Part shown: positions 1-64,000 of the stretch, piece by piece
How the letters are laid out: every line of letters begins with the position of its first letter
Position numbering within the stretch: the stretch's first letter is position 1
Assembly: GCF_029338395.1 (NCBI RefSeq)
Contig: NZ_CP119809.1
Span: forward strand, 2,666,001-2,730,000
Reading direction: 5' to 3'
DNA length: 64,000 nt
DNA from: Halorussus caseinilyticus
GTDB taxonomy: Archaea > Halobacteriota > Halobacteria > Halobacteriales > Haladaptataceae
Notes under the pieces: model-generated
Told to the model about the DNA's origin: nothing
What the model saw: only the letters and a program-made list of their open reading frames with translations
Databases searched by the model: none
Made by a program: the position numbers and the translations under genes

Positions 1-946
1 CGAGCCACGTCGGAAGCGCCGCGAGCGCCCACGCCGGGAGCGCGAGCGCGACTACCGCGTATCTGGAGAGCATCGGCGTCCGCTCGACGCTCGTCTCCCG
101 GAGCTTTCGCGCGAGGACCGCCGCGAACGCGAGCAGTCCCGTGACCACGAGCAGACCGCCCGCACGACCAAGCCACTCGTGGCCGACTAACCGCCCGCCA
201 GCAAGCGCGAGGACGCCGGGCGCGTAGGTCCACTCCTCGACCCGCCGGAGGGTCGCGTCCGCGCGGCGAAGTTCCGTCTGCGTGAACATCGTGGCGAGTT
301 GGTAGAGCGCACCCACGACAGTCGTGAGGACGACGCCGAACACCGCGAGCGTGGCGTGGGCCGCGACGACCCGCGGACGAGCGAGTCCCGCGGGCGCGAG
401 CGTCGGCCGGGCGAAGTCCACCGCGAGGGCGAACCCGAGCGCCGTCACGAGCAGGACGTGAGCGAGCGCCGCCACGAAGTGGCGTTCGGTCACGTCGAGC
501 GCGGGAGCGGTCCGGTCCCCGAATTCACCCGACGCCGCGCGCCACAGCGTCCGACCGACGTTGTAGACGAACGTCCAGAATCCCGCGAGCATCGCCGCGC
601 CAGCGACCGCGAGCAGGTCGAGTCGCCCCGCCAGAAGCAGACCCGCAAAGCCCGCAATCCCGCCGCCGACGAGCGCGAGCTGTGCGAGCGCGAGTCGCCG
701 CGAGTGGAGTTCGACGCCCGACCACACCGGGACGAACTGGGTCATCGCGCCCAGAATCGTGAGACACACCCACCCGACGAGCAGGAGGTGGACGTGCGCC
801 AGTCCGGAGGGTCCGGGCGCGAGACCCGCTCCGAGGACGCCCAGTGCCGCGCCCGCCAGCAGGAAGGCGAACCCCGCGAGGAAGTGCGCGAGGGGAATCG
901 CCGTCGGCGGGCCGCTGTCGGCGTCGATACCGGCGGGGACGCTCAT
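1..946 (-). CDS. Heme-copper-oxidase-I/NnrS-like polytopic membrane protein (partial)
   Basis: The gene runs off the left edge, so the C-terminus is missing. The reverse-strand frame from an ATG at 946 stays open for 315 codons and is dominated by hydrophobic helices. Several histidines sit in membrane segments, for example LAHVHLLLVGW, ERHFVAALAHVLL and AAHATLAVFGVV, as in heme-binding subunit I of cbb3/NOR-type oxidases and in NnrS proteins. The start overlaps the stop of the upstream DUF2249 gene (ATGA), so the two are translationally coupled. DUF2249 proteins commonly accompany nitric oxide and respiratory genes in haloarchaea, which suggests a role in NO or terminal electron chemistry. 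No enzyme activity can be assigned, because the segments that would carry a full ligand set lie outside the window. Confidence 0.7.
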   Translation of the reverse strand, partial: MSVPAGIDADSGPPTAIPLAHFLAGFAFLLAGAALGVLGAGLAPGPSGLAHVHLLLVGWVCLTILGAMTQFVPVWSGVELHSRRLALAQLALVGGGIAGFAGLLLAGRLDLLAVAGAAMLAGFWTFVYNVGRTLWRAASGEFGDRTAPALDVTERHFVAALAHVLLVTALGFALAVDFARPTLAPAGLARPRVVAAHATLAVFGVVLTTVVGALYQLATMFTQTELRRADATLRRVEEWTYAPGVLALAGGRLVGHEWLGRAGGLLVVTGLLAFAAVLARKLRETSVERTPMLSRYAVVALALPAWALAALPTWL

Positions 947-1230
947 CGCCGCGTTATCTCCACCCGCCACTCGTCGGGTCCGACCCGTTCGGTCTCGTGG
1001 TCGAAGCCGCGCCGGTCGAGGACCGCGTAGAGCGGTTCGGGGTCGAAGCCGTTGTAGAGGACCAGCGTCTCGCCGTCGCCGAGGTCCGACAGCGCCGACG
1101 CGATGGTCCCGAACGGCGGACCGTCGATTTCCCGCGCGTCGAGTTCGCGCGCGGGTCGGCCGTCTCGCGCGGGCCGGTCGTCCGCGTCGTCGTGACCTGT
1201 GGAGTCGTTGGGAGGGGCGCGCGTGGTCAT
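943..1230 (-). CDS. DUF2249 domain protein
   Basis: A 95-residue acidic protein. The N-terminal 30 residues are low complexity and rich in D, R and T. The rest is a compact DUF2249 domain with the family's typical pattern: LDARE near residue 31, GPPF, a GETLVLYNGFDPEPL strand-loop that places the F-D-P-x-P-L motif, and a C-terminal WRVEITRR strand. The family resembles SirA/TusA-like folds; its function is unknown, but it recurs next to denitrification and NO-related genes. The ATG at 1230 is chosen because upstream in-frame sequence is Arg/Pro-rich and looks noncoding. It is the first gene of a two-gene operon, overlapping the membrane protein by 4 bases. A paralogue lies at 19648-19920. Confidence 0.8.
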   Translation of the reverse strand: MTTRAPPNDSTGHDDADDRPARDGRPARELDAREIDGPPFGTIASALSDLGDGETLVLYNGFDPEPLYAVLDRRGFDHETERVGPDEWRVEITRR

Positions 1231-1376
1231 ACGTGTAGTTACCGCCGGTCGTCGCCTATCGGTTGTCCCGACCATGTTCGTCCGGGTGCGATTCCGGCAC
1301 AGGCGGACTCGAACGGCCGGGTCGGTCGGCACCGACGCCGCGGCGATTCGGTGGACCGCGACGGTCCGAAAAAACG

Positions 1377-1661
1377 CTATTGTTCGACGCGTTCGAGCAG
1401 TGCGACCACGCTCCGGACGGCGAGTAGCGGGAGCGCGAACGTCACGCCCACCGCGGCGACCCACCCCGCGAGCAGGGTCGGAATCGTCGTCGGCACGAGG
1501 TCGGCGACGGTGGCGAACGCCGCGCCGGTCAACAGCGCCGACGCCACCAGCGCCAGCAGGGTGGCGACGGGGAGCGTGAAGCGGGTGAGTTTCGAGGCGA
1601 TGCGCCCGCGCCGGGTCCGGGCCGCGGGTCCGGCCCGTCGGAGTTGCGTGTTCAGTTTCAT
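1377..1661 (-). CDS. Small two-helix membrane protein
   Basis: A 94-residue protein of unknown function. The N-terminus is basic (KLNTQLRRAGPAARTRRGR). It is followed by two hydrophobic stretches, roughly residues 29-51 and 57-80, and a short tail ending VALLERVEQ. The positive-inside pattern would put both ends in the cytoplasm. The start at 1661 gives the basic leader directly before the first helix; a longer version from about 1700 only adds a Pro-rich stretch. It stands alone between the DUF2249 gene and the PIN-like gene, all on the same strand. I do not recognise a family. Confidence 0.6.
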   Translation of the reverse strand: MKLNTQLRRAGPAARTRRGRIASKLTRFTLPVATLLALVASALLTGAAFATVADLVPTTIPTLLAGWVAAVGVTFALPLLAVRSVVALLERVEQ

Positions 1662-1787
1662 GGGTCGTTCCTCGAGTGGAGGTAGGAGCCACGACCCCAA
1701 AAGTGTAATCTGAACTATATTTCTGTAGTCGGCGTTACCGGAATCGGTTTCTGTAATTCGGTTGTCTATTCCGCGAGTTCGCCAGTC

Positions 1788-2267
1788 TCAGACCCGCGGG
1801 TTCCGGTCCGGTCCCGGATACTCCCCGCCCTCGACGGCCTCGTACAGCGACTCGGCGTCGAACAGCGCCGCGAACCCCTCGGGCGTCTTGACGCTCAGGT
1901 TCAACCGCGACCCGAACGTCGCGCTGGTCTCGGGACCGCGAAGCCCCTCGTCGTAGCTCAGGACGTGCGCGGCCTGTCCCCGATACGCGCTCGCCAGCGC
2001 CGGGTGGTCGCCCGCGGGGTGTTCGACCCCCACGTGCAGGTCCTCGATTCGCTCGCGCCACGCCGCCGCGAGGTCGGCGTCCGCGAGGTCCCGAATCACG
2101 GCCTCGGCGTCGTCGAGCAGGTGGTCGCTGGCGACGAGTTCGACCCACGAGTGGCCCCGAATCGCGTCCATCGCCTCGCGCGCCGCCCCGCCGACGAGCA
2201 GGTCCGCGACCAGCACGTCGGCGTCCGCGACGATGCGGGCCGGGTTCGTCTCGGGCGTCTCAGGCAT
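1788..2267 (-). CDS. PIN-like nuclease-fold protein (haloarchaeal DUF7384 type)
   Basis: A 159-residue acidic protein. The N-terminal IVADADVLVADLL segment has the aspartate-after-strand arrangement of PIN domains, followed by a helix region (WVELVASDHLLDD) and a later VLSYDEGL acidic site, as in PIN-fold ribonucleases. The family is typical of haloarchaea and has no proven function that I know of; RNA cleavage is inferred from the fold. Its ATG lies 8 bases inside the end of a 37-codon upstream reading frame, so the two genes are overlapped and probably cotranslated. Confidence 0.65.
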   Translation of the reverse strand: MPETPETNPARIVADADVLVADLLVGGAAREAMDAIRGHSWVELVASDHLLDDAEAVIRDLADADLAAAWRERIEDLHVGVEHPAGDHPALASAYRGQAAHVLSYDEGLRGPETSATFGSRLNLSVKTPEGFAALFDAESLYEAVEGGEYPGPDRNPRV

Positions 2268-2373
2268 CTTCGCTCCCCGTCGCGTCGTCCCGCCGAGATG
2301 CGAGCGTCTCGCGTATCGTCGCCACGTCGGTCGCGTAGTCGTCCGCGCGCTCGAAGAGGTCGGCCCAGTCCAT
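2260..2373 (-). CDS. Small acidic protein, 37 aa, overlapping the PIN-like gene
   Basis: This short reverse-strand frame starts with ATG at 2373 and reads MDWADLFERADDYATDVATI and onward to a TGA at 2260. It overlaps the start of the PIN-like gene by 8 bases. The composition is helical and acidic, as in real haloarchaeal proteins, and unlike the simple-sequence DNA just upstream. I recall similar tiny 'MDW-DLF-RA' proteins in haloarchaea, but no function is known. The overlap suggests that it is the leader gene of a two-gene operon. Confidence 0.55.
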   Translation of the reverse strand: MDWADLFERADDYATDVATIRETLASRRDDATGSEDA

Positions 2374-2447
2374 GCCCGGAGATGGTGCGTGCGCGGTGAA
2401 AACTGTTGTTTCTGGGGTCTCGGTCGTCGTCGGTGTTGTGTTTGCGG

Positions 2448-2656
2448 TCTCTGTCGTCGGAGTCGTCGCTGTCGTTGCGGTCTCTGTCGTCGGAGTCGTC
2501 GCTGTCGTTGCTGTCTCTGTCGTCGGAGTCGTCGCTGTCGTTGCGGTCTCTGTCGTCGGAGTCGGAGTCGGAGTCGGAGTCGGAGTCGGAGTCGGAGTCG
2601 GAGTCGGAGTCGGAGTCGGAGTCGGAGTCGGAGTCGGAGTCGGAGTCGGAGTCGGA
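2448..2656. repeat. Nested simple-sequence arrays: 33-base units then (GTCGGA)17
   Basis: From about 2448 to 2546 a 33-base unit, which opens GCGGTCTCTGTCGTCGGAGT, is repeated about three times with few changes. It runs straight into seventeen perfect GTCGGA hexamers at 2555-2656. Read on the reverse strand this would encode a long Ser-Asp run, but that frame merges into dispersed element A and into the PIN-like gene in a wrong frame, so I treat it as noncoding. The same module, with nine hexamers, precedes element A copy 2. Confidence 0.9.
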
Positions 2657-2671
2657 GAGACCGAGGTTTAG

Positions 2672-2790
2672 AAAGCCCCCGCCCGCTCGCGGTCGCTCAG
2701 CGACATATCTTCGACTCACCTTCGGTTCGTCTCAGATAGGGGTCGCTGAGACGACCACGGGCCTTCGGCCCGCGAGCGGGCGGCCCCTTT
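2672..2790. repeat. Dispersed structured element A, copy 1
   Basis: This is a 119-base imperfect palindrome. The outer arms are AAAGCCCCCGCCCGCTCGCG and CGCGAGCGGGCGGCCCCTTT. Inside them CTCAGCGAC pairs with GTCGCTGAG, and TATCT pairs with AGATA. A side hairpin GGGCC-TTC-GGCCC lies on the 3' side. The other copies (11503, 27067, 51344) keep the pairing with different bases. A GC-rich tail with GGTTGGTCGGCCGAGCG-like units follows to about 2885. The gene-free stretch 2374-2908 is filled by this element and the arrays before it. Confidence 0.8.
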
Positions 2791-2908
2791 ATCCCACCCT
2801 ATCGGTTGGTCGGGCGGGCGTCTGCGGTGGTCGGTATCGCCGAGCGCGTTTTGTCGGTTGGTCGGCCGAGCGCGCGCCCGACAGTCGCTCAATCGAGCGT
2901 CCGCAGGG

Positions 2909-3349
2909 TCACGAGTCGTCGTGGGCGTAGGTCATCCGGACGAGTTCCTCGGTGCCGCCCTCCGGAATCTCGTACTCGGGACCGAACACCTCGAAACCGA
3001 CCGACTCGTAGAAGGGGACCAGACCCTCCCGGCACAGGAGCGAGAGACCCGGCACCGACTGGAGGTCGGGGTGGTCGGTGAGCGCCTCCATCAGTGTCTC
3101 GCCGAGACCGTCGCCCCGCCGGTCGGCGGCCACGATAACGTCGAAGACGGTGGCGTAGTAGTTGTAGTCGGTCAGGACCCGCGCCGCGGCGACGAGGTTC
3201 CCCTCGTCTTCGATACCGACCGCGACTTCCGTCCCGGCCAGCGCATCGCGGACCCTCGCCACCTCGCGGTCCTCCCACCAGTCGTACTCCTCGTAGAGCG
3301 CGGTCAGTTCCGGCGCGTCGTCCGGCGCGAGGTCGCGGACCGTCGTCAT
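2909..3349 (-). CDS. GNAT-family N-acetyltransferase
   Basis: A 146-residue protein covering a single GNAT acetyltransferase domain. The N-terminus VRDLAPDDAPELTALY is the usual first strand-helix. The acetyl-CoA pyrophosphate loop is seen as RRGDGLG at residues 77-83 after the strand DVIVAA. The C-terminal LVPFYESVGFEVFG matches the family's conserved FYExxGF motif. It would transfer an acetyl group from acetyl-CoA to an amine; the substrate cannot be told. It stands alone, downstream of the large LEA-type gene on the same strand, and ends against element A copy 1. Confidence 0.85.
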   Translation of the reverse strand: MTTVRDLAPDDAPELTALYEEYDWWEDREVARVRDALAGTEVAVGIEDEGNLVAAARVLTDYNYYATVFDVIVAADRRGDGLGETLMEALTDHPDLQSVPGLSLLCREGLVPFYESVGFEVFGPEYEIPEGGTEELVRMTYAHDDS

Positions 3350-3407
3350 CGACCGAATCCTCTCGCGCCCGGCAAAAATCGCTGTCGGTGGTGTGGGAGC
3401 CAGTGAC

Positions 3408-5222
3408 CTACGCCGCGCCGAAGGCGTTCGTCTCGATGGTGTCGGTGTAGCTCATCGAGTCGAGTTCGACTCGGAACTGCTGGCCGCGGTACTCGACCAC
3501 GGCGTAGTAGGACACGTCCAACTCGGTCTGCTCGCCGCGTTCGAGGTGGCTGACCCACCACGAAGGTATCTTGTCGTTGTCGAGATAGCCCGTGGTCTCG
3601 ATGCTCCGGGTCGTCCGACCCGGAATCGTCGTGCCGACGTGCGACTCGTTGTCGGCCAGCACAACGTCGTTGGCCCGGACCTCGTAGCCGAACTTCACGA
3701 CCGTCAGCGGTCGGGACCGCTCGTTGGTGATGTCGCCCGAAATCTCCATCGGCGTCCGGTCCATCGTCGGGTCGCCCCACCCGGCCTTCATGTCGTGGAG
3801 GCTGGCGACCGTCTGCCCGCGAACCGAGACCGGTTGGTCGGTCTGTGCGAACCCGCCGAGCATGTCGGTCTCGAACGTCCGGTTCTGCTCGGGGAGCGGA
3901 ACCGGCAGGCTGGCGAACCCGAGGTCCGCGACGGCGCGGCCCTCGGTCGTCAGCGCGGTCTTCTCGCCGTTCTCGACGTGGCTAATCCACCACTGCTTGG
4001 TGGTCCGGTCGCTGACCTCGCCCGAGAAGCCCAGTTCGTTGCGGCCGGGTTCGAGCGTCGTCTCCGTGCCGTCGTCCACGAGTTGCACGTCGTTGAGCGA
4101 GAGTCGGTACTGGGCGTCGAGCGTCGTGCCAGCGAGCGTCGAGTTCGCGCCGTTGGGGTTGTCAATCACGACGTTCGTGGCGAACCGGGTGCCCGAGTCG
4201 GTCTCGGACCACTCGCGCTCGACCGACTCGACCGCTGGCGGTTCGAACCCGAATCCGTCGCTCGGTGCGACCGCTCGGGTCGTCGCCTGCCCGCCAGCGA
4301 GGATGTCGGTCTCGAAGACCACCTGTTGGCTCATGAACGGAAGCGGGACGCGACGAGTGCCCTCGTCTGTCTCGGCCACCGCGAACACCGACACGTCGAG
4401 AGTCGTCTGCTCGTCGTTCCGGAGGTGGCTGACCCACCAGTCGTCGAGTTTCCGGTTGTCGAGCGTCGAGTTGATGCGGATGGTCTCGGTGGACTCGCCC
4501 GCAATCTCGATACCGTCCTCGGTGGTGCCCTCCGCGACCGTCACGTCGTTCATCGACACCTCGTAGCCGACTTTCGAGAACGTGATGGGCGCGCCGTTGG
4601 GATTGCTGACCGTCCCGGCGAACCGGAGCGGCGTCCGTTCGGCGGTCGCTTGGCCCCACGAGGCCTCGGTCTCCTCGACGGTCATGAGCGTCTCGTTGCC
4701 GAACTGGACCGACTGCGCGGTGTCGCTGTCGAACGACGAGAGCATGTCGGTCTCGAAGGTCCGGTCGCGGTCGGGCAAGCCCTTCGAGAGGACCGACGCC
4801 TCGACCGACGGCCGGACGGAGACCGTCGTCTTCTCGCCGTTGTTGATGTGGCTGGCCCACCACGCCGGTATCTTCTCGTTGTCGATGTCGGTCCGGAGCG
4901 TCACTTCGTTTCGGCCGGGCGACAGCGAGACGCCGCCGCTGGACCCCTCCGCGACCGTCACGTCGTTCATCGCCACGTCGTAGGAGACCCCTGCCACGCC
5001 GGGGACTCCGACCTCGTTCGGGTTGTTCACGACGATTTTAGTCTGGATGCCCGTGCGCTCTTGGGAGACTTCGCCCCACTGGTTCTCGACCGATTCGACC
5101 GATGGCGGTTGGAGGCTCACGACGCCCGCGGAGACCGCCGCGCCGAGACCCGCGGCCGAGACGACCAGTCCGGCCGCGAGGACCGCGGCGACCTTGCCGA
5201 GCGTTCCCCCGACGAGACTCAC
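3408..5222 (-). CDS. Membrane-anchored protein with four LEA14/WHy domains
   Basis: A 604-residue protein with a hydrophobic N-terminal helix (about residues 7-33) that acts as signal or anchor. Four LEA type 2 / WHy (water stress and hypersensitive response) domains follow. Each repeat has the family features: a W(G/S)-x-T opening strand, an NPN or equivalent turn, an MNDV or ANDV hairpin, and the signature WWxSHxxxGExT, seen as WWASHINNGEKT (from residue 121), WWVSHLRNDEQT, WWISHVENGEKT and WWVSHLERGEQT. Single-domain haloarchaeal LEA14 proteins are common; four in one chain is unusual. A stabilising or adhesive role at the cell surface is inferred. It starts at a GTG. Confidence 0.85.
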   Translation of the reverse strand: MSLVGGTLGKVAAVLAAGLVVSAAGLGAAVSAGVVSLQPPSVESVENQWGEVSQERTGIQTKIVVNNPNEVGVPGVAGVSYDVAMNDVTVAEGSSGGVSLSPGRNEVTLRTDIDNEKIPAWWASHINNGEKTTVSVRPSVEASVLSKGLPDRDRTFETDMLSSFDSDTAQSVQFGNETLMTVEETEASWGQATAERTPLRFAGTVSNPNGAPITFSKVGYEVSMNDVTVAEGTTEDGIEIAGESTETIRINSTLDNRKLDDWWVSHLRNDEQTTLDVSVFAVAETDEGTRRVPLPFMSQQVVFETDILAGGQATTRAVAPSDGFGFEPPAVESVEREWSETDSGTRFATNVVIDNPNGANSTLAGTTLDAQYRLSLNDVQLVDDGTETTLEPGRNELGFSGEVSDRTTKQWWISHVENGEKTALTTEGRAVADLGFASLPVPLPEQNRTFETDMLGGFAQTDQPVSVRGQTVASLHDMKAGWGDPTMDRTPMEISGDITNERSRPLTVVKFGYEVRANDVVLADNESHVGTTIPGRTTRSIETTGYLDNDKIPSWWVSHLERGEQTELDVSYYAVVEYRGQQFRVELDSMSYTDTIETNAFGAA

Positions 5223-5362
5223 CGTGCCACCCCGCTTCGCTGTTCACGTGCCATGAGAAGGGATTCCGAACGCTCCCGTAAGTAATTTTCTCGCCGACTA
5301 CCGGTCGAATACCGGCGCGGCCGGGGGTGAACGCCCGGAAGTCGGGCCGGAATGCTCGGGAG

Positions 5363-6337
5363 TCAGGCCGACAGCACGGTCACGCGGTCGCGCGGGAGCG
5401 CGACCGCGACCTCGCCGTCTTCGGGTGGTTCGGGGGCGTAAGCGTCGAGTCGCTGGCCCGACACGTCGAGCGCGAGTCGGTACCGGCCGTCCTCGCGGAC
5501 CACGCGCTCGACCGACGCCGAGAAGTCGGCGTCGGTCGAGTCGATTGCGACGTGTTCGGGACGGACCGCGAGGTGGGTCCCGTTCCCTCCGTCGCCGAAG
5601 TCCAACCTGCCGCCGGGGACCGCCAGCGCGCCGTCGGCGAGTTCGAGGCAGTTCGCGCCCGTGAACCGGGCGGCGAAGGGCGAGTCGGGGCGCTCGAAGA
5701 CCGCTTCCGGGGTGCCGACTTGGACGATTTCGCCGTCCCGGATGACCGCCACCCGGTCGGCGATGGCCCGCGCGGTGGTCCGGTTGTGTGTGACGTACAT
5801 CGCCGTCTCGTCGGCCAGCACGTCCGCCAGCACCTCACGGAGCGTCTGGCGGGTCGGCACGTCGAGCGCCGAGAGGGGTTCGTCCAGCAGGAAGGCGTCG
5901 GGCCGGACCGCAAGCGCGCGGGCGAGGGCGACTCGCTGGGACTCGCCGCCCGAGAGCGTCGGCGGGTAGCGCTCGGCGAGGTCAGAAACGCCGAACTCCG
6001 CGAGCAAGTCGTCGGGGTCGCGGGTCTCGTGGTACTTGCCTCCGAAGGCGACGTTCTCCCGGACCGTCATGTGGGGGAACAGCGCGTAGTCCTGAAAGAC
6101 GAAGCCGAGTCCGCGCTCCTCCGGCGAGGCGTCGGTCAGGTCGCGCCCGGAGACCGCGACCTGACCCTCGTGGTCGTGGAACCCGGCGACGGTTTCGAGC
6201 AGGAGGCTCTTGCCCGACCCGCTCGGCCCGAGGACGACCAGCGTCTCGCCGTCGGCGACCGAGAGGTCGGCGGCCACCTCGAAGCGGTCCGCGCCCTCGG
6301 CGGTGAAGGCCGCCGAGACCGACACGTCGAGGCTCAC
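5363..6337 (-). CDS. wtpC: Tungstate/molybdate ABC transporter ATP-binding protein
   Basis: A 324-residue ATPase. Walker A GPSGSGKS is at residues 37-44, a Q-loop FQDYALFPH near 81-89, the signature LSGGESQRVALARAL from 128, Walker B FLLDEP at 149-154, and the switch histidine in YVTHN. A C-terminal TOBE-like regulatory segment begins near 230 (HLAVRPEHVAI). It powers uptake of tungstate or molybdate through WtpB. The GTG start at 6337 overlaps the stop of the permease gene by four bases (GTGA), and a start further upstream would run deep into that gene. It is the last gene of the operon. Confidence 0.9.
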   Translation of the reverse strand: MSLDVSVSAAFTAEGADRFEVAADLSVADGETLVVLGPSGSGKSLLLETVAGFHDHEGQVAVSGRDLTDASPEERGLGFVFQDYALFPHMTVRENVAFGGKYHETRDPDDLLAEFGVSDLAERYPPTLSGGESQRVALARALAVRPDAFLLDEPLSALDVPTRQTLREVLADVLADETAMYVTHNRTTARAIADRVAVIRDGEIVQVGTPEAVFERPDSPFAARFTGANCLELADGALAVPGGRLDFGDGGNGTHLAVRPEHVAIDSTDADFSASVERVVREDGRYRLALDVSGQRLDAYAPEPPEDGEVAVALPRDRVTVLSA

Positions 6338-7392
6338 GGCCACCCTCCGTCGTCGTACGCCACGGTCCGGACCAGCAGGAAGATGGCCGCCGAGAGCGCC
6401 AGCAGGATGGTTGCGACCGCGCCCGACTCGTCGAGTCCGGCCGAGAGGTAGGTGTTGTAGATGAACACCGGCGCGTGCTGGGCGGTGAGGCTCTCGCCCT
6501 TCGGGAGGTAAAAGAACTCGACGCTGTAGGCGACGATTGCGACCGCGCCGAACTCCGAGACGGCCCGCGCCCACGCCAGCACCCCGCCGGTCAGGACGCC
6601 GCGCCACGCCAGCGGCGCGGTCACGCGCCGGAACGTCTCGAAGCGGTTCGCGCCGAGCGTCCGGGCGGCCCACTCGACGCGGGTCGGCACCGACTCGAAG
6701 GCTTCGCGGGCGGCGTTGACCGCGAAGGGTGCCGAGACGAACGTCATCGCCAGCACCATCCCGAGCATGGTCTGGAGGACCGCGAACTCGAAGGTGAAGT
6801 CGATGACCGGGACGGTGAAACTGACGCCGCCGAACGCGCCGCCCTTCCCGAACCCGAAGAGGATGGCGAGTCCCGCCACGCTGTGGGGGACCACGAGGGG
6901 CAGGTCCACCAGACTCTCGACCAGCTCTTGGCCCGGAAAGCCGCGGGCGAGGACGAGCGCCAGCGGGACTCCGAGCGCGACGCTGGCGATGGCGGCCAGA
7001 AGCGGCGCGTACACCGAGAGATAGAGCGCCTGTCGGACCGCGGGGTCGGCGGCCATCTCCGCGACCAGCGCGGGGTCCTGCCGGGCGACCAGCATCAGCA
7101 GGGGGAGACCGAGTGCGACCAACAGGACGGTGCCGAGCGTGGCCGCGAGGACGCCGAAAGCGCCCCGGTTCCGGTAGGCCGCGATAGCGCCCGCAGAGAC
7201 GACCGCGAACCCGGCGTACGCGCCGGGGTAGCCGACCGCGAGCGCCGCGGCGAACGCGACGAGTTGGACCGAGCAGACCGCCAGAATCGCGGTTCCGGTC
7301 CCGATTCGGCCGACGAGTCGCTCGTCGGCCGAATCGGTCGTTCGCGTCGGGGCGGGCGCGTCGCCGCTCCGGGTCTCGGCGTCGGTACTCAC
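6334..7392 (-). CDS. wtpB: Tungstate/molybdate ABC transporter permease
   Basis: A 352-residue protein with an Arg/Thr-rich N-terminal tail, several hydrophobic helices, and the binding-protein-dependent permease core from about residue 125. The EAA-type cytoplasmic loop is visible as EWAARTLGANRFETFRRVTAP, where it contacts the ATPase. Extra helices before the core make it longer than bacterial ModB. It lies 4 bases downstream of the solute-binding gene and overlaps wtpC by 4 bases. Whether tungstate or molybdate is preferred cannot be read from sequence, but AOR-type tungsten enzyme genes occur in this window. Confidence 0.88.
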   Translation of the reverse strand: MSTDAETRSGDAPAPTRTTDSADERLVGRIGTGTAILAVCSVQLVAFAAALAVGYPGAYAGFAVVSAGAIAAYRNRGAFGVLAATLGTVLLVALGLPLLMLVARQDPALVAEMAADPAVRQALYLSVYAPLLAAIASVALGVPLALVLARGFPGQELVESLVDLPLVVPHSVAGLAILFGFGKGGAFGGVSFTVPVIDFTFEFAVLQTMLGMVLAMTFVSAPFAVNAAREAFESVPTRVEWAARTLGANRFETFRRVTAPLAWRGVLTGGVLAWARAVSEFGAVAIVAYSVEFFYLPKGESLTAQHAPVFIYNTYLSAGLDESGAVATILLALSAAIFLLVRTVAYDDGGWP

Positions 7393-7396
7393 GGCT

Positions 7397-8488
7397 CTAC
7401 AGTTCGAGCGGACCCACTGAAGTCTTTGCCTCCGCGTGCTCGGCGACGCGTTCGGGCACGTCGCCGCCCTCCGTGACGACTGCGGGGTTCTTCGGGATGA
7501 GACCCTTGTCCTTCAGAACCTGTCTGCCGGGGTCGGTAGTCATGTACTCGACCCACTGCGCGCCCCGGACAGGGGCCTCGGCCACGCTCGGGACCGTGAC
7601 GCCGTAGGCGATTGGCGCACCCGTGAACGTTCCGGCGCTCGTCTCGACTTTCGCCTTGGCGTAGTGTTTGGCGTACTTCGTGGTGAGTTTCGAGAGGTCC
7701 ACGTGGGGTTGAAGGTCCACGTAGGGCAGGCCCGACTGGGAGGCGATAGAGCGGTAGTAGAGCGCGTAGTCGAGTTTGCCCGACTTGAGTTGGCCCTCCA
7801 GTTTGGTCTCGGTGCCGGTCGGAATCGTCATGTTGTCCCGAATCTTCTGGAACGTCGATTCGTCGTAGAGTCGCTCGCCCTCGAACTGCTCTTTGCCCAA
7901 CTGCATCGCCATGACCGCCCGGTAGCCGCCGGGGTCGATTGCGGGGTCGCTGTGGCCGACGGTCACGTCGTCTCGGGAGAGGACTTCCCACCAGTTGTCG
8001 GGACCGATTTCGTCCGCGCCGGGCGAGTCCTCGCGGTACTGGAGCGACATCGCGTTGGTGGCGAAGATGGCGTACCAACTGCCGTACTCCGGAACCACGC
8101 GGTCACGGATGAGTCGGAAGTCCGAGACGCCCAGCACGTCGGCTTTCCGGCCCTGCGTCGTGATTTTCTTGGTGGAGGCGACCGACCCCTTGGCCTCCCG
8201 TTCGACCGACACGCCGTACTTCTCCTCGAACTTCGGTTCGGCCGCACCGAACGGCGGCGCGAGGCTTCCGGCGTGGAAGATGGTCATCGAGTCGGCGGCG
8301 GCCGTCGGGGTGTCGTCGGCCTCCTCGGTGGCCGTCTCCCCGTCGGTCGTGGTCCCGTCGTCGGTCGTCGCTCCACCTTCGGTCGTCGTCTCGTCGGACG
8401 ATTGGCCGCCGGTACAGCCAGCCAGTCCCGCGATTCCGAGCGCACCAGTAACGCGGAGGAACTGCCGTCGAGAGCGTTGTTCCCTCAT
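7397..8488 (-). CDS. wtpA: Tungstate/molybdate-binding lipoprotein
   Basis: A 363-residue precursor. A twin-arginine leader (SRRQFLRVTG) is followed by a lipobox LAGC, so it is a Tat-exported, lipid-anchored protein. A Thr/Glu/Asp linker of about 40 residues precedes the binding domain, which opens MTIFHAGSLAPPF, the oxyanion-binding strand-loop typical of ModA/WtpA. Other family features are KGSVASTKKIT and DYALYYRS. It captures the oxyanion outside the membrane and delivers it to WtpB. The ATG at 8488 gives the short basic start MREQRSRR. It is the first gene of wtpABC and faces the regulator gene across 66 bases. Confidence 0.9.
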   Translation of the reverse strand: MREQRSRRQFLRVTGALGIAGLAGCTGGQSSDETTTEGGATTDDGTTTDGETATEEADDTPTAAADSMTIFHAGSLAPPFGAAEPKFEEKYGVSVEREAKGSVASTKKITTQGRKADVLGVSDFRLIRDRVVPEYGSWYAIFATNAMSLQYREDSPGADEIGPDNWWEVLSRDDVTVGHSDPAIDPGGYRAVMAMQLGKEQFEGERLYDESTFQKIRDNMTIPTGTETKLEGQLKSGKLDYALYYRSIASQSGLPYVDLQPHVDLSKLTTKYAKHYAKAKVETSAGTFTGAPIAYGVTVPSVAEAPVRGAQWVEYMTTDPGRQVLKDKGLIPKNPAVVTEGGDVPERVAEHAEAKTSVGPLEL

Positions 8489-8554
8489 AGATACAACCCT
8501 CGTTCTACCGCGCGAGACATAACGGTTTTGCTCCCCGCGCCCGTCTCCGTCGGT

Positions 8555-9244
8555 ATGGACGCCGGATTCGAGGCCCACCTCCGGGCCGACGGGACGGAGT
8601 TCGACGCCGACGACGCCGAACTCCTCCGGGCGGTGGACGAGGCGGGGTCGCTCAACCGGGCCGCAGACGCTCTCGGGCGGTCGTACTCCCGCGCTCACCA
8701 GCGACTCACGGCGCTCGAAGACGCCTTGGGTCCGCTGGTGGTCCGTCAGCGCGGCGGGTCGGGCGGCGGCGGGTCCGAACTCACCGACGAGGCCCGCGAC
8801 CTGTTGGCCCGGTTCGAGCGCCTCCGCGCGGAGTTCACCGGTACCGCGGAGGTCGAGGAGACGGTCCTGTCGGGCGAAGTCGTGGCCCGCGAGGGGGAAC
8901 TGGCGACGGTCGAAACCGACGCCGGGCGGGTGCGTGCGCTCGCTCCCGCCGCCGACGCCGAGGAGGTGCAGGTCGCACTCCGGGCCGACGCGGTGACGCT
9001 CAACGCGCCCGACGACGCGCCGCCCGCGGAGGCCACCAGCGCCCGGAATCGCTTCGACGGCGAAGTCGCGGCCATCGACGCCGGGGAGCAGGTCGCGCGC
9101 GTCCTCGTGAACGTGGGCGCGGACGCGCCGCTGGCGGCGCTGGTCACGATGTCGAGCGTCGAGAAACTGGGATTGGGCGAGGGGTCGCCGGTCGTCGCGT
9201 CGTTCAAGGCGACCGCGACACGGGCGAGTCCGCGCGATGTGTGA
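8555..9244 (+). CDS. ModE-type molybdate/tungstate-responsive regulator
   Basis: A 229-residue protein. Residues about 18-90 form a LysR/ModE-like winged helix (LLRAVDEAGSLNRAADALGRSYSRAHQRL, with recognition helix SYSRAHQ). Residues about 100-155 and 165-225 are two TOBE/MopI-like oxyanion-binding modules (for example LSGEVVAREGELATVETD and FDGEVAAIDAGEQVARVLVNV). In bacterial ModE the same layout senses molybdate and represses uptake genes. Its position, divergent from wtpABC with only 66 bases between the starts, fits control of that operon and of itself. Confidence in the family is high; the ligand is inferred. Confidence 0.85.
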   Translation: MDAGFEAHLRADGTEFDADDAELLRAVDEAGSLNRAADALGRSYSRAHQRLTALEDALGPLVVRQRGGSGGGGSELTDEARDLLARFERLRAEFTGTAEVEETVLSGEVVAREGELATVETDAGRVRALAPAADAEEVQVALRADAVTLNAPDDAPPAEATSARNRFDGEVAAIDAGEQVARVLVNVGADAPLAALVTMSSVEKLGLGEGSPVVASFKATATRASPRDV

Positions 9245-9311
9245 CCGGCGACCGGCGCGGAAGTGTGACCGGCGACCGGCGCAGTGACGTGTCGCCAACG
9301 GGTAGTCCGGT

Positions 9312-9343
9312 GATGCGTCTGCGGACTCGTCCGCAGACGCATC
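9312..9343. terminator. Perfect 14-bp hairpin
   Basis: GATGCGTCTGCGGA and its exact complement are separated by a CTCG loop. The hairpin lies between the convergent ends of the ModE-type regulator (+) and the flavin-type protein (-). It may serve as a bidirectional 3' end signal, although there is no U-run. A doubled TGTGACCGGCGACCGGCGC segment precedes it at about 9240-9281. Confidence 0.5.
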
Positions 9344-9358
9344 GGTCCCGCCGGGGAG

Positions 9359-9793
9359 TCAACTAACTAAGTCGCCGAACTTGCGCCCGGAAATCTCGTC
9401 GGGTCGTAGCCGGTAGAAGTCGAACGAGAGTTCGTCTACCGACTTCTCGACGGAGACGTTGAGCATGGGAACGTCGCAGTTTTCGGCGAACACGCTGGAC
9501 GCCCGACTGGTCTCCTCGTCGGGGACGGGAACGAGTCGGCCGCGAGCGATAACGCTGAACGCCGGGTTGTCGTCCGTGAACGTGGTGAACGTGGCTACGT
9601 CGGTGGTCTCGACGAACGACATCTTGTCGCTGGCGTCGGCGTGGACGAACTGGAAGTACAGGTCGTCGCCGTCGTAGCCGAACGATTCGGGGAACGCGTA
9701 GGTTTCTCTCCCGTCGGTCAGCGAGAGGGTTCCGGAGTTACAGTCGCGGAGAAACGAGTTAACCTCGTCGTCGCACATCAGCGCGGCATCCAT
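9359..9793 (-). CDS. Pyridoxamine 5'-phosphate oxidase-like flavin-binding protein
   Basis: A 144-residue split-barrel protein of the PNPOx-like/flavin-nucleotide-binding family. It has the typical order: N-terminal helix (DDEVNSFLRDCNSGTLSL), a first strand with GRETYAFP, a DDLYFQFVHADASDKMSF strand pair, and a central VIARGRLVPVPDEE strand. Such proteins bind FMN or F420 and reduce or bind small molecules; the substrate is unknown. A TATA-like TGTTTAATAGC lies about 28 bases before the ATG at 9793, which fits a leaderless transcript. It is monocistronic. Confidence 0.75.
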   Translation of the reverse strand: MDAALMCDDEVNSFLRDCNSGTLSLTDGRETYAFPESFGYDGDDLYFQFVHADASDKMSFVETTDVATFTTFTDDNPAFSVIARGRLVPVPDEETSRASSVFAENCDVPMLNVSVEKSVDELSFDFYRLRPDEISGRKFGDLVS

Positions 9794-10103
9794 GGTATTA
9801 AATATTAAGTTTTTGCTATTAAACAGTTGTCATCGCGAGGGAACGCGACGGTCGGTGTGTCGGGGCGGAGCGCGCCGTCCGAACCAACCGCACGCGTACG
9901 GAATCCGGAAATATATACAATTCTTAAAGCAAGCCAAAGAAGGTGAAGAGAAATATAAACATGTCCGTCGAGCCGAGCGTCCATCGCAGGGCAGACACGG
10001 CGGTCGGTACAGTAACCCATCGATGCCGCAAGCGCACCCTACTGTCGGCGTGGACGGGGTTTGTCGCCACATACTGAAGCTAACTCGGGGGTAAATCGGT
10101 GAC
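9794..10103. other. Gene-free divergent promoter region
   Basis: This stretch of 310 bases separates two divergent genes. It is AT-rich near 9794-9830, where the promoter of the flavin-type gene lies, and again near 9900-9965 (GGAAATATATACAATTC). Short open frames cross it, but their composition is unlike real haloarchaeal proteins, so I call no gene. Confidence 0.5.
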
Positions 10104-11303
10104 ATGTCGCTGACTAACGACGACCCGCCGTCGGTCCTCGTGCCGACGGGTGTCGCGCCGTACAGTTACCCCTGTCTGCGGTCGCTGGGTCGCCGGGGCG
10201 TCCACACCGTCGCGGCGTCCGAACACGACCACGTTGCCGTGTTCGGGTCGCGGTTCTGCGACGAAACCGCCTCGCTCCCGTCGCCGGACGACGACCTGCT
10301 GGCCTACAAGGACGCGCTCGTGGACCTCGCCGCGCGCGAGGACGTGCGGACCGTGATTCCCGTCCGGGAGTACGACGCCTACCTGCTCTCGAAGTACCGC
10401 GACGAGTTCGCCGCCCACGTCTCGGTCGAAGTCCCGCCAATCGAGACGTTAGAACGGGTCCACGACCGGGTGAAACTCGCCGAGACCGCCGAGTCCGCGG
10501 GCGTGCCGGTGCCCGAGACCCGTCCCTTCGACGCGGTGGACGACTGGACCGGCGAGCGCATCGTCAAGTCCCGGTACAACCTGCTCGCCGACGAGTACGT
10601 GGACACTCACGGACCGAGCGAGGCCGAGGAGGTCAACAACGTCACCCACGTCCGACCGGGCGAGGAACCCGACCGCGAGACGATGCTGGCCGAGATGAGA
10701 CACGACCCCATCGTGCAGGAGTTCGTCCCCACCAGCGACGAGTACATGTTCGCGGCGCTGTACGACAGCGGCGAACCGGTCGCCACGTTCCAGCACCGCC
10801 AGATTCGGGGCAACTCCTACACCGGGGGCGGCGGAGTCTACCGGGAATCGACCTACGACCCGGACCTCGAAAAGGCGGCCCGCGACCTGCTCGGCGAACT
10901 CGACTGGCACGGACTGGCCTGCATCGAGTACATGGAACACGCCGAGACGGGCGAGTTCTTCCTGACCGAAATCAACCCCCGGATGTGGCAGTCGCTCCCC
11001 TCGACGGTGCAGGCGGGCGCGGACTTCCCGCACTACTACTGGTTGCAGTCGCAGGGACGACGGGACGACATCGACCCCGACTTCGAACTCGGCGTCGGGA
11101 GTCACCTGCTCTACGGCGAATTCGGCTACCTCGTGAGCGTCCTCCGGGACGAATCGCCGTTCGTAGAGCGACCGACCCTCGGGAAGACCGCTTGGGAAAT
11201 CGGCGAGTCGGTCGTCCGGCAACCCCGCTTCGACTTCCTGCGGTTGGACGACCCCCGGCCGTTCGTGAGTGGCGTGGTCCAGACGCTCTCGAAGAGCGAG
11301 TGA
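10104..11303 (+). CDS. ATP-grasp carboxylate-amine ligase
   Basis: A 399-residue protein. The N-terminal third is a preATP-grasp Rossmann-like domain (PPSVLVPTGVAPYSYPCLRS). The central and C-terminal parts are ATP-grasp. Visible features include the ATP-binding lysine region ERIVKSRYN, the strand PIVQEFVP, a glycine-rich loop NSYTGGGGVYRES, and the metal-binding FFLTEINPRMW, whose E and N ligate magnesium. The family joins a carboxylate to an amine with ATP hydrolysis; haloarchaeal members are often near surface or cofactor genes, but the substrate is unknown. Element A copy 2 begins soon after its stop. Confidence 0.82.
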   Translation: MSLTNDDPPSVLVPTGVAPYSYPCLRSLGRRGVHTVAASEHDHVAVFGSRFCDETASLPSPDDDLLAYKDALVDLAAREDVRTVIPVREYDAYLLSKYRDEFAAHVSVEVPPIETLERVHDRVKLAETAESAGVPVPETRPFDAVDDWTGERIVKSRYNLLADEYVDTHGPSEAEEVNNVTHVRPGEEPDRETMLAEMRHDPIVQEFVPTSDEYMFAALYDSGEPVATFQHRQIRGNSYTGGGGVYRESTYDPDLEKAARDLLGELDWHGLACIEYMEHAETGEFFLTEINPRMWQSLPSTVQAGADFPHYYWLQSQGRRDDIDPDFELGVGSHLLYGEFGYLVSVLRDESPFVERPTLGKTAWEIGESVVRQPRFDFLRLDDPRPFVSGVVQTLSKSE

Positions 11304-11436
11304 GGCGGCTTCTCGGAGTGTTTCGTCTCTCGCAGTTGCCGTGGTGGTCGGAGTCGTCGGTGTTGAAGTTGCTGTTTCCGCGGTTCCTGCGGTCTCTGTC
11401 GTCGTGGTTGCTGTTTTTGTCGTTGCGGTCTCTGTC

Positions 11437-11490
11437 GTCGGAGTCGGAGTCGGAGTCGGAGTCGGAGTCGGAGTCGGAGTCGGAGTCGGA
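11437..11490. repeat. (GTCGGA)9 microsatellite beside element A copy 2
   Basis: Nine perfect GTCGGA hexamers follow a degenerate block (about 11336-11436) that shares GTTGCGGTCTCTGTCGTCGG with the array at 2448-2656. Both arrays end 12-16 bases before an element A copy, on the same side and in the same orientation, so the array and the element moved or were copied as one unit. Confidence 0.9.
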
Positions 11491-11502
11491 GAGAACGCCC
11501 AG

Positions 11503-11619
11503 AAAGCCCCCGCCCGCTCGCGGTCGCTCTGCGGGATATTCTCGCGCCTCGCTCCGCTCGGCGCGTCGAATAGTGGCCCGCAGAGACGACCACGGTAAAC
11601 GCGAGCGGGCGGCCCCTTT
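11503..11619. repeat. Dispersed structured element A, copy 2
   Basis: This 117-base copy has the same outer arms as copy 1. The inner stem is changed on both sides (CTCTGCGGG with CCCGCAGAG, TATTC with GAATA), and the tip forms CGCGCC/GGCGCG. The 3' side hairpin is absent (GGTAAACG instead). The tail carries a 26-base unit in tandem at 11644-11669 and 11670-11695. The gene-free stretch 11304-11816 is fully taken up by this unit. Confidence 0.8.
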
Positions 11620-11816
11620 CGTCCACCCAGACTGGCGGTTGGGCCGCCGGGCGTTCGCGGTGGTCTGGTCCGCCGGGCGTTCGCGGTGGTCTGGTTCCCC
11701 GAGCGTTCGCTGGCGGTTCGTTGCACCGAGCGCAGTCCCGTGGTTCGGTCGGCCGAGCGTCCGCCGTGACCGTTCGGTCCCGCCGCTCTCTGCTCACCTC
11801 GAAAATCCGCTTCGGC

Positions 11817-12683
11817 CTACGGCGTGGCGTCTTCGACCAGTTCGGCGATTTCCGCGCGCACGTCGTCGCCGACCTCCCGGTGGGGACTGCGCGGATACCC
11901 CGCCGAGACGCCTCGCTCGGCCATCGCCGCCTTCGCGCCCGGCACGCCGTGCTTCGAGGTGACGGCCCGGTTGAGTTCAACCAGTTCGGCGTTGAGTCGC
12001 CGGGCCGCGGCGTCCTCGCCCGCCTGATGGAGTTTGAAAATCTCGCTGGCGCGCTCGGGCGCGACGTTCGCCAGTCCGAGAATCCCGCCGTCGGCACCCG
12101 ATTCGAGCGCGTGGGCGTAGACGCTCCCGCTCCCGACGAAGAGGTCGAACTCCGCGTCCTCGGTCAGTCTGCGCTCGCGCTGGAGCGTCTCCACGTCGCC
12201 GCTCGAATCCTTCATCCCGGCCACGTTGTCGTGGTCGGCGAGTCGGCCGGCCACCTCCGGCGACAGTTGGACGCCGGTGTACGCCGGGACGCTGTAGAGG
12301 TAGACCGGAATCGGACTCCTGTCAGCCACCTCGCGGTAGTAGTCCTCCAGCGCCTCGCCGTCGTGGTGGTAGTAGAACGGCGTCACCACCAGCGCGGCGT
12401 CCGCGCCCGCCTCGTCCGCGAGGTCGGTCTGACGGAGCGTCTCTCTCAGTCCGGGGTGGCCGGTGCCCGCGACGATTGGCAGGTCGGTCTCGTCGGCGAC
12501 CACTTCGACCACGCGAGCGCGCTCCTCGACGCCCATCAGTTCGGCCTCGCTGTTCGACCCGCAGGGAACGATGAAGTCCACGCCGCCGTCTTCGACCCAG
12601 TTGACGAGTTCGCCGAGTCGTTCGGCGTCGAGTTCTCCGTCCTCGTCGAAGGGCGTAATCAGCGGCACGCCGGTTCCGTACAT
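11817..12683 (-). CDS. DapA/KDG-aldolase family lyase
   Basis: A 288-residue TIM-barrel protein of the dihydrodipicolinate synthase/N-acetylneuraminate lyase family. It shows GVPLITPF at the N-terminus, a phosphate/carboxylate loop CGSNSEAELM (canonical GTTGE region), the barrel strand VVTPFYYHH, the catalytic tyrosine in VYLYSVPAYTG, and the Schiff-base lysine in VAGMKDSSGD. It condenses or splits a 2-oxo acid; in haloarchaea such proteins act in sugar-acid or amino-acid pathways, and the substrate is not clear. The ATG at 12683 fits the family's N-terminus; in-frame starts at 12746 and 12749 would add about 21 residues. Confidence 0.82.
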   Translation of the reverse strand: MYGTGVPLITPFDEDGELDAERLGELVNWVEDGGVDFIVPCGSNSEAELMGVEERARVVEVVADETDLPIVAGTGHPGLRETLRQTDLADEAGADAALVVTPFYYHHDGEALEDYYREVADRSPIPVYLYSVPAYTGVQLSPEVAGRLADHDNVAGMKDSSGDVETLQRERRLTEDAEFDLFVGSGSVYAHALESGADGGILGLANVAPERASEIFKLHQAGEDAAARRLNAELVELNRAVTSKHGVPGAKAAMAERGVSAGYPRSPHREVGDDVRAEIAELVEDATP

Positions 12684-13344
12684 ACCTCCCGTCTCGCTCC
12701 GCCCGACCTTGAAGGTGGGCGACTCGGCAACTTCGAGGTCGGTCATCACGGTCCGGCGGCCGCCACGACTTCGACCGACTATCGCCCCGAAATCGCAGGA
12801 CGATACCGCAGTCCGGCGGCGCGACGGTCGGCATCGTCTGACGTACTTTTAAGTAGGTCCCGTTCACACCCCCGACTGGGCGCGCATCGACGGCCTCTCT
12901 TCCCCCATCCTCCCACACCGCGCGCCCGGCACACCACCACACCCTCTCCCACTCCCCTTTCGATGCTTCCTCGATAGGTCGTCGACGAGTAACCGCGTGC
13001 TACGCGGGTATAAGCGGCGTTTGACCGGGTGTAGGTGGACGAAGCGCCCACCTACGCGCCCGACAGACGGCACATAACAAAGTCCGAACCCGCCAAAGAA
13101 GAGAATGCGCCCGACGGCTCGGGCGCGAAGCGTGCAGCAGTCTCCCGGTCGGCATCCCGACGACGCCGGAGGCTCTGGCGGCGAGTTGGCTTCTCGCCAC
13201 AGTGTCACCAATCCTCCCACGAAAGTTCTCGTCTCGGGGTGCCAACCACTGACCCCGCGCTATCCACTGCCCTCCAGCCGATTTTTCGGGAGCTTGTACC
13301 CCACAGCGCCGAGTGTCGAGTGACGAGGTTCGAGCGACGATTGC
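12684..13344. other. Gene-free region, about 660 bases
   Basis: Between the aldolase and the TrkA-type gene I see no convincing coding frame. A TATA-like CTTAAAAGT (reverse strand, near 12845-12854) may start the aldolase transcript with a long leader. A pyrimidine-rich run at 12890-12960 (CCACCACACCCTCTCCCACT) faintly resembles part of element B, but the match is too weak to call. Confidence 0.4.
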
Positions 13345-14019
13345 TTACTCGGCCGTCTCCGCCGCCTCGCCTTGGAGACGCTGGCGCACGTCCGTCACGG
13401 CCATCTGGTCGGCGATGACCGCGAGTTGGTCGCCGCCCTCGATAGTCGTGTTCGGGAGCGGAATCGTCATGCGCTCACGCGCCCGGCCGTGGGCGTAGAT
13501 GCGCGCGTCCTCCGGCAGTTCGACCGCGCTGACCTGCTGGCCGACGACCGGCGACCCGTCGGGAACGACCACCGTGGTCAACTGGAGTTCCGCGGTCAGG
13601 TCCGCGATGACGTTGAAGTTTCCGCCGAGCAGTGCGGTCTTGGCACCCGCCGCGCCGAGACGCTCGGGGTAGACCACCTCGTCCACGTCGTCGGCGAACT
13701 TGTGGTAGATGTCCTCGCGGTAGTCCTCGTCGATTCGCAGGACGGTCCGACACCCGTAGTGTTTGCCAATCATGCACGCGGCGAAGTTGACGTTCAGGTC
13801 GCCGGTCAACCCCCCGACGGCATCGGCGGTTTCGAGGTCGGTCTGTTCGAGTATCTCCTCGCTGGCCCCGTCGCCTTCGATGACTACGAACCCCTCCTTT
13901 CGGCCGTGTTCGGCCTTGTCGGTGTCGTCCTCTACGAGCGTCACCTCGTGGCCTTCCTCCTGCAGGATGCGGGCGGTGCGCAGGCCGACTCTGCCTGCAC
14001 CAACGATAACAAACCTCAT
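13345..14019 (-). CDS. TrkA-type potassium channel regulatory protein
   Basis: A 224-residue cytosolic protein. Residues 1-125 are a TrkA-N/RCK Rossmann domain with the dinucleotide motif VGAGRVG, the acidic end of strand 2 (LVEDDTD), and EGDGASEEIL. Residues about 140-215 are TrkA-C (LTTVVVPDGSPVVGQQVS to GGDQLAVIA). The protein binds NAD(H) or ATP and gates a Trk/Ktr-type potassium transporter, important for salt-in osmoadaptation. No membrane subunit lies beside it. The ATG at 14019 is fixed by the RFVIVGAG motif right after it. A second TrkA-N/C pair is fused to the antiporter at 41655-43523. Confidence 0.85.
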   Translation of the reverse strand: MRFVIVGAGRVGLRTARILQEEGHEVTLVEDDTDKAEHGRKEGFVVIEGDGASEEILEQTDLETADAVGGLTGDLNVNFAACMIGKHYGCRTVLRIDEDYREDIYHKFADDVDEVVYPERLGAAGAKTALLGGNFNVIADLTAELQLTTVVVPDGSPVVGQQVSAVELPEDARIYAHGRARERMTIPLPNTTIEGGDQLAVIADQMAVTDVRQRLQGEAAETAE

Positions 14020-14083
14020 GCACCTACGTACTCCGAGAAGGGACAAAAGGGTTCGCGTCGAATCGGTCGGAGATTGCGACAGG

Positions 14084-14443
14084 TCAGTTCGAGACGGCTC
14101 CGTCGAGTAGGTCGGCCACCGTCTCGCGGACGACTTCGACCCCGGCGAGCGGTTTGGTGAGGTAGGTGTCACAGTCGAGGTTGCCGGACGGTTCGTCGGC
14201 CGAGACGATGGCGACCGGACAGTCGTACTCCCCGTCTCGAATCTCCGCGAGAAGTTCGTCGCCGGAAGCGTCGGGCAGGCGGCGGTCGAGCAGTATCGCG
14301 TCCACGTCGTCGTGGAACGACTCTCGGGCCTCTTCGCCGGTGTAGGCCGTCAGCACCTCGTACTCTTCGGGGAGCGCACGAGCGAAACCGTCCGCAAGCG
14401 GGCGATTGTCGTCTACAATCAGTACGGTCGGTGGTTTGCTCAT
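14084..14443 (-). CDS. Stand-alone response regulator receiver
   Basis: A 119-residue single CheY-like receiver. VLIVDDN carries the acidic pair, AILLDRRLPD the phospho-acceptor aspartate, VAIVSAD the conserved Ser/Thr position, and YLTKPL the lysine. No output domain follows, so it acts by protein contact or phosphorelay. No histidine kinase gene lies nearby. The ATG at 14443 is chosen because the alternative at 14464 adds only seven residues before the first strand. Confidence 0.85.
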   Translation of the reverse strand: MSKPPTVLIVDDNRPLADGFARALPEEYEVLTAYTGEEARESFHDDVDAILLDRRLPDASGDELLAEIRDGEYDCPVAIVSADEPSGNLDCDTYLTKPLAGVEVVRETVADLLDGAVSN

Positions 14444-14607
14444 AGGGATTTCGATAGGCACCACGTGTCCTCACCCCTCTATGAGAGACCAATCTATAAC
14501 CATGGTACGGTTCGTTGCACACTGTTGCAGTTCGTTCCGCTCGCCTCGGCCGCTTTTCGGGACTGAAGTCGAACGTCTTATGTTCGTATCAGGATGAATT
14601 CCATTCG

Positions 14608-14985
14608 ATGGTCCGCGACCCGCTCGGGACCGAGGACTCACCCGAACTCCAGTCCGTCCTCGACGCCTTGGACGACCCCGATTGCAGGCGAATCGTCCGC
14701 CAACTCGACGAACCCATGACAGCGAGTGAAATTTCCACCCAGTGTGACATCCCGACATCGACTACGTATCGGAAGCTAGAGCGACTCACCGACGCCTCGA
14801 TTCTGACCGAGAAGACCGCCATCCGGACCGACGGCCACCACACCTCGGAGTACACCCTCGCGTTCGAGGAGGTCAAGGTGTTCTTGGACGAGAAGCGCCA
14901 GTTCGAGGTGACGATTTCCCGGCCCACCCAGTCTGCCGAAGAACAACTCGCGGGTCTCTGGGCCGAGGTCCGCAAGGAGACCTGA
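14608..14985 (+). CDS. Winged-helix transcriptional regulator
   Basis: A 125-residue haloarchaeal winged-helix protein. The first helix lies in SVLDALDDPDCRRIVRQL. The helix-turn-helix is MTASEISTQCDIPTSTTYRKLERL, and the wing is DGHHTSEYTLAFEEVKVF. The layout is that of ArsR/MarR-like archaeal regulators that often sit next to a small membrane protein, as here: the downstream gene begins one base after its stop. The pair probably forms an operon in which the regulator reports on or controls the membrane partner. Confidence 0.8.
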   Translation: MVRDPLGTEDSPELQSVLDALDDPDCRRIVRQLDEPMTASEISTQCDIPTSTTYRKLERLTDASILTEKTAIRTDGHHTSEYTLAFEEVKVFLDEKRQFEVTISRPTQSAEEQLAGLWAEVRKET

Positions 14986-14986
14986 G

Positions 14987-15262
14987 ATGGTTCACGTCAC
15001 CTCTACCGTCGTCGCGCTCAAGACGATAACGCTGGTACTGGGCGGTCTCATCACCTACTTCGCGTTCAAGGCGTACCGCCGGACCGACGCCGCCGCGCTC
15101 AGGGCGCTGGCGCTCGGGTTCGGCACCGTCACGCTCGGGTCGCTTCTCGCGGGCGTCGTGGACCGCCTGCTCGACACCGCCGGAACGTCGGCGCTCGTCG
15201 TGGAGAGCGCGCTGACCGCGGTCGGGTTCGCAATCATCCTCTACTCGCTGTACGCCGAGTAA
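14987..15262 (+). CDS. Small three-helix membrane protein (DUF7521-like)
   Basis: A 91-residue protein with hydrophobic segments at about residues 8-27, 37-60 and 66-88, joined by short loops ([22 protein letters not shown]). It starts one base after the regulator's stop, so translation is coupled. Small proteins of this size paired with a winged-helix regulator are common in haloarchaea; I recall the DUF7521 label but no function. The TnpB element is inserted within a few bases of its stop codon, so its reading frame seems complete. Confidence 0.7.
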
Positions 15263-16512
15263 GTAACCCACGCCTGAAGTCGTGGGCTTTCGCGTGGACT
15301 CCCGTTCTGACCATTACTGGTGGGCGAATACTCGCCACTCACGTTCAGCGCCCCGCGATTCAAGCGCACACCTACGGGTGCGCCTCCATCGTCTGCGTTT
15401 TGCCGACGACGGAGATACTGCAAACCGATGTTCTTCGAGGCGTTGTAGTCGGCATGGTTCGTGTACCCACACTTTTGACACTCGAACGACTCTTGGTGGC
15501 GGTTGTCGGCGTGGGTAAACCCGCACGTTGAACACCGCTTCGATGTGTTGCGCGGGTCTACCTGTACGACTTCGAGGCCGTATTCGTCGGCCTTGTACTC
15601 GACGTACTCGTAGAAGCGTCGGAACGCCCAGACGTGTTGCCACGTCGCCTCCGGAACGTTTTCGCGGATATGGGTCAACTCCTCGAACACGATTTGCGAA
15701 CAGTCGTTCGAGACGGCTTCCTCGATGAGTTCGTTCGCTACCGTGTGCAAGTGTCTCTCGAATCGCCCCGTTTCTTTGCGACCGACCGATTCGATGTTCT
15801 CGTGGGCGTGTCTCGAACCGCACTGTTGAAGCGACCCACGGCGGTTCTCGTATTCCCGACGCCAGTGGTTGAACTCGTTCGCCGACCAGAACACTCCCGT
15901 CGAAGCGACCGCGAGATTGTTGACACCCAAATCCACACCAAGGACTGTTCTGTGCTTGGAATTGGATTCGGAGTCGTCGGCTTCGACTTCCCGCATTGAA
16001 GCGTGGAGATACCAGTCACCGTCACGATACTGGAGGTGGGCCATCCGAAACTCGAAATCCTCGTCGGAGACGTACTTGGTCGGCGGTCTCCGAGTCGTCG
16101 GGTAGAATGTAGTCGCACTTGATACGCCCGTCTACGGTGGACAGCGATACGTAGTCACGGTGGAACGTCGCACTCCGTTCGTCGTAGACTGCGCTCTCGG
16201 CGGAAAAGGAGGGTCGGGACGTATTCTCACCACGTTTTAGACGGGAAACTCCGCTTTTGACGGCTTCAACGGCCCGTCGAATCCCCCTTTTTGAAGGGGG
16301 TTCGCAGTCAAGTCGGTTTCGTCGCGGAGACGGTCGTAGAGGGCGCGTTCGGCTTGAGCCTTTGAGGTGACGTGGTATCCGTCGTCGCCGTGCCAGCACC
16401 ACTTGCTTGCGGTGTTAGCGCAGTGTTTGAACTGGTCGACCGTCTCGCGGAGTGCTGAATCAGCATCCGAAGGGGTGTCGAGTTTGCTGACGGCAGTACG
16501 ACGGTACTCCAC
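15241..16512 (-). pseudogene. tnpB: TnpB (IS1341-type, IS200/IS605 superfamily), two frameshifts
   Basis: Three overlapping reverse-strand pieces together make one TnpB. Residues from a GTG at 16512 to about 16270 carry the N-terminal domain (VDQFKHCANTASKWCW). A middle piece in another frame runs to about 16095 (RRAVEAVKSGVSRLKRGEN). A C-terminal 267-codon piece from 16044 holds RuvC, with the D in [11 protein letters not shown] in IVFEELTH, D in HADYNASKN, and a zinc finger CSTC...CQKC. The first shift lies in a C5T5...G5 run. The frame returns to the original after the second shift, so the two are compensating but a stop lies between them. No TnpA is present. TnpB is an RNA-guided nuclease that helps the element persist. 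Confidence 0.85.
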
Positions 16513-16625
16513 GAGAGTTCACATTACTCAAGACGGTTACTTAAACGCTCGGGAGTCGGCCTCCTACCGTTAGTAGTTGAATCGTCGTTGTCGGATTCTT
16601 CCCACGGCTGAAGCCGTGGGCTTCC
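15241..16625 (-). mobile_element. IS200/IS605-superfamily TnpB-only element
   Basis: The decayed tnpB is bounded by similar short palindromes. On the 3' side of the gene CCCACG-CCTGAAGT-CGTGGG lies at about 15268-15287, and on the 5' side CCCACGGCT-GA-AGCCGTGGG at about 16603-16622. Such subterminal hairpins are the ends of IS200/IS605-type single-strand transposons, and the right-end one also belongs to the guide (omega) RNA. The element sits directly after the stop of the small membrane-protein gene, where GGGTTACTTAC is read on the element's strand. Exact ends are uncertain. Confidence 0.7.
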
Positions 16626-16662
16626 TCCTTGCACTTCTGTGAGTCCCGGCGGTGCGGTCGTC

Positions 16663-17442
16663 TCAGACTGCTTCGCGCTCGGTCTCTATTCGCTCGACGT
16701 ACGCGTCGGCTATCCGCTCCAGAATCGCCTCTCCCGCCTCGGCCGTCGCCTCCCGCGGGTCGCCGAGAACTCCGTTCTCCGTGATGGCCTCGAAGCCCTC
16801 GCCGAGCAGTCTCGAAGTCGAAATCTCGCCTTCGTGACCCGCTTCGAGTTCGTCGGTCCGGACGAGTCCCTCCGCGACTGCCAGCACGATGGCAGTTTCG
16901 ACGGCCCCCGCGTGGACCACCGACTGTTCGTACTCGACGCCAGCGTCCCGAAGCCCCTCGTTCTGTAACGCCATGAGTTCGTCGAGGTCCGCCAGCGCAA
17001 TCACGTTCGCGTCGAGTTCGCGGGCGATTTCGGGCGCGACGGTGTTGACCGGCGCGAAGTTCCCGCCGTGGGTCGGCACGAGGACGAGGTGTTCGAAGCC
17101 GTGGCCCGCGAGCGACCGGCAGTAGGACCGAATCAGGTCCATCAGCGTCTCGGGCGGAACCGTGACCGTGCCGGGAAACTCCATGTGGTGGCCCGAACAC
17201 CCCGGCCGAATCGTCGGCGCGGCCAGCGCGTCACCGAGCTTCTCGGCGATGCGTCCGGCGAGTTCGTCGCCAGCCAACGTGTCCATGACGAGGGGAAGAT
17301 GCGGCCCGTGTTGCTCGACGGACCCGACCGCGACGACTGCGGTTCGGGTTCCGCCTTCGAGGGCCGCCTCGACCTCCGGCCACGTCCGTTCGGCCAACTC
17401 GACCGATGCGTCTGCGCTTTCCGAACTCGTCGGTTCGGTCAT
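16663..17442 (-). CDS. Creatininase-family amidohydrolase
   Basis: A 259-residue protein. The metal-binding signature VGSVEQHGPHLP (E43, H45) and D54 in LVMDT match the creatininase family. Further expected features are the SGHHMEFPGT stretch, the THGGNFAP loop and an ALADL strand. Members hydrolyse cyclic or linear amides, for example creatinine, formamides in riboflavin/F420 synthesis (ArfB), or a mycofactocin precursor (MftE); the substrate is not clear here. It lies on the same strand as DoxX, 36 bases downstream of it. Confidence 0.85.
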   Translation of the reverse strand: MTEPTSSESADASVELAERTWPEVEAALEGGTRTAVVAVGSVEQHGPHLPLVMDTLAGDELAGRIAEKLGDALAAPTIRPGCSGHHMEFPGTVTVPPETLMDLIRSYCRSLAGHGFEHLVLVPTHGGNFAPVNTVAPEIARELDANVIALADLDELMALQNEGLRDAGVEYEQSVVHAGAVETAIVLAVAEGLVRTDELEAGHEGEISTSRLLGEGFEAITENGVLGDPREATAEAGEAILERIADAYVERIETEREAV

Positions 17443-17478
17443 GGACGCTCGTTCGAGCTATCGGGTGAAAAAAGCGGC

Positions 17479-18051
17479 TCACCCGAGGACGTACCGGAGT
17501 TTCGGGTAGCGTTCGACCAACATCTCGCCGCCCGTCTCGTACTTCTCCACGAGAGCGTCGAGTCCGAGGAGTCGGCCCGCGCCGAACGCGGCGACTGCGA
17601 GGAACACCATCATGTACGCGAGGTCGCCGTTGACGAGTCCGTGGGAGACCTCCCAGTTGCCGAAGTAGAACAGCAGCATCATGAACGCGCCGAAGAACGC
17701 CGCGAGGCGGGTCAGCGCGCCAACCAGCAGGCCCATCCCGATGAGGAACTCTCCCCACGGGACCGCAAGGTTGACGAACTCCACGAACCACCCGGTCTGG
17801 CCCATCCAGTGGAACAGGCCCGAGAGCGGGCTAGCGGCCGTGACGTTGGTCAGGTAGCCCGCGGCGTCGAACGGCTCTGCGGCGGTAATCTTGGTCCATC
17901 CGGCGTGGAGAAAGGCGTAGCCCATCATGAGTCTCAGCGCGACGACGAACCACGCGCTCAGGCTGTGAGCCTTCCCTCGGACGGTGACGCCAGCGACATC
18001 ACTCTCGAAGACGTTCGCCTCGGTTCTGAACTTGGACGTGTCGGTGGCCAT
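17479..18051 (-). CDS. DoxX-family membrane protein
   Basis: A 190-residue protein with four hydrophobic helices. It opens with an acidic cytoplasmic tail, then VVALRLMMGYAFLHAGWTK, the DoxX signature around the first helix, followed by PWGEFLIGMGLLVGALTRLA and two further helices. The family includes subunits of thiosulfate:quinone oxidoreductase and many redox-associated proteins of unknown function. It probably forms a transcription unit with the creatininase-family gene 36 bases downstream. Confidence 0.8.
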   Translation of the reverse strand: MATDTSKFRTEANVFESDVAGVTVRGKAHSLSAWFVVALRLMMGYAFLHAGWTKITAAEPFDAAGYLTNVTAASPLSGLFHWMGQTGWFVEFVNLAVPWGEFLIGMGLLVGALTRLAAFFGAFMMLLFYFGNWEVSHGLVNGDLAYMMVFLAVAAFGAGRLLGLDALVEKYETGGEMLVERYPKLRYVLG

Positions 18052-18186
18052 AGCGAATCACTCCTACGGGTAAACGTAGGGCGACCAACAGGGTATAAGG
18101 GGACACCGATTCCCAGAGCCTGAAAATCGGCGTGCGATGGCGTCCCACCGACCGGCGTCGGTTTCTCGTCCCGCTACGCCGTCGGT

Positions 18187-18660
18187 TCACCACCCGGTCA
18201 TGCTGTCGGCGTCCGCCTCCGTCGGGACCGGGCGGCGGACGATGAGAACGTCGAAGGCCTCGTCCGAGGCGACCGTACTGCCGACGCTGTGTATCGACGT
18301 GACCATGTGCCCGGCGTTGTCGCTCCCGATGGCGACCAGCGAGGCGTCGGTGGCTTTCGCGGCGCGGCGCAACTCGCTGGCGATGGTGCCCGCCGAGGCG
18401 TACCGGCCGACCGTCTCGTGGCGGAAGTCGGCGTGGGGCGCTACGTCGGTCACTCGCTCGTGGAGTCGGCCGACGACCGTCTGCAAGTCGAACTCTTCGC
18501 CCGGCCCGAGCCAGTCGCGTTCGCGGGCGTACTCGGCGTCTCCATCCGGGACGATGGTGAGTGCGAGAACGTTCTCCTCGAAGGCCTCGCCGAGCGCGGT
18601 CGCGCGCACGAGAGCGGCCTCCGAGAGTTCGGAGCCGTCGAACGGAACTACGATTGTCAT
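18187..18660 (-). CDS. Universal stress protein (UspA family)
   Basis: A 157-residue UspA domain with the first strand TIVVPFDGSELSEAAL (the D-G-S motif), a central segment with EIA-like spacing, and the late strand FDVLIVRRPV. The usual ATP-binding GxxGxxxxxxGS loop is altered (GSDNAGHMVTSIHSVGSTV), so it keeps an ATP-loop-like region with imperfect glycines. A TATA-like ATATAT at 18684-18690 lies 27 bases before the ATG, which indicates a leaderless message. It is divergent from the next UspA gene; the two share a 180-base intergenic region. Confidence 0.85.
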   Translation of the reverse strand: MTIVVPFDGSELSEAALVRATALGEAFEENVLALTIVPDGDAEYARERDWLGPGEEFDLQTVVGRLHERVTDVAPHADFRHETVGRYASAGTIASELRRAAKATDASLVAIGSDNAGHMVTSIHSVGSTVASDEAFDVLIVRRPVPTEADADSMTGW

Positions 18661-18806
18661 GTGTGAATAGTGGGAGTACGGGCATATATTCCATACATTC
18701 TTTTCCCAGACCGCGAGAAGAGCTACTTTTAGTTGGATATTGAACAAGATACGGGTTCGTCGGCGGGGTCGCGTCCGTTTTTCATCGCGTGAGAACGACT
18801 CAGCAC

Positions 18807-18813
18807 TTATATA
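18807..18813 (+). promoter_or_regulatory. TATA box of the UspA gene at 18841
   Basis: TTATATA is centred about 31 bases before the ATG at 18841, the spacing of archaeal leaderless promoters. A similar box for the divergent UspA gene is at 18684-18690 on the other strand. Confidence 0.6.
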
Positions 18814-18840
18814 CGCGCCCGGTCCGGAGTATCGAACGTA

Positions 18841-19329
18841 ATGTACGACACGGTGTTGCTTCCGACCGACGGAAGCCAAGCTATGGAGACTGTGGTCGAA
18901 CACGCCCGAGACGTGGCCGGTCGGCGCGGGGCCGACGTTCACGTTCTCTACGTCGTGGACGACCGAGCGTTCCTGACGCTCGACGACGACCGCGTTCCCG
19001 AAGTGACGGACCGCCTCCGCGAGGAAGGCGAGCGCGCGACCGACGAGACTGCGACCGCCTTCGACGACGAGAACGTCTCGGTGACGACCGAGATTCGGCA
19101 GGGTAACCCGTCCGACGAGATTCTGGCCGTCGCCGACGAACGAGACGCCGACCTCGTGGTCATGGGCACCCACGGTGCCGACCCGACCCGAAACATGCTC
19201 GGGAGCGTCTCCCAAAAAGTCGTCACGCTCTCGACGGTACCCGTGCTGACCGTCGATATTACGGACGCCGACGACGACGGTACCTCGCCGGTCGTCGAGG
19301 CCGCCTTAGACGCCAACTCCGAGAACTGA
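18841..19329 (+). CDS. Universal stress protein (UspA family)
   Basis: A 162-residue single UspA domain: YDTVLLPTDGS at the start, the helix-strand VHVLYVVDD, the strand ADLVVMGTHGADPTRNMLGS (ATP-binding loop GTHGAxxxxxxxGS) and the final VPVLTVDI. An acidic tail follows. The ATP-binding type is indicated by the intact loop. It is followed 30 bases later by a small DUF7511-type gene, probably cotranscribed, and is divergent from another UspA gene. Confidence 0.9.
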   Translation: MYDTVLLPTDGSQAMETVVEHARDVAGRRGADVHVLYVVDDRAFLTLDDDRVPEVTDRLREEGERATDETATAFDDENVSVTTEIRQGNPSDEILAVADERDADLVVMGTHGADPTRNMLGSVSQKVVTLSTVPVLTVDITDADDDGTSPVVEAALDANSEN

Positions 19330-19359
19330 TTGCCCCCTGTCGCCCTCCGACCTCTAATC

Positions 19360-19578
19360 ATGACGAACACTGCCCCGACGAACGCCGACGACGAAACGCC
19401 GCCGACCGACGACGCACCCGCCGACGGACCCGACGAACTGACCGCAGTCGTGGTAGAACGCGACTCCGAGTCGGACCAGTGTACCCTCTATCCGACGGGC
19501 GCGTCGGACGAAGCACTCGTAACCGAGTGGATTACCGCCGAAGAAGGGTCGTTCGTCTCCCTCGAAGAGATGCGCTGA
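19360..19578 (+). CDS. Small acidic DUF7511-type protein
   Basis: A 72-residue protein. The N-terminal 30 residues are Thr/Pro/Asp-rich and disordered. The second half carries the pattern of the haloarchaeal DUF7511 family: LTAVVVER...CTLYPTG...VTEWITAEEGSFVSLEEMR. The function is unknown. The ATG at 19360 is preferred over an upstream alternative because the peptide before it is not acidic. It lies 30 bases after the UspA gene and is probably in the same transcript. Confidence 0.7.
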   Translation: MTNTAPTNADDETPPTDDAPADGPDELTAVVVERDSESDQCTLYPTGASDEALVTEWITAEEGSFVSLEEMR

Positions 19579-19647
19579 CCCCGAGACGCCCCGAACCGAC
19601 GAGACGCCGGGCGGCGACTCGGACGCGTCGCGCACGAACCGACGGAC

Positions 19648-19920
19648 TTACTTCTCGGACCAAATCGCCGTCAGCGTGACGCTCTCGTCGGTGACGGTCT
19701 CGAACTCGTAACCTCTATCGGCGAGTTTCGGGTAGAGGTGTTGCGGTGCCCGGTCGTTGGCCTGCACGAGGACCGTCCCGTCGGGGAGGGCCGCCAGCGT
19801 TTCGAGCGTCCGAGTCAACGGTTCGGGCGGTCCGAGTTCCCGAACGTCGAGAACCTCGCGCGACTGGTCCGGCGGGGCGTCGGTGCGTTCGACCGCTCGC
19901 TCGGCGAAGTCCGTCTGCAT
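19648..19920 (-). CDS. DUF2249 domain protein
   Basis: A 90-residue protein, paralogous to the one at 943-1230. The signature parts are VLDVRELGPPEPLTRTLETL, LPDGTVLVQANDRAPQHLYPKL, and the terminal strands YEFETVTDESVTLTAIW. DUF2249 proteins share the SirA/TusA-like fold and are associated in haloarchaea with nitrogen-oxide and low-oxygen metabolism. It is divergent from a helix-turn-helix regulator (20096) across 175 bases that hold a long perfect hairpin, so shared control is likely. Confidence 0.8.
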   Translation of the reverse strand: MQTDFAERAVERTDAPPDQSREVLDVRELGPPEPLTRTLETLAALPDGTVLVQANDRAPQHLYPKLADRGYEFETVTDESVTLTAIWSEK

Positions 19921-20005
19921 AGTCGCCGCTACGCAGTCTCCGATTACGACGCTTGCCCCGAACGCGTTCGGCGTCGCCGGACCGGTCGGGAGTCGGACCG
20001 ACGAA

Positions 20006-20044
20006 TCGGTTCGGCGCGGCGGCTCGGCCGCCGCGCCGAACCGA
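20006..20044. promoter_or_regulatory. Perfect 18-bp inverted repeat in a divergent promoter region
   Basis: TCGGTTCGGCGCGGCGGC at 20006-20023 is followed by a TCG loop and the exact complement at 20027-20044. A 12-base palindrome CGAACATGTTCG follows right after it (about 20042-20053), just before the TATA-like AATACTTAT (20056-20064) of the HTH gene at 20096. The position upstream of two divergent starts suits an operator or a cruciform rather than a terminator. Confidence 0.6.
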
Positions 20045-20095
20045 ACATGTTCGAGAATACTTATCCGTGCGTGCGGCGAGACGGTTACGGTAGAG

Positions 20096-20719
20096 ATGCC
20101 AACCGCGAAACTACACATCACGCTCCCCGACGACGTGTGGATTTCCGAGGTGTCCTCGGAGTTTCCGGACGCCGAGTTCCGGGTGCTGGCGGCGTTTCCG
20201 GCCGAGGAGACCGGCGTCGGACTGCTCGAAATCACCTCACCGGACCTGCCGACCGTGGTCGGCGCAATGGACGACCGAGAGGACATCGTGCGCCTCGACC
20301 TCCAGCAAGCCTCCGAGGAGTCGGCCCTCGTGGAGTTCGAGACGGACTCGCCGCTGTTGTTGTTCTCGGTACAGGAGTCGGGCCTCCCGCTCGAACTCCC
20401 GTTCGCCATCGAGGACGGCGTGGCCGAGGTCGAAATCACCGCCTCGCGCGACCGACTCTCGGCGTTCACCGCGCAACTGGAGGCGTTCGGGATGTCCTTC
20501 GAGGTGGAGTACGTCCGCGAGATGCGCAACTCCGAGAGTCTGCTGACCGACCGCCAGCGGGAACTGCTCAACGCCGCCGTCGAGGAAGGCTACTACGACA
20601 CCCCGCGAGAGTGTTCGCTGACCGAGTTGGCCGAGCAAGCGGACGTGGCGAAATCGACCGCGAGCGAGACGCTTCACCGCGTGGAGGAGAAAATCGTCAA
20701 GGAGTACTGCTCGGGATGA
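20096..20719 (+). CDS. Bat-type HTH-10 transcriptional regulator
   Basis: A 207-residue haloarchaeal regulator. Residues 1-140 form an unnamed sensor-like region (LHITLPDDVWISEVSSEFPDAEF, then strands and helices). The C-terminal 60 residues are the bacterioopsin-activator type HTH_10: LLTDRQRELLNAAVEEGYYDTPRECSLTELAEQADVAKSTASETLHRVEEKI. This class in haloarchaea controls genes under low oxygen or redox change. It faces a DUF2249 gene, the family found near NO and respiration genes, so a link to oxygen or nitrogen-oxide response is plausible. Confidence 0.85.
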   Translation: MPTAKLHITLPDDVWISEVSSEFPDAEFRVLAAFPAEETGVGLLEITSPDLPTVVGAMDDREDIVRLDLQQASEESALVEFETDSPLLLFSVQESGLPLELPFAIEDGVAEVEITASRDRLSAFTAQLEAFGMSFEVEYVREMRNSESLLTDRQRELLNAAVEEGYYDTPRECSLTELAEQADVAKSTASETLHRVEEKIVKEYCSG

Positions 20720-21164
20720 GACGGAAGAAGCGGCAGAAAGACGCGTGGTCGCTATCGAAACCGTGTCGCTAGACGGACTTCACCCCGCCACGGAGTCCAG
20801 AAACCCGCGAAGGGACGTAAGCCGGACGCTCCACGAACTCGGACGACATGTGCGAACGCGAACGGTTCAACCCGCGGTAACGAGGCTACAACGGTCGTTA
20901 CGACCGCTCTGGCGCGGGTTTCGCTCGGCGGACTGGGTCCGCCGTCGCAGCGACTCCCCCTCGAATAGACGTTCGTAATCCAGAGCAAACGTCTTCTGGC
21001 CGCGATTGGGAAGAGTTCCCAAGAATACAGACGTGAATCGCTACTGGCGAAACCGGAAAATACCTATCGACGCACGGATAGCAGTCGTTTTCGGCCTCTC
21101 GTCGGAGAACGCCGAACGACCGCCGGAGAACGAGGGAGTCGGGGGCCGCGAACCGAGGTCAAAT
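20720..21164. other. Gene-free region, about 445 bases
   Basis: Between the HTH gene and the basic secreted protein no frame has a convincing composition. An AT-richer patch lies at about 21040-21090 (GGCGAAACCGGAAAATACC), possibly the promoter of the downstream gene. I see no repeat copy or RNA gene here. Confidence 0.4.
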
Positions 21165-21440
21165 ATGAAACGAGAACTACTGCCAATCGCTATCGCCCTC
21201 GCCGTCGCCTTCGCTCTCACCGCGGGCACGGGCATGGCGATGGCGGGTGGCGACGGCCACAAGAAGTGCGCGAAGTACAAGTACAAAATCAAGCACAAAC
21301 CGCCGGGGAACCCGCACAACGCCCAGTACATCTGGGTCGGGAGCAAGAACGCCGCGCTAAAACACAAGTACAACCACGGCGACAAGATTCTGAAGAAGAA
21401 GTGTGTGAACTACAAACACAAAAAGAAGCATAAGTGGTAG
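21165..21440 (+). CDS. Small secreted Lys/His-rich basic protein
   Basis: A 91-residue precursor. MKRELLPIAIALAVAFALTAG... is a clear Sec signal peptide with cleavage probably after AMA (residue 27). The mature part of about 64 residues has 19 Lys and 7 His but only 2 Asp and no Glu, with repeated K-Y-K, H-K and KKK blocks and two cysteines (KKCAKYK and KKKCVNYK) that could form a disulfide. A strongly basic secreted protein is at odds with the acidic proteome of salt-in haloarchaea. I recognise no family. Alternative upstream starts read through Arg-rich sequence and hide the signal peptide. Confidence 0.75.
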   Translation: MKRELLPIAIALAVAFALTAGTGMAMAGGDGHKKCAKYKYKIKHKPPGNPHNAQYIWVGSKNAALKHKYNHGDKILKKKCVNYKHKKKHKW

Positions 21441-21553
21441 CACGGAAGGCGAGTATCGACGCACCGCATATTCCACTATTTATCCTTCGGCGGCCGCCGA
21501 GCGATTCGGTCGGGCGTCGTCCCGGCTTGACCATTCGCCGGTCGGCCGTGGGC

Positions 21554-22060
21554 TTATTCGACGACGATTGCGCCCTTCATCCCCATCGCCTTGTGGGGCG
21601 TGCAGTAGTACTTGTACTTTCCAGTGCCGTCGAACTCGTGCGAGAAGGTGTAGCCTTCCCCACTCTTTTGCTCGCTCTCGAAGTCGCCGCCGTCGGCGAC
21701 GACGTTGTGGAAGCTTCCCTTCCCGGTCCACTCCCAGACGACTTTCGTCCCCTTCGAGACTTTGACCGCCGCGGGACCGAACGCGAAGTTGCCGCCGTTG
21801 CCCTTCGTGCCGACTTTCACCGTTACCTCGGACTCGCCGGTTTCGTCTACCACGCCGTCGTAGTTCGACACGCCGTCGAACCACCCGTCGAAACTCACCG
21901 AGTTGCTTCCGGAGTCGCCGCCCGAGTCACCGCTGGTATCCGAGTCGCCGCCGTCTTCGTCGTCGCCGCCACTGCTGGAACAACCGGCGAGTGCCGCGCT
22001 CGCCGCACCGACGGCCATCGTCTTCAACATCGTTCGTCGGTCGAGGGTATCTCGATTCAT
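21554..22060 (-). CDS. Halocyanin (blue copper lipoprotein)
   Basis: A 168-residue precursor with a Tat-like motif RRTMLK and lipobox LAGC (C27), then a Gly/Ser/Asp linker of about 30 residues and one plastocyanin-like domain. The type 1 copper ligands are visible: H118 in SFHNVV, C153 and H156 in YYCTPHKAMG, and M161. The N-terminal half of the domain opens SFDGWFDGVSNYDG, as in halocyanins. It carries electrons at the outer membrane face. The ATG at 22060 puts the basic region at the N-terminus. Confidence 0.92.
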   Translation of the reverse strand: MNRDTLDRRTMLKTMAVGAASAALAGCSSSGGDDEDGGDSDTSGDSGGDSGSNSVSFDGWFDGVSNYDGVVDETGESEVTVKVGTKGNGGNFAFGPAAVKVSKGTKVVWEWTGKGSFHNVVADGGDFESEQKSGEGYTFSHEFDGTGKYKYYCTPHKAMGMKGAIVVE

Positions 22061-22178
22061 CTCGTCTCCGAGTTTGAAGCCGACATAAATGGGACTACTC
22101 TTGATTCCCACGCAGTGAAAACGGTCGGCGAACGTGTTCGGAGACACTGCTACCCGCCGTCCGGCGCTACCGACGGGT

Positions 22179-22706
22179 ATGCACGTCCCGCGACTCTTCG
22201 CCACCGACGACGAGACGTTCGACGGGTACGACGAGTTCCGTCCGGACCACTTGCCCGAACCCGGCCGGTTCTTGGAGGGGGCCGACCTGTTGACCGACGA
22301 CGACCACTGCGCGTTTCACCGACGCACGCGCGACATCTTCGAAGCGCGCGGCGTCTACGACGCCGCCTTCGGCTACAACCTCGCGCGCCTGAACCTCGAT
22401 AGCCGACACCCCGACGCGGGGTGGCGCTACGCCCGCGTGCCCGGCGAAACGTCCGACGGCGACGACGCCGACGTTCTGCTCGCGGAGTTCACGCCGACGA
22501 CCGAGTTCTGCCCGCAGAGCGACAGCCTCACGGTCGGAGCGTTCCGGGCGTGGAACGGCCTGACCGACCGCCACGGCTACGACCGGGTGTCGGTCGCCGT
22601 CGCGCCGATTCACCACCGGAGTACGGACATCAACGAGCGACTGCGACGGATGGAAGACCAACTTCGCGACGGTGAAAGCAATATAGCTCGTTCTAAAAGA
22701 ACGTAA
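22179..22706 (+). CDS. Haloarchaeal protein with MIP18/DUF59-like C-terminal half
   Basis: A 175-residue acidic protein. The N-terminal half (FDGYDEFRPDHLPEPGRFL...FHRRTRDIFEARGVYDAAFGYNLARL) is helical and unknown to me. The C-terminal half reads LLAEFTPTTEFCPQSDSLTVG, then YDRVSVAVAPIHHRSTDINERL. This resembles the MIP18 core, where T-P-T-x-x-x-C is followed by a conserved strand (VxVxxxPGxHxSE) and a final helix. MIP18/SufT proteins help mature iron-sulfur proteins, so an Fe-S role is possible but inferred. The ATG at 22179 fits the composition change; an earlier start is possible. Confidence 0.55.
   Translation: MHVPRLFATDDETFDGYDEFRPDHLPEPGRFLEGADLLTDDDHCAFHRRTRDIFEARGVYDAAFGYNLARLNLDSRHPDAGWRYARVPGETSDGDDADVLLAEFTPTTEFCPQSDSLTVGAFRAWNGLTDRHGYDRVSVAVAPIHHRSTDINERLRRMEDQLRDGESNIARSKRT
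22689..22701. promoter_or_regulatory. Palindrome GTTCT-AAA-AGAAC near a promoter
   Basis: CGTTCTAAAAGAACG (about 22688-22702) is a perfect palindrome lying between a TATA-like AATATAG (22680-22686) and the ATG of a 20-codon frame at 22710. An operator at this place would block a leaderless start. It overlaps the last codons of the upstream gene. Confidence 0.45.
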
Positions 22707-22709
22707 AAT

Positions 22710-22772
22710 ATGTCTCAGAAACCGGAAGACGAGGCTGAAACGGGTCGCGACGACTCGTCGCTCCCCTTCTGA
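22710..22772 (+). CDS. Candidate micropeptide of 20 aa
   Basis: ATG at 22710 opens the frame MSQKPEDEAETGRDDSSLPF before a stop. It is supported by a TATA-like box 27 bases upstream (leaderless spacing), a palindrome in the promoter, an acidic haloarchaeal-like composition, and a terminator-like hairpin right after the stop (22781-22805). I know of no family, and it could be chance. Independent evidence, such as ribosome profiling or conservation, would be needed. Confidence 0.3.
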   Translation: MSQKPEDEAETGRDDSSLPF

Positions 22773-22780
22773 GTCGGCGG

Positions 22781-22805
22781 CGGGTCGTCCCGACGGGACG
22801 ACCCG
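22781..22805. terminator. 11-bp hairpin
   Basis: CGGGTCGTCCC pairs with GGGACGACCCG around a GAC loop, 8 bases after the micropeptide stop. A second inverted repeat, CCGGTCGCTCGCGG with its complement at 22832-22845 and 22856-22869, follows. Together they may end the upstream transcript. Confidence 0.45.
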
Positions 22806-22923
22806 TCCGCGTGCCGGGCGGAACGAAGCGGCCGGTCGCTCGCGGACCAACCGACCCGCGAGCGACCGGGGACCGAATCCGCCCTGCCATCAAGAGTTTA
22901 GGCGAACACATTGAACAATAGGT

Positions 22924-23478
22924 ATGGTCGACGTAGTCGGACACCTCGGGATGGCACTCCTCTGGCTCGCACCGGCATGGCTCGTCATCGAACACCGGAA
23001 GACCGCCACGACGTTCGTCGCCGCGGGCTTCTGGTTCGGGATGTTACCCGACGTTGACCTCGTGCTGAAGGGCATCTTACCGACGGTCAAACACCACGGC
23101 ATCTTCCATACCCTGCTGGCGGTCACCGTGATGGCGGCCGTCATCGGTCCGCTGGTCGGGTTGGTGCTGAAGAAGACGCTGGGCGGCTCGGAGTGGTTCT
23201 CGGAGGCCGCCGAACGAAGCGCGCTCGCGTTCGGGTTCGTGATGGTGTTCGTCGCCGGGACTGCCCACGTCTTCGCCGACATGCTCTCGGCCCCGGACAT
23301 CGCGGAGGCGGTCGAACCGTTCTGGCCGATTTACCAGCAGTCGCTCGGCATCGACGTAGTGTGGTATAACAATCCGTGGTTCAACTGGGGCCTGCTCGTC
23401 GCGGGTATCGCGGTCAACGTCGGTCTCTACTACTGGCAGAAGCCGAGTACCGGGAGCGGCGTCTCGACGACATCGTAG
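22924..23478 (+). CDS. YdjM-type membrane-bound metal-dependent hydrolase
   Basis: A 184-residue membrane protein of the YdjM/DUF457 family. It has the family's early histidine (GHLGMALL), a hydrophobic helix, the LPDVD motif after the second helix (MLPDVDLVL), HHGIFHTLLA as the metal-binding histidine cluster, and a late HVFADML. Several further helices follow. Members are predicted zinc- or iron-dependent hydrolases, related to LexA-regulated YdjM; the substrate is unknown. It lies upstream of a DUF5787 gene on the same strand, 47 bases apart. Confidence 0.82.
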   Translation: MVDVVGHLGMALLWLAPAWLVIEHRKTATTFVAAGFWFGMLPDVDLVLKGILPTVKHHGIFHTLLAVTVMAAVIGPLVGLVLKKTLGGSEWFSEAAERSALAFGFVMVFVAGTAHVFADMLSAPDIAEAVEPFWPIYQQSLGIDVVWYNNPWFNWGLLVAGIAVNVGLYYWQKPSTGSGVSTTS

Positions 23479-23525
23479 CGAGCGACGAGCGAGGCTTTTT
23501 CTCCACTCCGTCCCGAGTCGGGAGC

Positions 23526-24488
23526 GTGCGCGAGTACCCCTTCGAGTTGGCGCTGTGCGCGCACCTCGAAGCCCACGAGGAGGCCGTCGTCGCCCGGCAA
23601 CTCGGCGGCGGCGTCCGCGCGCCCGCCAACCGCGTCCTCGACGTGGTGGCGGTCGAACCCGGCCCGGCGTTCGAGGCGCGAGCGAACCTGACGCCCGAGA
23701 CGATTCCCGACGCCGCCATCGAGAGCGACGTGGGCGTCGGGCGGGCGCGCGACCCCGCGGCGGCCATCGACGCCCGACCCGACCGCGCCCGCCGAATCGC
23801 CGAGCGAGCGGTCGAAGTCGGCTTCTTCGAGCGAGCGGTCGGCGGCGGGGTCCGACGGGTCGCGCGCTACCCCGACGACTGGTTCGGCCGACTCGTCGCA
23901 ATCGAGAACAAACCCGACCTCGGCGACCCCGGAGAGTTGCGGGCGCAACTCCGGAAGGACGCGAGTCTCGCGCTGGCCGACGAAGTTGTCCTCGCCACCG
24001 AGAGCTACGTCACCGGCGCGCACCTCAACCGCATCCCCGAGGAAGTCGGCGTCTGGCGCTTCGACCACGAGTCCGGCGACCGGGAAGTCGTCCGCGAACC
24101 GACCCCGCTCGACGCCGACGACTGGGGCCTCGAACTCCTCGAAGAACACCCCATCAGGACCGACGTGGCCGCGGTTCCACCGGAAGCGAAGGCCCGCCAG
24201 CGCAGGCGGGTGGCCGAACGCGCCTACGGCAAAGGCTGGCGACCCGAGGCGTTCCCGGCCTGCGCCGAGACCGAGAACGCGACCCGCGAGGGGAGCGCGG
24301 GCCTGCCGTTCTGCAACTGGAAGGGGCGGGTCGTCAACCCGGCCCACTGCGGCCCGGACTGTCCGGGCCACGACCCCGCGGACCCGCCGGAGGTGGACAC
24401 CGACGCGGCCCGCGACGGCCGGACGCCGTGGGTCGCCGACGCCGAGCGAAAAGCGAGGCGGCAGTCGGGACTCGACAGGTTCGGGTAG
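23526..24488 (+). CDS. DUF5787-family protein
   Basis: A 320-residue protein with a GTG start, MREYPFELALCAHLEAHEE, as in haloarchaeal DUF5787. The middle contains LVAIENKPDLGD with acidic and Lys residues that recall a PD-(D/E)xK nuclease active site (E-x-K after a strand). A late Cys cluster follows (FPACAETE, LPFCNWKG, HCGPDCPGHD), perhaps a metal site. A nuclease fold is a guess from the E-N-K pattern. The GTG is chosen since family N-termini match exactly from there. Confidence 0.7.
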   Translation: MREYPFELALCAHLEAHEEAVVARQLGGGVRAPANRVLDVVAVEPGPAFEARANLTPETIPDAAIESDVGVGRARDPAAAIDARPDRARRIAERAVEVGFFERAVGGGVRRVARYPDDWFGRLVAIENKPDLGDPGELRAQLRKDASLALADEVVLATESYVTGAHLNRIPEEVGVWRFDHESGDREVVREPTPLDADDWGLELLEEHPIRTDVAAVPPEAKARQRRRVAERAYGKGWRPEAFPACAETENATREGSAGLPFCNWKGRVVNPAHCGPDCPGHDPADPPEVDTDAARDGRTPWVADAERKARRQSGLDRFG

Positions 24489-24491
24489 CCG

Positions 24492-25686
24492 TCACCACAC
24501 CGGCGTCCCGTCGTCCACCGCGTCCAGCAGGTCCAACTCGGCCAACGACTCCCGCGTCGGCCGACCCGTCTCGCCCAGCCCCGAAGTTCGTAGTACGAAG
24601 AGAGCAGGTCCTCGAACTCCCCCGCGTCGATTCGCTCGCCCGAACCGCCCACGCGACGGCGTTGCCCGCGCTGATTACGTCGATGCCGAGGCGGTCGCAG
24701 GTCTCGCCGAGGGTCGCTACCGCGTCGAAGTCGGCGATGCCGAGACCCGACCCGAGCGAGATTGCGGTCGCGCCGCGCGGGACGACTTCGCCGTTGTCGT
24801 TGTCGTCGCCGCTCTCCACCCGAAACCCGCCGGGGGTCGGACCCTCGCGCTCGCGGGCGACCGCGGCCCGGCGGACCGCTTCGATGCCGACCGCGCCCGC
24901 GCCCTCGAACGACCCGTCCTGCCAACCTCTGGTCGGGAGAACGCCCACCTCGTCGGCGAAGTCCACGGTCTCGACGGTCTCGCTCGCGGCCTGCCAGCGC
25001 CCGGTGTCGTCGGCGGCGAAGCGGGTCTCGTAGTCGTCCCGGAGGTCGGCCAGCGCCTCGGGCGGTTCGGGCGGCGCGCCGTCGGCCACGACCGCTTTCA
25101 GCTTCTTCGACCCCATGACGGCCCCGGCACCGCCACGGCCCGCCTGATGGTCGCCGCCGTCGGAGGCGATGGTGGCGTACCGGACTCCGCGCTCGCCCGC
25201 GGGACCGACGCAGGCGACGGGCGCGTCGAAGGCCTCGCAAGTCGTCGCGGCGTCGGTCCCCCACAGGTTGCCCGCGGGTTCGAGCGTCGCGCTCCCGTCT
25301 CCGATTCGCAGGACGGTGGGTTCGTCGGCCGCGCCCGTCACGAGGACTGCGATGCAGTCGCCGAGCGCGCCAGCGAGTGCGGCGGGGAACCGCCCTCCGG
25401 CGTAGGAGTCGAGGAAGGTGCCGGTCAGCGGCGACTTCGTGACGGCGGCGTATCGCGGTTCGCCGGGGGTCACACCGGAGAGCGGGCCGAGCGAGAACAG
25501 CAGAACGTTCTCCGGGCCGAGCGCGCGGATGCCGGGGCCGAGTTCGTCGTAGAGGTACCGGGCCGCGAGTCCCTTTCCGCCGAGAAACCGGCGTCGCCAC
25601 TGCTCGGGGACTGGTTCGGTCTCGACGCGCCCGGTGGTCAGGTCCACCCGGAGGAGTCGGTCCGGCGGTTCGTATCCCACGCCCAT
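24492..25686 (-). pseudogene. Aldehyde:ferredoxin oxidoreductase-like, internal deletion
   Basis: From the ATG at 25686 the frame encodes a typical AOR N-terminal domain (LLRVDLTTGRVETEPVPE, FLGGKGLAARYLYDEL, AVTKSPLTGTFLDSYAG, and GSKKLKAVV) up to GIDVISAGNAVAWAVRA. The sequence then jumps, in another frame, to the last part of the protein (GEFEDLLSSYYELRGW) and, in a third frame, to the end (GRPTRESLAELDLLD). Compared with the intact AOR at 39751-41442, about 190 codons of the C-terminal domain are missing. A Cys-x2-Cys cluster is also absent, although some haloarchaeal paralogues may lack it. The gene looks decayed. Confidence 0.78.
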
Positions 25687-25914
25687 CTCGACAGAGGTAC
25701 GCCGTGGCCCGTGGTAACACTTCGGGCGCGGGAGGGGATTCGGACGGCTGTCGGGACGCACGGTGGAACCTCTTCGACCCGCGCGTGCGGGGCTTTCTGA
25801 GCGTCCGTCGTCGCGGCCCCTCCCCTACCGCGTCACCCCAACCCCGTATCGGCGATTCCCAGTCGGATAGAACGGGCGAGGAGATATATGAGTCTCAGCG
25901 TCGAAGCGTCGAAC

Positions 25915-26559
25915 ATGTACGACCGAATTCTGGTGCCGACCGACGGGAGCGAACAGTCCGCAGTCGTCTCGCACGCGCTGAACGTGGCCGAACTCTGCGA
26001 CGCGACGGTCCACGCCCTCTACGTCGTGGACGAGAAGGCGCTGGAGTACCAGCCATCCGAGGCCGGGCGCGAGGAGACCCGCGAGGCCCGAAAGTCAGAG
26101 GGCGAGGAGGCAGTCGCCAACATCGTGGAGGCGGCCGAAGACCGGGGTCTCGAGACCGTCACCGCCATCGAGGAGGGGACGCCCTCGGAGGCAATCGTCG
26201 CCTACGCCGACGACGAGAACGTGGAGATGATTGTGATGGGCACCCACGGCCGGTCGGGGGTGGACCGCTACGTCCTCGGGAGCGTCACCGAGCAGGTCGT
26301 CCGCAAGAGCGAGGCCCCGGTGTTGACCGTGAACCTCGCCCGCCAGCGCCGGGCGGTCCGGGACGACGAGACGGCCGTCGAGCGCGCGAAGGCGGTCCTC
26401 CGCGAGGAGGGTCACGAGGTGGCCGAGGTGCCCGAAGCGCCGTACCGCGAGAGCAATACGTGGCTGGTCCGGACCGTCACCGCCGACGGAGACACCTTCA
26501 ACGTCCACATCGACGCCGCCTCGGGCGAATCGCGGGTGGCCCAGATTCGGAGCGAGTGA
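25915..26559 (+). CDS. Universal stress protein with C-terminal extension
   Basis: A 214-residue protein. Residues 1-140 are UspA: YDRILVPTDGSEQS, VHALYVVDEK, and the ATP-loop MGTHGRSGVDRYVLGS. Residues about 150-214 form an extra domain (AKAVLREEGHEVAEVPEAPYRESNTWLVRTVTADGDTFNVHID...) with the look of a PepSY-like fold. ATG 25915 is preferred over 25888 because a TATA-like ATATAT (25884-25889) sits 28 bases before it. The TrmO-like gene follows 4 bases later, so they form an operon. Confidence 0.85.
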   Translation: MYDRILVPTDGSEQSAVVSHALNVAELCDATVHALYVVDEKALEYQPSEAGREETREARKSEGEEAVANIVEAAEDRGLETVTAIEEGTPSEAIVAYADDENVEMIVMGTHGRSGVDRYVLGSVTEQVVRKSEAPVLTVNLARQRRAVRDDETAVERAKAVLREEGHEVAEVPEAPYRESNTWLVRTVTADGDTFNVHIDAASGESRVAQIRSE

Positions 26560-26563
26560 GACG

Positions 26564-26977
26564 ATGGGCGAGACGGACGGAACGAGGGACATCTCGTGTT
26601 CGCCCATCGGGATGGCCCGGACGCCGTTCGAGACCCGCGGGGACGCGCCGCGGCAGGGCGTCGAAGCGGACGCGGTGGGCGAACTCGTCCTCGACGACGC
26701 CTACGCGGTCGGACTGGCGGGAATCGAACCGGGCGAGGAGTTGCTGGTCGTCTGGTACGCCGACGAAGCGGACCGGTCGGTGCTGGAAGTCGAACGCGGC
26801 GGCCACCGCGGGGTGTTCGCCTCGCGTTCGCCCGACCGACCGGTTCCGCTCGGTCTGACGCCCTGCACGGTGGCGGAGGTGGACGGCGCTCGCGTGACGG
26901 TACGGGGCGTGGACATGCTCGACGGGACGCCGATTCTCGACCTGAAGCCGCCGCTCTCGGGGTTTCCACACGGGTGA
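26564..26977 (+). CDS. TrmO/TsaA-family tRNA methyltransferase-like protein
   Basis: A 137-residue protein of the TsaA/YaeB (TrmO) family. Signs are CSPIGMARTPFETRGDAPRQ at the start (the family's G-x-x-x-T-P-F and P-R-Q segments), WYADEADRSVLEV, and the C-terminal LLDGTPILDLKPPL. TrmO uses S-adenosylmethionine to methylate N6-threonylcarbamoyladenosine in tRNA. It lacks the long extra domain of bacterial members, as is usual in archaea. It lies 4 bases after the UspA gene, an odd pairing. Confidence 0.8.
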   Translation: MGETDGTRDISCSPIGMARTPFETRGDAPRQGVEADAVGELVLDDAYAVGLAGIEPGEELLVVWYADEADRSVLEVERGGHRGVFASRSPDRPVPLGLTPCTVAEVDGARVTVRGVDMLDGTPILDLKPPLSGFPHG

Positions 26978-27066
26978 GGGCGTGTGCGGGCCGGGTTCGA
27001 CTTCCGTGGCCCCGCTCGCTACGGAATGGTACAGCAAACGCAGGTATCGTGTCGAAGAAGTCCCCG

Positions 27067-27178
27067 AAAGCCCCCGCCCGCTCGCAGTCGCTCGGTGACG
27101 TATCCTCGGTTCGCCAGCGCTCACCTCGGATAGGGGTCACTGAGGCGACCACGGTGAACGCGAGCGGGTGGCCTCTTT
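27067..27178. repeat. Dispersed structured element A, copy 3
   Basis: This 112-base copy has the pairs GTCGCTCGGTGAC with GTCACTGAGGCGAC (one G-T wobble) and TATCC with GGATA. It lacks the 3' side hairpin. The tail carries a 26-base unit twice (GTCGGTTGACGGGCCGAGCG plus 6 bases). It is flanked on the left by GAAGAAGTCCCCGAAAG, nearly the same as copy 4, so copies 3 and 4 are the closest pair on that side. Confidence 0.8.
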
Positions 27179-27239
27179 ATCCCCCTGTCGGTTGACGGGC
27201 CGAGCGTCCGCTGTCGGTTGACGGGCCGAGCGTTCGCTG

Positions 27240-27273
27240 GCGGCCGGTCGCCGCGACCGCGGCGACCGGCCGC
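27240..27273. terminator. Perfect 15-bp hairpin
   Basis: GCGGCCGGTCGCCGC pairs with its complement around a GACC loop, just after the tail of element A copy 3. The role is unclear; it could end the TrmO-like operon. Confidence 0.4.
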
Positions 27274-27422
27274 GAACGTGGAGGCACGGAGAATTGTTTT
27301 GTAGGGAATTAAATCTAACTTCTAAACGTGATTATACATTTCTTTCGGAAACCTATATGATGCTCAGACTCGTCGCCGAGACCGCCGCGGGGTATTTCCC
27401 ACTGGCCGTCGAACCTCGCGGC

Positions 27423-28040
27423 ATGCCCGCCGGAGTCGTCGTCGCCGGTGGTCGCTCGACGCGGTTCGGCGAGGGCGACAAAGCGGTCGCCGACCTCGCC
27501 GGAGTGCCGATGATTCGCCGGGTCGCCGACCGTCTCGCGCCCGTCGTGGACGTTCTCGTGGTCAACTGCCGGGCCGACCAGCGCGCGTCCGTCGCGGCGG
27601 CGCTGAAGGGCTACGACCGGCCGGTCCGGTTCGCCATCGACCCCGACCCCGACGAGGGACCGATGGCGGGCATCCGGACCGGCCTGCGCGAAGTCGAAGC
27701 CACCGACGCGGCGTACGCCTTCGTCGCGGCCTGCGACCTGCCGTTTCTCGACGCCGACCTCGTGGCTCACCTCTTCGAGCGCGCGGCGTCCCACGACGCC
27801 GCGGTCCCTCGGCCGACCGAGTGGTTCGAGACGACTCACGCCGTCTACCGGGCGAAAACGATGGCCGACGCCTGTGACGACGCGCTGGCGTCGGGCGAGA
27901 CCAAGATTATCGAACCGCTGTTCGAGCTGGACTACGTGGTCGTCGAGGGCGAGGAGTTGGACGCGTTCGACGAGGCGAGTTTCGAGAACGTCAACACCCG
28001 CGCGGAGTTCGAGGCCGCCGCGGAGCGCCTGCGGGAGTGA
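27423..28040 (+). CDS. mobA: Molybdenum cofactor guanylyltransferase
   Basis: A 205-residue nucleotidyltransferase with the MobA G-loop VVVAGGRSTRFGEGDKA near the N-terminus, a GVPMIRRVADRL helix, and the D-P-x-x-G-P-M-A-G-I motif (DEGPMAGIRTGL). The metal-binding AFVAACDLPFL strand-loop follows. It transfers GMP from GTP to molybdopterin, making the dinucleotide form. The ATG at 27423 opens PAGVVVAGG; longer in-frame starts give a Leu/Pro leader. It is the only clear cofactor gene on its strand; yqeC lies convergent just downstream. Confidence 0.88.
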   Translation: MPAGVVVAGGRSTRFGEGDKAVADLAGVPMIRRVADRLAPVVDVLVVNCRADQRASVAAALKGYDRPVRFAIDPDPDEGPMAGIRTGLREVEATDAAYAFVAACDLPFLDADLVAHLFERAASHDAAVPRPTEWFETTHAVYRAKTMADACDDALASGETKIIEPLFELDYVVVEGEELDAFDEASFENVNTRAEFEAAAERLRE

Positions 28041-28136
28041 CCGTGTGAGTCGGCGGGCGAACGGCGGCGTGAGTCCGACGGAAGGCGGACGACCGGAGTC
28101 GCCGGGACCCCGGACCGCGGGAAACGACGACGGAAC

Positions 28137-28212
28137 GCTAGCTACAGGCTTGAGCCACTGAAGACCGCACAGCACCGCAACCGCTCCGCCACCACGGGCC
28201 GCGCTCACCCCG
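28137..28212 (-). repeat. Dispersed structured element B, copy 1 (short)
   Basis: The copy begins GCTAGCTACAGGCTTGAGCC and AAGACCGCACAGCACCGC, the conserved head of element B read in its reverse orientation, and ends a few bases before the stop of yqeC. The hairpin part seen in copies 2-5 is missing, so this is a truncated copy. Confidence 0.7.
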
Positions 28213-28214
28213 AC

Positions 28215-29000
28215 TCACTCCACCACCGCGACCACGGGGTCGTCGGCGACCATCCGGGTCAGCGCGACCCGCGGCACGTCGGCGCGGGCCAACACCTCGT
28301 CGGCGATTTCGCGCGCCACGTCCTCCAGTTCCGGCGAATCGACCATGTTGACGACCGGAATCGCGGTCGCGCCCTCCGCAACCCCCTTCAGACCGCCGTC
28401 GTCGCTGGCGAGGACCGCCGCCACGTCCGCGGGCCGAATCCCGTCGCCCACTTCCCGGCCCGCGAGCGCGGCCACGCGCTCGGGGCGGTGGACGTGCCCC
28501 TCGGCCAGCGACTCGCCGACGACCCGCGCGCTGGCGATGGGGACCACCGTGTCGGCCGTCGCGGGGACCTGCGGTTCGCGCTCGTCGGGAGCCTTCAGCC
28601 ACCGGGTGCGCGCGCCGTCGGCCTTCACGAGGACCGGACCGTCGTGGGCCGCGGCGATGGTCCCGACCGTTTCGGCGTCGTAGCCCCGGTAGCGGTCCTC
28701 GCGCTCGCGTTCGGGAACGAGTCCGAGCGGGAAGCGGTCGGCGCTCCGGAGCGCCGCCACGGGGTCGTCGGTCACGACCACCTCGGCGACGTGCGCGTCG
28801 AAGATGGGGATGCGCACCGTCGCGGTGACGACCGGCCGACCCCCGGCGGTTCCGGCCGCCCTGCCAGTTCCGTCCCTCCCGCTGGTCCTCCCCTCCCCGC
28901 CGAGTCGGTCGGCCAGCGCGTAGAGCGTCGTCTTCTTCCCGCCCGCGCCGACGACGCAGGTCAGGTCCGACTCGGCGTCGAGGGCTTCGGGCAGGTTCAT
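28215..29000 (-). CDS. yqeC: Selenium/molybdenum hydroxylase maturation protein YqeC-like
   Basis: A 261-residue P-loop-like protein. The N-terminal VVGAGGKKTTLYALADRL is the family's nucleotide loop; the later VKADGARTRWLKAPDEREPQVP and the C-terminal KGVAEGATAIPVVNMVD follow the YqeC pattern. YqeC proteins occur with selenium-dependent molybdenum hydroxylases and are thought to help cofactor insertion. A low-complexity linker lies near residue 45. It overlaps the upstream DUF6653-type gene by 4 bases (ATGA). mobA is the convergent neighbour, which supports a role in Mo/W enzymes. Confidence 0.8.
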   Translation of the reverse strand: MNLPEALDAESDLTCVVGAGGKKTTLYALADRLGGEGRTSGRDGTGRAAGTAGGRPVVTATVRIPIFDAHVAEVVVTDDPVAALRSADRFPLGLVPEREREDRYRGYDAETVGTIAAAHDGPVLVKADGARTRWLKAPDEREPQVPATADTVVPIASARVVGESLAEGHVHRPERVAALAGREVGDGIRPADVAAVLASDDGGLKGVAEGATAIPVVNMVDSPELEDVAREIADEVLARADVPRVALTRMVADDPVVAVVE

Positions 29001-29455
29001 CCTCGCTCTCCCCCAGTCTCCCGGCCGGTCTCTCGCTCGTACAGTTTCACCATCCGGCCGACGAACGCGAGTTTCAGAATCATCGCCAGCGCGGTGAGGG
29101 CGGCGGTCCGGGCGGGCCGCCGCCGGACGGCCGAGTAGAGCGCGTAGCAGAACACCGGCACGTTGAGGACGTTCAGGAGGTTCGCCCGGCCAGCGTCCGC
29201 GCCCTGCACCCACAACTGCTCGCCACGGACTCCCTTCGTCATCCAACTCTCGTCGGCCACCGAGTCGGGTTCGGCGAAGAGGACGGGGTTGACAGCGACG
29301 AACGCAACTGTCGCGGCCAGCAGTCTCCAGTTGCGGGTGTAGACGGCGTACACCAGCAGGGGTCCGGTCGGCACGCGCGACCACCCGCTGGCGGGGTTGG
29401 CGTGGCGCTCCCAGAAATCGGCGTCGGCGAGTCGTCGCCGGAAGGAAGTTGGCAT
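28997..29455 (-). CDS. DUF6653-like membrane protein
   Basis: A 152-residue protein. The N-terminus RRLADADFWERHANPASGWSR is typical of DUF6653. Three hydrophobic helices lie at about 30-45, 46-62 and 100-120, and the C-terminal tail carries a short Arg/Lys/Glu end (KLYERETGRETGGERG). The function is unknown. Its stop overlaps the ATG of yqeC by 4 bases, so they are coupled. The ATG at 29455 is chosen over a further upstream codon as family members start with this MPTSFR-like segment. Confidence 0.75.
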   Translation of the reverse strand: MPTSFRRRLADADFWERHANPASGWSRVPTGPLLVYAVYTRNWRLLAATVAFVAVNPVLFAEPDSVADESWMTKGVRGEQLWVQGADAGRANLLNVLNVPVFCYALYSAVRRRPARTAALTALAMILKLAFVGRMVKLYERETGRETGGERG

Positions 29456-29544
29456 GTGACCAACCGACAACGTTCGAAATCAAGAAGCTATGCCTATCGA
29501 GGCGAGTCACAGCGAACTAATCGAAAATAGACTGTTCGAGGGCG

Positions 29545-30327
29545 CTACATAGTAGCGGTAACCTGCACCATACCATACTCAGCAGTCGTAGAACTCTTTT
29601 TCAGAACTTCATCATTTTGGATAATCTTGATAGTCAATCTCTTATTCGCGCCGCCGTCTCTCTTCTGGGCGTTCGCCGAGACAACCGAGGGGCTTCCCTT
29701 GACATCGATGCTCTTCGTTCCTGCCCCTTGAACCGAGCGTATCTTTCCGTCGGCCGAAACCGAACCCTGCCACTCACCGTCGTAGATTACCTTAACGGAG
29801 AGATTCGACCCGCCGGGAGAACTTCCGGATGGCCCGGAGTCGAACTCCGAGGAAGAGACCTGTGCTAGACCGTACTCAGCGGTTGTGGAACTCTTTTTCA
29901 GAACTTCCCCACCTTGAATAATCTTGATGGTTAGCTTCTTGTTCGCGCCGCCGTCTCTCTTCTGGGCGTTCGCCGAGACGACGCTAGAGTCCCCCGAAAC
30001 TTCAATCGTCTTCGTGCCGCCCCCCTGAATCGACCGACTTTTGTCTATCGTCGAAATCGACCCACTCCACTTACCGTCGTAAATGACTTTGACGATAAAC
30101 GAACTGGACGACGTATTCGTGGTCGTGTTGGTCTCGTTGGTCGTTGGGTCATTCCCCTCAGTTGTAGTTCCACCACTATCTATAGTGGTCTTACCGTCAT
30201 CTGTCGTCCTCTCACTAGTGGTATCGTCAGTGGTCTCGCCACCACTAGAACACCCCGCAAGTGCGAACGACAGGGCCGAACCACTTATCGTGAGAAACTG
30301 TCGTCTGGATGGACCTGAACTGTCCAT
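29545..30327 (-). CDS. Lipoprotein with two tandem domains, low GC
   Basis: A 260-residue precursor. MDSSGPSRRQFLTIS is a Tat motif, LAGC a lipobox, and a long Thr/Asp/Ser linker follows. Two copies of a domain of about 85 residues lie at roughly 76-160 and 176-260. Both contain VKVIYDG(K/E)W, a GAGTK or GGGTK turn, the string VVSANAQKRDGGANK, LTIKIIQ and VLKKSSTTAEYG. The gene is much more AT-rich than its neighbours, which suggests recent transfer. I know no family. The start at 30327 fits a TATA-like TTTAATAG about 20 bases upstream. Confidence 0.75.
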   Translation of the reverse strand: MDSSGPSRRQFLTISGSALSFALAGCSSGGETTDDTTSERTTDDGKTTIDSGGTTTEGNDPTTNETNTTTNTSSSSFIVKVIYDGKWSGSISTIDKSRSIQGGGTKTIEVSGDSSVVSANAQKRDGGANKKLTIKIIQGGEVLKKSSTTAEYGLAQVSSSEFDSGPSGSSPGGSNLSVKVIYDGEWQGSVSADGKIRSVQGAGTKSIDVKGSPSVVSANAQKRDGGANKRLTIKIIQNDEVLKKSSTTAEYGMVQVTATM

Positions 30328-30482
30328 ACAGGAATGCATCTGCGAATTCTATTAAATTCTCTTACATCTATTAGGTGCCGCAGGAGAACACAAAGTATTC
30401 ACGTCGAACCACCGACAACTGCGACCGAGTAATCGCGCCCTAACCAGTAGGTAAAAACCGCCGAACGACGATACCAGCATCC

Positions 30483-31940
30483 ATGCAAGCGACCTCCCGG
30501 CGGCCACTCGCCGTCGCGTTAGCAGTGTTGTGTTGTCTCTCGATGGTGACTCCCGTGGTCGCCACCCCGGACGGGACCGCCCCGAAAGGTGTCGCCCAGA
30601 GCGCGACCGACGGACCGCAGAACCCCTGTGCCGGGACTATCGACACCCCGACGAACGGAACCACTGTCATCAGCGTCCAAGGGTTCAAGTTCGGGAAGAA
30701 CGGTGGCAAGCGCCCGGCCAAGCTCGTCGCCGTCGGGCCGAGCGGAGACGTGAAGTGGGTCCACCAGAGCGCCCAGAAGTACGACGTGGTGTGGGGCTAC
30801 GACGTGGACCCGATGGACAACGGGAACCTCTTCGTCACCGCTACCGTGCAGGGCCACAAAACCCTCGTCTACGAACTTGACCCCGAGACCCAAGAGCGCG
30901 TCTGGTCGAAGACGTTCGACCTCGGCGACACCCACGACGCCGACCTCATCAACGACGGCGAGGAGATTCTGCTGGCGAACATGCGCAACTACGACGAGTC
31001 GTCCGAGCGCAACGACGACCGCATCTTCGTCTACAACCGCACCACCGAGCGAATCGAGTGGGAGTGGCGCTTCGACGACCACTACGACCCCGAGGACCTC
31101 GAAGAGAACTACACCGACGACTGGACTCACGTCAACGACGTGGACAAAATCGGCGAGGGTCTCTACCTCGCGTCCCCGCGGAACTTCGACCAAGCCATCG
31201 TCGTGAACCGCTCCACGAACGAAATCGCCATGAAACTCGGCGCGGACGGACAGAAAGACATTCTCAACGAACAGCACAACCCCGACTACCTCGAAAGCGA
31301 GAACGGGACGCCCACCCTGCTCGTGGGCGACAGCGAGAACGACCGCATCGTGGAGTACGCCAATCCGGACGGGGACCTGACCGACGGCGACGGCTGGAAC
31401 CGGACGTGGACGCTGAACGGGGACCTCGACTGGCCCCGCGACGCCGACCGACTCCCGAGCGGAAACACCCTCGTCACCGACTCCAGCAACCACCGCGTTC
31501 TGGAAGTGACTCCCGAGGGCGAGGTCGTCTGGGAGTTCTACGCGCCGTGGCTAGTCTACGACGCGGCCCGAATCCCGGCGGGCGAACACGGCGGCCCGAC
31601 CGCGACCGACCTGAACGCCACCGGCACCTACGAACTCAGCGGCGATAGCGACCTCCACCGGAATCAGACGCGACTGAACGCGTGCCACGACGTTCTCCGG
31701 AACGTCAGCGGGTGGGCCGAGGGTCAGCGCCCCGCCGACCAGAACGGCGACGGAACCTCGGAGGGCGCGATGGACGATGGGACCGACGACGCCGACACGA
31801 GCGACGACGGCGCGAGCGAGAACGCCGACGAGAGCGGCGAACCGGCCGACTCGACTGGGGTTCCCGGCTTCGGACCGCTCGCGGCGCTCGCGGCCCTCGC
31901 AGTGCTGTTCGTCGGACTCGGCCTGACGCGGCGTCGGTAG
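30483..31940 (+). CDS. Arylsulfotransferase-like surface protein with PGF-CTERM
   Basis: A 485-residue precursor. A Sec signal peptide ends near ATPDG. The body is a beta-propeller like the ASST family (TYELDPETQERVWS-like strands, GDTHDADLI, WPRDADRLPSGNTLVTDSSN, HRVLEVTPEGEVVWEF). An acidic, Ser/Asp-rich linker precedes the C-terminal VPGFGPLAALAALAVLFVGL and RRR, a PGF-CTERM signal recognised by archaeosortase A. It is anchored at the cell surface. Whether it truly transfers sulfate is unknown, as the family in haloarchaea is mainly uncharacterised. Confidence 0.85.
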   Translation: MQATSRRPLAVALAVLCCLSMVTPVVATPDGTAPKGVAQSATDGPQNPCAGTIDTPTNGTTVISVQGFKFGKNGGKRPAKLVAVGPSGDVKWVHQSAQKYDVVWGYDVDPMDNGNLFVTATVQGHKTLVYELDPETQERVWSKTFDLGDTHDADLINDGEEILLANMRNYDESSERNDDRIFVYNRTTERIEWEWRFDDHYDPEDLEENYTDDWTHVNDVDKIGEGLYLASPRNFDQAIVVNRSTNEIAMKLGADGQKDILNEQHNPDYLESENGTPTLLVGDSENDRIVEYANPDGDLTDGDGWNRTWTLNGDLDWPRDADRLPSGNTLVTDSSNHRVLEVTPEGEVVWEFYAPWLVYDAARIPAGEHGGPTATDLNATGTYELSGDSDLHRNQTRLNACHDVLRNVSGWAEGQRPADQNGDGTSEGAMDDGTDDADTSDDGASENADESGEPADSTGVPGFGPLAALAALAVLFVGLGLTRRR

Positions 31941-31969
31941 CGCGAGGACGAGCGCGCCGACCCTCCTTC

Positions 31970-32794
31970 TCAGAGCCGAAACTGCTCGCCGTCGAGCGCC
32001 AGTGGTTCCTCGAAGGCTTCCTCGGCCGGGTAGAAGTGCGAGACGTGGACGAGTCGGGTCTCCGCGGCGTCGAGTTCGTCGGCGAGCGCCAGCGCCCCCT
32101 CGCGGGTCATGTGCTTGGTGCCGAACGTCCGGGGGACGCCCTCGTCGTCGTGGTGGTCGCCGCCGAGCGGGTGGTGTTCGGCGAGGTGCGCGGGTACAAG
32201 CGCCTCCGCCAGCAGGAGGTCGGCGTCGGACAGCACCGCGCGACTCTCCGCGGGTACGTCGTAGTTGGTGTCGCCGGTCAGCGAGAGCTTCGCGCCCGTC
32301 TCGGGGTCCGAGACGACGACGCCGTAGCACACCATCGGCGGGTGGACCACCGGCACCAGCGTCACCTCGAACCCGCAGGTCTCGAACGGTTCCAGCGGTG
32401 CGTGGTCGTGGACCGTCACCCGGTCGAGGTAGTCGTACTTGCTCCGGATGGTCCCGGCGACGCTCTCGTCGGTCAGGGGGTCTACCTCGTCGGCGGCGTG
32501 GACCGGCAGGTCGTCGAACAGGCGGTAGGCGTTGCCGAGTCCGTCGAGGTGGTCGAAGTGGACGTGGGTGACGACCGCCTCGTCGGGCAGACCGACCTCG
32601 TGGGTGAGAAACTGGTGGCGGAAGTCGGGACTGGCGTCTATCAGGAGGGCCTCGCCGGTGCGGTCGTTCCGGACGTGGACCGAGAACCGCGAGCGCTCGA
32701 CGCCGCGCTCTCGGGCCTCCCGACAGGTGTCACAGTCGCAGTCCGGCGTCGGGGTCCCCGTGGTGTCGCCGGTGCCGAGGAGCGTGACCTGCAT
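31970..32794 (-). CDS. PhnP-like MBL-fold phosphodiesterase
   Basis: A 274-residue metallo-beta-lactamase. It begins QVTLLGTGDTTGTPTPDCDCDTC, as in PhnP, which has a Cys-rich N-terminal zinc site. The MBL metal motif THVHFDHLDGL follows (HxHxDH), and later LTGDTNYD and the terminal histidine region (HVSHFYPA). PhnP hydrolyses cyclic phosphodiesters in phosphonate use; the archaeal substrate may differ. ATG at 32794 is chosen because the upstream in-frame sequence is Arg-rich and unlike the family. Confidence 0.82.
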   Translation of the reverse strand: MQVTLLGTGDTTGTPTPDCDCDTCREARERGVERSRFSVHVRNDRTGEALLIDASPDFRHQFLTHEVGLPDEAVVTHVHFDHLDGLGNAYRLFDDLPVHAADEVDPLTDESVAGTIRSKYDYLDRVTVHDHAPLEPFETCGFEVTLVPVVHPPMVCYGVVVSDPETGAKLSLTGDTNYDVPAESRAVLSDADLLLAEALVPAHLAEHHPLGGDHHDDEGVPRTFGTKHMTREGALALADELDAAETRLVHVSHFYPAEEAFEEPLALDGEQFRL

Positions 32795-32873
32795 TTGCTG
32801 AAAGGGTAGGAGCGTGGGGTAGAAAGGTTTCCGGGACGGGCGGCGATTCGTCCGTTCCCGTCGGTCGCCGGTG

Positions 32874-33122
32874 TCATCGGTTTCGGTCAATCCATCGGCA
32901 CCACTCCTCGAAGCCATTCGCACCGCACTGTCGGGCGATACTCCGTAACGTCCCGACTCTCACTCTATCGTGCATCGGGACGCTTACGACGCGCACGTCG
33001 TCCGGATTCGTCGGATGCTCGTAGCGAAGTTTCACGTGACTCCCGGTTCGGTCCACGACGCAGAACCGATTTTTCGTGAGAGCCTTGACGACATCTCGGC
33101 CGGAAAAATCGGTGGGTGGCAT
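32874..33122 (-). CDS. hicA: HicA-family mRNA interferase toxin
   Basis: An 82-residue HicA protein with the dsRNA-binding-like fold: an N-terminal SGRDVVKALTKNRF helix, then RTGSHVKLRYEH, where the G-S-H places the catalytic histidine, and VSVPMHDRVRVGTLRSIARQ, the family's HxxxxxGTLRxI segment. It cleaves mRNA when free of antitoxin. It follows hicB by 8 bases on the same strand, so the antitoxin is encoded first. The pair lies beside the IS6 element, an accessory spot. Confidence 0.88.
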   Translation of the reverse strand: MPPTDFSGRDVVKALTKNRFCVVDRTGSHVKLRYEHPTNPDDVRVVSVPMHDRVRVGTLRSIARQCGANGFEEWCRWIDRNR

Positions 33123-33130
33123 CCACCCAC

Positions 33131-33406
33131 CTACTGCATACAGTCTGGTAGTTCGGCCGACTCCTCACGCGAGTCCGCAACTTCGTCGGGGTCGATTCCT
33201 AACTCTTCGAGAACGTCGCGCTCCTCGTCCCACGAGTCGATAGCGTCCGCGTCTTCGTCCGCGTGGAGTGCGACTGCCTCGTCGAGGTTTTCCAACGCCT
33301 CTCGGCGGGTCGGTCCCTGCGATGCGACGCCGGTTTCGGTGTCCTTCGCTACCCACCAATCGTCCTCTCTCGTGAGCGTAATCGTGGGTTCGGCGTCGGT
33401 ATCCAT
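33131..33406 (-). CDS. hicB: HicB-type antitoxin
   Basis: A 91-residue protein. The N-terminal 50 residues form the HicB partial RNase H-like fold: ITLTREDDWWVAKDTETGVASQG, then TRREALENLDEAVAL. The rest is acidic (DAIDSWDEERDVLEELG) and carries no clear DNA-binding domain. It neutralises HicA by binding. The ATG at 33406 begins the strand; upstream in-frame starts give unlikely peptides. It is the first gene of the hicBA pair. Confidence 0.85.
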   Translation of the reverse strand: MDTDAEPTITLTREDDWWVAKDTETGVASQGPTRREALENLDEAVALHADEDADAIDSWDEERDVLEELGIDPDEVADSREESAELPDCMQ

Positions 33407-33768
33407 CGTCCCCAACGTACGTGAGACGAGAGTATAACGTTGTGGGGGCGTAGCGTGCGCGACTCTCGGCACGATTCTGAGCGATTTCTTCGCTCTGTCG
33501 GACGAAGGAGTGAATTCACGCGGATTCATCGAACGAATCTAGGTAGTCGTACATCACCCGAGTAAATTAAAGTGCCTATTTAGCCTTAGTAGTTCATAAA
33601 GTATCGATAGACTAATTACGCTAGTGTTCTACGACTACAACGGGCTTAGGTGGAGTCGTCTACGTTTTTGACGACTCGTCAGAGGGACGCTACCGAACGA
33701 GCCACACCAAAGAACAATCTACACGCGTTTAAGACACACAAAAAATTTCGTTAGAAAGAAAAAGATTG
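33407..33768. other. Gene-free AT-rich region before the IS6 copy
   Basis: No coding frame is convincing here. The stretch from about 33540 to 33768 is AT-rich compared with the window and includes a run AAAAAATTTCGTTAGAAAGA. It may be an accessory remnant and holds the promoter of hicBA on the left. Confidence 0.45.
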
Positions 33769-33776
33769 CTCTAACG

Positions 33777-34521
33777 GGCACTGTCTAGTTAGCGTGGTTT
33801 AAGAAGTGAGCAGGTTGTAGCGGTTGTGTCCTATGCAAGCCGCAAACCTGCTCAAAGGGACGTTAGAGACGGCAACTCTTGAATGTTGGCAGCGGGAGCG
33901 GACGGCGACGCCCGTCAGGGCGTTCGCCGTCCGGCTCCACGCTGCCGGATTATCACTCCGCGAGACAACAGCAGTCTTGGAGCTACTCGGCGTTTCACGG
34001 TCTCATGGAGCGGTTTGGCAATGGACGCATCGTGTAGCCGACAGCGTTGACGACCCGCCCGCGGCGTCGCCGCGGCGGGTCGCTGTTGACGAGACCGTTG
34101 TCAAAGTAAACGGCGAGTGGTTGTGGCTGTATACTGCAATCGACCTCAACTCAAAACTGCTGTTGCACATCGACCTCTTCGAACGACGTGGCACCGACCC
34201 AGCAGTCCAGTTTCTTGATGCGCTTACCCAGAAACACGACTGTTCACAAACTGTGTTTCTAACTGATGACTTCGGCTATCGGACTGCCCTCTCTCGATTA
34301 GCACTTGCCGGTCAACTTAACTACACCGACCGAAACCAAATCGAAAAATGGTTTCAGACGCTCAAAATGCGCATCGACCGGTTCCATACGTCGTGGGTGG
34401 GCAGTCGGCAAAGCGCCTACGAATGGCTTGTACAGTTTTCTCATTATTATAACACACAGCGACCGCATCAAGCTCTTGATGGACGCACTCCGATTCAGGA
34501 GGTGCGTAACTAGACAGTGCC
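33777..34521 (+). mobile_element. IS6-family insertion sequence, complete
   Basis: The element is 745 bases with 15-base perfect terminal inverted repeats GGCACTGTCTAGTTA at 33777-33791 and the complement at 34507-34521. It is flanked by the 8-base direct repeat CTCTAACG (33769-33776 and 34522-34529), the target duplication size of IS6. A single intact transposase gene fills it. The exact ends and duplication indicate a recent insertion. Confidence 0.93.
33833..34513 (+). CDS. IS6-family DDE transposase
   Basis: A 226-residue transposase: an N-terminal HTH (GLSLRETTAVLELLGVSRSHGAVWQW) and a DDE catalytic domain with D in VAVDETVVK, D in FLTDDFGYR and E in RNQIEKWFQTLK. The later YYNTQRPHQALDGRTP is the usual C-terminal end. 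It makes cointegrates by replicative transposition. ATG at 33833 is preferred to an upstream TTG. The gene ends within the right inverted repeat region. Confidence 0.92.
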   Translation: MQAANLLKGTLETATLECWQRERTATPVRAFAVRLHAAGLSLRETTAVLELLGVSRSHGAVWQWTHRVADSVDDPPAASPRRVAVDETVVKVNGEWLWLYTAIDLNSKLLLHIDLFERRGTDPAVQFLDALTQKHDCSQTVFLTDDFGYRTALSRLALAGQLNYTDRNQIEKWFQTLKMRIDRFHTSWVGSRQSAYEWLVQFSHYYNTQRPHQALDGRTPIQEVRN

Positions 34522-34606
34522 CTCTAACGCAGATGTAGTGAGTCAGTCACCGCTTCGAGAATCATGCCTCCAACGGCCGCGACGTTCCCAAAAGAGACGA
34601 AACTGC

Positions 34607-35995
34607 TCAGTGGTCGTGACTGTGCCCGCCGTCGGCGCTCGCACTGCCGGAGATGTCGCCGCCCGCGACCAGCGCGTCGTGGTCGCCCTCTATCATGTCC
34701 ATGTCCTTGAGGTGGTCGCGCTCCTCGAAGTCCTCGATGGCCTCCACGAAGTCCTCTTGGGTGAGTGCGGTCCGCTCCTCGGTCAGGGCGTCCAGCACCG
34801 CCTCGCGCAGGACCATCCGGAGGTCGCTCCCGGTCAGGCCCTCGGTTTCCTCGGCCAACTCGTCGGGGTCGAAATCCACGATGTCCATCGGTCGGGTGAT
34901 GAGTCGCAGGATGTCCGAGCGCATCCCCTCGTCTGGTTTCGGGAAATTGACGATTTCGTCGAAGCGCCGCCACGCCGCGGCGTCGAGTTGGTCGGGGTGG
35001 TTGGTCGCGCCGATGAGGAGTACGTCGTCCTGAATCAGGCTGATGTTGTCGATGGACTTCAGGAGGGTGTTGACCGCGCGCTTGATGGCGGCGTGTTCGT
35101 CGCTCGCGCGGGTCTTGGCCACGAAGTCGAACTCGTCCATGAAGAGGATGCACGGCGAGAGCCGTTTCGCCACCTCGAAGACCTTCTCGACGTTCTTGGC
35201 CGTCTCGCCGAGGTACTGGCTGGTAATCATCGAGAGTTTCACCTCCACGAACGGCAGGTCCAAGTCGTAGGCCAGCGCCCGCGCCGTCGAAGTCTTGCCG
35301 GTCCCCGGCGGCCCGACGAACAGGAGTTTGCCGATTTCCCGCAGGCCGATTTGGGCCAGATACTCGCGGTGTTCGATGGCCTTGACGATTTTGTGAATCT
35401 CGGCCTCTTGGTCCTCGGTCAACACGAGGTCGTCCAGCGTGGTCTCTATCTCCTCGGGCGCGCGGATGTCCACGAGGTCCAACATCTCCTCTTCTTCCTC
35501 GTCGGCGAAGTACTCCGAGAGCAGACCGTCTATCCACGCGCGGTCGGCCTGTACCGGCCGGTTGGCGTCGCGTGCGGCCTCGTAGTCCGCGCCGTCTACC
35601 GCGTCTTCGAAGGCGTAGGCCAGCACGGGGTTGTGGAGAACGCGGTCCTCGCCGCGTTCGAGGAACCACTCTTGGGCCATGTCCGCTTGGGTGAGTTCGA
35701 GCGACCCGGAGAACTCGTCGCGGTCGCTGAACATCAGTCCCGAAATCGCGCTCCACGGGTTCTCGACGCCGGTCGCTCGGCGCGCGGTCTCGATAGTGGG
35801 TCGAATCGGACGCTCGATGCCGAGCGGCGAGTCGTCGCTTCCGGGTCTGTCACGGTCGGTCGATTCGGTCGTGCCGTCGGGCCAGAACACCTGCCGATAG
35901 CGCGGCGGAAGGTCGTTCTCGTCTAGCGTTCGGTTGTCGTTGTAGAGGCTCGCGGTGAGCAGGAACTCGACGACATCCAATGCCGCGTCGCTCAT
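34607..35995 (-). CDS. AAA-family ATPase
   Basis: A 462-residue protein. The N-terminal 190 residues are a helical, haloarchaea-specific region. An AAA core follows, with Walker A GPPGTGKT at residues 218-225, Walker B ILFMDEFD at 273-280, the sensor 1 strand LLIGATNHPDQLD, and an arginine finger region AAWRRFDEIVNF. The C-terminal end is His-rich (GGHSHDH). It is close to proteasome- or spastin-like single-AAA proteins; the substrate is unknown. ATG 35995 (MSDAALDVVEF) is chosen; the earlier start adds seven residues. It is separate from Agl23 by 117 bases. Confidence 0.82.
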   Translation of the reverse strand: MSDAALDVVEFLLTASLYNDNRTLDENDLPPRYRQVFWPDGTTESTDRDRPGSDDSPLGIERPIRPTIETARRATGVENPWSAISGLMFSDRDEFSGSLELTQADMAQEWFLERGEDRVLHNPVLAYAFEDAVDGADYEAARDANRPVQADRAWIDGLLSEYFADEEEEEMLDLVDIRAPEEIETTLDDLVLTEDQEAEIHKIVKAIEHREYLAQIGLREIGKLLFVGPPGTGKTSTARALAYDLDLPFVEVKLSMITSQYLGETAKNVEKVFEVAKRLSPCILFMDEFDFVAKTRASDEHAAIKRAVNTLLKSIDNISLIQDDVLLIGATNHPDQLDAAAWRRFDEIVNFPKPDEGMRSDILRLITRPMDIVDFDPDELAEETEGLTGSDLRMVLREAVLDALTEERTALTQEDFVEAIEDFEERDHLKDMDMIEGDHDALVAGGDISGSASADGGHSHDH

Positions 35996-36112
35996 TCCCG
36001 GGAGTTTTGACGCCAAAGGTGCTTAAGCGCGTCGAAGGGTCGCCGCGCCGAGACCGGTCGCCCGACTCGCCGGTGTGACCTGCCGAAGTGGGGAAAATCC
36101 GCCGCCGAGCGA

Positions 36113-37897
36113 TTAGGCGTCGGTCGCGTTCCGGTCCACGTAGACGACCGTCGTGCTGATGACACAGCCGCTGTCGTGGAGGTATCGCTGGACTTCGTGG
36201 CGCTCGTAGCCGTCCATGTACTTGTCGATGTCCTCGGCGTCGTCGTACTCTTTCGAACACGAGTTTGCGTCTCCGAGCGCGATGACGACCGGCGGCTTGT
36301 CGTCCCCTTTCAGCAGTTCGGCCTGTTTCACGCTGTCGGTCTCCGCACCGTAGATTTCCATGTACCACGCGAACGGCAGGCGGGCGAACCAGCCGTCACC
36401 CGCGGGTGGCACCGCGTGCGAAGACGGGTTGGGCGCGTGGAGGTTGTCGCCGTCGAAACTCGGGTCGTCGCCGTAGTACATCACGTCGATGCCGTCGTTG
36501 GACTCGGCAACGTCGCGGACCTCGTGGAGAACCGGTTTCATCTCGCTGGACGACTGGGCGTACTGGACGAGTTCGTTGTCCTCGCTCTGAGGGTCGAGGT
36601 AAGAGGTGCCGACCGCCGTCGCCCCGACTTGCCCGACGACCACCAGCAGGACCAGCGCGGCCGCAGTCGCCGAGAGCGCGTCACCTTCGGTGACGCTCTC
36701 GAACCCGAGGCGGGCAATCAGCGCGAGTCCCACGGCGGCCGGGACCACCAGCGGGACGATGACGTGAATCGTCTCCCACGGGAAGGGGTTGTCCACGATG
36801 ACGGGATAGCCGAGGACGCTGGCGAACCCCCAGTAGGCGGCGAACGACACGGCGTCGCTGGGTCGCTCGCCAACGTAGCGGTCCACGACGAACCCGAGGA
36901 TGGCCAGCGCGAGCAGGACGATTGCGCCCTCTTCCATCACGGGCCAGAGCGCCTTCGCCGTCGAGAGGTACGACTCCTCGTTTCCGCCGCCCCACTGACC
37001 GACGAACTTGTCCCACGACCCCAAGACGGCTTCGTCAACGACTGCGGGGAGCAGAGCCGGGTTTCCGAGCGCCTCGTAGAGACCCGGCACGTCGGTCCCC
37101 GAGAGTCGGTCGGTGTTGCGCGGCGCGTAGAAGAACACGAAGATGGCGAAGAACTCGAACACCGCCAGCGCGAAGTGGGGCCACCACTGCCAGACGCCGA
37201 GCGCGGTCCCTTTGATTCGCTCCCAAGCGACCGACAGCAGGCCGCGCTCGCCCGCGCGCTCGACGAAGAGCCGGTGGTCCCAGAGCAGGACCGCGGCCCC
37301 CATCCAGCAGACGGGGTAGACCAGCGCGTTCTCTTTGGTGGTGAACGCCAGCGCGAACGCGGCGGTCCCGGCGTAGAGGAACGCCGGGCGTCGGTGGTCG
37401 TAGGCCCGGACGAAGAAGCCGAACGCGACCAGCATGAACCCCGCGAGCAACACGTCGTTGCGGTAGAACCGCGAGTAGTAGAGCAGGACGGGGTTGAACG
37501 CGAGCAACAGCGCCATCGCTACGGTCTCGGAGTCGCGGAGTCGCTCGCGGAACAGGAGCGCCGACAGCGGGAACAGGCCGCCGATGAGCGCCACGACGAG
37601 GCGCATCGTGAAGTCCGACGCGCCGAACAGACCGAACAGGTGGCCGTCCACGATGGTCAAAAACGGCCCGTGGACGATGGGCCGGTACTCGTAGACGCCG
37701 GTCTCCATGAAGCGATACGCCCAGTACGCGACCCGCGCCTCGTCTTGGTGGGCGACTCGGGTCCCGAGGCTCACGAACCGCGCGAGCAGGGCCACCAGCG
37801 TCACCCCGACGACTGCCAATTGGGTCCGGGAGGCGTAGCCAGTCAGCGTCTTGCGGGCGTTCGCGGCCGAGTGTGAGGTTTCAGTTTTCGATGCCAT
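36113..37897 (-). CDS. agl23: Agl23-type flippase activity-associated protein
   Basis: A 594-residue polytopic membrane protein of the TIGR03663 type, which resembles GT-C glycosyltransferases. The first extracellular loop holds GTRVAHQDEARVAYWAYRF with the acidic pair, followed by many helices and a C-terminal soluble part (VMYYGDDPSFDGDN...WYMEIYG). It is thought to assist flipping of dolichol-linked sugars for N-glycosylation of surface proteins. ATG 37897 is chosen, MASKTETSHS, ahead of a basic Arg segment. It stands alone in orientation with the AAA ATPase downstream. Confidence 0.85.
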   Translation of the reverse strand: MASKTETSHSAANARKTLTGYASRTQLAVVGVTLVALLARFVSLGTRVAHQDEARVAYWAYRFMETGVYEYRPIVHGPFLTIVDGHLFGLFGASDFTMRLVVALIGGLFPLSALLFRERLRDSETVAMALLLAFNPVLLYYSRFYRNDVLLAGFMLVAFGFFVRAYDHRRPAFLYAGTAAFALAFTTKENALVYPVCWMGAAVLLWDHRLFVERAGERGLLSVAWERIKGTALGVWQWWPHFALAVFEFFAIFVFFYAPRNTDRLSGTDVPGLYEALGNPALLPAVVDEAVLGSWDKFVGQWGGGNEESYLSTAKALWPVMEEGAIVLLALAILGFVVDRYVGERPSDAVSFAAYWGFASVLGYPVIVDNPFPWETIHVIVPLVVPAAVGLALIARLGFESVTEGDALSATAAALVLLVVVGQVGATAVGTSYLDPQSEDNELVQYAQSSSEMKPVLHEVRDVAESNDGIDVMYYGDDPSFDGDNLHAPNPSSHAVPPAGDGWFARLPFAWYMEIYGAETDSVKQAELLKGDDKPPVVIALGDANSCSKEYDDAEDIDKYMDGYERHEVQRYLHDSGCVISTTVVYVDRNATDA

Positions 37898-38481
37898 GTG
37901 TCGGCGAGTCGAGGAGGAGGGTCGGTCTGCGGGCGACACCAGAACTCATTGAACAGTTATAGCCGCGTGTTCGGACAAATAGTTTCTGGACTAACGCGTC
38001 TCTGGCAGGTCGGGAGTGGTGTTTTCGAGTGGCGGGGAGTTCGTCGGAGACGAGGGGGAAGTGACAGAGAACCGGGAGGGGAGTAGCGTGAGTCTATCCG
38101 ACACCACCGAGACGGTGAGAGCAAGTCTATCCGACACCACCGAGACGGTGAGAGGAAGCTAGCTACAGGCTTGAGCCAATCAGACCGCACCCGCACAGCA
38201 CCGCCACCGCGAACCACACCCTCCCCAACCGACTCCTTCACTCGTACCCTTCGGGTACTCGTTCAGTCGTCCCTCGCGCGACATGGGCGCGGCGCACGAG
38301 CGCCGCGCCAGCGCGCGCCTGACCTCGAAACCGACACGACACCGGGACGCAGAAACAGCGAGCGAGAGAAGACGGTGGACACGAGACGGGACGACCCGGC
38401 CGCAGACCCCCTCCGGAAACTCCGAGCGACGGGACCGGAGTTCTACTTCCATTTAAGAACGTAGAGGCACGATAGGGGAGT
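37898..38481. other. Gene-free region with direct repeat and element B copy 2
   Basis: A tandem direct repeat of about 34 bases (GTCTATCCGACACCACCGAG plus 14 more) lies twice at about 38093-38158. Element B copy 2 follows it. A TATA-like ATTTAAGA at about 38452-38459, 27 bases before the thiolase start, ends the stretch. No gene is seen. Confidence 0.6.
38158..38320 (-). repeat. Dispersed structured element B, copy 2
   Basis: The copy reads from the head GCTAGCTACAGGCTTGAGCC through ACCACACCCTCCCCAACCGA to two hairpins: CGTACCCTTCGGGTACTCG and GGCGCGGCG-CACGAG-CGCCGCGCC. Copy 3 has the same last hairpin, but a different middle hairpin (CGGCGGCCGC/GCGGCCGCCG), and copies 4 and 5 keep hairpins with other sequences. 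Confidence 0.75.
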
Positions 38482-39627
38482 ATGGGAGACGACACCACTC
38501 CAGTCATCGCTAAGGCAATCCGGACGCCGCAGGGCAAACAAGACGGCGTGTTCGCCGACACCCGGAGCGAAGACCTCTCGATTCCGCTCGTAGACACCAT
38601 CTTGGACGAGACCGGACTCACGAGCGACCACGTAGACGACCTGATGTGGGGCGTCGCCCAGCAACGCGACGAACAGGACAACAACGTCGCGCGGGTCATC
38701 GCGCTCCTGTCGGACCTCGGCGAGTCGGTCCCCGCCGCGTCCATCAACCGGTGGTGCGCGTCCTCGATGCAGGCGGTCATCAGCGCGAGCGACGCCATCC
38801 GCGCGGGCCAGCGCGACGTGATTATCGCTGGCGGCGTCGAGAACATGTCTCGGGTCCCGATGGGTGGGGGCTATCAGGGCCGGTCCATCCACCCGCGAAT
38901 GTCCGAGGAGTACAACCTGCCGGGTCTCCAGATGGGCATGACCGCCGAGAAGGTCGCCGAAGAGTACGAGGTCAGCAGGGAAGCCCAAGACGAGTACGCC
39001 GCCCGGAGCCACCAGCGCGCCGCGGAAGCCACCGAGACCGGCCGGTTCGACGACGAAATCGTCCCCATCGAGACCGACGAGGGTCTCGTAGAGGAAGACG
39101 AGGGCATCCGCCCGGACACCGACGTAGAGACCCTCTCGGGACTCCCCTCGGTGTTCGTCGGCGACGGCACGGTCACGGCCGGTAACTCCAGCCAAATCGC
39201 GGACGGCGCGTCCGCTACTCTCGTCACGAGCAAGGCGTTCGCCGAGGACCACGGTCTCGAAATCATGGCCGAAGTCGGCGACAACAACGTCGTGGGCGTG
39301 GACCCGAGCGTGATGGGTATCGGCCCGGTCCCGGCGACGAAGGGCCTGCTCGAACGCACCGGCGAGTCCATCGAGGACTTCGACCTCGTGGAACTCAACG
39401 AGGCGTTCGCAAGCCAGACCGTCTACGCCAAGAACGAACTGGGCGTCCCGGACGAGAAGTTCAACGTCAACGGCGGCGCAATCGCCATCGGCCACCCGCT
39501 CGGGGCCTCGGGCGCGCGCCTGCCCGTGACGCTGGTCCACGAGATGAACAAGCGCGACGCCGAGAAGGGCTTGGCGACCCTCTGTGTCGGATTCGGGCAG
39601 GGTGCGGCGATTACGTTCGAGCGATAG
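38482..39627 (+). CDS. Acetyl-CoA C-acyltransferase (thiolase)
   Basis: A 381-residue thiolase. The nucleophilic cysteine is C92 in NRWCASSMQA, the other catalytic parts are ELNEAFASQ (with H of the family in GHPLGASGAR) and the late cysteine TLCVGFGQGAA. It condenses two acyl-CoA units or splits 3-ketoacyl-CoA, in beta-oxidation or polyhydroxyalkanoate supply. Length is normal for the family. TATA spacing suggests a leaderless transcript. It is convergent with the AOR gene; an acyl-CoA ligase gene lies at 47834-49861. Confidence 0.9.
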   Translation: MGDDTTPVIAKAIRTPQGKQDGVFADTRSEDLSIPLVDTILDETGLTSDHVDDLMWGVAQQRDEQDNNVARVIALLSDLGESVPAASINRWCASSMQAVISASDAIRAGQRDVIIAGGVENMSRVPMGGGYQGRSIHPRMSEEYNLPGLQMGMTAEKVAEEYEVSREAQDEYAARSHQRAAEATETGRFDDEIVPIETDEGLVEEDEGIRPDTDVETLSGLPSVFVGDGTVTAGNSSQIADGASATLVTSKAFAEDHGLEIMAEVGDNNVVGVDPSVMGIGPVPATKGLLERTGESIEDFDLVELNEAFASQTVYAKNELGVPDEKFNVNGGAIAIGHPLGASGARLPVTLVHEMNKRDAEKGLATLCVGFGQGAAITFER

Positions 39628-39750
39628 GCACTCGCGGTCTTTTTATCGACGTTTTGCAAGTGAAGTAGCACGGCGCGAATGCCGCGGACGGCGAGCGGCG
39701 AAGCCGCGAGCGAACGCAGGAGCGCCCGAGCGCGGGGAACGGTCGGCGTT

Positions 39751-41442
39751 TCAGTCGTCCGCGCTCGCCGCGCCCTCGCCGCCCGAAATCCGGACCTCGG
39801 GAACCGTCCCGTCGTCGTTCCACCCTCGGACCTCGTAGTACTCCGAGAGCGCGGACTCGAAGTCCGGCAGGTCGTAGGGCAAGGTGTCGTCGGCCCGGTC
39901 GAACCCGCGTTGGTTGTTGAAGTGGCGTTCGAGTTCCACGACGCGGGCACCGACCTCCTGTAGCGTCTCGTAGTCGGCGTCGAGGAGTTTCGCCAGTCGC
40001 TCGTCGGTCACGAAGTCCCGCGAGAACTTGCAGACGATGCCCGAGTCGAGGACGGCGTTGTGGTTCTCCTTTCTCGCCACGAGCAGGGGTTTGCCGTCGA
40101 GTCCGTCGGGGTCCACGGCCTCGTCCTTGCCAACGAGGGGGTACTCCTTCGAGTAGAACTCGGCGTACATGTGGTCCGCGCCGCGGTTCGAGGTGGCGAA
40201 CGCCAATCCTTGGCCGTTGAGGTGTCGGCCGTCGTGGGCCGCGAATTCGAGACCCTTCACGGTCCAGTCCTCGACGCCCAACTCGTCGTGGGCGCGGGCG
40301 ACGCCCTCCGCCAGCAGGTCGCCGACGCCCTCGCGGTGGGCGATTTTCTCCACGAGGTCGTGAATCAACTCGGAGTTGCCGAACTCGTCGTTGGCCGCGA
40401 GGTACGCAGACACCACGTCGCCGCACGAAATCGTGTCCATCCCGAGTTCGTCACAGAGGTCGTTGGACTTCATCACCGACACCACGTCGTCCACGCCCGC
40501 GTTCGACCCGAACGCCATCACGGTCTCGTACTCCGGTCCCTCGGTTTCGAGACCGGTCTCCTCGTCTCTGGTCGGGAGTTTGCACGCGAACGCACACTGC
40601 GAGCAAGTTCCCTTCTGGTACTTCTTGTCGGCCACGGCGTCGCCGCCGATGTCGGCCGCGCCCTCGAACTCCAGTTCCGAGAAGTAGCGCGTCGGGAGCG
40701 CCCCGACGTGGTTGGCGTACTCGGTGACGCTGGTGGTTCCGGCCTCCTTCATCGGGTTGTCGTGGTCGGTCGCGGCCTCGCGGTGAACCTCCACCGACAC
40801 CGGGTCGATTTCGACTTCCCGCTCGGCGTCGCCGTCGAACGAGACGCACTTGACGCCCTTCGCGCCGAGGACCGCGCCGAGCCCGCCGCGGCCGAACGCG
40901 CGACTCTCGGTGGTCATGATAGAAGCGAACCGGACCCGGTTCTCGCCCGCCGGACCCGCGACGACGAGTTGGTCGTCGCCCAACCCGTGGCGGTCGGCCA
41001 TCGCCTCGCCCGTCTCAGAGACGGTCGCGCCTTCGAGTTCGGGGACTTCCTCGAACTCGACGCCACCGTCGGTGACGTGAACCGCCAGCAACCCGTCGCT
41101 CGCACCGGTAATCTCGACCGCGCCGTACCCCGCCGCGGTGACGTTCCGCGAGAGGAACCCACCCGCGTTCGAGGAGAGCAGACCGCCGGTCAGCGGCGAG
41201 AGACCGGTGCAACTCGTCCGGCCGGTGAAACTCATCTGCGAGTGCTGGAGCGGGCCGGTGGTCAAAAAGAGGCTGTTCTCCGGGCCGAGCGGGTCGGCGT
41301 CGAACGGAACGCGGTCGTGTGCGAGTTTCGTCCCGACGCCGCGGCCGCCGACGAACGATTCGAGTACGTCGTCCACGTCCTCGGTTCGGGCCTCACGCTC
41401 TCCCACGTCGATTGTCAGGAGCGGGCCTTCGGCGTGTTTCAT
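39751..41442 (-). CDS. Aldehyde:ferredoxin oxidoreductase (tungsten enzyme)
   Basis: A 563-residue AOR-family protein with the N-terminal tungstopterin domain (GGRGVGTKL, LSPLTGGLLSSNAGG, FGRGGLGAVLGAKG) and the C-terminal helical domain. The [4Fe-4S] ligands are C280, C283 and C287 in GTCSQCAFACK, with a fourth cysteine later in SGIVCKFSRD. It oxidises aldehydes to acids with ferredoxin as acceptor, and needs tungsten bound to two pterins. A decayed paralogue lies at 24492-25686 and the tungstate/molybdate uptake operon at 5363-8488. It is alone on its strand here. Confidence 0.9.
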   Translation of the reverse strand: MKHAEGPLLTIDVGEREARTEDVDDVLESFVGGRGVGTKLAHDRVPFDADPLGPENSLFLTTGPLQHSQMSFTGRTSCTGLSPLTGGLLSSNAGGFLSRNVTAAGYGAVEITGASDGLLAVHVTDGGVEFEEVPELEGATVSETGEAMADRHGLGDDQLVVAGPAGENRVRFASIMTTESRAFGRGGLGAVLGAKGVKCVSFDGDAEREVEIDPVSVEVHREAATDHDNPMKEAGTTSVTEYANHVGALPTRYFSELEFEGAADIGGDAVADKKYQKGTCSQCAFACKLPTRDEETGLETEGPEYETVMAFGSNAGVDDVVSVMKSNDLCDELGMDTISCGDVVSAYLAANDEFGNSELIHDLVEKIAHREGVGDLLAEGVARAHDELGVEDWTVKGLEFAAHDGRHLNGQGLAFATSNRGADHMYAEFYSKEYPLVGKDEAVDPDGLDGKPLLVARKENHNAVLDSGIVCKFSRDFVTDERLAKLLDADYETLQEVGARVVELERHFNNQRGFDRADDTLPYDLPDFESALSEYYEVRGWNDDGTVPEVRISGGEGAASADD

Positions 41443-41511
41443 GGGCGCTAATTGGCGTACGATGACAATAAAACGGTGAGGTTCGAGCGGTGGACGCCGA
41501 GGTAGCGCCCG

Positions 41512-41548
41512 GCGGCGATTCCGAGCGCGCCGCGCTCGGAATCGCCGC
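41512..41548. terminator. Perfect 17-bp hairpin upstream of the AOR gene
   Basis: GCGGCGATTCCGAGCGC pairs with its exact complement around a 3-base loop. It lies between the AOR start (41442) and the antiporter stop (41655), both on the reverse strand, so it may be the antiporter's terminator. A second imperfect 13-bp hairpin (41625-41654) sits right after the antiporter stop. Confidence 0.45.
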
Positions 41549-41654
41549 GTGGAAAGAATATTGTTGCTAAGAGCTAACTTTAGACGTTCTTGGGAAATTT
41601 ACATAGTCGTCTAAGCAACCGCTCGACGGCCGGGCGACTCGTCGCCTGGCCGTC

Positions 41655-43523
41655 TCACGCCGTCGGGTGACAGCGTTCGATGGCCTCGTGAACCGACTCC
41701 TTGCGGCCGAGCAGGGTGATGTGGTCGCCGTGCTGGAGCGTGAAGTTCTCGTTGGGGACCTCGGTGTCTCCGTCGCGGCCGACCAGCGCGATGAGGACGC
41801 CCTTCGGGAGTTCGTCGTCGAGTTCCGAGATGGTCTTGCCCACGAGGTCCTCCGCCGTAATCTCTATCTCCTGCACGTCGCCCGACCGACCGAGTTCCGT
41901 CATCCAGTTCGACAGCGCCGGGCGTTCGATAACGTTGTCGATGGCCCACGCCGTCGCCGACGACGCGTCGATGGTCCGCACGCCGAGGTCCTCGAAGGCG
42001 TCCACGTTGTCGGGATTGTTGGCCCGCGCGATGACGGTTTCGGCGTCGAACTTCGAGTCCGCGAGTTGGGCCACCAGCAGGTTGGCGTCGTCGTCGCCGG
42101 TAGCGGCGACGACGATTTTCGCGTTGTCCGCACCCGCGTTCCGGAGGACTTCGGTGTCCGTACCGTCTCCGTGGTGGACCGTGAAGTCCTCGCTACGGGC
42201 TAACTGTACCATCTCTTGGTCTTTCTCGATGATGACCACGTTCTCGCCACGGTCGTCGAGGCGTTCGGCGAGCGAACGGCCCACCTTCCCGCCTCCGATG
42301 ATGATTACACGCATAGGTATCACGTCCAAGTACTCCGCGATGTGTCGAGCGAATCCGCCCTCGAACACGACCGTCGCCAAGATGACGAGGAAGACGGTCC
42401 CGACGAGGACGTTGGCCTCGGCGACCATCCCCTCGTTCTGGAGTTGGACCGCGAACAGGGTGGCGACCGACGCGGGGATGATGCCACGCGGTCCGACCAC
42501 GCTCATGAAGATGCGCTCGTTGAAGGTGTAGCGGTCTCCGGTGGTCGAGGCGAGGACGGCCAGCGGCCGGATGACCAGTGCCACGACGAACACGACGACG
42601 AGACCGCCGAGTCCGAGCGCCACCAGATTCCGGAATTCGAGCAAGGCCGCCAGCGCGATGAACACGAACGACAGGACCAGCAGGGTGATGTCGCCTTTGA
42701 ACGCCTCGATTTCGTCCTTGTAGGGGAGGTCGGCGTTCCCGAGCAGGATGCCCGCGGTGGCGACCGCCGCGATTCCGGCCTCGGCCGCCAACGAGTTGGC
42801 GGCACCGAAAGCGATGAGCGCACCAGCCAGCGTGATGAGTCGCGCGTTCTGGGGTGCGTTGGCCGGTGAGAGGTCGACGTGACGGAGCAGGTACCAGACG
42901 ATTCCGGCGACGACGACGCCGACCAGTAGACCGATGCCGAGTCGCCGCGCGAAGTCCGAGACGACGAACCCGAGCGTCGGCGACGGCTCCCGCACGACCT
43001 CGAAGGCGACGACCGCCAGAATCGCCGCGGTCACGTCGTTGACGACGCCCTCGGTTTCGAGCGCGACCTCCACCCGGTCGCGGGCGGGCACCACTTCGAG
43101 GATGGGCGTGATGACCGTCGGTCCGGTGGCGACCAGTAGCGACCCGACGAGCAACGCCACGTCCCACGGCTGTTCGAGCGCGAATCTGACGGCGACGGCG
43201 GTGCCGACCAGCGCGACGATAGCGCCGAGGGTCACGAGGCGAATCGTCGCCGAGGGCGCTTCACGGAGTTTCTCCACCGTGAGGTGGAACGCCCCCTCGA
43301 AGACTATGATGGCGACCGAAAGCCCCACGATGGTCGAGAGCGCGCCGCCGAACGCCTCTGGCGTGACGATTTTCAGGCCTTCGGGACCGACTAAGATTCC
43401 CGCTAAGATTAGAAACAGCACGCTGGGCACTTGAAATCGGTCCGCCAGCACCTGTGCGCCGACGCCGAGACCGATAATTGCCACGACAATCGGTAACAGG
43501 TTCGCGCCACTTCCGGCTGCCAC
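41655..43523 (-). CDS. CPA-type cation/proton antiporter with TrkA-N and TrkA-C
   Basis: A 622-residue protein. Residues 1-400 are a sodium/proton antiporter with about a dozen helices, including LILAGILVGPEGL, VVNDVTAAILAV (the family's acidic membrane site) and MSVVGPRGIIPA. Then TrkA-N (MRVIIIGGGKVGRSLAERL) and TrkA-C (EIEITAEDLVGKTISELDDELPKGVLIALV). It extrudes Na+ or handles K+ with nucleotide gating. The start is a GTG at 43523 because a strong ribosome binding site AGGAGGT lies 9 bases before it, 43533-43539, and no such site precedes earlier codons. Confidence 0.9.
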   Translation of the reverse strand: MAAGSGANLLPIVVAIIGLGVGAQVLADRFQVPSVLFLILAGILVGPEGLKIVTPEAFGGALSTIVGLSVAIIVFEGAFHLTVEKLREAPSATIRLVTLGAIVALVGTAVAVRFALEQPWDVALLVGSLLVATGPTVITPILEVVPARDRVEVALETEGVVNDVTAAILAVVAFEVVREPSPTLGFVVSDFARRLGIGLLVGVVVAGIVWYLLRHVDLSPANAPQNARLITLAGALIAFGAANSLAAEAGIAAVATAGILLGNADLPYKDEIEAFKGDITLLVLSFVFIALAALLEFRNLVALGLGGLVVVFVVALVIRPLAVLASTTGDRYTFNERIFMSVVGPRGIIPASVATLFAVQLQNEGMVAEANVLVGTVFLVILATVVFEGGFARHIAEYLDVIPMRVIIIGGGKVGRSLAERLDDRGENVVIIEKDQEMVQLARSEDFTVHHGDGTDTEVLRNAGADNAKIVVAATGDDDANLLVAQLADSKFDAETVIARANNPDNVDAFEDLGVRTIDASSATAWAIDNVIERPALSNWMTELGRSGDVQEIEITAEDLVGKTISELDDELPKGVLIALVGRDGDTEVPNENFTLQHGDHITLLGRKESVHEAIERCHPTA

Positions 43524-43532
43524 TCTTTTGAG

Positions 43533-43539
43533 ACCTCCT
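43533..43539 (-). promoter_or_regulatory. Shine-Dalgarno site of the antiporter gene
   Basis: On the reverse strand AGGAGGT lies 9 bases before the GTG at 43523. Most genes in this window show no such site, so this one fixes the start and indicates a transcript with a leader. Confidence 0.75.
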
Positions 43540-43740
43540 ATCGGTGTAAAGCGTCGAAGGGGGTTTAAACCGGTCGGTAGCGGCCAGATAGCGACCACCG
43601 GGAGTCACGCATATTTATGTAGCACGGCGGAGAAGCGAGTGGGGGAATCGTCGGGAGGAGAACAAGCCGGTCGCCCCGAGCCCGGAGACGAAACAGTAGG
43701 TAGTTAACCCAATCGCCCGACCGGGCAACCACGACGAGGC

Positions 43741-45921
43741 ATGAGTGACCGAGGAATCGCCGAGCGTTGGGGCCGCGAGAGCGTGTCGTACAGGGAGTTC
43801 GAGAGCGCCGCCCGCGACCTGCTGGAGACCGACGACCGGTTTCGGGCGGCGCGCGCGGAGTGGGAGACGTTCTTCACGACCAGTCACGGCGACGTGTTCG
43901 CCGACGCCGACGTAGCGCGCCCGAGAGACGACCTGTTCGTCTCCGCACTCTACTACGATTTCGTCGTGGACCGGTGCATCGCGTTCGCCGAACGCGAGTT
44001 CGACTTCCGCCTCGCCAACCCCGAACCCCGTGCGAACACCGACGCCCTGTCGTTCAGCTTTCGGGAGTTACATCGGCGCGTCACCGAGGCGGCCGACGTT
44101 CCCGACCCGGCGGCCGACCTGACGGCCGACGACCTTCGGAGCGCCGACACCGGCTTCCTCCGGACCCTCTACGAGGGCGTCGTCCCCCGCGAGATTCGAC
44201 TGGCGCTCGGCGAGTACTACACCCCGCGCGGGGTCGCCGAACTCGCCGTCGAAGCCCTCGACGTGGACGATTTGGCGAGCGCCACGTTCCTCGACCCCGG
44301 ATGCGGGTCGGGCGTGTTCGCCGCGGTCTGCATCGACCGAAAAATGTCGGCGATGGCCGGCGCTCCGCCCGAAGAAATCGTGGAGAACGTCGCGTCGTCG
44401 GTGGTCGGCATCGACCTGAACCCCGTCGCGGTCAAGAGTACGAAACTGAACTACCTGCTGTCGCTGTCGCCCGTCCTCGAAGACGCCGACGCGGAGTCGG
44501 TCGAACTCCCGGTGTTCCTGACCGACGCGCTCGGCCTGAGCAGAGACGACGACCTCTCGCTCGCTGGCGAGGCGTTCGACCCGAGCGCCGACTACCTCGT
44601 CGGCAATCCGCCGTGGATTCCGTGGAGTCGCCTCTCGGAGGACGTGAAAGCCCGCTGGCGCGGGACCTACGCCGACGAACTCGACTTGCTCCCCCACGGC
44701 GGGACCGACGCCAGACTCGGCCACGCCAACGACGACGTGTCGCTCCCCTTCGTCTGGGTCTGCGTCCATCGCTATCTGACCGAGGGCGGGGCCGCGAGTT
44801 TCGTCCTGAAGCGCGACGTGATGAAGGGACCCGCCGGGCGACTCCTCCGGACGCTGACCGTCGGCGACCGACCGCTCGCGCTCGACCACGTTCACGACTT
44901 CAATCGACTCCGACCCTTCGGCGAGCAGGTCGGCGCGAACGCCGCAGTCTACGCGCTCCGGGCCGACGCCGACCACTCCTTTCCCATCGACGCCACCTCG
45001 TGGACCGCGGGCGACGCCGCGCCCGACTTCGCCACGGCCGAGACGATTCGAGCGACCCTCGACGCCGAATCCACGGGCATCGTCCCGGTGGACGACGACA
45101 CCACCTCGGCGTGGATTCGGGAGGGGGCCGAACGCGGGGCACTCGGCGACTGCGACCACGACATCCGCCACGGCGTGAAAGACGACGCACAGGCCGTCTT
45201 CTCAATCGACCGCGAGGAGTTGGCCGACCTCGAACCCGAGTTGGTCTACCCCTACCTCAAGTCGAGACACGTCGTCAAGTACGGCCTGTTCGGACACGAA
45301 CTCCGACTGGTTCCGCTCCGGAAAGCCAACGAGGACAACGAGGCGCAACTGCGCGAGCAGTACCCGAAGACCTACGACTACCTCCGGAGCAACCGGGACG
45401 CGCTCGAACGCCGCTCGTCGTCGTGGCTGGAGAAGGGACCGTTCTACAACGTCTTCGGACTCGGCGAGTACACGTGGAGCGAGTACAAGGTCGCGTGGTG
45501 CCGACTCGGGTTCAAGCCCCACTTCGCGGTCGTCTCGACAGTCGAGGACGACGATTTGGGCGAGAAACAGGTCGTCCCCGGCGACCACTTCATGTTCGTT
45601 TCGACCGACAGTGAGCGGGAAGCCCACTTCCTCTGTGGCCTGCTCAACTCGGCGGTCTACCAGCGGTCGCTCCGGACCGTCGCCTCCGAGGGAAAAGCCA
45701 GTCTCTCGAAGACGGTGGTCTCGAAGCTGAACCTTCCGGAGTGGGATGGCACCGAGACTCAGCGCCGACTGGCCGACCTCTCGATGCAGGCACACGACAT
45801 CGTGCCCGAACACACCGACACGTCCAAGCGCGCCTACAACAGAAAGTCGATACCCGAATTGGAGGCTGTACAGGCCGAAATCGACCGCCTCGTCGCGGAC
45901 CAGTTCGTGGGCGAGCCGTGA
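43741..45921 (+). CDS. Orphan N6-adenine DNA methyltransferase
   Basis: A 726-residue N-6 DNA methylase. GEYYTPRGVAELAVEAL at residues 158-174 and motif I FLDPGCGSGVF at 183-193 bind AdoMet; VVGIDLNPVAV follows; motif IV is NPPW at 289-292. The C-terminal half (about 420-726) is a probable target recognition region (FYNVFGLGEYTWSEYKV, LNLPEWDGTETQRRL). No nuclease motif is visible in the N-terminus and no restriction gene lies nearby, so it may be a solitary methylase, or a type IIG-like protein with an unrecognised nuclease. It is monocistronic. Confidence 0.82.
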   Translation: MSDRGIAERWGRESVSYREFESAARDLLETDDRFRAARAEWETFFTTSHGDVFADADVARPRDDLFVSALYYDFVVDRCIAFAEREFDFRLANPEPRANTDALSFSFRELHRRVTEAADVPDPAADLTADDLRSADTGFLRTLYEGVVPREIRLALGEYYTPRGVAELAVEALDVDDLASATFLDPGCGSGVFAAVCIDRKMSAMAGAPPEEIVENVASSVVGIDLNPVAVKSTKLNYLLSLSPVLEDADAESVELPVFLTDALGLSRDDDLSLAGEAFDPSADYLVGNPPWIPWSRLSEDVKARWRGTYADELDLLPHGGTDARLGHANDDVSLPFVWVCVHRYLTEGGAASFVLKRDVMKGPAGRLLRTLTVGDRPLALDHVHDFNRLRPFGEQVGANAAVYALRADADHSFPIDATSWTAGDAAPDFATAETIRATLDAESTGIVPVDDDTTSAWIREGAERGALGDCDHDIRHGVKDDAQAVFSIDREELADLEPELVYPYLKSRHVVKYGLFGHELRLVPLRKANEDNEAQLREQYPKTYDYLRSNRDALERRSSSWLEKGPFYNVFGLGEYTWSEYKVAWCRLGFKPHFAVVSTVEDDDLGEKQVVPGDHFMFVSTDSEREAHFLCGLLNSAVYQRSLRTVASEGKASLSKTVVSKLNLPEWDGTETQRRLADLSMQAHDIVPEHTDTSKRAYNRKSIPELEAVQAEIDRLVADQFVGEP

Positions 45922-46014
45922 AAAGCGTCCCGTCGCCGCGGCGCGCAGGAGACCGATGCCGGTTTTTTCCAGCCGAACATACTTGACACAAGGGGACGAA
46001 CGCCCGCCCACAAG

Positions 46015-46734
46015 ATGATTACCGTACTCGGGAGCGTCTTCCTCCTCGCGGGCGTCGCGTTCGGTTGGTACGGTCTCCGACCACTCGCGGTCGTGGCGCG
46101 ACTCGTGAGAGCCGAAACCGTCGGTCCGGCGTCAGTGAGTGCCGCCGACGAGTTCGTAGTCTGTCGCGGGCGTGCCCAGTCGGTCGGCGATTCGCTGACT
46201 GCACCGTTCACCGGCGAGAAGTGTCTCGGCCTCGAATACGAGATTAGCGAGCGCGAACTCACGCCGTCCGAGATTCCGTTTACGTGGACTCGACTCGACG
46301 ACGGCGTGGCGACGGTGCCTTTCGAGTTGCGCGACGACCGCGGTCGGGTCCGAGTCGACCCCGACCCGAGACGGTTCAGACTCGACACCGAGAGCGAGAC
46401 CGTCACCGTACCGGCGGGCGACGACCCACCGGAGCGCATCCGGTCGTTCGTCGCGGCCCGCGGCGACCTGTCGCCCACTGCGGGCGGTCTCCTCGCTCCG
46501 CTCGGTATCGGGACGCGGCGGTATACCGAGCGCCGAATCGACCCGGGAGAGGTCCACGTCGTCGCGGGTCGACCCGAGCGTCGAGACGGTCGCGTCGTCC
46601 TCGCCGACCCAGCCGTGATAGCCGACGAGTCGCCGCGGACGGTCGCCCGGCGTCGCCTCCGAGCGTCGGCGTTTCCGCTGGTCGCGGCGGTCGCGGCCTG
46701 TGTAGTCGGAGGGGGATTGCTCGCAGTCGCGTAG
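46015..46734 (+). CDS. GIDE/MULAN-like membrane protein
   Basis: A 239-residue protein with an N-terminal membrane helix (VLGSVFLLAGVAFGWYGLRP), a soluble GIDE-like region with FVVCRGRAQSVGDSLTAPFTGEKCLGLEYEI and EIPFTWTRLDDGVATVPFELRDDRGRVRVDP, and a C-terminal hydrophobic helix (PLVAAVAACVVGGGLLAV). In eukaryotes GIDE sits before a RING domain in MULAN; here there is no RING. The domain's role in archaea is unknown. It is convergent with the halocin-like gene. Confidence 0.7.
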   Translation: MITVLGSVFLLAGVAFGWYGLRPLAVVARLVRAETVGPASVSAADEFVVCRGRAQSVGDSLTAPFTGEKCLGLEYEISERELTPSEIPFTWTRLDDGVATVPFELRDDRGRVRVDPDPRRFRLDTESETVTVPAGDDPPERIRSFVAARGDLSPTAGGLLAPLGIGTRRYTERRIDPGEVHVVAGRPERRDGRVVLADPAVIADESPRTVARRRLRASAFPLVAAVAACVVGGGLLAVA

Positions 46735-46775
46735 CCGAGTCTCGCGGTTGCGACGGAAAACCGACGAATCGTCGG

Positions 46776-47645
46776 TTAGAAGTAGGGGATGTCCACGTCG
46801 ATGATGTTTCCGGAGGCGTCGTCGGGACAAACGTCGATGAGCGGGTGCTTACAGATGGTCGCACCGAGGTCGTCGCCGCAGCCGCTCACGTAGTTGGCGA
46901 CGTAGCAGACCGCCTTGACGAAGGTGACGCAGGAGACGGCACCGACGACAGTGACGCCGAGCGCACCGCAGGCGAAGGCACCGACCGTGCTACAGAGCAG
47001 TCGGCAGGTCTTGTTGGTCGCCCAGTAACAGCCGCTACAGTAACTGATGTTCAGGTAGTCGGGGAAGTCCGTCCAATCGGTGGTGCCGACATCCTGCTGT
47101 GCGAGGGCGGTGACGGACTCGGGGTCGGGTTCGATGGTCGTGTGCGAGACGCCACTGTCGGTCGTCGGCTTGCCGAGTTGGGTCGCCTCGACTTCGGTCG
47201 CCGCCTCGTAGCGTTCGGTCTTCTGAAACACGCCGTCGTCGCCGTAGGTCTCGAAGTCGAGTTGTGCGAGTTCGACCGCCTCGGTGTCGAGGTCCCGGCC
47301 GATGACGATGGCCGCGCGGCGGTTCTCGTCGGTCTCGAAGTTGTACGCGACGAGTTCGCGTCGGAAGTCACCGGCTTCGACTCGCGCGGCGTCGAGCTTT
47401 TCGAGGTCCCACGAGAACTCGTAGCCCTTCTCGTTGGCGACTTCGAGGAGGGCGTCGAACTGCTCGGTCCGGGAGAGCTTTCTGGCGAGGGCCATCTTCC
47501 GACCCTTCTCCAGCATCGTGATGGGTTCGTCTTCGGGGCCTTCGGCCGCCGCGACAGAGACCGAGAACATTCCCGCGACACCGGCGACGCCAGCACTTCC
47601 CATACCTTTCAGCACGCTTCGTCTACTAGGTCCATTATCAGACAT
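46776..47645 (-). CDS. Halocin C8-like precursor (microhalocin with fused immunity domain)
   Basis: A 289-residue precursor. A Tat signal (PSRRSVLKGMGSAG...) ends near AAAEG. Residues about 36-190 are acidic without cysteine. The C-terminal third has ten cysteines at 203, 206, 214, 218, 226, 239, 247, 256, 265 and 273. This spacing (2, 7, 3, 7, 12, 7, 8, 8, 7) matches mature halocin C8 as I remember it (2, 7, 3, 7, 13, 7, 8, 8, 5), with shared residues such as C-x-x-C at the start and VSGCGD. In halocin C8 one precursor yields the peptide and its immunity protein HalI. TATA-like AT-rich DNA lies 27 bases before the ATG at 47645. No partner genes are seen. Confidence 0.82.
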   Translation of the reverse strand: MSDNGPSRRSVLKGMGSAGVAGVAGMFSVSVAAAEGPEDEPITMLEKGRKMALARKLSRTEQFDALLEVANEKGYEFSWDLEKLDAARVEAGDFRRELVAYNFETDENRRAAIVIGRDLDTEAVELAQLDFETYGDDGVFQKTERYEAATEVEATQLGKPTTDSGVSHTTIEPDPESVTALAQQDVGTTDWTDFPDYLNISYCSGCYWATNKTCRLLCSTVGAFACGALGVTVVGAVSCVTFVKAVCYVANYVSGCGDDLGATICKHPLIDVCPDDASGNIIDVDIPYF

Positions 47646-47740
47646 ACGACCACTCAATAAAACTTTAATTAAATAAAACTTTGCATTTATTCTTAATATG
47701 TTTAAAATTTTATGCTATAGAAGGAGAGGAGAACAACGAC
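47646..47740 (-). promoter_or_regulatory. AT-rich promoter of the halocin-like gene
   Basis: About 95 bases upstream of the ATG at 47645 are strikingly AT-rich. TTTTATTTAATT (centred near 47672 on the reverse strand) lies about 27 bases before the start, as in leaderless haloarchaeal promoters. A further AT block (47690-47715) could bind an extra factor. Confidence 0.6.
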
Positions 47741-47833
47741 GGTCGAACCGACAGAGCGCGAGTCAGTGGAGAGTCGAATCAGCGACCGATGTACCCGACG
47801 GGCGGCAAAAGAGGTCGGCGGGCGCGAGCGCAG

Positions 47834-49861
47834 TCAGGCCGTCTCGTACTCGCGCTCGTAGATTGCGTCGATTTCGTCGGCGAACCGGTCCAAGATGTTC
47901 CGGCGCTTCTTCTTCATCGTCGGGGTCAGCAAGTCGTTGTCCTCGGTGAACTCCTCGCCGACCACGCGGAACTGCTTTATCTGCTCGTGGGACTCGAACT
48001 GCTGGTTGATTCGCTCGACTTCCTCGTCCATCCACTCGCGCACGCGGTCGTGTCGCCGGAGTTCTCGGTCATCGTCGGGAAGGTCGATTCCCTTCCGTTC
48101 GGCCCGGCGGCGGACCTCCTCGAAGTTCGGAACCACGAGCGCCGAGACGAACTTGTGGCCGTCGCCGACCACCATGACCTGTTCTATCACGTCGCTCGCG
48201 GCGAAGGCGTCCTCGATGGGTCCCGGCGCGACGTTCTTGCCGGTCGAGAGGACCAGCAGTTCCTTCGCTCGTTCCTCGAACGCGACGTAGCCGTCGGGCC
48301 GCAACTCCACGATGTCGCCGGTCCGAAACCACCCGTCGTCCGTGAACGCGCGGTCGGTCGCGTCGGGCATCTCCCAGTAGCCGTCGGTCACTTGAGGTCC
48401 CTTCACGAGGAGTTCGCCGACCTCGCCGTCGGCGTCCGCGAAGATGGCCTGAGAGACGGTCGAACCGTCTACCTTCACCTCCGCGTCCACGACCGGGAGT
48501 CCGATGGTGCCGACCTTCGGGTCCTCTGGCGGGTTCACCGAGATGACCGGCGAAGTCTCGGTCAGGCCGTACCCCTCCAGAATCGGCAGTCCCATCCCGT
48601 GGTAGAGCGCACAGAGGTCGGCCGAGAGACTGCCACCGCCGGAGATGAGGAAGTCGATGTTACCCCCGAGTCCGTTCCGGACCTTCCGGAAGACGAGTTT
48701 GTCGGCGACGGCGCGCTTGGCGCGGAGCGCCGGACCGGGGTTCTCCGCCTCGAAGTACTCGCGGCCGACCTCGGTGGCCCACCCGAACAGTCGCTCGGAG
48801 ACCGCCGAGGACTCGGCCTGTTCGCGGATGGCGTCGTACATGCGCTCGTACACCCGCGGGACGCTGGTGCCGGTAGTCGGTTCGACCTGCTGGAAGTCCT
48901 CTTGGAGGGTCTCGGGGTCCTCGGCGTAGGCGACGGTCGCGCCGCTGGCGAACATCAGGAAGTGCCCCGCCAGTCGCTCGAAGACGTGGGCTAGCGGGAG
49001 GAACGAGACCGTCCGGGACTCCTCGCTGATGGTCGGCAGGTCGCCCTTGTCGGGTCGCGGACCGAACCGCTTGTAGCACTGGTTGACGTTCGACCGGAAG
49101 TTCCAGTGGGACAACCTGACACCCTTCGGTTGGCCGGTCGTGCCGGAGGTGTAGATGAGGGTGGCGAGGTCCTCCGGGTCGCGGGCGTCGAGCCACGACT
49201 CGTACTCGTCGAGGTCGAACGCCTCGCTCCCGCGCTCGTAGAGGTCGCCGAGCGTCAGCACGTCGAAGTCGGCGCGGTCGGCGAGCGATTCGCCGTCCGC
49301 GCCGAGTCCGTCTTGCGAGTCGCTTCGCTCCCCGCTCGCGTTCGAGGTCCGGGGAACCTCGCGGTCCATCACGACGGCGAAGTCGAGGTCGAGCGAGTCC
49401 TGTACCGACACCACGCGCTCCAGCAGTTCGGCGTTCTCCACGACCACGCCGTCGGCGTCGGGGTCGCCGAGCAGGTACTCCACTTGGTCGGGCGAGGACC
49501 CGCGGTAGACGGTGGTCACGACCGCGCCCGCCGCGAGCAGACCGAAGTCGGCCTGCGCCCACTCCATCCGGGTGTCGGCGAAGATACCTACCCGGTCGTC
49601 GGCTTCGACGCCGAGGTCCCGGAAGCCCGCCGCGAGCGACCGTACGATGTCGCGCATCTCGGCGTACGAGAGGGGTCGAAACTCCCCGTCGGCCGCCGCG
49701 GGAATCGCGCTCCCCGCGAGCGACCGGTCGTAGATGCCTCCTTTGTACTGCTGTGCCGGACGGTTCTCGTGCCGGGCCGCGCTCTCCTCGAACAACCGGG
49801 ACAGCGTGGACTCCCCGACAACCTCGTCCTCGTAGTCCCGTTCCGCGTCACGCCACTCCAT
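47834..49861 (-). CDS. Long-chain acyl-CoA synthetase (AMP-forming)
   Basis: A 675-residue AMP-binding enzyme with the P-loop LATLIYTSGTTGQPKGVRLSH, the LEGYGLTETSPVISVN motif, the GWFRTGDIVEL segment, and the C-terminal lysine region (LLTPTMKKKRRNI). It activates a fatty acid to acyl-AMP then acyl-CoA, feeding beta-oxidation; a thiolase gene is at 38482. The N-terminus SRLFEESAARHENRPAQQY is normal for FadD-type enzymes. It is a single gene; the halocin-like gene follows 188 bases downstream. Confidence 0.9.
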   Translation of the reverse strand: MEWRDAERDYEDEVVGESTLSRLFEESAARHENRPAQQYKGGIYDRSLAGSAIPAAADGEFRPLSYAEMRDIVRSLAAGFRDLGVEADDRVGIFADTRMEWAQADFGLLAAGAVVTTVYRGSSPDQVEYLLGDPDADGVVVENAELLERVVSVQDSLDLDFAVVMDREVPRTSNASGERSDSQDGLGADGESLADRADFDVLTLGDLYERGSEAFDLDEYESWLDARDPEDLATLIYTSGTTGQPKGVRLSHWNFRSNVNQCYKRFGPRPDKGDLPTISEESRTVSFLPLAHVFERLAGHFLMFASGATVAYAEDPETLQEDFQQVEPTTGTSVPRVYERMYDAIREQAESSAVSERLFGWATEVGREYFEAENPGPALRAKRAVADKLVFRKVRNGLGGNIDFLISGGGSLSADLCALYHGMGLPILEGYGLTETSPVISVNPPEDPKVGTIGLPVVDAEVKVDGSTVSQAIFADADGEVGELLVKGPQVTDGYWEMPDATDRAFTDDGWFRTGDIVELRPDGYVAFEERAKELLVLSTGKNVAPGPIEDAFAASDVIEQVMVVGDGHKFVSALVVPNFEEVRRRAERKGIDLPDDDRELRRHDRVREWMDEEVERINQQFESHEQIKQFRVVGEEFTEDNDLLTPTMKKKRRNILDRFADEIDAIYEREYETA

Positions 49862-49924
49862 ACCATCGTATCAGAACCGCGCGACATTAAGCTACTCCCG
49901 AACTTCCCGGCCGTTCATCCGCGT

Positions 49925-51181
49925 TTACTCGGGAGTGTCGGACCCTCGAGCGGATTCGACGATTTCCTCGCGCGTGACCTCCCGGCCGAGTTCCGCCGAG
50001 CGGTAGATACCGTCTGCGACCACCATCGACTCCAGCGCGAGGTCGGCGGTCGGCGGGGAGTCGGTCGGCAGGGCGTCGTCCTCGCCGAGGAGCGACCCGA
50101 CCCAGTGGTAGAGCGGGTCGGCCCAGAGACCCGACTCGTAGGCGACTCGACCGCGCTCGCCGTCGAGGAACTGCTGGCGGAAGAGATACTCTTCGAGGTC
50201 GGCGCTGGCGCGCATCTCCACGTCGGCGACCGTCGAGAAGTACTCGAAGGGGTCGAGGCGGACGCCGCCCTTCGTGCCGACGACGGCGCTCGACTCGTCG
50301 TCGAGGTAGCGCGACCAACTCGTCCGGACAGAGAGGACCGACCCGTCCTCGAAGGTGACGAACGCGGCACTCACGTCCTCCACGTCGTAGCCGCTCTCCT
50401 CGATGCGTCTGGCGTACTCGCTCGCCTCGCCGTCGTCACCGGTCGCGCCCCCGGCGTCGAATCGCTCGGGGACGGTCCGGAACGTCTCGCCGCGGACTCG
50501 CTCGACCGTGGGCACGTCGGGCGACCCCATCAGGTACAGCAGTTGGCCGACGGTGTAACTCCCCAAGTCGAGGACGACGCCGCCGCCCGCCGACTCTTGG
50601 CGAACGAAGGGCGGAGAGCCGTAGCCGTCCACGTAGGGCGTCCCGCGGCGGCGCGCGCCGAGTCGGGTCGTCTCGGGGTCGCCCTCCCCAGCGAACGAGA
50701 ACCCCGGCGACCGGGCGGCGATGCCGTGGTACACGTCGCCGAGTTCGCCCGCCTCCGCGAGGGCTTTGGCCGCGCGGGTCTCTTTCGTGTAGAGCAGTTG
50801 GTTCTGGACCGCGAGGCGGTTGCCGGTCCGGTCGGCGGCGTCGGCCATCCGGCGCGCGTCGGCGTAATCGCCCGCCATCGGCTTCTCGCAGAAGACGTGC
50901 GTCCCGCCTTCGAGGGCGTCCACCGCGATGTCGGCGTGGAGGGTGGCGTGGACGCAGACGTTCGCGGCGTCGAGGTCCGCCCCGTCGAGCATCTCGCGGT
51001 GACTGGCGTAACTCTCGGCACCGCACTCGTCGGCGAGCGCGCGGGCCTTCGCCTCGTCTACGTCGGCGACGGCGACGATTTCCGCGCCGGGAATCAGGTC
51101 GTAGCGCGCCGCGTGGTTCCGGCCGCGGTTGCCCGCGCCGACGATACCGATTCTGACCGGTTCGGTGAGTTGCGCTCCCAT
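49925..51181 (-). CDS. Gfo/Idh/MocA-family oxidoreductase
   Basis: A 418-residue NAD(P)-dependent dehydrogenase. The Rossmann motif is VRIGIVGAGNRGRNHAARY near the N-terminus; EIVAVADVDEAKA is the acidic end of strand 2. The conserved HVFCEKPMAGDYADA has the E-K-P motif with catalytic lysine. A C-terminal alpha/beta domain follows. It oxidises a sugar, sugar-alcohol or sugar-nucleotide; the substrate is unknown. ATG 51181 begins MGAQLTEPVR. Confidence 0.88.
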   Translation of the reverse strand: MGAQLTEPVRIGIVGAGNRGRNHAARYDLIPGAEIVAVADVDEAKARALADECGAESYASHREMLDGADLDAANVCVHATLHADIAVDALEGGTHVFCEKPMAGDYADARRMADAADRTGNRLAVQNQLLYTKETRAAKALAEAGELGDVYHGIAARSPGFSFAGEGDPETTRLGARRRGTPYVDGYGSPPFVRQESAGGGVVLDLGSYTVGQLLYLMGSPDVPTVERVRGETFRTVPERFDAGGATGDDGEASEYARRIEESGYDVEDVSAAFVTFEDGSVLSVRTSWSRYLDDESSAVVGTKGGVRLDPFEYFSTVADVEMRASADLEEYLFRQQFLDGERGRVAYESGLWADPLYHWVGSLLGEDDALPTDSPPTADLALESMVVADGIYRSAELGREVTREEIVESARGSDTPE

Positions 51182-51343
51182 CGAAGAATCAGCAAGTGCG
51201 ACGGTAGCCCGCGGTAAACCGCTGGTGGTACCGGAAACGAAAGTGGTTGTGGGGGACGTGCTGGCCGGGAACTTCTCGAACGACCTGCCCGCTCGCTACG
51301 TGTCAGCACCGCAACCACTGGAACTGCGACGAAGAAGTCCTCG

Positions 51344-51458
51344 AAAGCCCCCGCCCGCTCGCGGTCGCTCTGCGGGATATTCTCGCTCGCTTTGCTCGCT
51401 CGAATAGTGCCCGCAGAGCCGACCACGGGCCTGCGGCCCGCGAGCGGGCGGCCCCTTT
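51344..51458. repeat. Dispersed structured element A, copy 4
   Basis: This 115-base copy pairs CTCTGCGGG with CCCGCAGAG and TATTC with GAATA. It has the 3' side hairpin GGGCC-TGC-GGCCC, whose loop differs from copy 1 (TTC). The tip holds TCGCTCGCTTTGCTCGCTC. The tail has one unit GGTTGGTCGGCCGAGCGTCT. Confidence 0.8.
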
Positions 51459-51591
51459 ACCTCACCCACGGCGGTTGGTCGGCCGAGCGTCTGCGATGGT
51501 GGAACGGTCAACCGGTCGTCGCTCGGTAGAACCCTCGACCCGGTGCGTGCGGGCGCGACCCGCGGATGGCCGCGCCCAACCGCGCGAGGTC

Positions 51592-51735
51592 GTCGGCGCT
51601 GTGCGCCGACTGCTCGGCAGACCGGATTGTCTGCCGGTGGACGAGCGAACGCAGTGAGCGAGTCGGTTGGGGAGGGTGTGGCCCGCGGTGGCGGTGCGGT
51701 GCTGTGCGGTCTGATTGGCTCAAGCCTGTTAGCTT
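51592..51735 (+). repeat. Dispersed structured element B, copy 4
   Basis: Read forward it starts with hairpin GTCGGCGC-TGT-GCGCCGAC and GGCAGAC-CGGATT-GTCTGCC, then the core GTTGGGGAGGGTGTGGCCCG and GGTGCTGTGCGGTCTGATTG with the end GCTCAAGCCTGTTAGCTTC. The stems differ wholly in sequence from copies 2, 3 and 5, but pairing is retained. Confidence 0.7.
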
Positions 51736-51861
51736 CGCTCTGTCCACCGATGCAACTCAAGTCTGTAGCCAGAGATACCCGGAAAACCCCGACACCACAA
51801 GACAAATCTATTTGTTCCTTTGAAAAATAAAAACAATTCTCAAGAAATCAGATACCTATTC

Positions 51862-52770
51862 CTAACGTTCGTCTAGATAGGTTACGACGCCGCGGACGTT
51901 CAGGCGCGCTTCCTCGCTGGCCTTCCGTTCTCCCCACACGTCGGCCATGTCGGTCTGTTCGGCAAAGTAGTCCTCGACGGCCTCCGGGTCGCCCAACTCG
52001 TCGTACTTCGCTTCGACTTCGGCGACCCACTCGCGCAGGACCTCGGCGTACTCGTCCATCGCGCCCTGCTCGTACTCGCGCGGGCCGAAGTGGGGGTAGA
52101 GCAGTACCTCGGGGTTCAGGTCGCGGATGGTTTCGAGGTCCGCGAGACACTGTTCGAGGTCGAAGTTCGACGGGGGGGAAGTCTCGTGGATGATGCCCTT
52201 CGAGGGGACCCACAGGCCCGCGGCGTCGGCGGTGAACACCGCGTCGTCGTCCCGGTCGTGGAAGATGCACTGGTGGGGCGCGTGGCCCGGCGCGTGGTAC
52301 ACGTCGAGTCGGTGGTCGCCGAGTTCGATGGTGTCTCCGGCGTTGAGTTCGACCACGCGCTCCTCGGGGACGGGTTTCGGTTCGACGTAGAACTCCCACT
52401 GGTCGCCGACGGCGGCCTTCGTCCCGGCGACGAGTCGGGAGGGGTCCACGAGGTGGCGCGCGCCGATTTCGTGAATCATCACCTCGGCGTTGGGACACGC
52501 CTCGGCAAGGTAGCCAGCGCCGCCCGCGTGGTCGAGGTGGACGTGCGTCGGCGCGATGACCGCCACGTCCTCGCGGGCGATGTCCAACTCGTCCAGCGCG
52601 TCCAAGACGAGTTCGTGGTGGGTGCCGATGCCCGTGTCCACGATTGCGGGCCGCGCAGAGTCGTAGATGTATACCGCGCCGTACTCGTCGGTGTCGTACA
52701 TCCCGGTGTCGAGGTAGTAGAGGTCCGAGCAGTCGCCTACCGTGACCTCCCGGAGGTCGCCTCTCGTCAT
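51862..52770 (-). CDS. MBL-fold metallo-hydrolase
   Basis: A 302-residue metallo-beta-lactamase fold with the metal motif IAPTHVHLDHAGGAGYLAE (HxHxDH), the later HAPGHAPHQCIF histidine, the metal aspartate in VFTADAAG, and the final histidine YPHFGPREY. It resembles glyoxalase II-like hydrolases. The substrate is unknown. A 115-base piece covering its first about 20 codons and its upstream region is duplicated at 53733-53846, on the far side of the toxin-antitoxin pair. ATG 52770 is MTRGDLREVTV. Confidence 0.88.
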   Translation of the reverse strand: MTRGDLREVTVGDCSDLYYLDTGMYDTDEYGAVYIYDSARPAIVDTGIGTHHELVLDALDELDIAREDVAVIAPTHVHLDHAGGAGYLAEACPNAEVMIHEIGARHLVDPSRLVAGTKAAVGDQWEFYVEPKPVPEERVVELNAGDTIELGDHRLDVYHAPGHAPHQCIFHDRDDDAVFTADAAGLWVPSKGIIHETSPPSNFDLEQCLADLETIRDLNPEVLLYPHFGPREYEQGAMDEYAEVLREWVAEVEAKYDELGDPEAVEDYFAEQTDMADVWGERKASEEARLNVRGVVTYLDER

Positions 52771-52828
52771 GGTCGTTGATGGGTCACGCCGGGGTAAAAG
52801 CGGTTCGTCCGCGGAAAATTAGGGGGTG
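52714..52828. repeat. Direct repeat flanking a toxin-antitoxin module, left copy
   Basis: This 115-base segment covers the start of the MBL gene and its upstream DNA. It is repeated, with about 15 differences, at 53733-53846 in the same orientation. The two copies bracket the PIN/UPF0175 pair. The stop codon and last residues of the toxin lie inside this copy. Confidence 0.85.
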
Positions 52829-53343
52829 AGGTCTTCACCTGCATCGACTGCTTTTCGATACAGGCTCGCACTCATCCGGAATCCGTTGTCCGTGAGGTCG
52901 TCTAACTTCTCAACGTACCCCTCGAAAGAGAGTTGCCCCCGGTCAAGTGCTTCGAGTAACACGTAAATCGTTCCACCTACATCGACATTCAGCGACTCCG
53001 CGGTCTTTCGTGCGGCATGGTCGTCGGTGAGACAACGTGCTCTCTCGTCTTCAGCCAGTGCAATTGCGGTACACTCACCGCGTTCAAGCCCGGAAGACTC
53101 CTGAATCTCGTCGGCCCGGCCCTCCGTCTCGTCGGTGAGCTTCCGAACGTCGATAAAACTTTCAGTGGCTTCTTCGACCGACAGTGCGTCGGCGTACTGC
53201 TCTTCAAGTCCGTGCGTAACGACTTCTTCGTAGACCGTTTCGGGAACATACACTTCTTCGAACAATCTATTTAAATAGTCGATGTCGTCTAGTTTGGCGA
53301 GGTAGATTAGTACCGTCGCGTCAGTGATAACGACCTCACTCAT
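52819..53343 (-). CDS. PIN-domain (DUF3368-like) toxin
   Basis: A 174-residue PIN-domain protein: VVITDATVLIYLAKLDDIDYLN holds the first aspartate, VPETVYEEVVTHG the acidic helix, LERGECTAIALAED the E-x-E/D region, and RCLTDDHAARK the last acidic site. A C-terminal DUF3368-like helical part (LEALDRGQLSFEGYVEKLDDL) follows. It probably cleaves RNA. The start ATG at 53343 is 8 bases inside the antitoxin gene, giving coupling. Its last codons derive from the duplicated segment, so the C-terminus may have been made by the insertion. Confidence 0.85.
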   Translation of the reverse strand: MSEVVITDATVLIYLAKLDDIDYLNRLFEEVYVPETVYEEVVTHGLEEQYADALSVEEATESFIDVRKLTDETEGRADEIQESSGLERGECTAIALAEDERARCLTDDHAARKTAESLNVDVGGTIYVLLEALDRGQLSFEGYVEKLDDLTDNGFRMSASLYRKAVDAGEDLTP

Positions 53344-53647
53344 TTTCGCGCACTGCCGCAATATCGGCTTCGAGGTCGCTTTCGTCGTAGTTCATTTCGA
53401 CGCCACGCTCGTCAAGAGTGTCGAGGAAGCGCCAAACGGAAACATCTGCGAGTTCTGCCGCACGACCTAGCGAGATGGTACCTTCGCGGTAACGTCTAAC
53501 TGCGGTTTCGATTTGCCAATCGCCAACACCGCGTTCAAGTAGGCGCTTGACGGCAGTCGAACGGTCCGTCTGCTCTTCCTGTTGGATTCGCTCTATTTTC
53601 TCGTAGAGGTCTTCGGAGACGCGAGTGGTAACGTGCTTCTGACTCAT
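53336..53647 (-). CDS. UPF0175-family antitoxin
   Basis: A 103-residue protein. The N-terminus KHVTTRVSEDLYEKIERIQ is a ribbon-helix-helix-like DNA-binding part. The middle TAVKRLLERGVGDWQIETAVRRYREGTISLGRAAELADVSVWRFLD is UPF0175, typical of antitoxins next to PIN/DUF3368 toxins. It would bind the toxin and repress the operon. ATG 53647 follows an AT-rich region (53648-53690). It overlaps the toxin start by 8 bases. Confidence 0.85.
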   Translation of the reverse strand: MSQKHVTTRVSEDLYEKIERIQQEEQTDRSTAVKRLLERGVGDWQIETAVRRYREGTISLGRAAELADVSVWRFLDTLDERGVEMNYDESDLEADIAAVRENE

Positions 53648-53732
53648 GTGTACACGTTTGGTTCTAATGTGTATCAATGTTTGCGTGAGTAACCGCGAAG
53701 TTACTATCGTGACTCTGCGCTGGAGATTCAAC

Positions 53733-53789
53733 GTAGTAGAGGCCCGAACAGTCGTCGGTCGTAGTCTCCCGGAGGTCACCTCTGGCCAT
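53733..53789 (-). pseudogene. Fragment of an MBL-hydrolase 5' end
   Basis: From an ATG at 53789 the reverse strand reads MARGDLRETTTDDCSGLYYV, matching MTRGDLREVTVGDCSDLYYL of the MBL gene at 52770, then loses similarity. This is a truncated duplicate, made when the direct repeat formed or left by a rearranged ancestral copy. Confidence 0.8.
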
Positions 53790-53846
53790 GGTCGTCGATG
53801 GTCACGCCGGGGTAAAATCGGTTCGTCCGCGGAAAATTAGGGGGTG
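53733..53846. repeat. Direct repeat flanking a toxin-antitoxin module, right copy
   Basis: A 114-base near copy of 52714-52828, with one base less. It ends AAAATTAGGGGGTG, exactly as the left copy does; after this the two diverge. Same orientation. Confidence 0.85.
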
Positions 53847-53937
53847 GACGAAGAGACGGCAAAGGGATTCTCGACGGGGAGACAGGAAGGCGAGTGGCCG
53901 GGTGAGTCGGCGGTCGGAACCGCAGGTCGAGAGAACG

Positions 53938-54091
53938 CTCGCTTCAGGCGTGAACCAGTGAAGACCGCACCGCACAGCACCGCGACTACACCGCGACGGC
54001 CTCACGCCTCCCCAACCTCGGCGGCCGCATCCGCGGCCGCCGTCCCTCGCGCGGGTTGGCGCGGCGCACGAGCGCCGCGCCAGCGCGCGCC
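53938..54091 (-). repeat. Dispersed structured element B, copy 3
   Basis: The copy shows AAGACCGCACCGCACAGCAC and CTCCCCAACC. It then has hairpin CGGCGGCCGC-ATCC-GCGGCCGCCG, CGTCCCTCGCGCG, and the last hairpin GGCGCGGCG-CACGAG-CGCCGCGCC, as in copy 2. Confidence 0.75.
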
Positions 54092-54104
54092 GGAGAAATC
54101 CAAA

Positions 54105-54176
54105 CTAAAACGCCGAATCCCGACTGCCCTAAAACGCCGAATCCCGACTGCCCTAAAACGCCGAATCCCGACTGCC
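54105..54176. repeat. 24-base tandem repeat, three copies
   Basis: Three perfect units of CTAAAACGCCGAATCCCGAC plus TGCC lie head to tail, 69 bases before the serS start. There are no spacers, so it is not a CRISPR. It could act in the serS promoter or leader, or be a simple slippage product. Confidence 0.85.
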
Positions 54177-54244
54177 ACCCCCTGCCAACCCTTGCCCCAC
54201 GAACGATACGGTTTTTTGCCGGGAGCAAAATTGAGAGAGTAGGA

Positions 54245-55600
54245 ATGCTAGACCGGAACTACATCCGCGACAATCCGGAGGCGGTCCGCGAGGGACTCCG
54301 CAAGCGCGGGGCCGACGTGGACCTCGACGCGGTACTGGAGAAAGACGAGGAGTGGCGCGACCTGAAGGCGCGCGGCGACGACCTGCGCCACGAGCGCAAC
54401 CAAGTCAGCGACGAAATCGGCGAGTTGAAGCAGGCCGGAAAGCACGACGAGGCCGACGAGGCCATCGAGCGCTCGCAGGAACTCAAGGCCGAAATCGAGG
54501 AAGTCGAGGAGCGCGCCGACGAGTTGGAGGACGAACTCGAAGACGCCCTCCTGCGCGTCCCGCAAGTCCCCCACGAGAGCGTCCCCGAGGGCGACGACGA
54601 GGACGAGAACGTCGAGACCCGCCGGGAAGGGTTCGAGGACCTGCGCGAGTTGCCCGACGAGGTGACGCCCCACTACGAACTCGGCGAGGAGTTGGACATC
54701 ATCGACGAGGCCCGCGCGGCCAAGACCACCGGAAGCGGCTACTACTTCCTGAAAGGCGAGGGCTGTCAACTCGAACACGCCCTGATGCAGTTCATGATGG
54801 ACGTACACCGCGAGCAGGGGTATCAGGACGTGTTCCCGCCAATCCCCATCGACAGCGAGTCGATGACCGGGACGGGCCAGTTGCCGAAGTTCGCGGACGA
54901 CGCCTACAAACTCGAAGACGAGGACCTCTGGCTCTGTCCCACCGCGGAGGTGCCGGTCACGAACATGTACCGCGACGACATCCTGTTGAAAGACGACCTG
55001 CCGCTGAAACATCAGGCCTACACGCCGAACTTCCGGCGCGAGGCGGGCGAACACGGCACCGAGACCCGCGGCATTGTCCGGGTCCACCAGTTCAACAAGG
55101 TCGAGATGGTCAACTTCGTGGAACCGGAGGGTAGCTACGACCGACTCCACGAACTGCTCGACGAGGCCGAGGAAGTCCTCCGACGCCTCGACCTGCCCTA
55201 CCGCGTCCTCGAACTCTGCACCGGGGACCTCGGCTTCAAGGCCGCAAAGCAAATCGACCTCGAAGTCTGGGCACCCGGCGACGACATGGACGACGGTCCC
55301 GAAGAGGGCGGCCGATGGCTGGAAGTCTCGACGGCATCGAACTTCGAGGACTTTCAGGCACGGCGCGCAGGTCTGCGCTATCGGCCCGAGCGCCACGAAT
55401 CGACCGAGTACCTCCACACGCTCAACGCCTCGGGACTGGCCCTGCCGCGCGTGATGGTCGCCGTCCTCGAGTACTACCAGAACGACGACGGCACCGTGAC
55501 GGTTCCCGAAGCCCTCCGGCCCTACATGGGCGGCAAGGAGGTCATCGAAGGTCACGAACCAGTCGGCGAGAGCGCCCTCGGCGCGGGCGAGAAGGAATAA
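54245..55600 (+). CDS. serS: Seryl-tRNA synthetase
   Basis: A 451-residue class II synthetase of the common (bacterial-like) type. The N-terminal coiled-coil arm is seen in about residues 25-105 (LKARGDDLRHERNQVSDEI... EELKAEIEEVEERADELEDEL). The catalytic core carries MTGTGQLPKF, CPTAEVPVTN (motif 2 entry), NFRREAG, and motif 3 at NASGLALPRVMVAVLEYYQ. It charges tRNA-Ser with serine. The ATG at 54245 begins MLDRNYIRDNPEAV, the normal N-terminus. It is single and convergent with a zinc ribbon gene. Confidence 0.95.
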   Translation: MLDRNYIRDNPEAVREGLRKRGADVDLDAVLEKDEEWRDLKARGDDLRHERNQVSDEIGELKQAGKHDEADEAIERSQELKAEIEEVEERADELEDELEDALLRVPQVPHESVPEGDDEDENVETRREGFEDLRELPDEVTPHYELGEELDIIDEARAAKTTGSGYYFLKGEGCQLEHALMQFMMDVHREQGYQDVFPPIPIDSESMTGTGQLPKFADDAYKLEDEDLWLCPTAEVPVTNMYRDDILLKDDLPLKHQAYTPNFRREAGEHGTETRGIVRVHQFNKVEMVNFVEPEGSYDRLHELLDEAEEVLRRLDLPYRVLELCTGDLGFKAAKQIDLEVWAPGDDMDDGPEEGGRWLEVSTASNFEDFQARRAGLRYRPERHESTEYLHTLNASGLALPRVMVAVLEYYQNDDGTVTVPEALRPYMGGKEVIEGHEPVGESALGAGEKE

Positions 55601-55630
55601 TCCGCGTCACTGTCGGCGGGGCGGATTCGC

Positions 55631-55804
55631 TCACCCTTCCAGCGAAGTCACGTCGGAGCCGCCGCACTCCGAACACGTCTCGCGGTCGGCGAAGAATCGC
55701 TCGCCGCAGTCCCGGCACTCGTGGGTCGCTTCCTCGTCGGCCACGGTCTGGGAGGCTTGCTTGAACTCCTCGACTTTCTGCCCGAGGTCTCTGAAGAGGC
55801 CCAT
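55631..55804 (-). CDS. Small zinc-ribbon protein
   Basis: A 57-residue protein. An N-terminal helix GLFRDLGQKVEEFKQASQTV precedes a zinc ribbon with C30-x2-C33 and C44-x2-C47 (HECRDCGERFFADRETCSECG). Such haloarchaeal small zinc proteins are numerous and largely uncharacterised, and may bind RNA, DNA or proteins. The ATG at 55804 starts MGLFRD; an earlier in-frame start would add nine residues. Confidence 0.8.
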   Translation of the reverse strand: MGLFRDLGQKVEEFKQASQTVADEEATHECRDCGERFFADRETCSECGGSDVTSLEG

Positions 55805-55923
55805 CGTCCTAGAGAGGCGAAATGGAGGCATAAGTCTTGATGGCCGAGTGGGGCCGATTGCCGGAACCCATCTTGCGAGAATCGCACAATTCTATTTTAA
55901 GTATCGAGCGCGTACACCCTTCC

Positions 55924-57357
55924 ATGGGAGAAACGTTCGTAGTCGTCGGCGGAGACGCGGCGGGGATGAGCGCGGCGAGCAAGGCCAAGCGCGAGGACCC
56001 GGACCTCGAGGTAATCGTCTTCGAGAAGGGCGAGTGGGTCTCGTACGGCGCGTGCGGGATGCCCTACTATGTGAAGGGCGACATCGGCGAGTTGGAGGAC
56101 CTCGTGGCCATCACGCCCGAGCGGTTCCGCGAGGAGCGCGACATCGACCTCCGGACTCACAGCGAGGTGGTCGGAATCGACCGCGAGGCCGATTCCGTGA
56201 CCGTGGAGAACGACGAGGGGACCTACGAACAGTCGTACGACGACTTGCTCGTGGCGACCGGCGCGCGGGCGATTCGGCCGCCGATAGACGGGATGGACCT
56301 CGATGGCGTCTTCACGTTCCACTCGATGGAGAGCGCCCGAGCGGTCCGGGACTCGGTTGCGGGCGAGTCGGGCGAATCGGTCGATTCGCCCGACTCGCCT
56401 GATTCGCCCGACTCGCCTGATTCGCTCGACTCGCCTGATTCGCTCGACTCGCCCGAGTCGGTCGGCATCATCGGCGGCGGGTACATCGGTCTGGAGATGG
56501 CCGAAGCGTTCGACGCTCGGGGTCTCGACGTGTCGGTGTTCGAGATGCTCCCGCACGTCCTCGACCCCTTCGGCGACGCCATCGCGGAGGAGGTCGAGGA
56601 CCACCTCCGCGAGCAGGGCGTCTCGCTCCACCTCGACACGATGGTCGAGGCGATTTCCGGCGAGGGCGGCCGGGTCGCGGGCGTCGAAACCGACGCCGGG
56701 CACCACGCGGTGGACGCGGTGCTGGTCGCCACCGGAGTCGCGCCGAACGCCGAACTCGCCGAGCGCGCGGGCATCGAAGTCGGCGAGACCGGCGCGATTG
56801 CGACCGACGAGTACGGTCGGACCAACGACGAACACGTCTACGCCGCGGGCGACTGCGCCGAGGCCCGAAACGTCGTGACCGACGCGCCCGACTGGGTTCC
56901 GCTGGCGCTAACCGCGAACCGGGCCGGGCGAGCAATCGGGGCGACGGTGGCGGGCGACCGGACCGAGACCGGCGGCATCGTCGGCACGGCGGCGGTGAAG
57001 GTGTTCGACCTCGAAGTCGCTCGGGCGGGCATCACGGACCCCGAGGTGGCCGAAGAAGCCGGGTTCGACCCGGTGTCGAAGGTTATTACCGCCGAGTCGC
57101 GCGCTCACTACTACCCCGGCGGCAAGCCAATCACCGTCGAGATGGTGGGCGACCGGGAGTCGGGTCGGTTGCTCGGCGCGGCGATGGTCGGCGAGGAAGG
57201 CGTCGCCAAGCGCATCGACACGGTTGCGACCGCGCTCCACGCCGGGATGACCGTCGAGGAGGTTCAGAACCTCGACCTGTCGTACGCGCCGCCGTTCAGT
57301 CCGACGTGGGACCCCGTGCTGACCGCGGCGAAGGTGCTGTCCGGAAAACTGGAGTAA
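55924..57357 (+). CDS. CoA-disulfide reductase / NADH oxidase-like flavoprotein
   Basis: A 477-residue FAD/NAD oxidoreductase: VVVGGDAAGMSAASKAKRE binds FAD; YGACGMPYY carries the redox-active cysteine C44 typical of CoADR/NOX; VGIIGGGYIGLEMAEAF binds NAD(P)H; VYAAGDCAEA is the second FAD site. The C-terminal dimerisation domain ends FSPTWDPVLTAAKVL. Between the two halves an SPD/SLD/SPE repeat (about residues 153-178, DNA 56381-56460) forms a linker missing from usual members. It probably reduces CoA disulfide or oxygen. ATG 55924 begins MGETF. Confidence 0.88.
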   Translation: MGETFVVVGGDAAGMSAASKAKREDPDLEVIVFEKGEWVSYGACGMPYYVKGDIGELEDLVAITPERFREERDIDLRTHSEVVGIDREADSVTVENDEGTYEQSYDDLLVATGARAIRPPIDGMDLDGVFTFHSMESARAVRDSVAGESGESVDSPDSPDSPDSPDSLDSPDSLDSPESVGIIGGGYIGLEMAEAFDARGLDVSVFEMLPHVLDPFGDAIAEEVEDHLREQGVSLHLDTMVEAISGEGGRVAGVETDAGHHAVDAVLVATGVAPNAELAERAGIEVGETGAIATDEYGRTNDEHVYAAGDCAEARNVVTDAPDWVPLALTANRAGRAIGATVAGDRTETGGIVGTAAVKVFDLEVARAGITDPEVAEEAGFDPVSKVITAESRAHYYPGGKPITVEMVGDRESGRLLGAAMVGEEGVAKRIDTVATALHAGMTVEEVQNLDLSYAPPFSPTWDPVLTAAKVLSGKLE

Positions 57358-57365
57358 GTCGGGGG

Positions 57366-57773
57366 TTATCGGGTGTACGTCCGGATTCGGGCGATTCGCC
57401 CGTCTTCGATGTCGAAGGCGTCGGCGAACGCGAACAACTCGGTGCCGTCGGCCGCGAGCAGTCGGCCCTCGACCACCGCGGCGTTGGTTTCGCCGTCGGT
57501 CGGTCCGAAGACCGTTCGGACCTCGTGAGAGGTGTCTTTCCGCGGCCGGTCGTCGCGCATGAACCCGACCAGCGTCTCGCGGCCTTCGATGGTCCGGTCG
57601 GGTCGCTCGTGGACGACGCCGGGCGCGAGCAGGTCGGCGAATCGGTCGTAGTCGCCCGCGTCGATGGCGTCGTAGTAGGCGCGGACGAGGTGAGTCGCGT
57701 CGGTCACGTCCGGACCGTGGGCCGTCGGCCGTATCAACCCCATCGGATTCGTCTCGCTCGTCTCGGCTTCCAT
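57366..57773 (-). CDS. SnoaL-like (NTF2-fold) protein
   Basis: A 135-residue protein of the SnoaL/ketosteroid isomerase-like NTF2 fold: LVRAYYDAIDAGDYDRFADLLAPGVVHERPDRTIEGRETLVGFM, then VFGPTDGETNAAVVEGRL and FAFADAFDIEDGRIARIRTY. The pocket could bind a small hydrophobic molecule. The start is uncertain: ATG at 57773 or at 57743 (MGLIRP). A direct repeat CCATCGGATTCGTC spans both starts, suggesting that the longer N-terminus was made by duplication. Confidence 0.8.
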   Translation of the reverse strand: MEAETSETNPMGLIRPTAHGPDVTDATHLVRAYYDAIDAGDYDRFADLLAPGVVHERPDRTIEGRETLVGFMRDDRPRKDTSHEVRTVFGPTDGETNAAVVEGRLLAADGTELFAFADAFDIEDGRIARIRTYTR

Positions 57774-57816
57774 CGGATTCGTCGCGTTTATCGGGGTCGG
57801 CCGACACGGAGCGAGT

Positions 57817-58896
57817 ATGGACCCGCTTCACGCCCGGTATCCGTTTCTCGCGGCGGCCCGCGAGAGCGTCCGCGAGGCCGACATCGGTCTCGCTACCATC
57901 GTCACGGGCGACGAGCGCCATCCGGCCGTCGAACGCGGCGTAGAGCGGGTGCGCCGCGCACTCATCGACGGGACCGTCAGGCCCGACCCCGAGGCCGAAC
58001 AGCGGTGGAACCCGCGGGCGGAACTGCTCTCGTACCCGGTCGCTCGGGTGCTGGTGTCGCTCGTGGACGCGCCCGGTGCGGTCGAAAAGTACGCCAGCGC
58101 GGAGGCCGACACCGCCTACGAGCGGTTCACGGACGACTTCCGAAACCCGGACGACGGCCTGAAGTCCACGGCCGACAAGTCGATTTCGCTCGACGCGCTC
58201 CTCGCGGAGTTCGACCTCTCGGGCGACGTTCGGGAGACGGCCGACGGCGACGGCTACCGAGTCGCGGTCGGGCGCTACCTCGCGCTGTCGTCGAACCTCG
58301 GCGGCGAGTCGTGGACGCTCGCCACCCGGCAACTCGCGGACGGGACGGTCAAAGTCTCGGAGTCGGACCTGTACGACCTGCTCCGGGAGGCGGTCCGGAA
58401 GCGAGTCGCCGCGGGCCTGCCGACCCGCGTCCCCGACGAGATTCGGGCGGGACTGACCGACGAGGTGGCCGAACTCGAAGAGACGTTCTCGGAAATCGAC
58501 ATCTCGCGGAACATCCCTGTCCTCGAACCCGACTGCTTCCCGCCGTGCGTCGGGTCGCTGATGGAGCGAGCGCAGGCGGGCGAGAGCCTTCCGGACCACG
58601 CGGAGTTCGCGCTAGTCGCGTTCCTGACCAGCGCCAACGCCGACACCGACGAACTGCTGGCGCTCTGCGGCGTGGACAGCGACACCCGAGCGCGGTCGGT
58701 CCGCTACCGGGCGAACCGCGTCGGCGACGAGTCGGGCGCGCAGTACGCCCCGCCCTCCTGCGAGACGATGCAGGCCTACGGCGAGTGCCCGGTCGCCGAC
58801 GACGAGGACCCGACGGTAGACGCCCGGTGTGACGGGATTTCCCACCCGCTGGCCTACTACGAAGAGGCGCTGTCCGATGCCGGAAACGTCGGCTGA
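57817..58896 (+). CDS. priL: DNA primase large subunit
   Basis: A 359-residue PriL. The N-terminal PLHARYPFLAAARESV and KSISLDALLAEFDL are typical. Four iron-sulfur cysteines of the C-terminal domain are seen in FPPCVGSLM, LLALCGVDS, PPSCETMQAYG and YGECPVADD. PriL positions the template and helps PriS make RNA primers. It lies divergent from the SnoaL-like gene and has no PriS neighbour. Length is usual for haloarchaeal PriL. Confidence 0.92.
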   Translation: MDPLHARYPFLAAARESVREADIGLATIVTGDERHPAVERGVERVRRALIDGTVRPDPEAEQRWNPRAELLSYPVARVLVSLVDAPGAVEKYASAEADTAYERFTDDFRNPDDGLKSTADKSISLDALLAEFDLSGDVRETADGDGYRVAVGRYLALSSNLGGESWTLATRQLADGTVKVSESDLYDLLREAVRKRVAAGLPTRVPDEIRAGLTDEVAELEETFSEIDISRNIPVLEPDCFPPCVGSLMERAQAGESLPDHAEFALVAFLTSANADTDELLALCGVDSDTRARSVRYRANRVGDESGAQYAPPSCETMQAYGECPVADDEDPTVDARCDGISHPLAYYEEALSDAGNVG

Positions 58897-58966
58897 CGAG
58901 GGGATTAGAAACGTTTCGAATTCTTTGAGCAATGTTTTTGTTGCTCTAAGACATATCTATCCACGT

Positions 58967-59105
58967 CGGCGCGCGCTGGCGCGCCTCCGTGGCGCGCCAT
59001 CTCGTGCGAGGGATGACTGAGCGACCGGAGGAAGCGACAGAATCGGTTGGGGAGGGTGTGGTTCGCGGTTGCGGTGCGGTTCTGATTGGTTCGAGTCTGA
59101 AGCTA
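58967..59105 (+). repeat. Dispersed structured element B, copy 5
   Basis: Hairpin TGGCGCGCC-TCCG-TGGCGCGCCA replaces the GGCGCGGCG stem of copies 2 and 3. It is followed by GCGAGGGATGACTGAGCGAC and the core GGTTGGGGAGGGTGTGGTTC, then TGATTGGTTCGAGTCTGAAG and CTAG. Confidence 0.75.
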
Positions 59106-59151
59106 GGTCCCTGCCACCTGCTGTCGTTCACAGTCACGGACCGTCGTCCTC

Positions 59152-59195
59152 AGTGGCGGTGCTGTGCGGTTCTGATTGGTTCAAGCCTGAAGCTA
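59152..59195 (+). repeat. Dispersed structured element B, copy 6 (partial)
   Basis: A second, shorter copy (GTGGCGGTGCTGTGCGGTTC, TGATTGGTTCAAGCCTGAAG, CTAG) lies exactly 90 bases after the matching part of copy 5. The following CCACCTGCTGTCGTTCACAG segment is also doubled, so the two form a tandem duplication of about 90 bases. Confidence 0.75.
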
Positions 59196-59380
59196 GGTCC
59201 CTGTCACCTGCTGTCGTTCACAGTCACGGTCCGTCTCCGTCAAGTCGAACCTGTAACCAGTCCTCGGACATCTTCTGCCGTCCACAGTCACCGTTCGTCG
59301 TCCAAAACGAGCCAAACGCCCGAGAAAGAGAGAGACGCCTCTGGGAACCAACGGTCAGACTACCCCCCGAGAACCCGGTT

Positions 59381-59584
59381 TCAGTACTGCTGTGCCATCC
59401 AGTAGCCGACGCCAGCCATCAACAGCACGAAGACGACGATGACGCCCACGGCCGCTATCGCACCCGTCTGCGTGAGACTGCCGTCGCCGTACGTCGCGCC
59501 CACCCACATCAGTAGCGCGATGAACACGCCGACAGACACCACGCCGACGAGAATCTCGCGGCGCGTCTCCTGGTCGATTTCCAT
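59381..59584 (-). CDS. Small two-helix membrane protein (DUF7472-like)
   Basis: A 67-residue protein, MEIDQETRREILVGVVSVGV, with two hydrophobic helices (about 12-28 and 42-62) and a short C-terminus ending MAQQY. The Glu/Asp/Arg start suggests the N-terminus is inside. Haloarchaeal proteins of this kind are known (DUF7472), without function. ATG 59584 is the only start that gives an N-terminus like this. Confidence 0.65.
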   Translation of the reverse strand: MEIDQETRREILVGVVSVGVFIALLMWVGATYGDGSLTQTGAIAAVGVIVVFVLLMAGVGYWMAQQY

Positions 59585-60069
59585 GCCGGGGCCTTCCGAG
59601 GGTACCGGCAAAAGGGCTTCGGAACGACCTTTTCCTGCGGGCGCGGCCCGAGAGCCGCGCCCTTGCAAAAGCTCGACCAAAAACGCGTCGTCACCCTCTC
59701 CGGGCCGTGCCGGGGCACGGCCCTCCGAGGGTTCCTCGGTCCGCTCGCTCGTCGCGCCTTCGGCGCTCCTCGCTCGCGTGCAGTCGCTGGCGTGCGAGTC
59801 GAAAGTTCGCGGGAAACGGGAGTCGGTCGCCCCGCCGAAACGGGGGTCGGCCGTCCGCGGACGCCGGAATTATCCGCGCACTTCGACGCCGAATTTACCC
59901 GTTATCGGGGCATTACCGCCGGGATACGCGGCTCTAGCGTTCCTGATAGGTGCAAGACTTAGGAGCGTCCGGCCCCTACCACTCTGTACGCGGAATCGAC
60001 CGGGAGAGCGACGATTGGGGGGTGACGCTGGTTCTTCGGCTTTCGGTCGCCGCACGAGGTGGGAAGCCT
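59585..60069. other. Gene-free region with nested hairpins
   Basis: This 485-base stretch has GGGCGCGGC-CCGAGA-GCCGCGCCC (59639-59662), a short spacer CAAAAGCTCGACCAAAAACG, then GGGCCGTGCC-GG-GGCACGGCCC (59702-59723), CCGAGGGTTCCTCGG (59726-59740) and GCGCCTTCGGCGC (about 59755-59767). No coding frame is convincing. It looks like a third kind of structured intergenic element, single in this window. Confidence 0.5.
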
Positions 60070-60756
60070 ATGGCAAACACAACAGCTTCCGAACGAACGC
60101 GCGCATCGCTCCCGGCCGCAGAGGGCGTGACCGACGCCCGGTCCCGACGCGCTCGCTTCGAGCGCATGGCGGTCACGCCGCTCGGCGGCGGGGTCTACGA
60201 AGTCGAGAGCCAGAGCGGAAACGCCTACTCGGTGGACCTCCCCGGCGGGCGGTGTACCTGCCCGGACCACAACTTCCGCGGCGTCCGGTGCAAGCACGTC
60301 CGGCGGGTCGCCATGGAGGTCAACGAGGGACTCGTCCCGCCGCCCGGCCAGCGGGCCGTGGCGTGTCGCAACTGCGGCGACGAGATTTTCGTGGACGAGA
60401 ACGCCGACGGACCGTACTTCTGCAGGGAGTGCGGACTCGACCCCGGCGAGAGCGTCATCGACCGCGAGACGGGCGACCTACTCGTCGTCGTCCGGACGAC
60501 CGGCCGCCGGGCCGACGAGGTGGAGATTACCGACCGGGACTGTACGGTCGCGGCCTATCCCAACAACGAGAGCTACCGGCCCGACGACGTGGTGGTCGAA
60601 GCGATGTACCCCGTCCCGGCGGGACTCGGCACCGACGACCTGAAACCGCACCACCTGCGGCGCTACTCGTTCCCGCGGGGACGACTCGCGCGCAGGGGCG
60701 GGGTCCGGAGCCGCGACGACCAGTCGGAACTCGCCGACTTCGAGAGGGCGGCGTAG
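60070..60756 (+). CDS. SWIM zinc-finger protein with zinc ribbon
   Basis: A 228-residue protein. The SWIM finger is C62-x-C64...C74-x-H76 in RCTCPDHNFRGVRCKHV. A zinc ribbon follows with C99-x2-C102 and C118-x2-C121 (ACRNCGDEIF...YFCRECG). The remainder (EVEITDRDCTVAAYPNNESY..., RYSFPRGRLARRGG) is basic at the end. SWIM fingers bind DNA, RNA or proteins; the role is unknown. ATG 60070 is chosen by composition; it is monocistronic. Confidence 0.8.
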   Translation: MANTTASERTRASLPAAEGVTDARSRRARFERMAVTPLGGGVYEVESQSGNAYSVDLPGGRCTCPDHNFRGVRCKHVRRVAMEVNEGLVPPPGQRAVACRNCGDEIFVDENADGPYFCRECGLDPGESVIDRETGDLLVVVRTTGRRADEVEITDRDCTVAAYPNNESYRPDDVVVEAMYPVPAGLGTDDLKPHHLRRYSFPRGRLARRGGVRSRDDQSELADFERAA

Positions 60757-61086
60757 TTCGAGACGACGTAGCCGACGAGCGAACCAGTAGCGCACGCCGG
60801 AGGTGATAGGAAAAGCGGCGGTAGCCCGGCCCTCCGTCGGTCGTGTCCCACAGTAGGCCACCGCCGCGATGGAGTTGCTCGGAATCCCGTCCGAGTGCCG
60901 GAACGAATCGTCGGATTGCTGTGCGTCGGTGACGTGGCCGTGAGTGACGCGACAACCGGGTCGTTCCTCGTCCGTGTCACCGACATTGACTAAATAGTCA
61001 CGGCAGTAAAAGTATCTTTCCATATCAACTAACGACCGCGGAGGAAAGGCAAACCGAACGAGACCAGTCCGACGGGAGATGTCGCC
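60757..61086. other. Gene-free region, about 330 bases
   Basis: Between the SWIM gene and the end of hjc (reverse strand) no gene is visible. A reverse-strand frame (MERYFYCRDYLVN...) crosses here, but runs into the antisense of the SWIM gene and its composition is unlike a haloarchaeal protein. Confidence 0.45.
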
Positions 61087-61575
61087 CTACTCGAACATCG
61101 CCGCCGCCTCGTCGGGCGACAGGACGCCCTGTTCGACGGCTCGTAGCACGTCCCTGATGTCGTGGTCGTCGTCGCCGTCCCCGTCGTCACCCCTCAGCGA
61201 GTCGAGTGGGTCGCCGTCTTCGAGCGCAGTCTCCTTCTTTACGCGGTAGTTGCCGCCGTCGGTCTCGTGAACGTCCGCGGGGTGGAAGAAGTACCAGTCT
61301 TCGCGGTCGAACCGCACGCCGATTTTGGGTTTCGCGCCGAAGTTCTGGCCGAAGTAGACGAGGGCCTCGACTTCCTCGCCCGTGAGGTAGATGGGGTCGC
61401 CCGAACTCGACTTGGCCTCGATAGCGTAGAAGGCGTCGCCGTCGCCCGCGAGTACGTCCGGAAGCTCGCGCTCGGTCGCGCTTCCGCTGGCGGGCGCGCG
61501 CATGACCGCGAACCCGGCCTCGTCAAGTCGGTTGACGAGTTCGCGCTCCCGGCGGTCGCCCTTGGAGTTAGACAT
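61087..61575 (-). CDS. hjc: Holliday junction resolvase Hjc
   Basis: A 162-residue archaeal resolvase. The catalytic residues are E12 in [13 protein letters not shown]30 in APASGS, D40 in LPDVLAG and E53-x-K55 in AIEAKSSSG, the PD-(D/E)xK pattern of Hjc. The C-terminal 50 residues are acidic and haloarchaea-specific ([16 protein letters not shown]...). It cuts four-way junctions during recombination. ATG 61575 is [14 protein letters not shown]. It stands alone. Confidence 0.93.
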
Positions 61576-61709
61576 ACGCTACTCTCTCCGCCTTCGGCGT
61601 GTTAAGTCCCTCGCAAGCGCGGCGGAAGTGAAACCGGCGGTCCGACCGGCGGCGCGAGAGTCCTCCCCGGCCGGACTGCTTTTCTACGTTTGTTCCGAGT
61701 ATCCCTACC

Positions 61710-62540
61710 GTGGCGAAGGAGGAACTCGACGAGCGCATCGAGACCGAACCTCCGGGGGAAGGTCAGAAGTCCAAACAGGAGATACTCGCTCAGGAGATTC
61801 AGGAGGGGTTGGAGGAACTCGAACGCTCGGCCGACGGACTGTTTCTCTCGGGCATCTCGGCCGGTCTCGACATCGGGTTCGGTCCGCTGTTCATGGCGGT
61901 GTTACTGACGCTGGTCGGCGGGGCGTGGGGCGAGCCGCTGACGCGAATCGTCGTCGCCAACGCCTACGCAGTCGGGTTCATCTTCGTCATCGGCGGTCGG
62001 TCGGAACTGTTCACCGAACACACCACGCGCGCCACCCTCCCGGTTCTCGACGGCCGAGCGAGCGTCGGACAGTTGGCTCGACTCTGGACGCTCGTCTACG
62101 CCGGAAACGTCCTCGGCGGCGGCGTCTTCGCCGTCTCGATGGTGTACTTCGCTCCGGCCTACGGCATCGTGGACGCCTCGGCGTTCGGCGAAATCGCCAC
62201 GAACCTCACGGCTCACGGTCCGTGGCTCCTGTTGGCGGGCGGTGTCGTCGCCGGATGGCTGATGGGCCTGCTCTCGTGGCTTCTCACGGCCGCCAAAGAG
62301 AGCATCTCGCGTATCGCGGTCGTGTGGCTAGTCACGACCGGTATCGGTCTCGCACACCTCCCCCACTCCATCGCGGGGAACGTCGAAGTGCTGGCCGGGA
62401 CGCTGGTCTCGCCGTCCATCACCCTCGCGGAGTACGCGAGCTTTCTCGCACTCGCTACGGTCGGAAACGCCATCGGCGGCACCGTCTTCGTCGCCCTGTT
62501 GAAGTACGGTCACGTCGTCCGCGGCGGGGAGGAACCCTGA
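61710..62540 (+). CDS. Formate/nitrite transporter family protein
   Basis: A 276-residue FNT-family channel with an acidic N-terminal tail (residues 1-40, KSKQEILAQEIQEGLEELE) and six hydrophobic helices. The family's FTEHTTRATLPVL and RLWTLVYAGNVLGG segments match the YfdC-like FNT branch (the F-T-E-H-N/T motif). It may carry formate, nitrite, or hydrosulfide; YfdC-like members are not characterised. The start is a GTG at 61710 near a TATA-poor region. Confidence 0.85.
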   Translation: MAKEELDERIETEPPGEGQKSKQEILAQEIQEGLEELERSADGLFLSGISAGLDIGFGPLFMAVLLTLVGGAWGEPLTRIVVANAYAVGFIFVIGGRSELFTEHTTRATLPVLDGRASVGQLARLWTLVYAGNVLGGGVFAVSMVYFAPAYGIVDASAFGEIATNLTAHGPWLLLAGGVVAGWLMGLLSWLLTAAKESISRIAVVWLVTTGIGLAHLPHSIAGNVEVLAGTLVSPSITLAEYASFLALATVGNAIGGTVFVALLKYGHVVRGGEEP

Positions 62541-63494
62541 CTACGGCGGTCCGACCTCGCCCGCGAGGAAGTCCACGGCCGCCTCGGTCGCTTCGTCGCC
62601 GGGTTCGAGCCACGGCATGTGGCCGTGGTCGTGGAGGGTCACGAAGTCGGCGTTCGCCATCGCGCTGACGACCGGCCGACCAACCGACGGCGGCCAGAAG
62701 TAGTCCTCGGTTCCCCAGACGAACCGAGTGGGCGTCTCGATTGCTCGAACCCCCTCGCGCAGGTCGAACTGGGGTCGCGTCCCCCGGACCGACCCGAGTG
62801 ACTTCATCAGCGACCAGAGACTCTCGCGCTGGCCGGGCAGGTCCTCGCCGACGAGTCCCGGCCGGAGGTAGGCGTCCGGGACCGCCGAGTCGTCTTCGAC
62901 GTTGATGCGTCGGAACTCCTCGCGGGCATCGGAGACAGTCTCGGACTCGAAGTAGTCGAACAGCCACCGGCCGACCACCGGCAGGTCGAACAGTCGAAAG
63001 AAGACCGGAACGTCCTGCGAGAGTCCGGCGGGCGCGCCGATGGCACAGAGCCGGTCCACGCGCTCGGGGTAGTCAATCGTCAGCGCGAGCGACTGGAACC
63101 CGCCGAGCGAGTTGCCGAGTACCGCGGTTTCTCCGACGCCGACCGAATCGAGGAAGTCGGTGACGTACTCGACGCCGAACTCCCGGAACCCCGTCTCGCG
63201 GTAGTCCACCGCAGTCGAGAGTCCCCGGCCCGGCCGGTCGGGTGCGTAGACGGTGAAGTGGTCGGTCAGCGCGTCGAACATGGGAAGCCAGCAGGTCGCG
63301 GTCGCACCGAGACCGTGGAGCGCGAGCAGAGGCGGTCCCTCGCCCGCGGTCAGGTAGTGGACGCGCCCCGCGGGGTCGGGCAGTGTGACGTACTTCGACT
63401 CGGCGTCTACTTCGTAGTGGCCGCACGCCGCCGCAAGCGCGTCGAGGTACCGGCGGGCCTCCGCACTCGGTTCGTGGTCGTACTGGAGGGTCAC
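62541..63494 (-). CDS. Alpha/beta hydrolase
   Basis: A 317-residue hydrolase with LALHGLGATATCWLP (oxyanion region), YAPDRPGRGLS, the nucleophile elbow GNSLGGFQ with catalytic serine, and an acid region FVWGTEDYFWPP and a histidine in LHDHGHMPWLE. It hydrolyses an ester or similar bond; the substrate is unknown. The GTG start at 63494 is used. It is convergent with the FNT gene, whose stop is adjacent. Confidence 0.88.
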   Translation of the reverse strand: MTLQYDHEPSAEARRYLDALAAACGHYEVDAESKYVTLPDPAGRVHYLTAGEGPPLLALHGLGATATCWLPMFDALTDHFTVYAPDRPGRGLSTAVDYRETGFREFGVEYVTDFLDSVGVGETAVLGNSLGGFQSLALTIDYPERVDRLCAIGAPAGLSQDVPVFFRLFDLPVVGRWLFDYFESETVSDAREEFRRINVEDDSAVPDAYLRPGLVGEDLPGQRESLWSLMKSLGSVRGTRPQFDLREGVRAIETPTRFVWGTEDYFWPPSVGRPVVSAMANADFVTLHDHGHMPWLEPGDEATEAAVDFLAGEVGPP

Positions 63495-63558
63495 GGGACC
63501 ACCTACGTAGCCCGGCGGAAAAGCATTAGCGACTGCCGACGGGCACGGTCGGAGCGTC

Positions 63559-64000
63559 TCAGAGTCGCGGCGAGACCTTCCACTGGCTATCGACGACCAA
63601 CCCGTCGTCGCCGTCGCGGAGTCGCACGTCCACGGCCTCCCACCCGAAGTCGTGGTCGCCCGCCCCGGACCGGAGTCGCGCGCCGACCCGGTACCAACCG
63701 GGTCCGGAGGGTTCGAAGGTCATCTCGGCGTGGTCGCCGTCGCACCGCCGGTCCCACTCGACCGCTCGCGCTCCGGGGAGGGCGTCCTCGGTCGCGTCCA
63801 CGTCGCCGAGGTAGCCGACGCCGCAGTCGGCCACGACTGCGGCGTACTCCCGGACCTCGTGGGCGTGCCGGTCGTGCCACGCGGCGTACGCGCCGCCGCG
63901 CCACTTGTACCGGCCGTTTCGACCGCGGGACGGACTCGCCCCGCTTCCTCGCTTGCCGGGGTCGGGCTTGCGGCTTCCGCCGCTTCCGCTCTTGGACCCG
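63559..64000 (-). CDS. Protein of unknown function (partial, start beyond the window)
   Basis: This reverse-strand frame is open from the right edge to a stop at 63559, 147 codons. It begins with a Gly/Ser/Lys/Arg-rich tract (GSGGSRKPDPGKRGSGASPS), then RNGRYKWRGGAYAAWHDRHAHEVREYA, a central DATEDALPGARAVEWDRRCD and strands (MTFEPSGPGWYRVGARL, FGWEAVDVRL). I recognise no family. The basic tract is unusual for a haloarchaeal protein and may belong to a linker, with the real N-terminus outside the window. Confidence 0.6.
   Translation of the reverse strand, partial: GSKSGSGGSRKPDPGKRGSGASPSRGRNGRYKWRGGAYAAWHDRHAHEVREYAAVVADCGVGYLGDVDATEDALPGARAVEWDRRCDGDHAEMTFEPSGPGWYRVGARLRSGAGDHDFGWEAVDVRLRDGDDGLVVDSQWKVSPRL

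Follow-up and report, generated by a model that had tools for sequence, protein, structure and literature searches.

Genes and features of the locus

The window analyzed here, meaning the whole 64,000-nucleotide stretch of Halorussus caseinilyticus DNA (NZ_CP119809.1, positions 2,666,001 to 2,730,000), encodes on its minus strand a halocin C8-like precursor. Its open reading frame starts with ATG and comprises 289 codons plus a stop codon at 46776-46778. The following features were assigned to the gene and its neighbor, all coordinates being those of the window:

46776..47645, minus strand: halocin C8-like precursor gene, 289 aa (open reading frame, family models and four orthologues)
47670..47678, minus strand: putative TATA box TTTTATTTA, about 30 nt 5' of the ATG
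47544..47645, minus strand: twin-arginine signal peptide, residues 1-34 (SRRSVLK ... SVAAA), assigned by eye from the sequence
47202..47501, minus strand: Hac8_like_N domain (PF22862), residues 49-148, the HalI-like part (83.2 bits, cut-off 27)
47430..47507, minus strand: helix-loop-helix of the HalI-like domain, residues 47-72 (AlphaFold2, pLDDT about 87-92)
46779..47057, minus strand: predicted mature peptide, residues 197-289 (alignment with residues 208-283 of the canonical precursor L063)
46827..47039, minus strand: ten-cysteine halocin core, residues 203-273 (TIGR04449 match and measured gaps)
46779..46826, minus strand: acidic C-terminal tail PDDASGNIIDVDIPYF, residues 274-289, net charge -4, conserved in the clade described below
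46015..46734, plus strand: GIDE-domain protein, 239 aa, with hydrophobic segments at both ends (PF12483, 25.0 bits, cut-off 23.6)

The TTTAT core of the putative TATA box lies within a local A+T-rich island and lines up across the five orthologous upstream regions; its distance of about 30 nt from the ATG suggests a short-leader or leaderless transcript. An initial annotation of this DNA had described a Tat-exported protein of 289 residues. The length is correct, the strand, which the annotation left unstated, is minus, and the Tat signal is supported by the sequence, its RR being invariant among the relatives, though the generic Tat models stayed under their cut-offs (TIGR01409: 13.7 versus 16.7; PF10518: 16.3 versus 22.7).

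Family membership and domain architecture

Judged from its sequence, the gene is a member of the halocin C8-like family. In addition to the N-terminal PF22862 match, hmmscan placed the halocin_C8_dom model TIGR04449 on residues 203-268 (35.3 bits, cut-off 24), so that the Pfam and the NCBIfam model both score above their curated cut-offs and in the right order along the protein. BLASTP against L063, a canonical precursor of 283 aa, showed 33% identity over 270 aa (E 7e-43), and a profile-versus-profile comparison with the canonical precursors using hhalign resulted in a probability of 100 (E 7.7e-44), with an alignment that runs from the signal through the N-terminal domain to the cysteine core and stops short of the tail. 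The profile search originally proposed as a check for halocin C8 similarity thus returned a significant match and not the empty result named as counter-evidence. With the two family models, BLASTP and hhalign all matching, the identification as a halocin C8-type precursor is supported.

The front part (residues about 36-190) had been taken for a HalI-type immunity domain, and both the PF22862 match and the predicted helix-loop-helix agree with a N-terminal domain of the HalI/proC8 type. AlphaFold2 models two adjacent helices (residues 47-58 and 61-72) followed by five or six strands. According to the title of Mei 2008, as listed in PMC11509114, the N-terminal helix-loop-helix of HalI is essential for immunity. 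In two AlphaFold2 runs with only five sequences, the mature part was modelled as low-confidence helices (pLDDT 25-60). Neither the PDB sequence search with the window protein nor the PDB fold search with the first model gave anything significant, and no relatives of the precursor were found among the viral contigs searched.

Across the class, TIGR04449 gave 28 matches in 20 of 99 genomes, PF22862 only in 10 of 99; many members of the TIGR04449 family carry other or diverged N-terminal domains, unlike the window protein. Several further architectures were observed among proteins with these domains. In L067 (G010:C2:186731-187006), a Hac8-type N-terminal domain stands alone: this 146-aa protein has neither signal nor cysteines, shares 69% identity with the corresponding domain of the full precursor L059 from another Halorussus genome, and looks like an orphan immunity protein. 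Unusually long Tat proteins of about 680 aa carry the halocin_C8 domain at their extreme C-terminus (L056, L057), and four other proteins with this domain (L021, L034, L038, L060) show a different ten-cysteine spacing of about 2,7,11,3,12,3,11,7,5.

Cysteine core and predicted mature peptide

The window protein contains cysteines at residues 203, 206, 214, 218, 226, 239, 247, 256, 265 and 273 and no others, corresponding to gaps of 2,7,3,7,12,7,8,8,7 and to a cysteine-free stretch from residue 1 to 196. All ten cysteines are kept in four syntenic orthologues (79-82% identity). On re-measurement, the initial description of ten cysteines at 203-273, their gaps, a cysteine-free front part and 16 residues behind the last cysteine proved exact, and the halocin C8 gaps that it had given (2,7,3,7,13,7,8,8,5) are those measured in the 283-aa precursors L063, L131 and L132.

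The predicted mature peptide would have a mass of 9.7 kDa in oxidized form and 8.0 kDa without the tail, values that depend on the exact cleavage site. Apart from an LNI/IDI-T/S-x-C context, the putative cleavage region (residues ~185-200) is unlike that of canonical proC8. In L063, L131 and L132, the last 76 residues start with D-I-(D/E)-(I/V)-T, which reads DIDITGC in L063. We take L063 to be halocin C8 itself, based on the published sizes and on the N-terminal sequence of the peptide. These sizes are 283 aa for ProC8 and 76 aa for mature halocin C8 (PMC11509114). A text search of the literature for that N-terminal sequence found no paper.

A clade of tailed precursors

A profile of close relatives matched in 23 of 391 genomes of the class, and the full-length relatives fall into two groups. 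In the canonical group, with gaps of 2,7,3,7,13,7,8,8,5, the protein ends at the last cysteine. The tailed group comprises 13 members including the window protein, with gaps of 2,7,3,7,12,7,8,8,6-7 and a tail of 16-20 residues resembling GDIIDVDIPYF; one member, L066, has lost one cysteine. The tail is present in all 13 clade members and absent from all four canonical precursors. In a tree built after removal of all tail residues, one branch with 100/100 support still splits tailed from canonical precursors, and the tail therefore marks a lineage. This clade spans the genera Halorussus, Natrinema, Haloterrigena and Haloferax, with named members from Halorussus amylolyticus (L097), Natrinema thermotolerans (L099), Haloterrigena salina (L098) and Haloferax larsenii (L100). 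The gene of Haloterrigena salina JCM 13891 (L098) has an in-frame TGA within its signal peptide and is possibly a pseudogene.

The tail is always acidic, with a net charge of -1 to -7. The tailed cores range from -3 to +5 and are positive in 8 of 13 (+1 in the window protein), versus -4 to -8 in the canonical cores. What had been described as an extra tail of 16 residues is thus present, but it is a conserved element of a 13-member clade and no idiosyncrasy of this protein.

With ProC8 (HalI plus HalC8; Natrinema, Haloterrigena), the window protein shares the Tat signal, a HalI-like domain with helix-loop-helix, a ten-cysteine C-terminal peptide, the first four cysteine gaps and the sixth to eighth. 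ProC8 differs in its fifth gap (13 versus 12 in the window protein) and its ninth (5 versus 7), in its lack of a tail, in its acidic core and in its neighbors, namely an HTH regulator, small membrane proteins and a 500-aa membrane protein, none of which lies beside the window gene. In gap pattern, in continuing beyond the last cysteine and in lacking the conserved halC8 neighbors, the window protein therefore departs from halocin C8 in the strict sense. The tailed relatives L064/L099, L098, L100, L051, L066 and L128-L130 have the same gaps and a tail ending in a ...IIDVDIPYF-like sequence; they are 40-49% identical to the window protein and lie in other neighborhoods, several with one or both of the small proteins S1 and S2 nearby (see below).

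The designation of the gene as new, in the sense of an isolated case, has to be withdrawn in view of the tailed clade, and a review already mentions putative genes for halocin C8 in the genus Halorussus (PMC11509114). A sub-branch of halocin C8 with an acidic tail and without the usual helper genes is a variant of something known and not a new system. In the literature accessible to us, with key halocin papers outside our reach, neither the tailed clade nor its regulator-free locus was found described. Provisionally, we regard both as new, although an earlier description may exist.

Distribution and selection within Halorussus

In Halorussus, the precursor gene sits between an acyl-CoA ligase gene (47834-49861, minus strand), which was found in all 18 Halorussus genomes searched, and the convergent GIDE gene, 41 bp away. 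In five of these 18 genomes, the halocin gene is present at this one syntenic site together with the GIDE gene (G000, G004, G005, G007, G010), while GIDE alone is present in G001 and neither gene in the other 12. At several empty sites the methylase and the ligase almost abut, for instance with 22 bp between them in L138. The carriers are scattered on the acyl-CoA ligase tree, which fits an old gene that was repeatedly lost, or one exchanged at this site. We also considered a halocin remnant between ligase and GIDE in G001; this was rejected, as only 52 bp separate the two genes, leaving no room.

The region beyond GIDE is variable as well: the N6 DNA methylase-like protein of the window (PF02384; 43741-45921, plus strand) is present at the site in some congeners and absent in others, and in L052 a 1295-aa gene follows the methylase. 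These may be restriction or defence genes.

Among the carriers, the halocin gene is under purifying selection (whole-gene pN/pS 0.17-0.41; 0.29-0.31 for the window gene against its four orthologues). The mature part evolves more slowly in every pair, with dN of 0.01-0.10 in residues 196-273 versus 0.12-0.23 in residues 37-195. Family models above cut-off, orthologues that keep the ten cysteines and a dN/dS far below one together argue that the precursor is not a chance open reading frame. A degenerate or silent halocin gene is in our view highly improbable: the missing hal cluster and the interrupted signal peptide of the tailed relative L098 would fit such decay, but the reading frame of the window gene is intact and has all ten cysteines, its ratio to the four orthologues is that of a constrained gene, and its promoter-like element is conserved in five genomes.

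A secreted cysteine-rich protein of halocin C8 fold could also serve another role, such as signalling, a surface or envelope function or DNA uptake, and not kill at all. Such a role would fit the vertical inheritance at a fixed chromosomal site, the strongly conserved mature part and the fact that regulator and membrane-protein genes seen at active halC8 loci have been lost, and the halocin HalH4 has been reported to promote DNA uptake (PMC6759562). Nevertheless, all characterized relatives in the literature surveyed are antimicrobial, and patchy presence among close relatives (5 of 18) is typical of conflict genes, not of housekeeping genes. We regard a non-killing role as unlikely.

Neighboring genes and the question of immunity

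The canonical halC8 loci L063 and L131-L133 share an HTH regulator of the HVO_A0261_N/FilR1 type, the small protein S1, an S2-like small protein and a 500-aa membrane protein. One or both of S1 and S2 are kept at the tailed loci L100, L128, L129 and L130, and S2 also at L064 and L066. At the Halorussus locus, none of the four was found, and a genome search showed that S1 is absent from the whole genome of the window. The initial annotation had found it remarkable that, unlike at known halocin loci, neither regulator nor exporter lies beside the gene. The absence itself is borne out. A missing exporter is no puzzle, since the Tat pathway requires no dedicated transporter.

S1 is a family of 70-75 aa with two TM segments that recurs next to halocin C8-like genes of the canonical and, in part, of the tailed group (for example L100:7683-7907, minus; L128:9260-9478, plus; L129:6894-7112, plus; L063:11249-11458, plus); no Pfam or NCBIfam model matched it above cut-off. 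The family is present in 42 of the 391 class genomes, with a halocin precursor within 1.5 kb at at least one third of the best 30 sites, and is a candidate immunity or accessory protein. We considered S1 and S2 as the missing immunity gene, since they stand beside many relatives, and dismissed them for this locus, as both are absent from the window and S1 from the genome. Unrelated small two-TM open reading frames, on either strand, were observed 25-242 bp downstream of eight halocin_C8-domain genes of Halorussus and relatives (L050, L053, L055, L056, L057, L061, L062, L065).

The GIDE protein, whose terminal hydrophobic segments are likely membrane-spanning, is a candidate partner that might, speculatively, replace these membrane companions. 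Taken further, immunity could come mainly from GIDE, with the N-terminal domain of the halocin C8-like precursor acting as a chaperone or pro-region. GIDE adjoins all five Halorussus halocin loci, where it occupies the slot of the small two-TM protein found downstream of other HalC8-like genes, and 12 of the 13 halocin-free genomes lack it at the site (Fisher p 7e-4, though the genes are physically linked); the nearly abutting methylase and ligase at empty sites likewise suggest that both genes come and go as a cassette. Against this, 160 of the 391 class genomes encode relatives of GIDE, no halocin precursor lies within 1.5 kb of any of the 26 closest ones from other genera, G001 has kept GIDE without a halocin, and the two genes are convergent and not co-transcribed. 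We consider GIDE-borne immunity distinctly unlikely. As a dedicated halocin partner, GIDE was set aside: the case from its co-gain and co-loss with the halocin within the genus is weakened by the spread of the family across the class without halocins.

Proposed maturation and function

Family membership, domain order, conservation and the presence/absence pattern were obtained directly in this analysis. From these, we consider it probable that the product is a precursor of the halocin C8 type, belonging to a separate tailed subfamily, and that it is exported and cleaved into an immunity part and an antimicrobial peptide. A single-gene transcript from its own promoter would yield the precursor. 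By analogy to halocin C8, this would be exported in folded form through the Tat pathway and then cut near residue 196, probably by a subtilase of the halolysin type acting outside the cell. The N-terminal HalI-like part would then protect the producer, and the C-terminal ten-cysteine peptide of about 93 residues and 9.7 kDa, with up to five disulfides, would act on haloarchaea related to the producer, killing or inhibiting them most probably at their surface or membrane. Several points speak against this reading: the peptide is more strongly conserved than a fast arms race would suggest, the usual hal-cluster neighbors are missing, the putative cleavage region agrees with canonical proC8 only in the short context given above, and the structural models of the mature part are of low confidence.

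Candidate maturation proteases are plentiful, as the subtilase family (PF00082) has 26 matches in the genome. About ten subtilase genes stand in tandem on one strand outside the window (G000:C1:1658997-1671763). For two secreted precursors of Haloferax mediterranei, HalH4 and HmHapP (HFX_0892), proteolytic activation by extracellular halolysins has been documented; HalC8 is also stated to be proteolytically released, its protease being given as unidentified (PMC12893001). HalH4 and HmHapP are named there as different precursors, HmHapP releasing its N-terminal part, and are set apart from the window protein by this description.

Speculatively, the acidic tail may keep the near-neutral to basic core acidic enough for brine, and it may mask the core until removed. 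The stronger form of the latter idea, in which the conserved tail is a built-in mask or second pro-region that shields the core until a protease removes it, appears to us quite doubtful. If true, a masking tail would play in archaea the part that anionic pro-pieces play in defensins, at an orphan, regulator-free locus paired with GIDE.

To our knowledge, there are few archaeal antimicrobials for which both gene and product are known. A tailed single-gene locus, together with natural genomes with and without the gene at one site, offers one testable system in which the maturation protease of halocin C8-type peptides, the sufficiency of a HalI-like domain for immunity and the role of the tail could be addressed.
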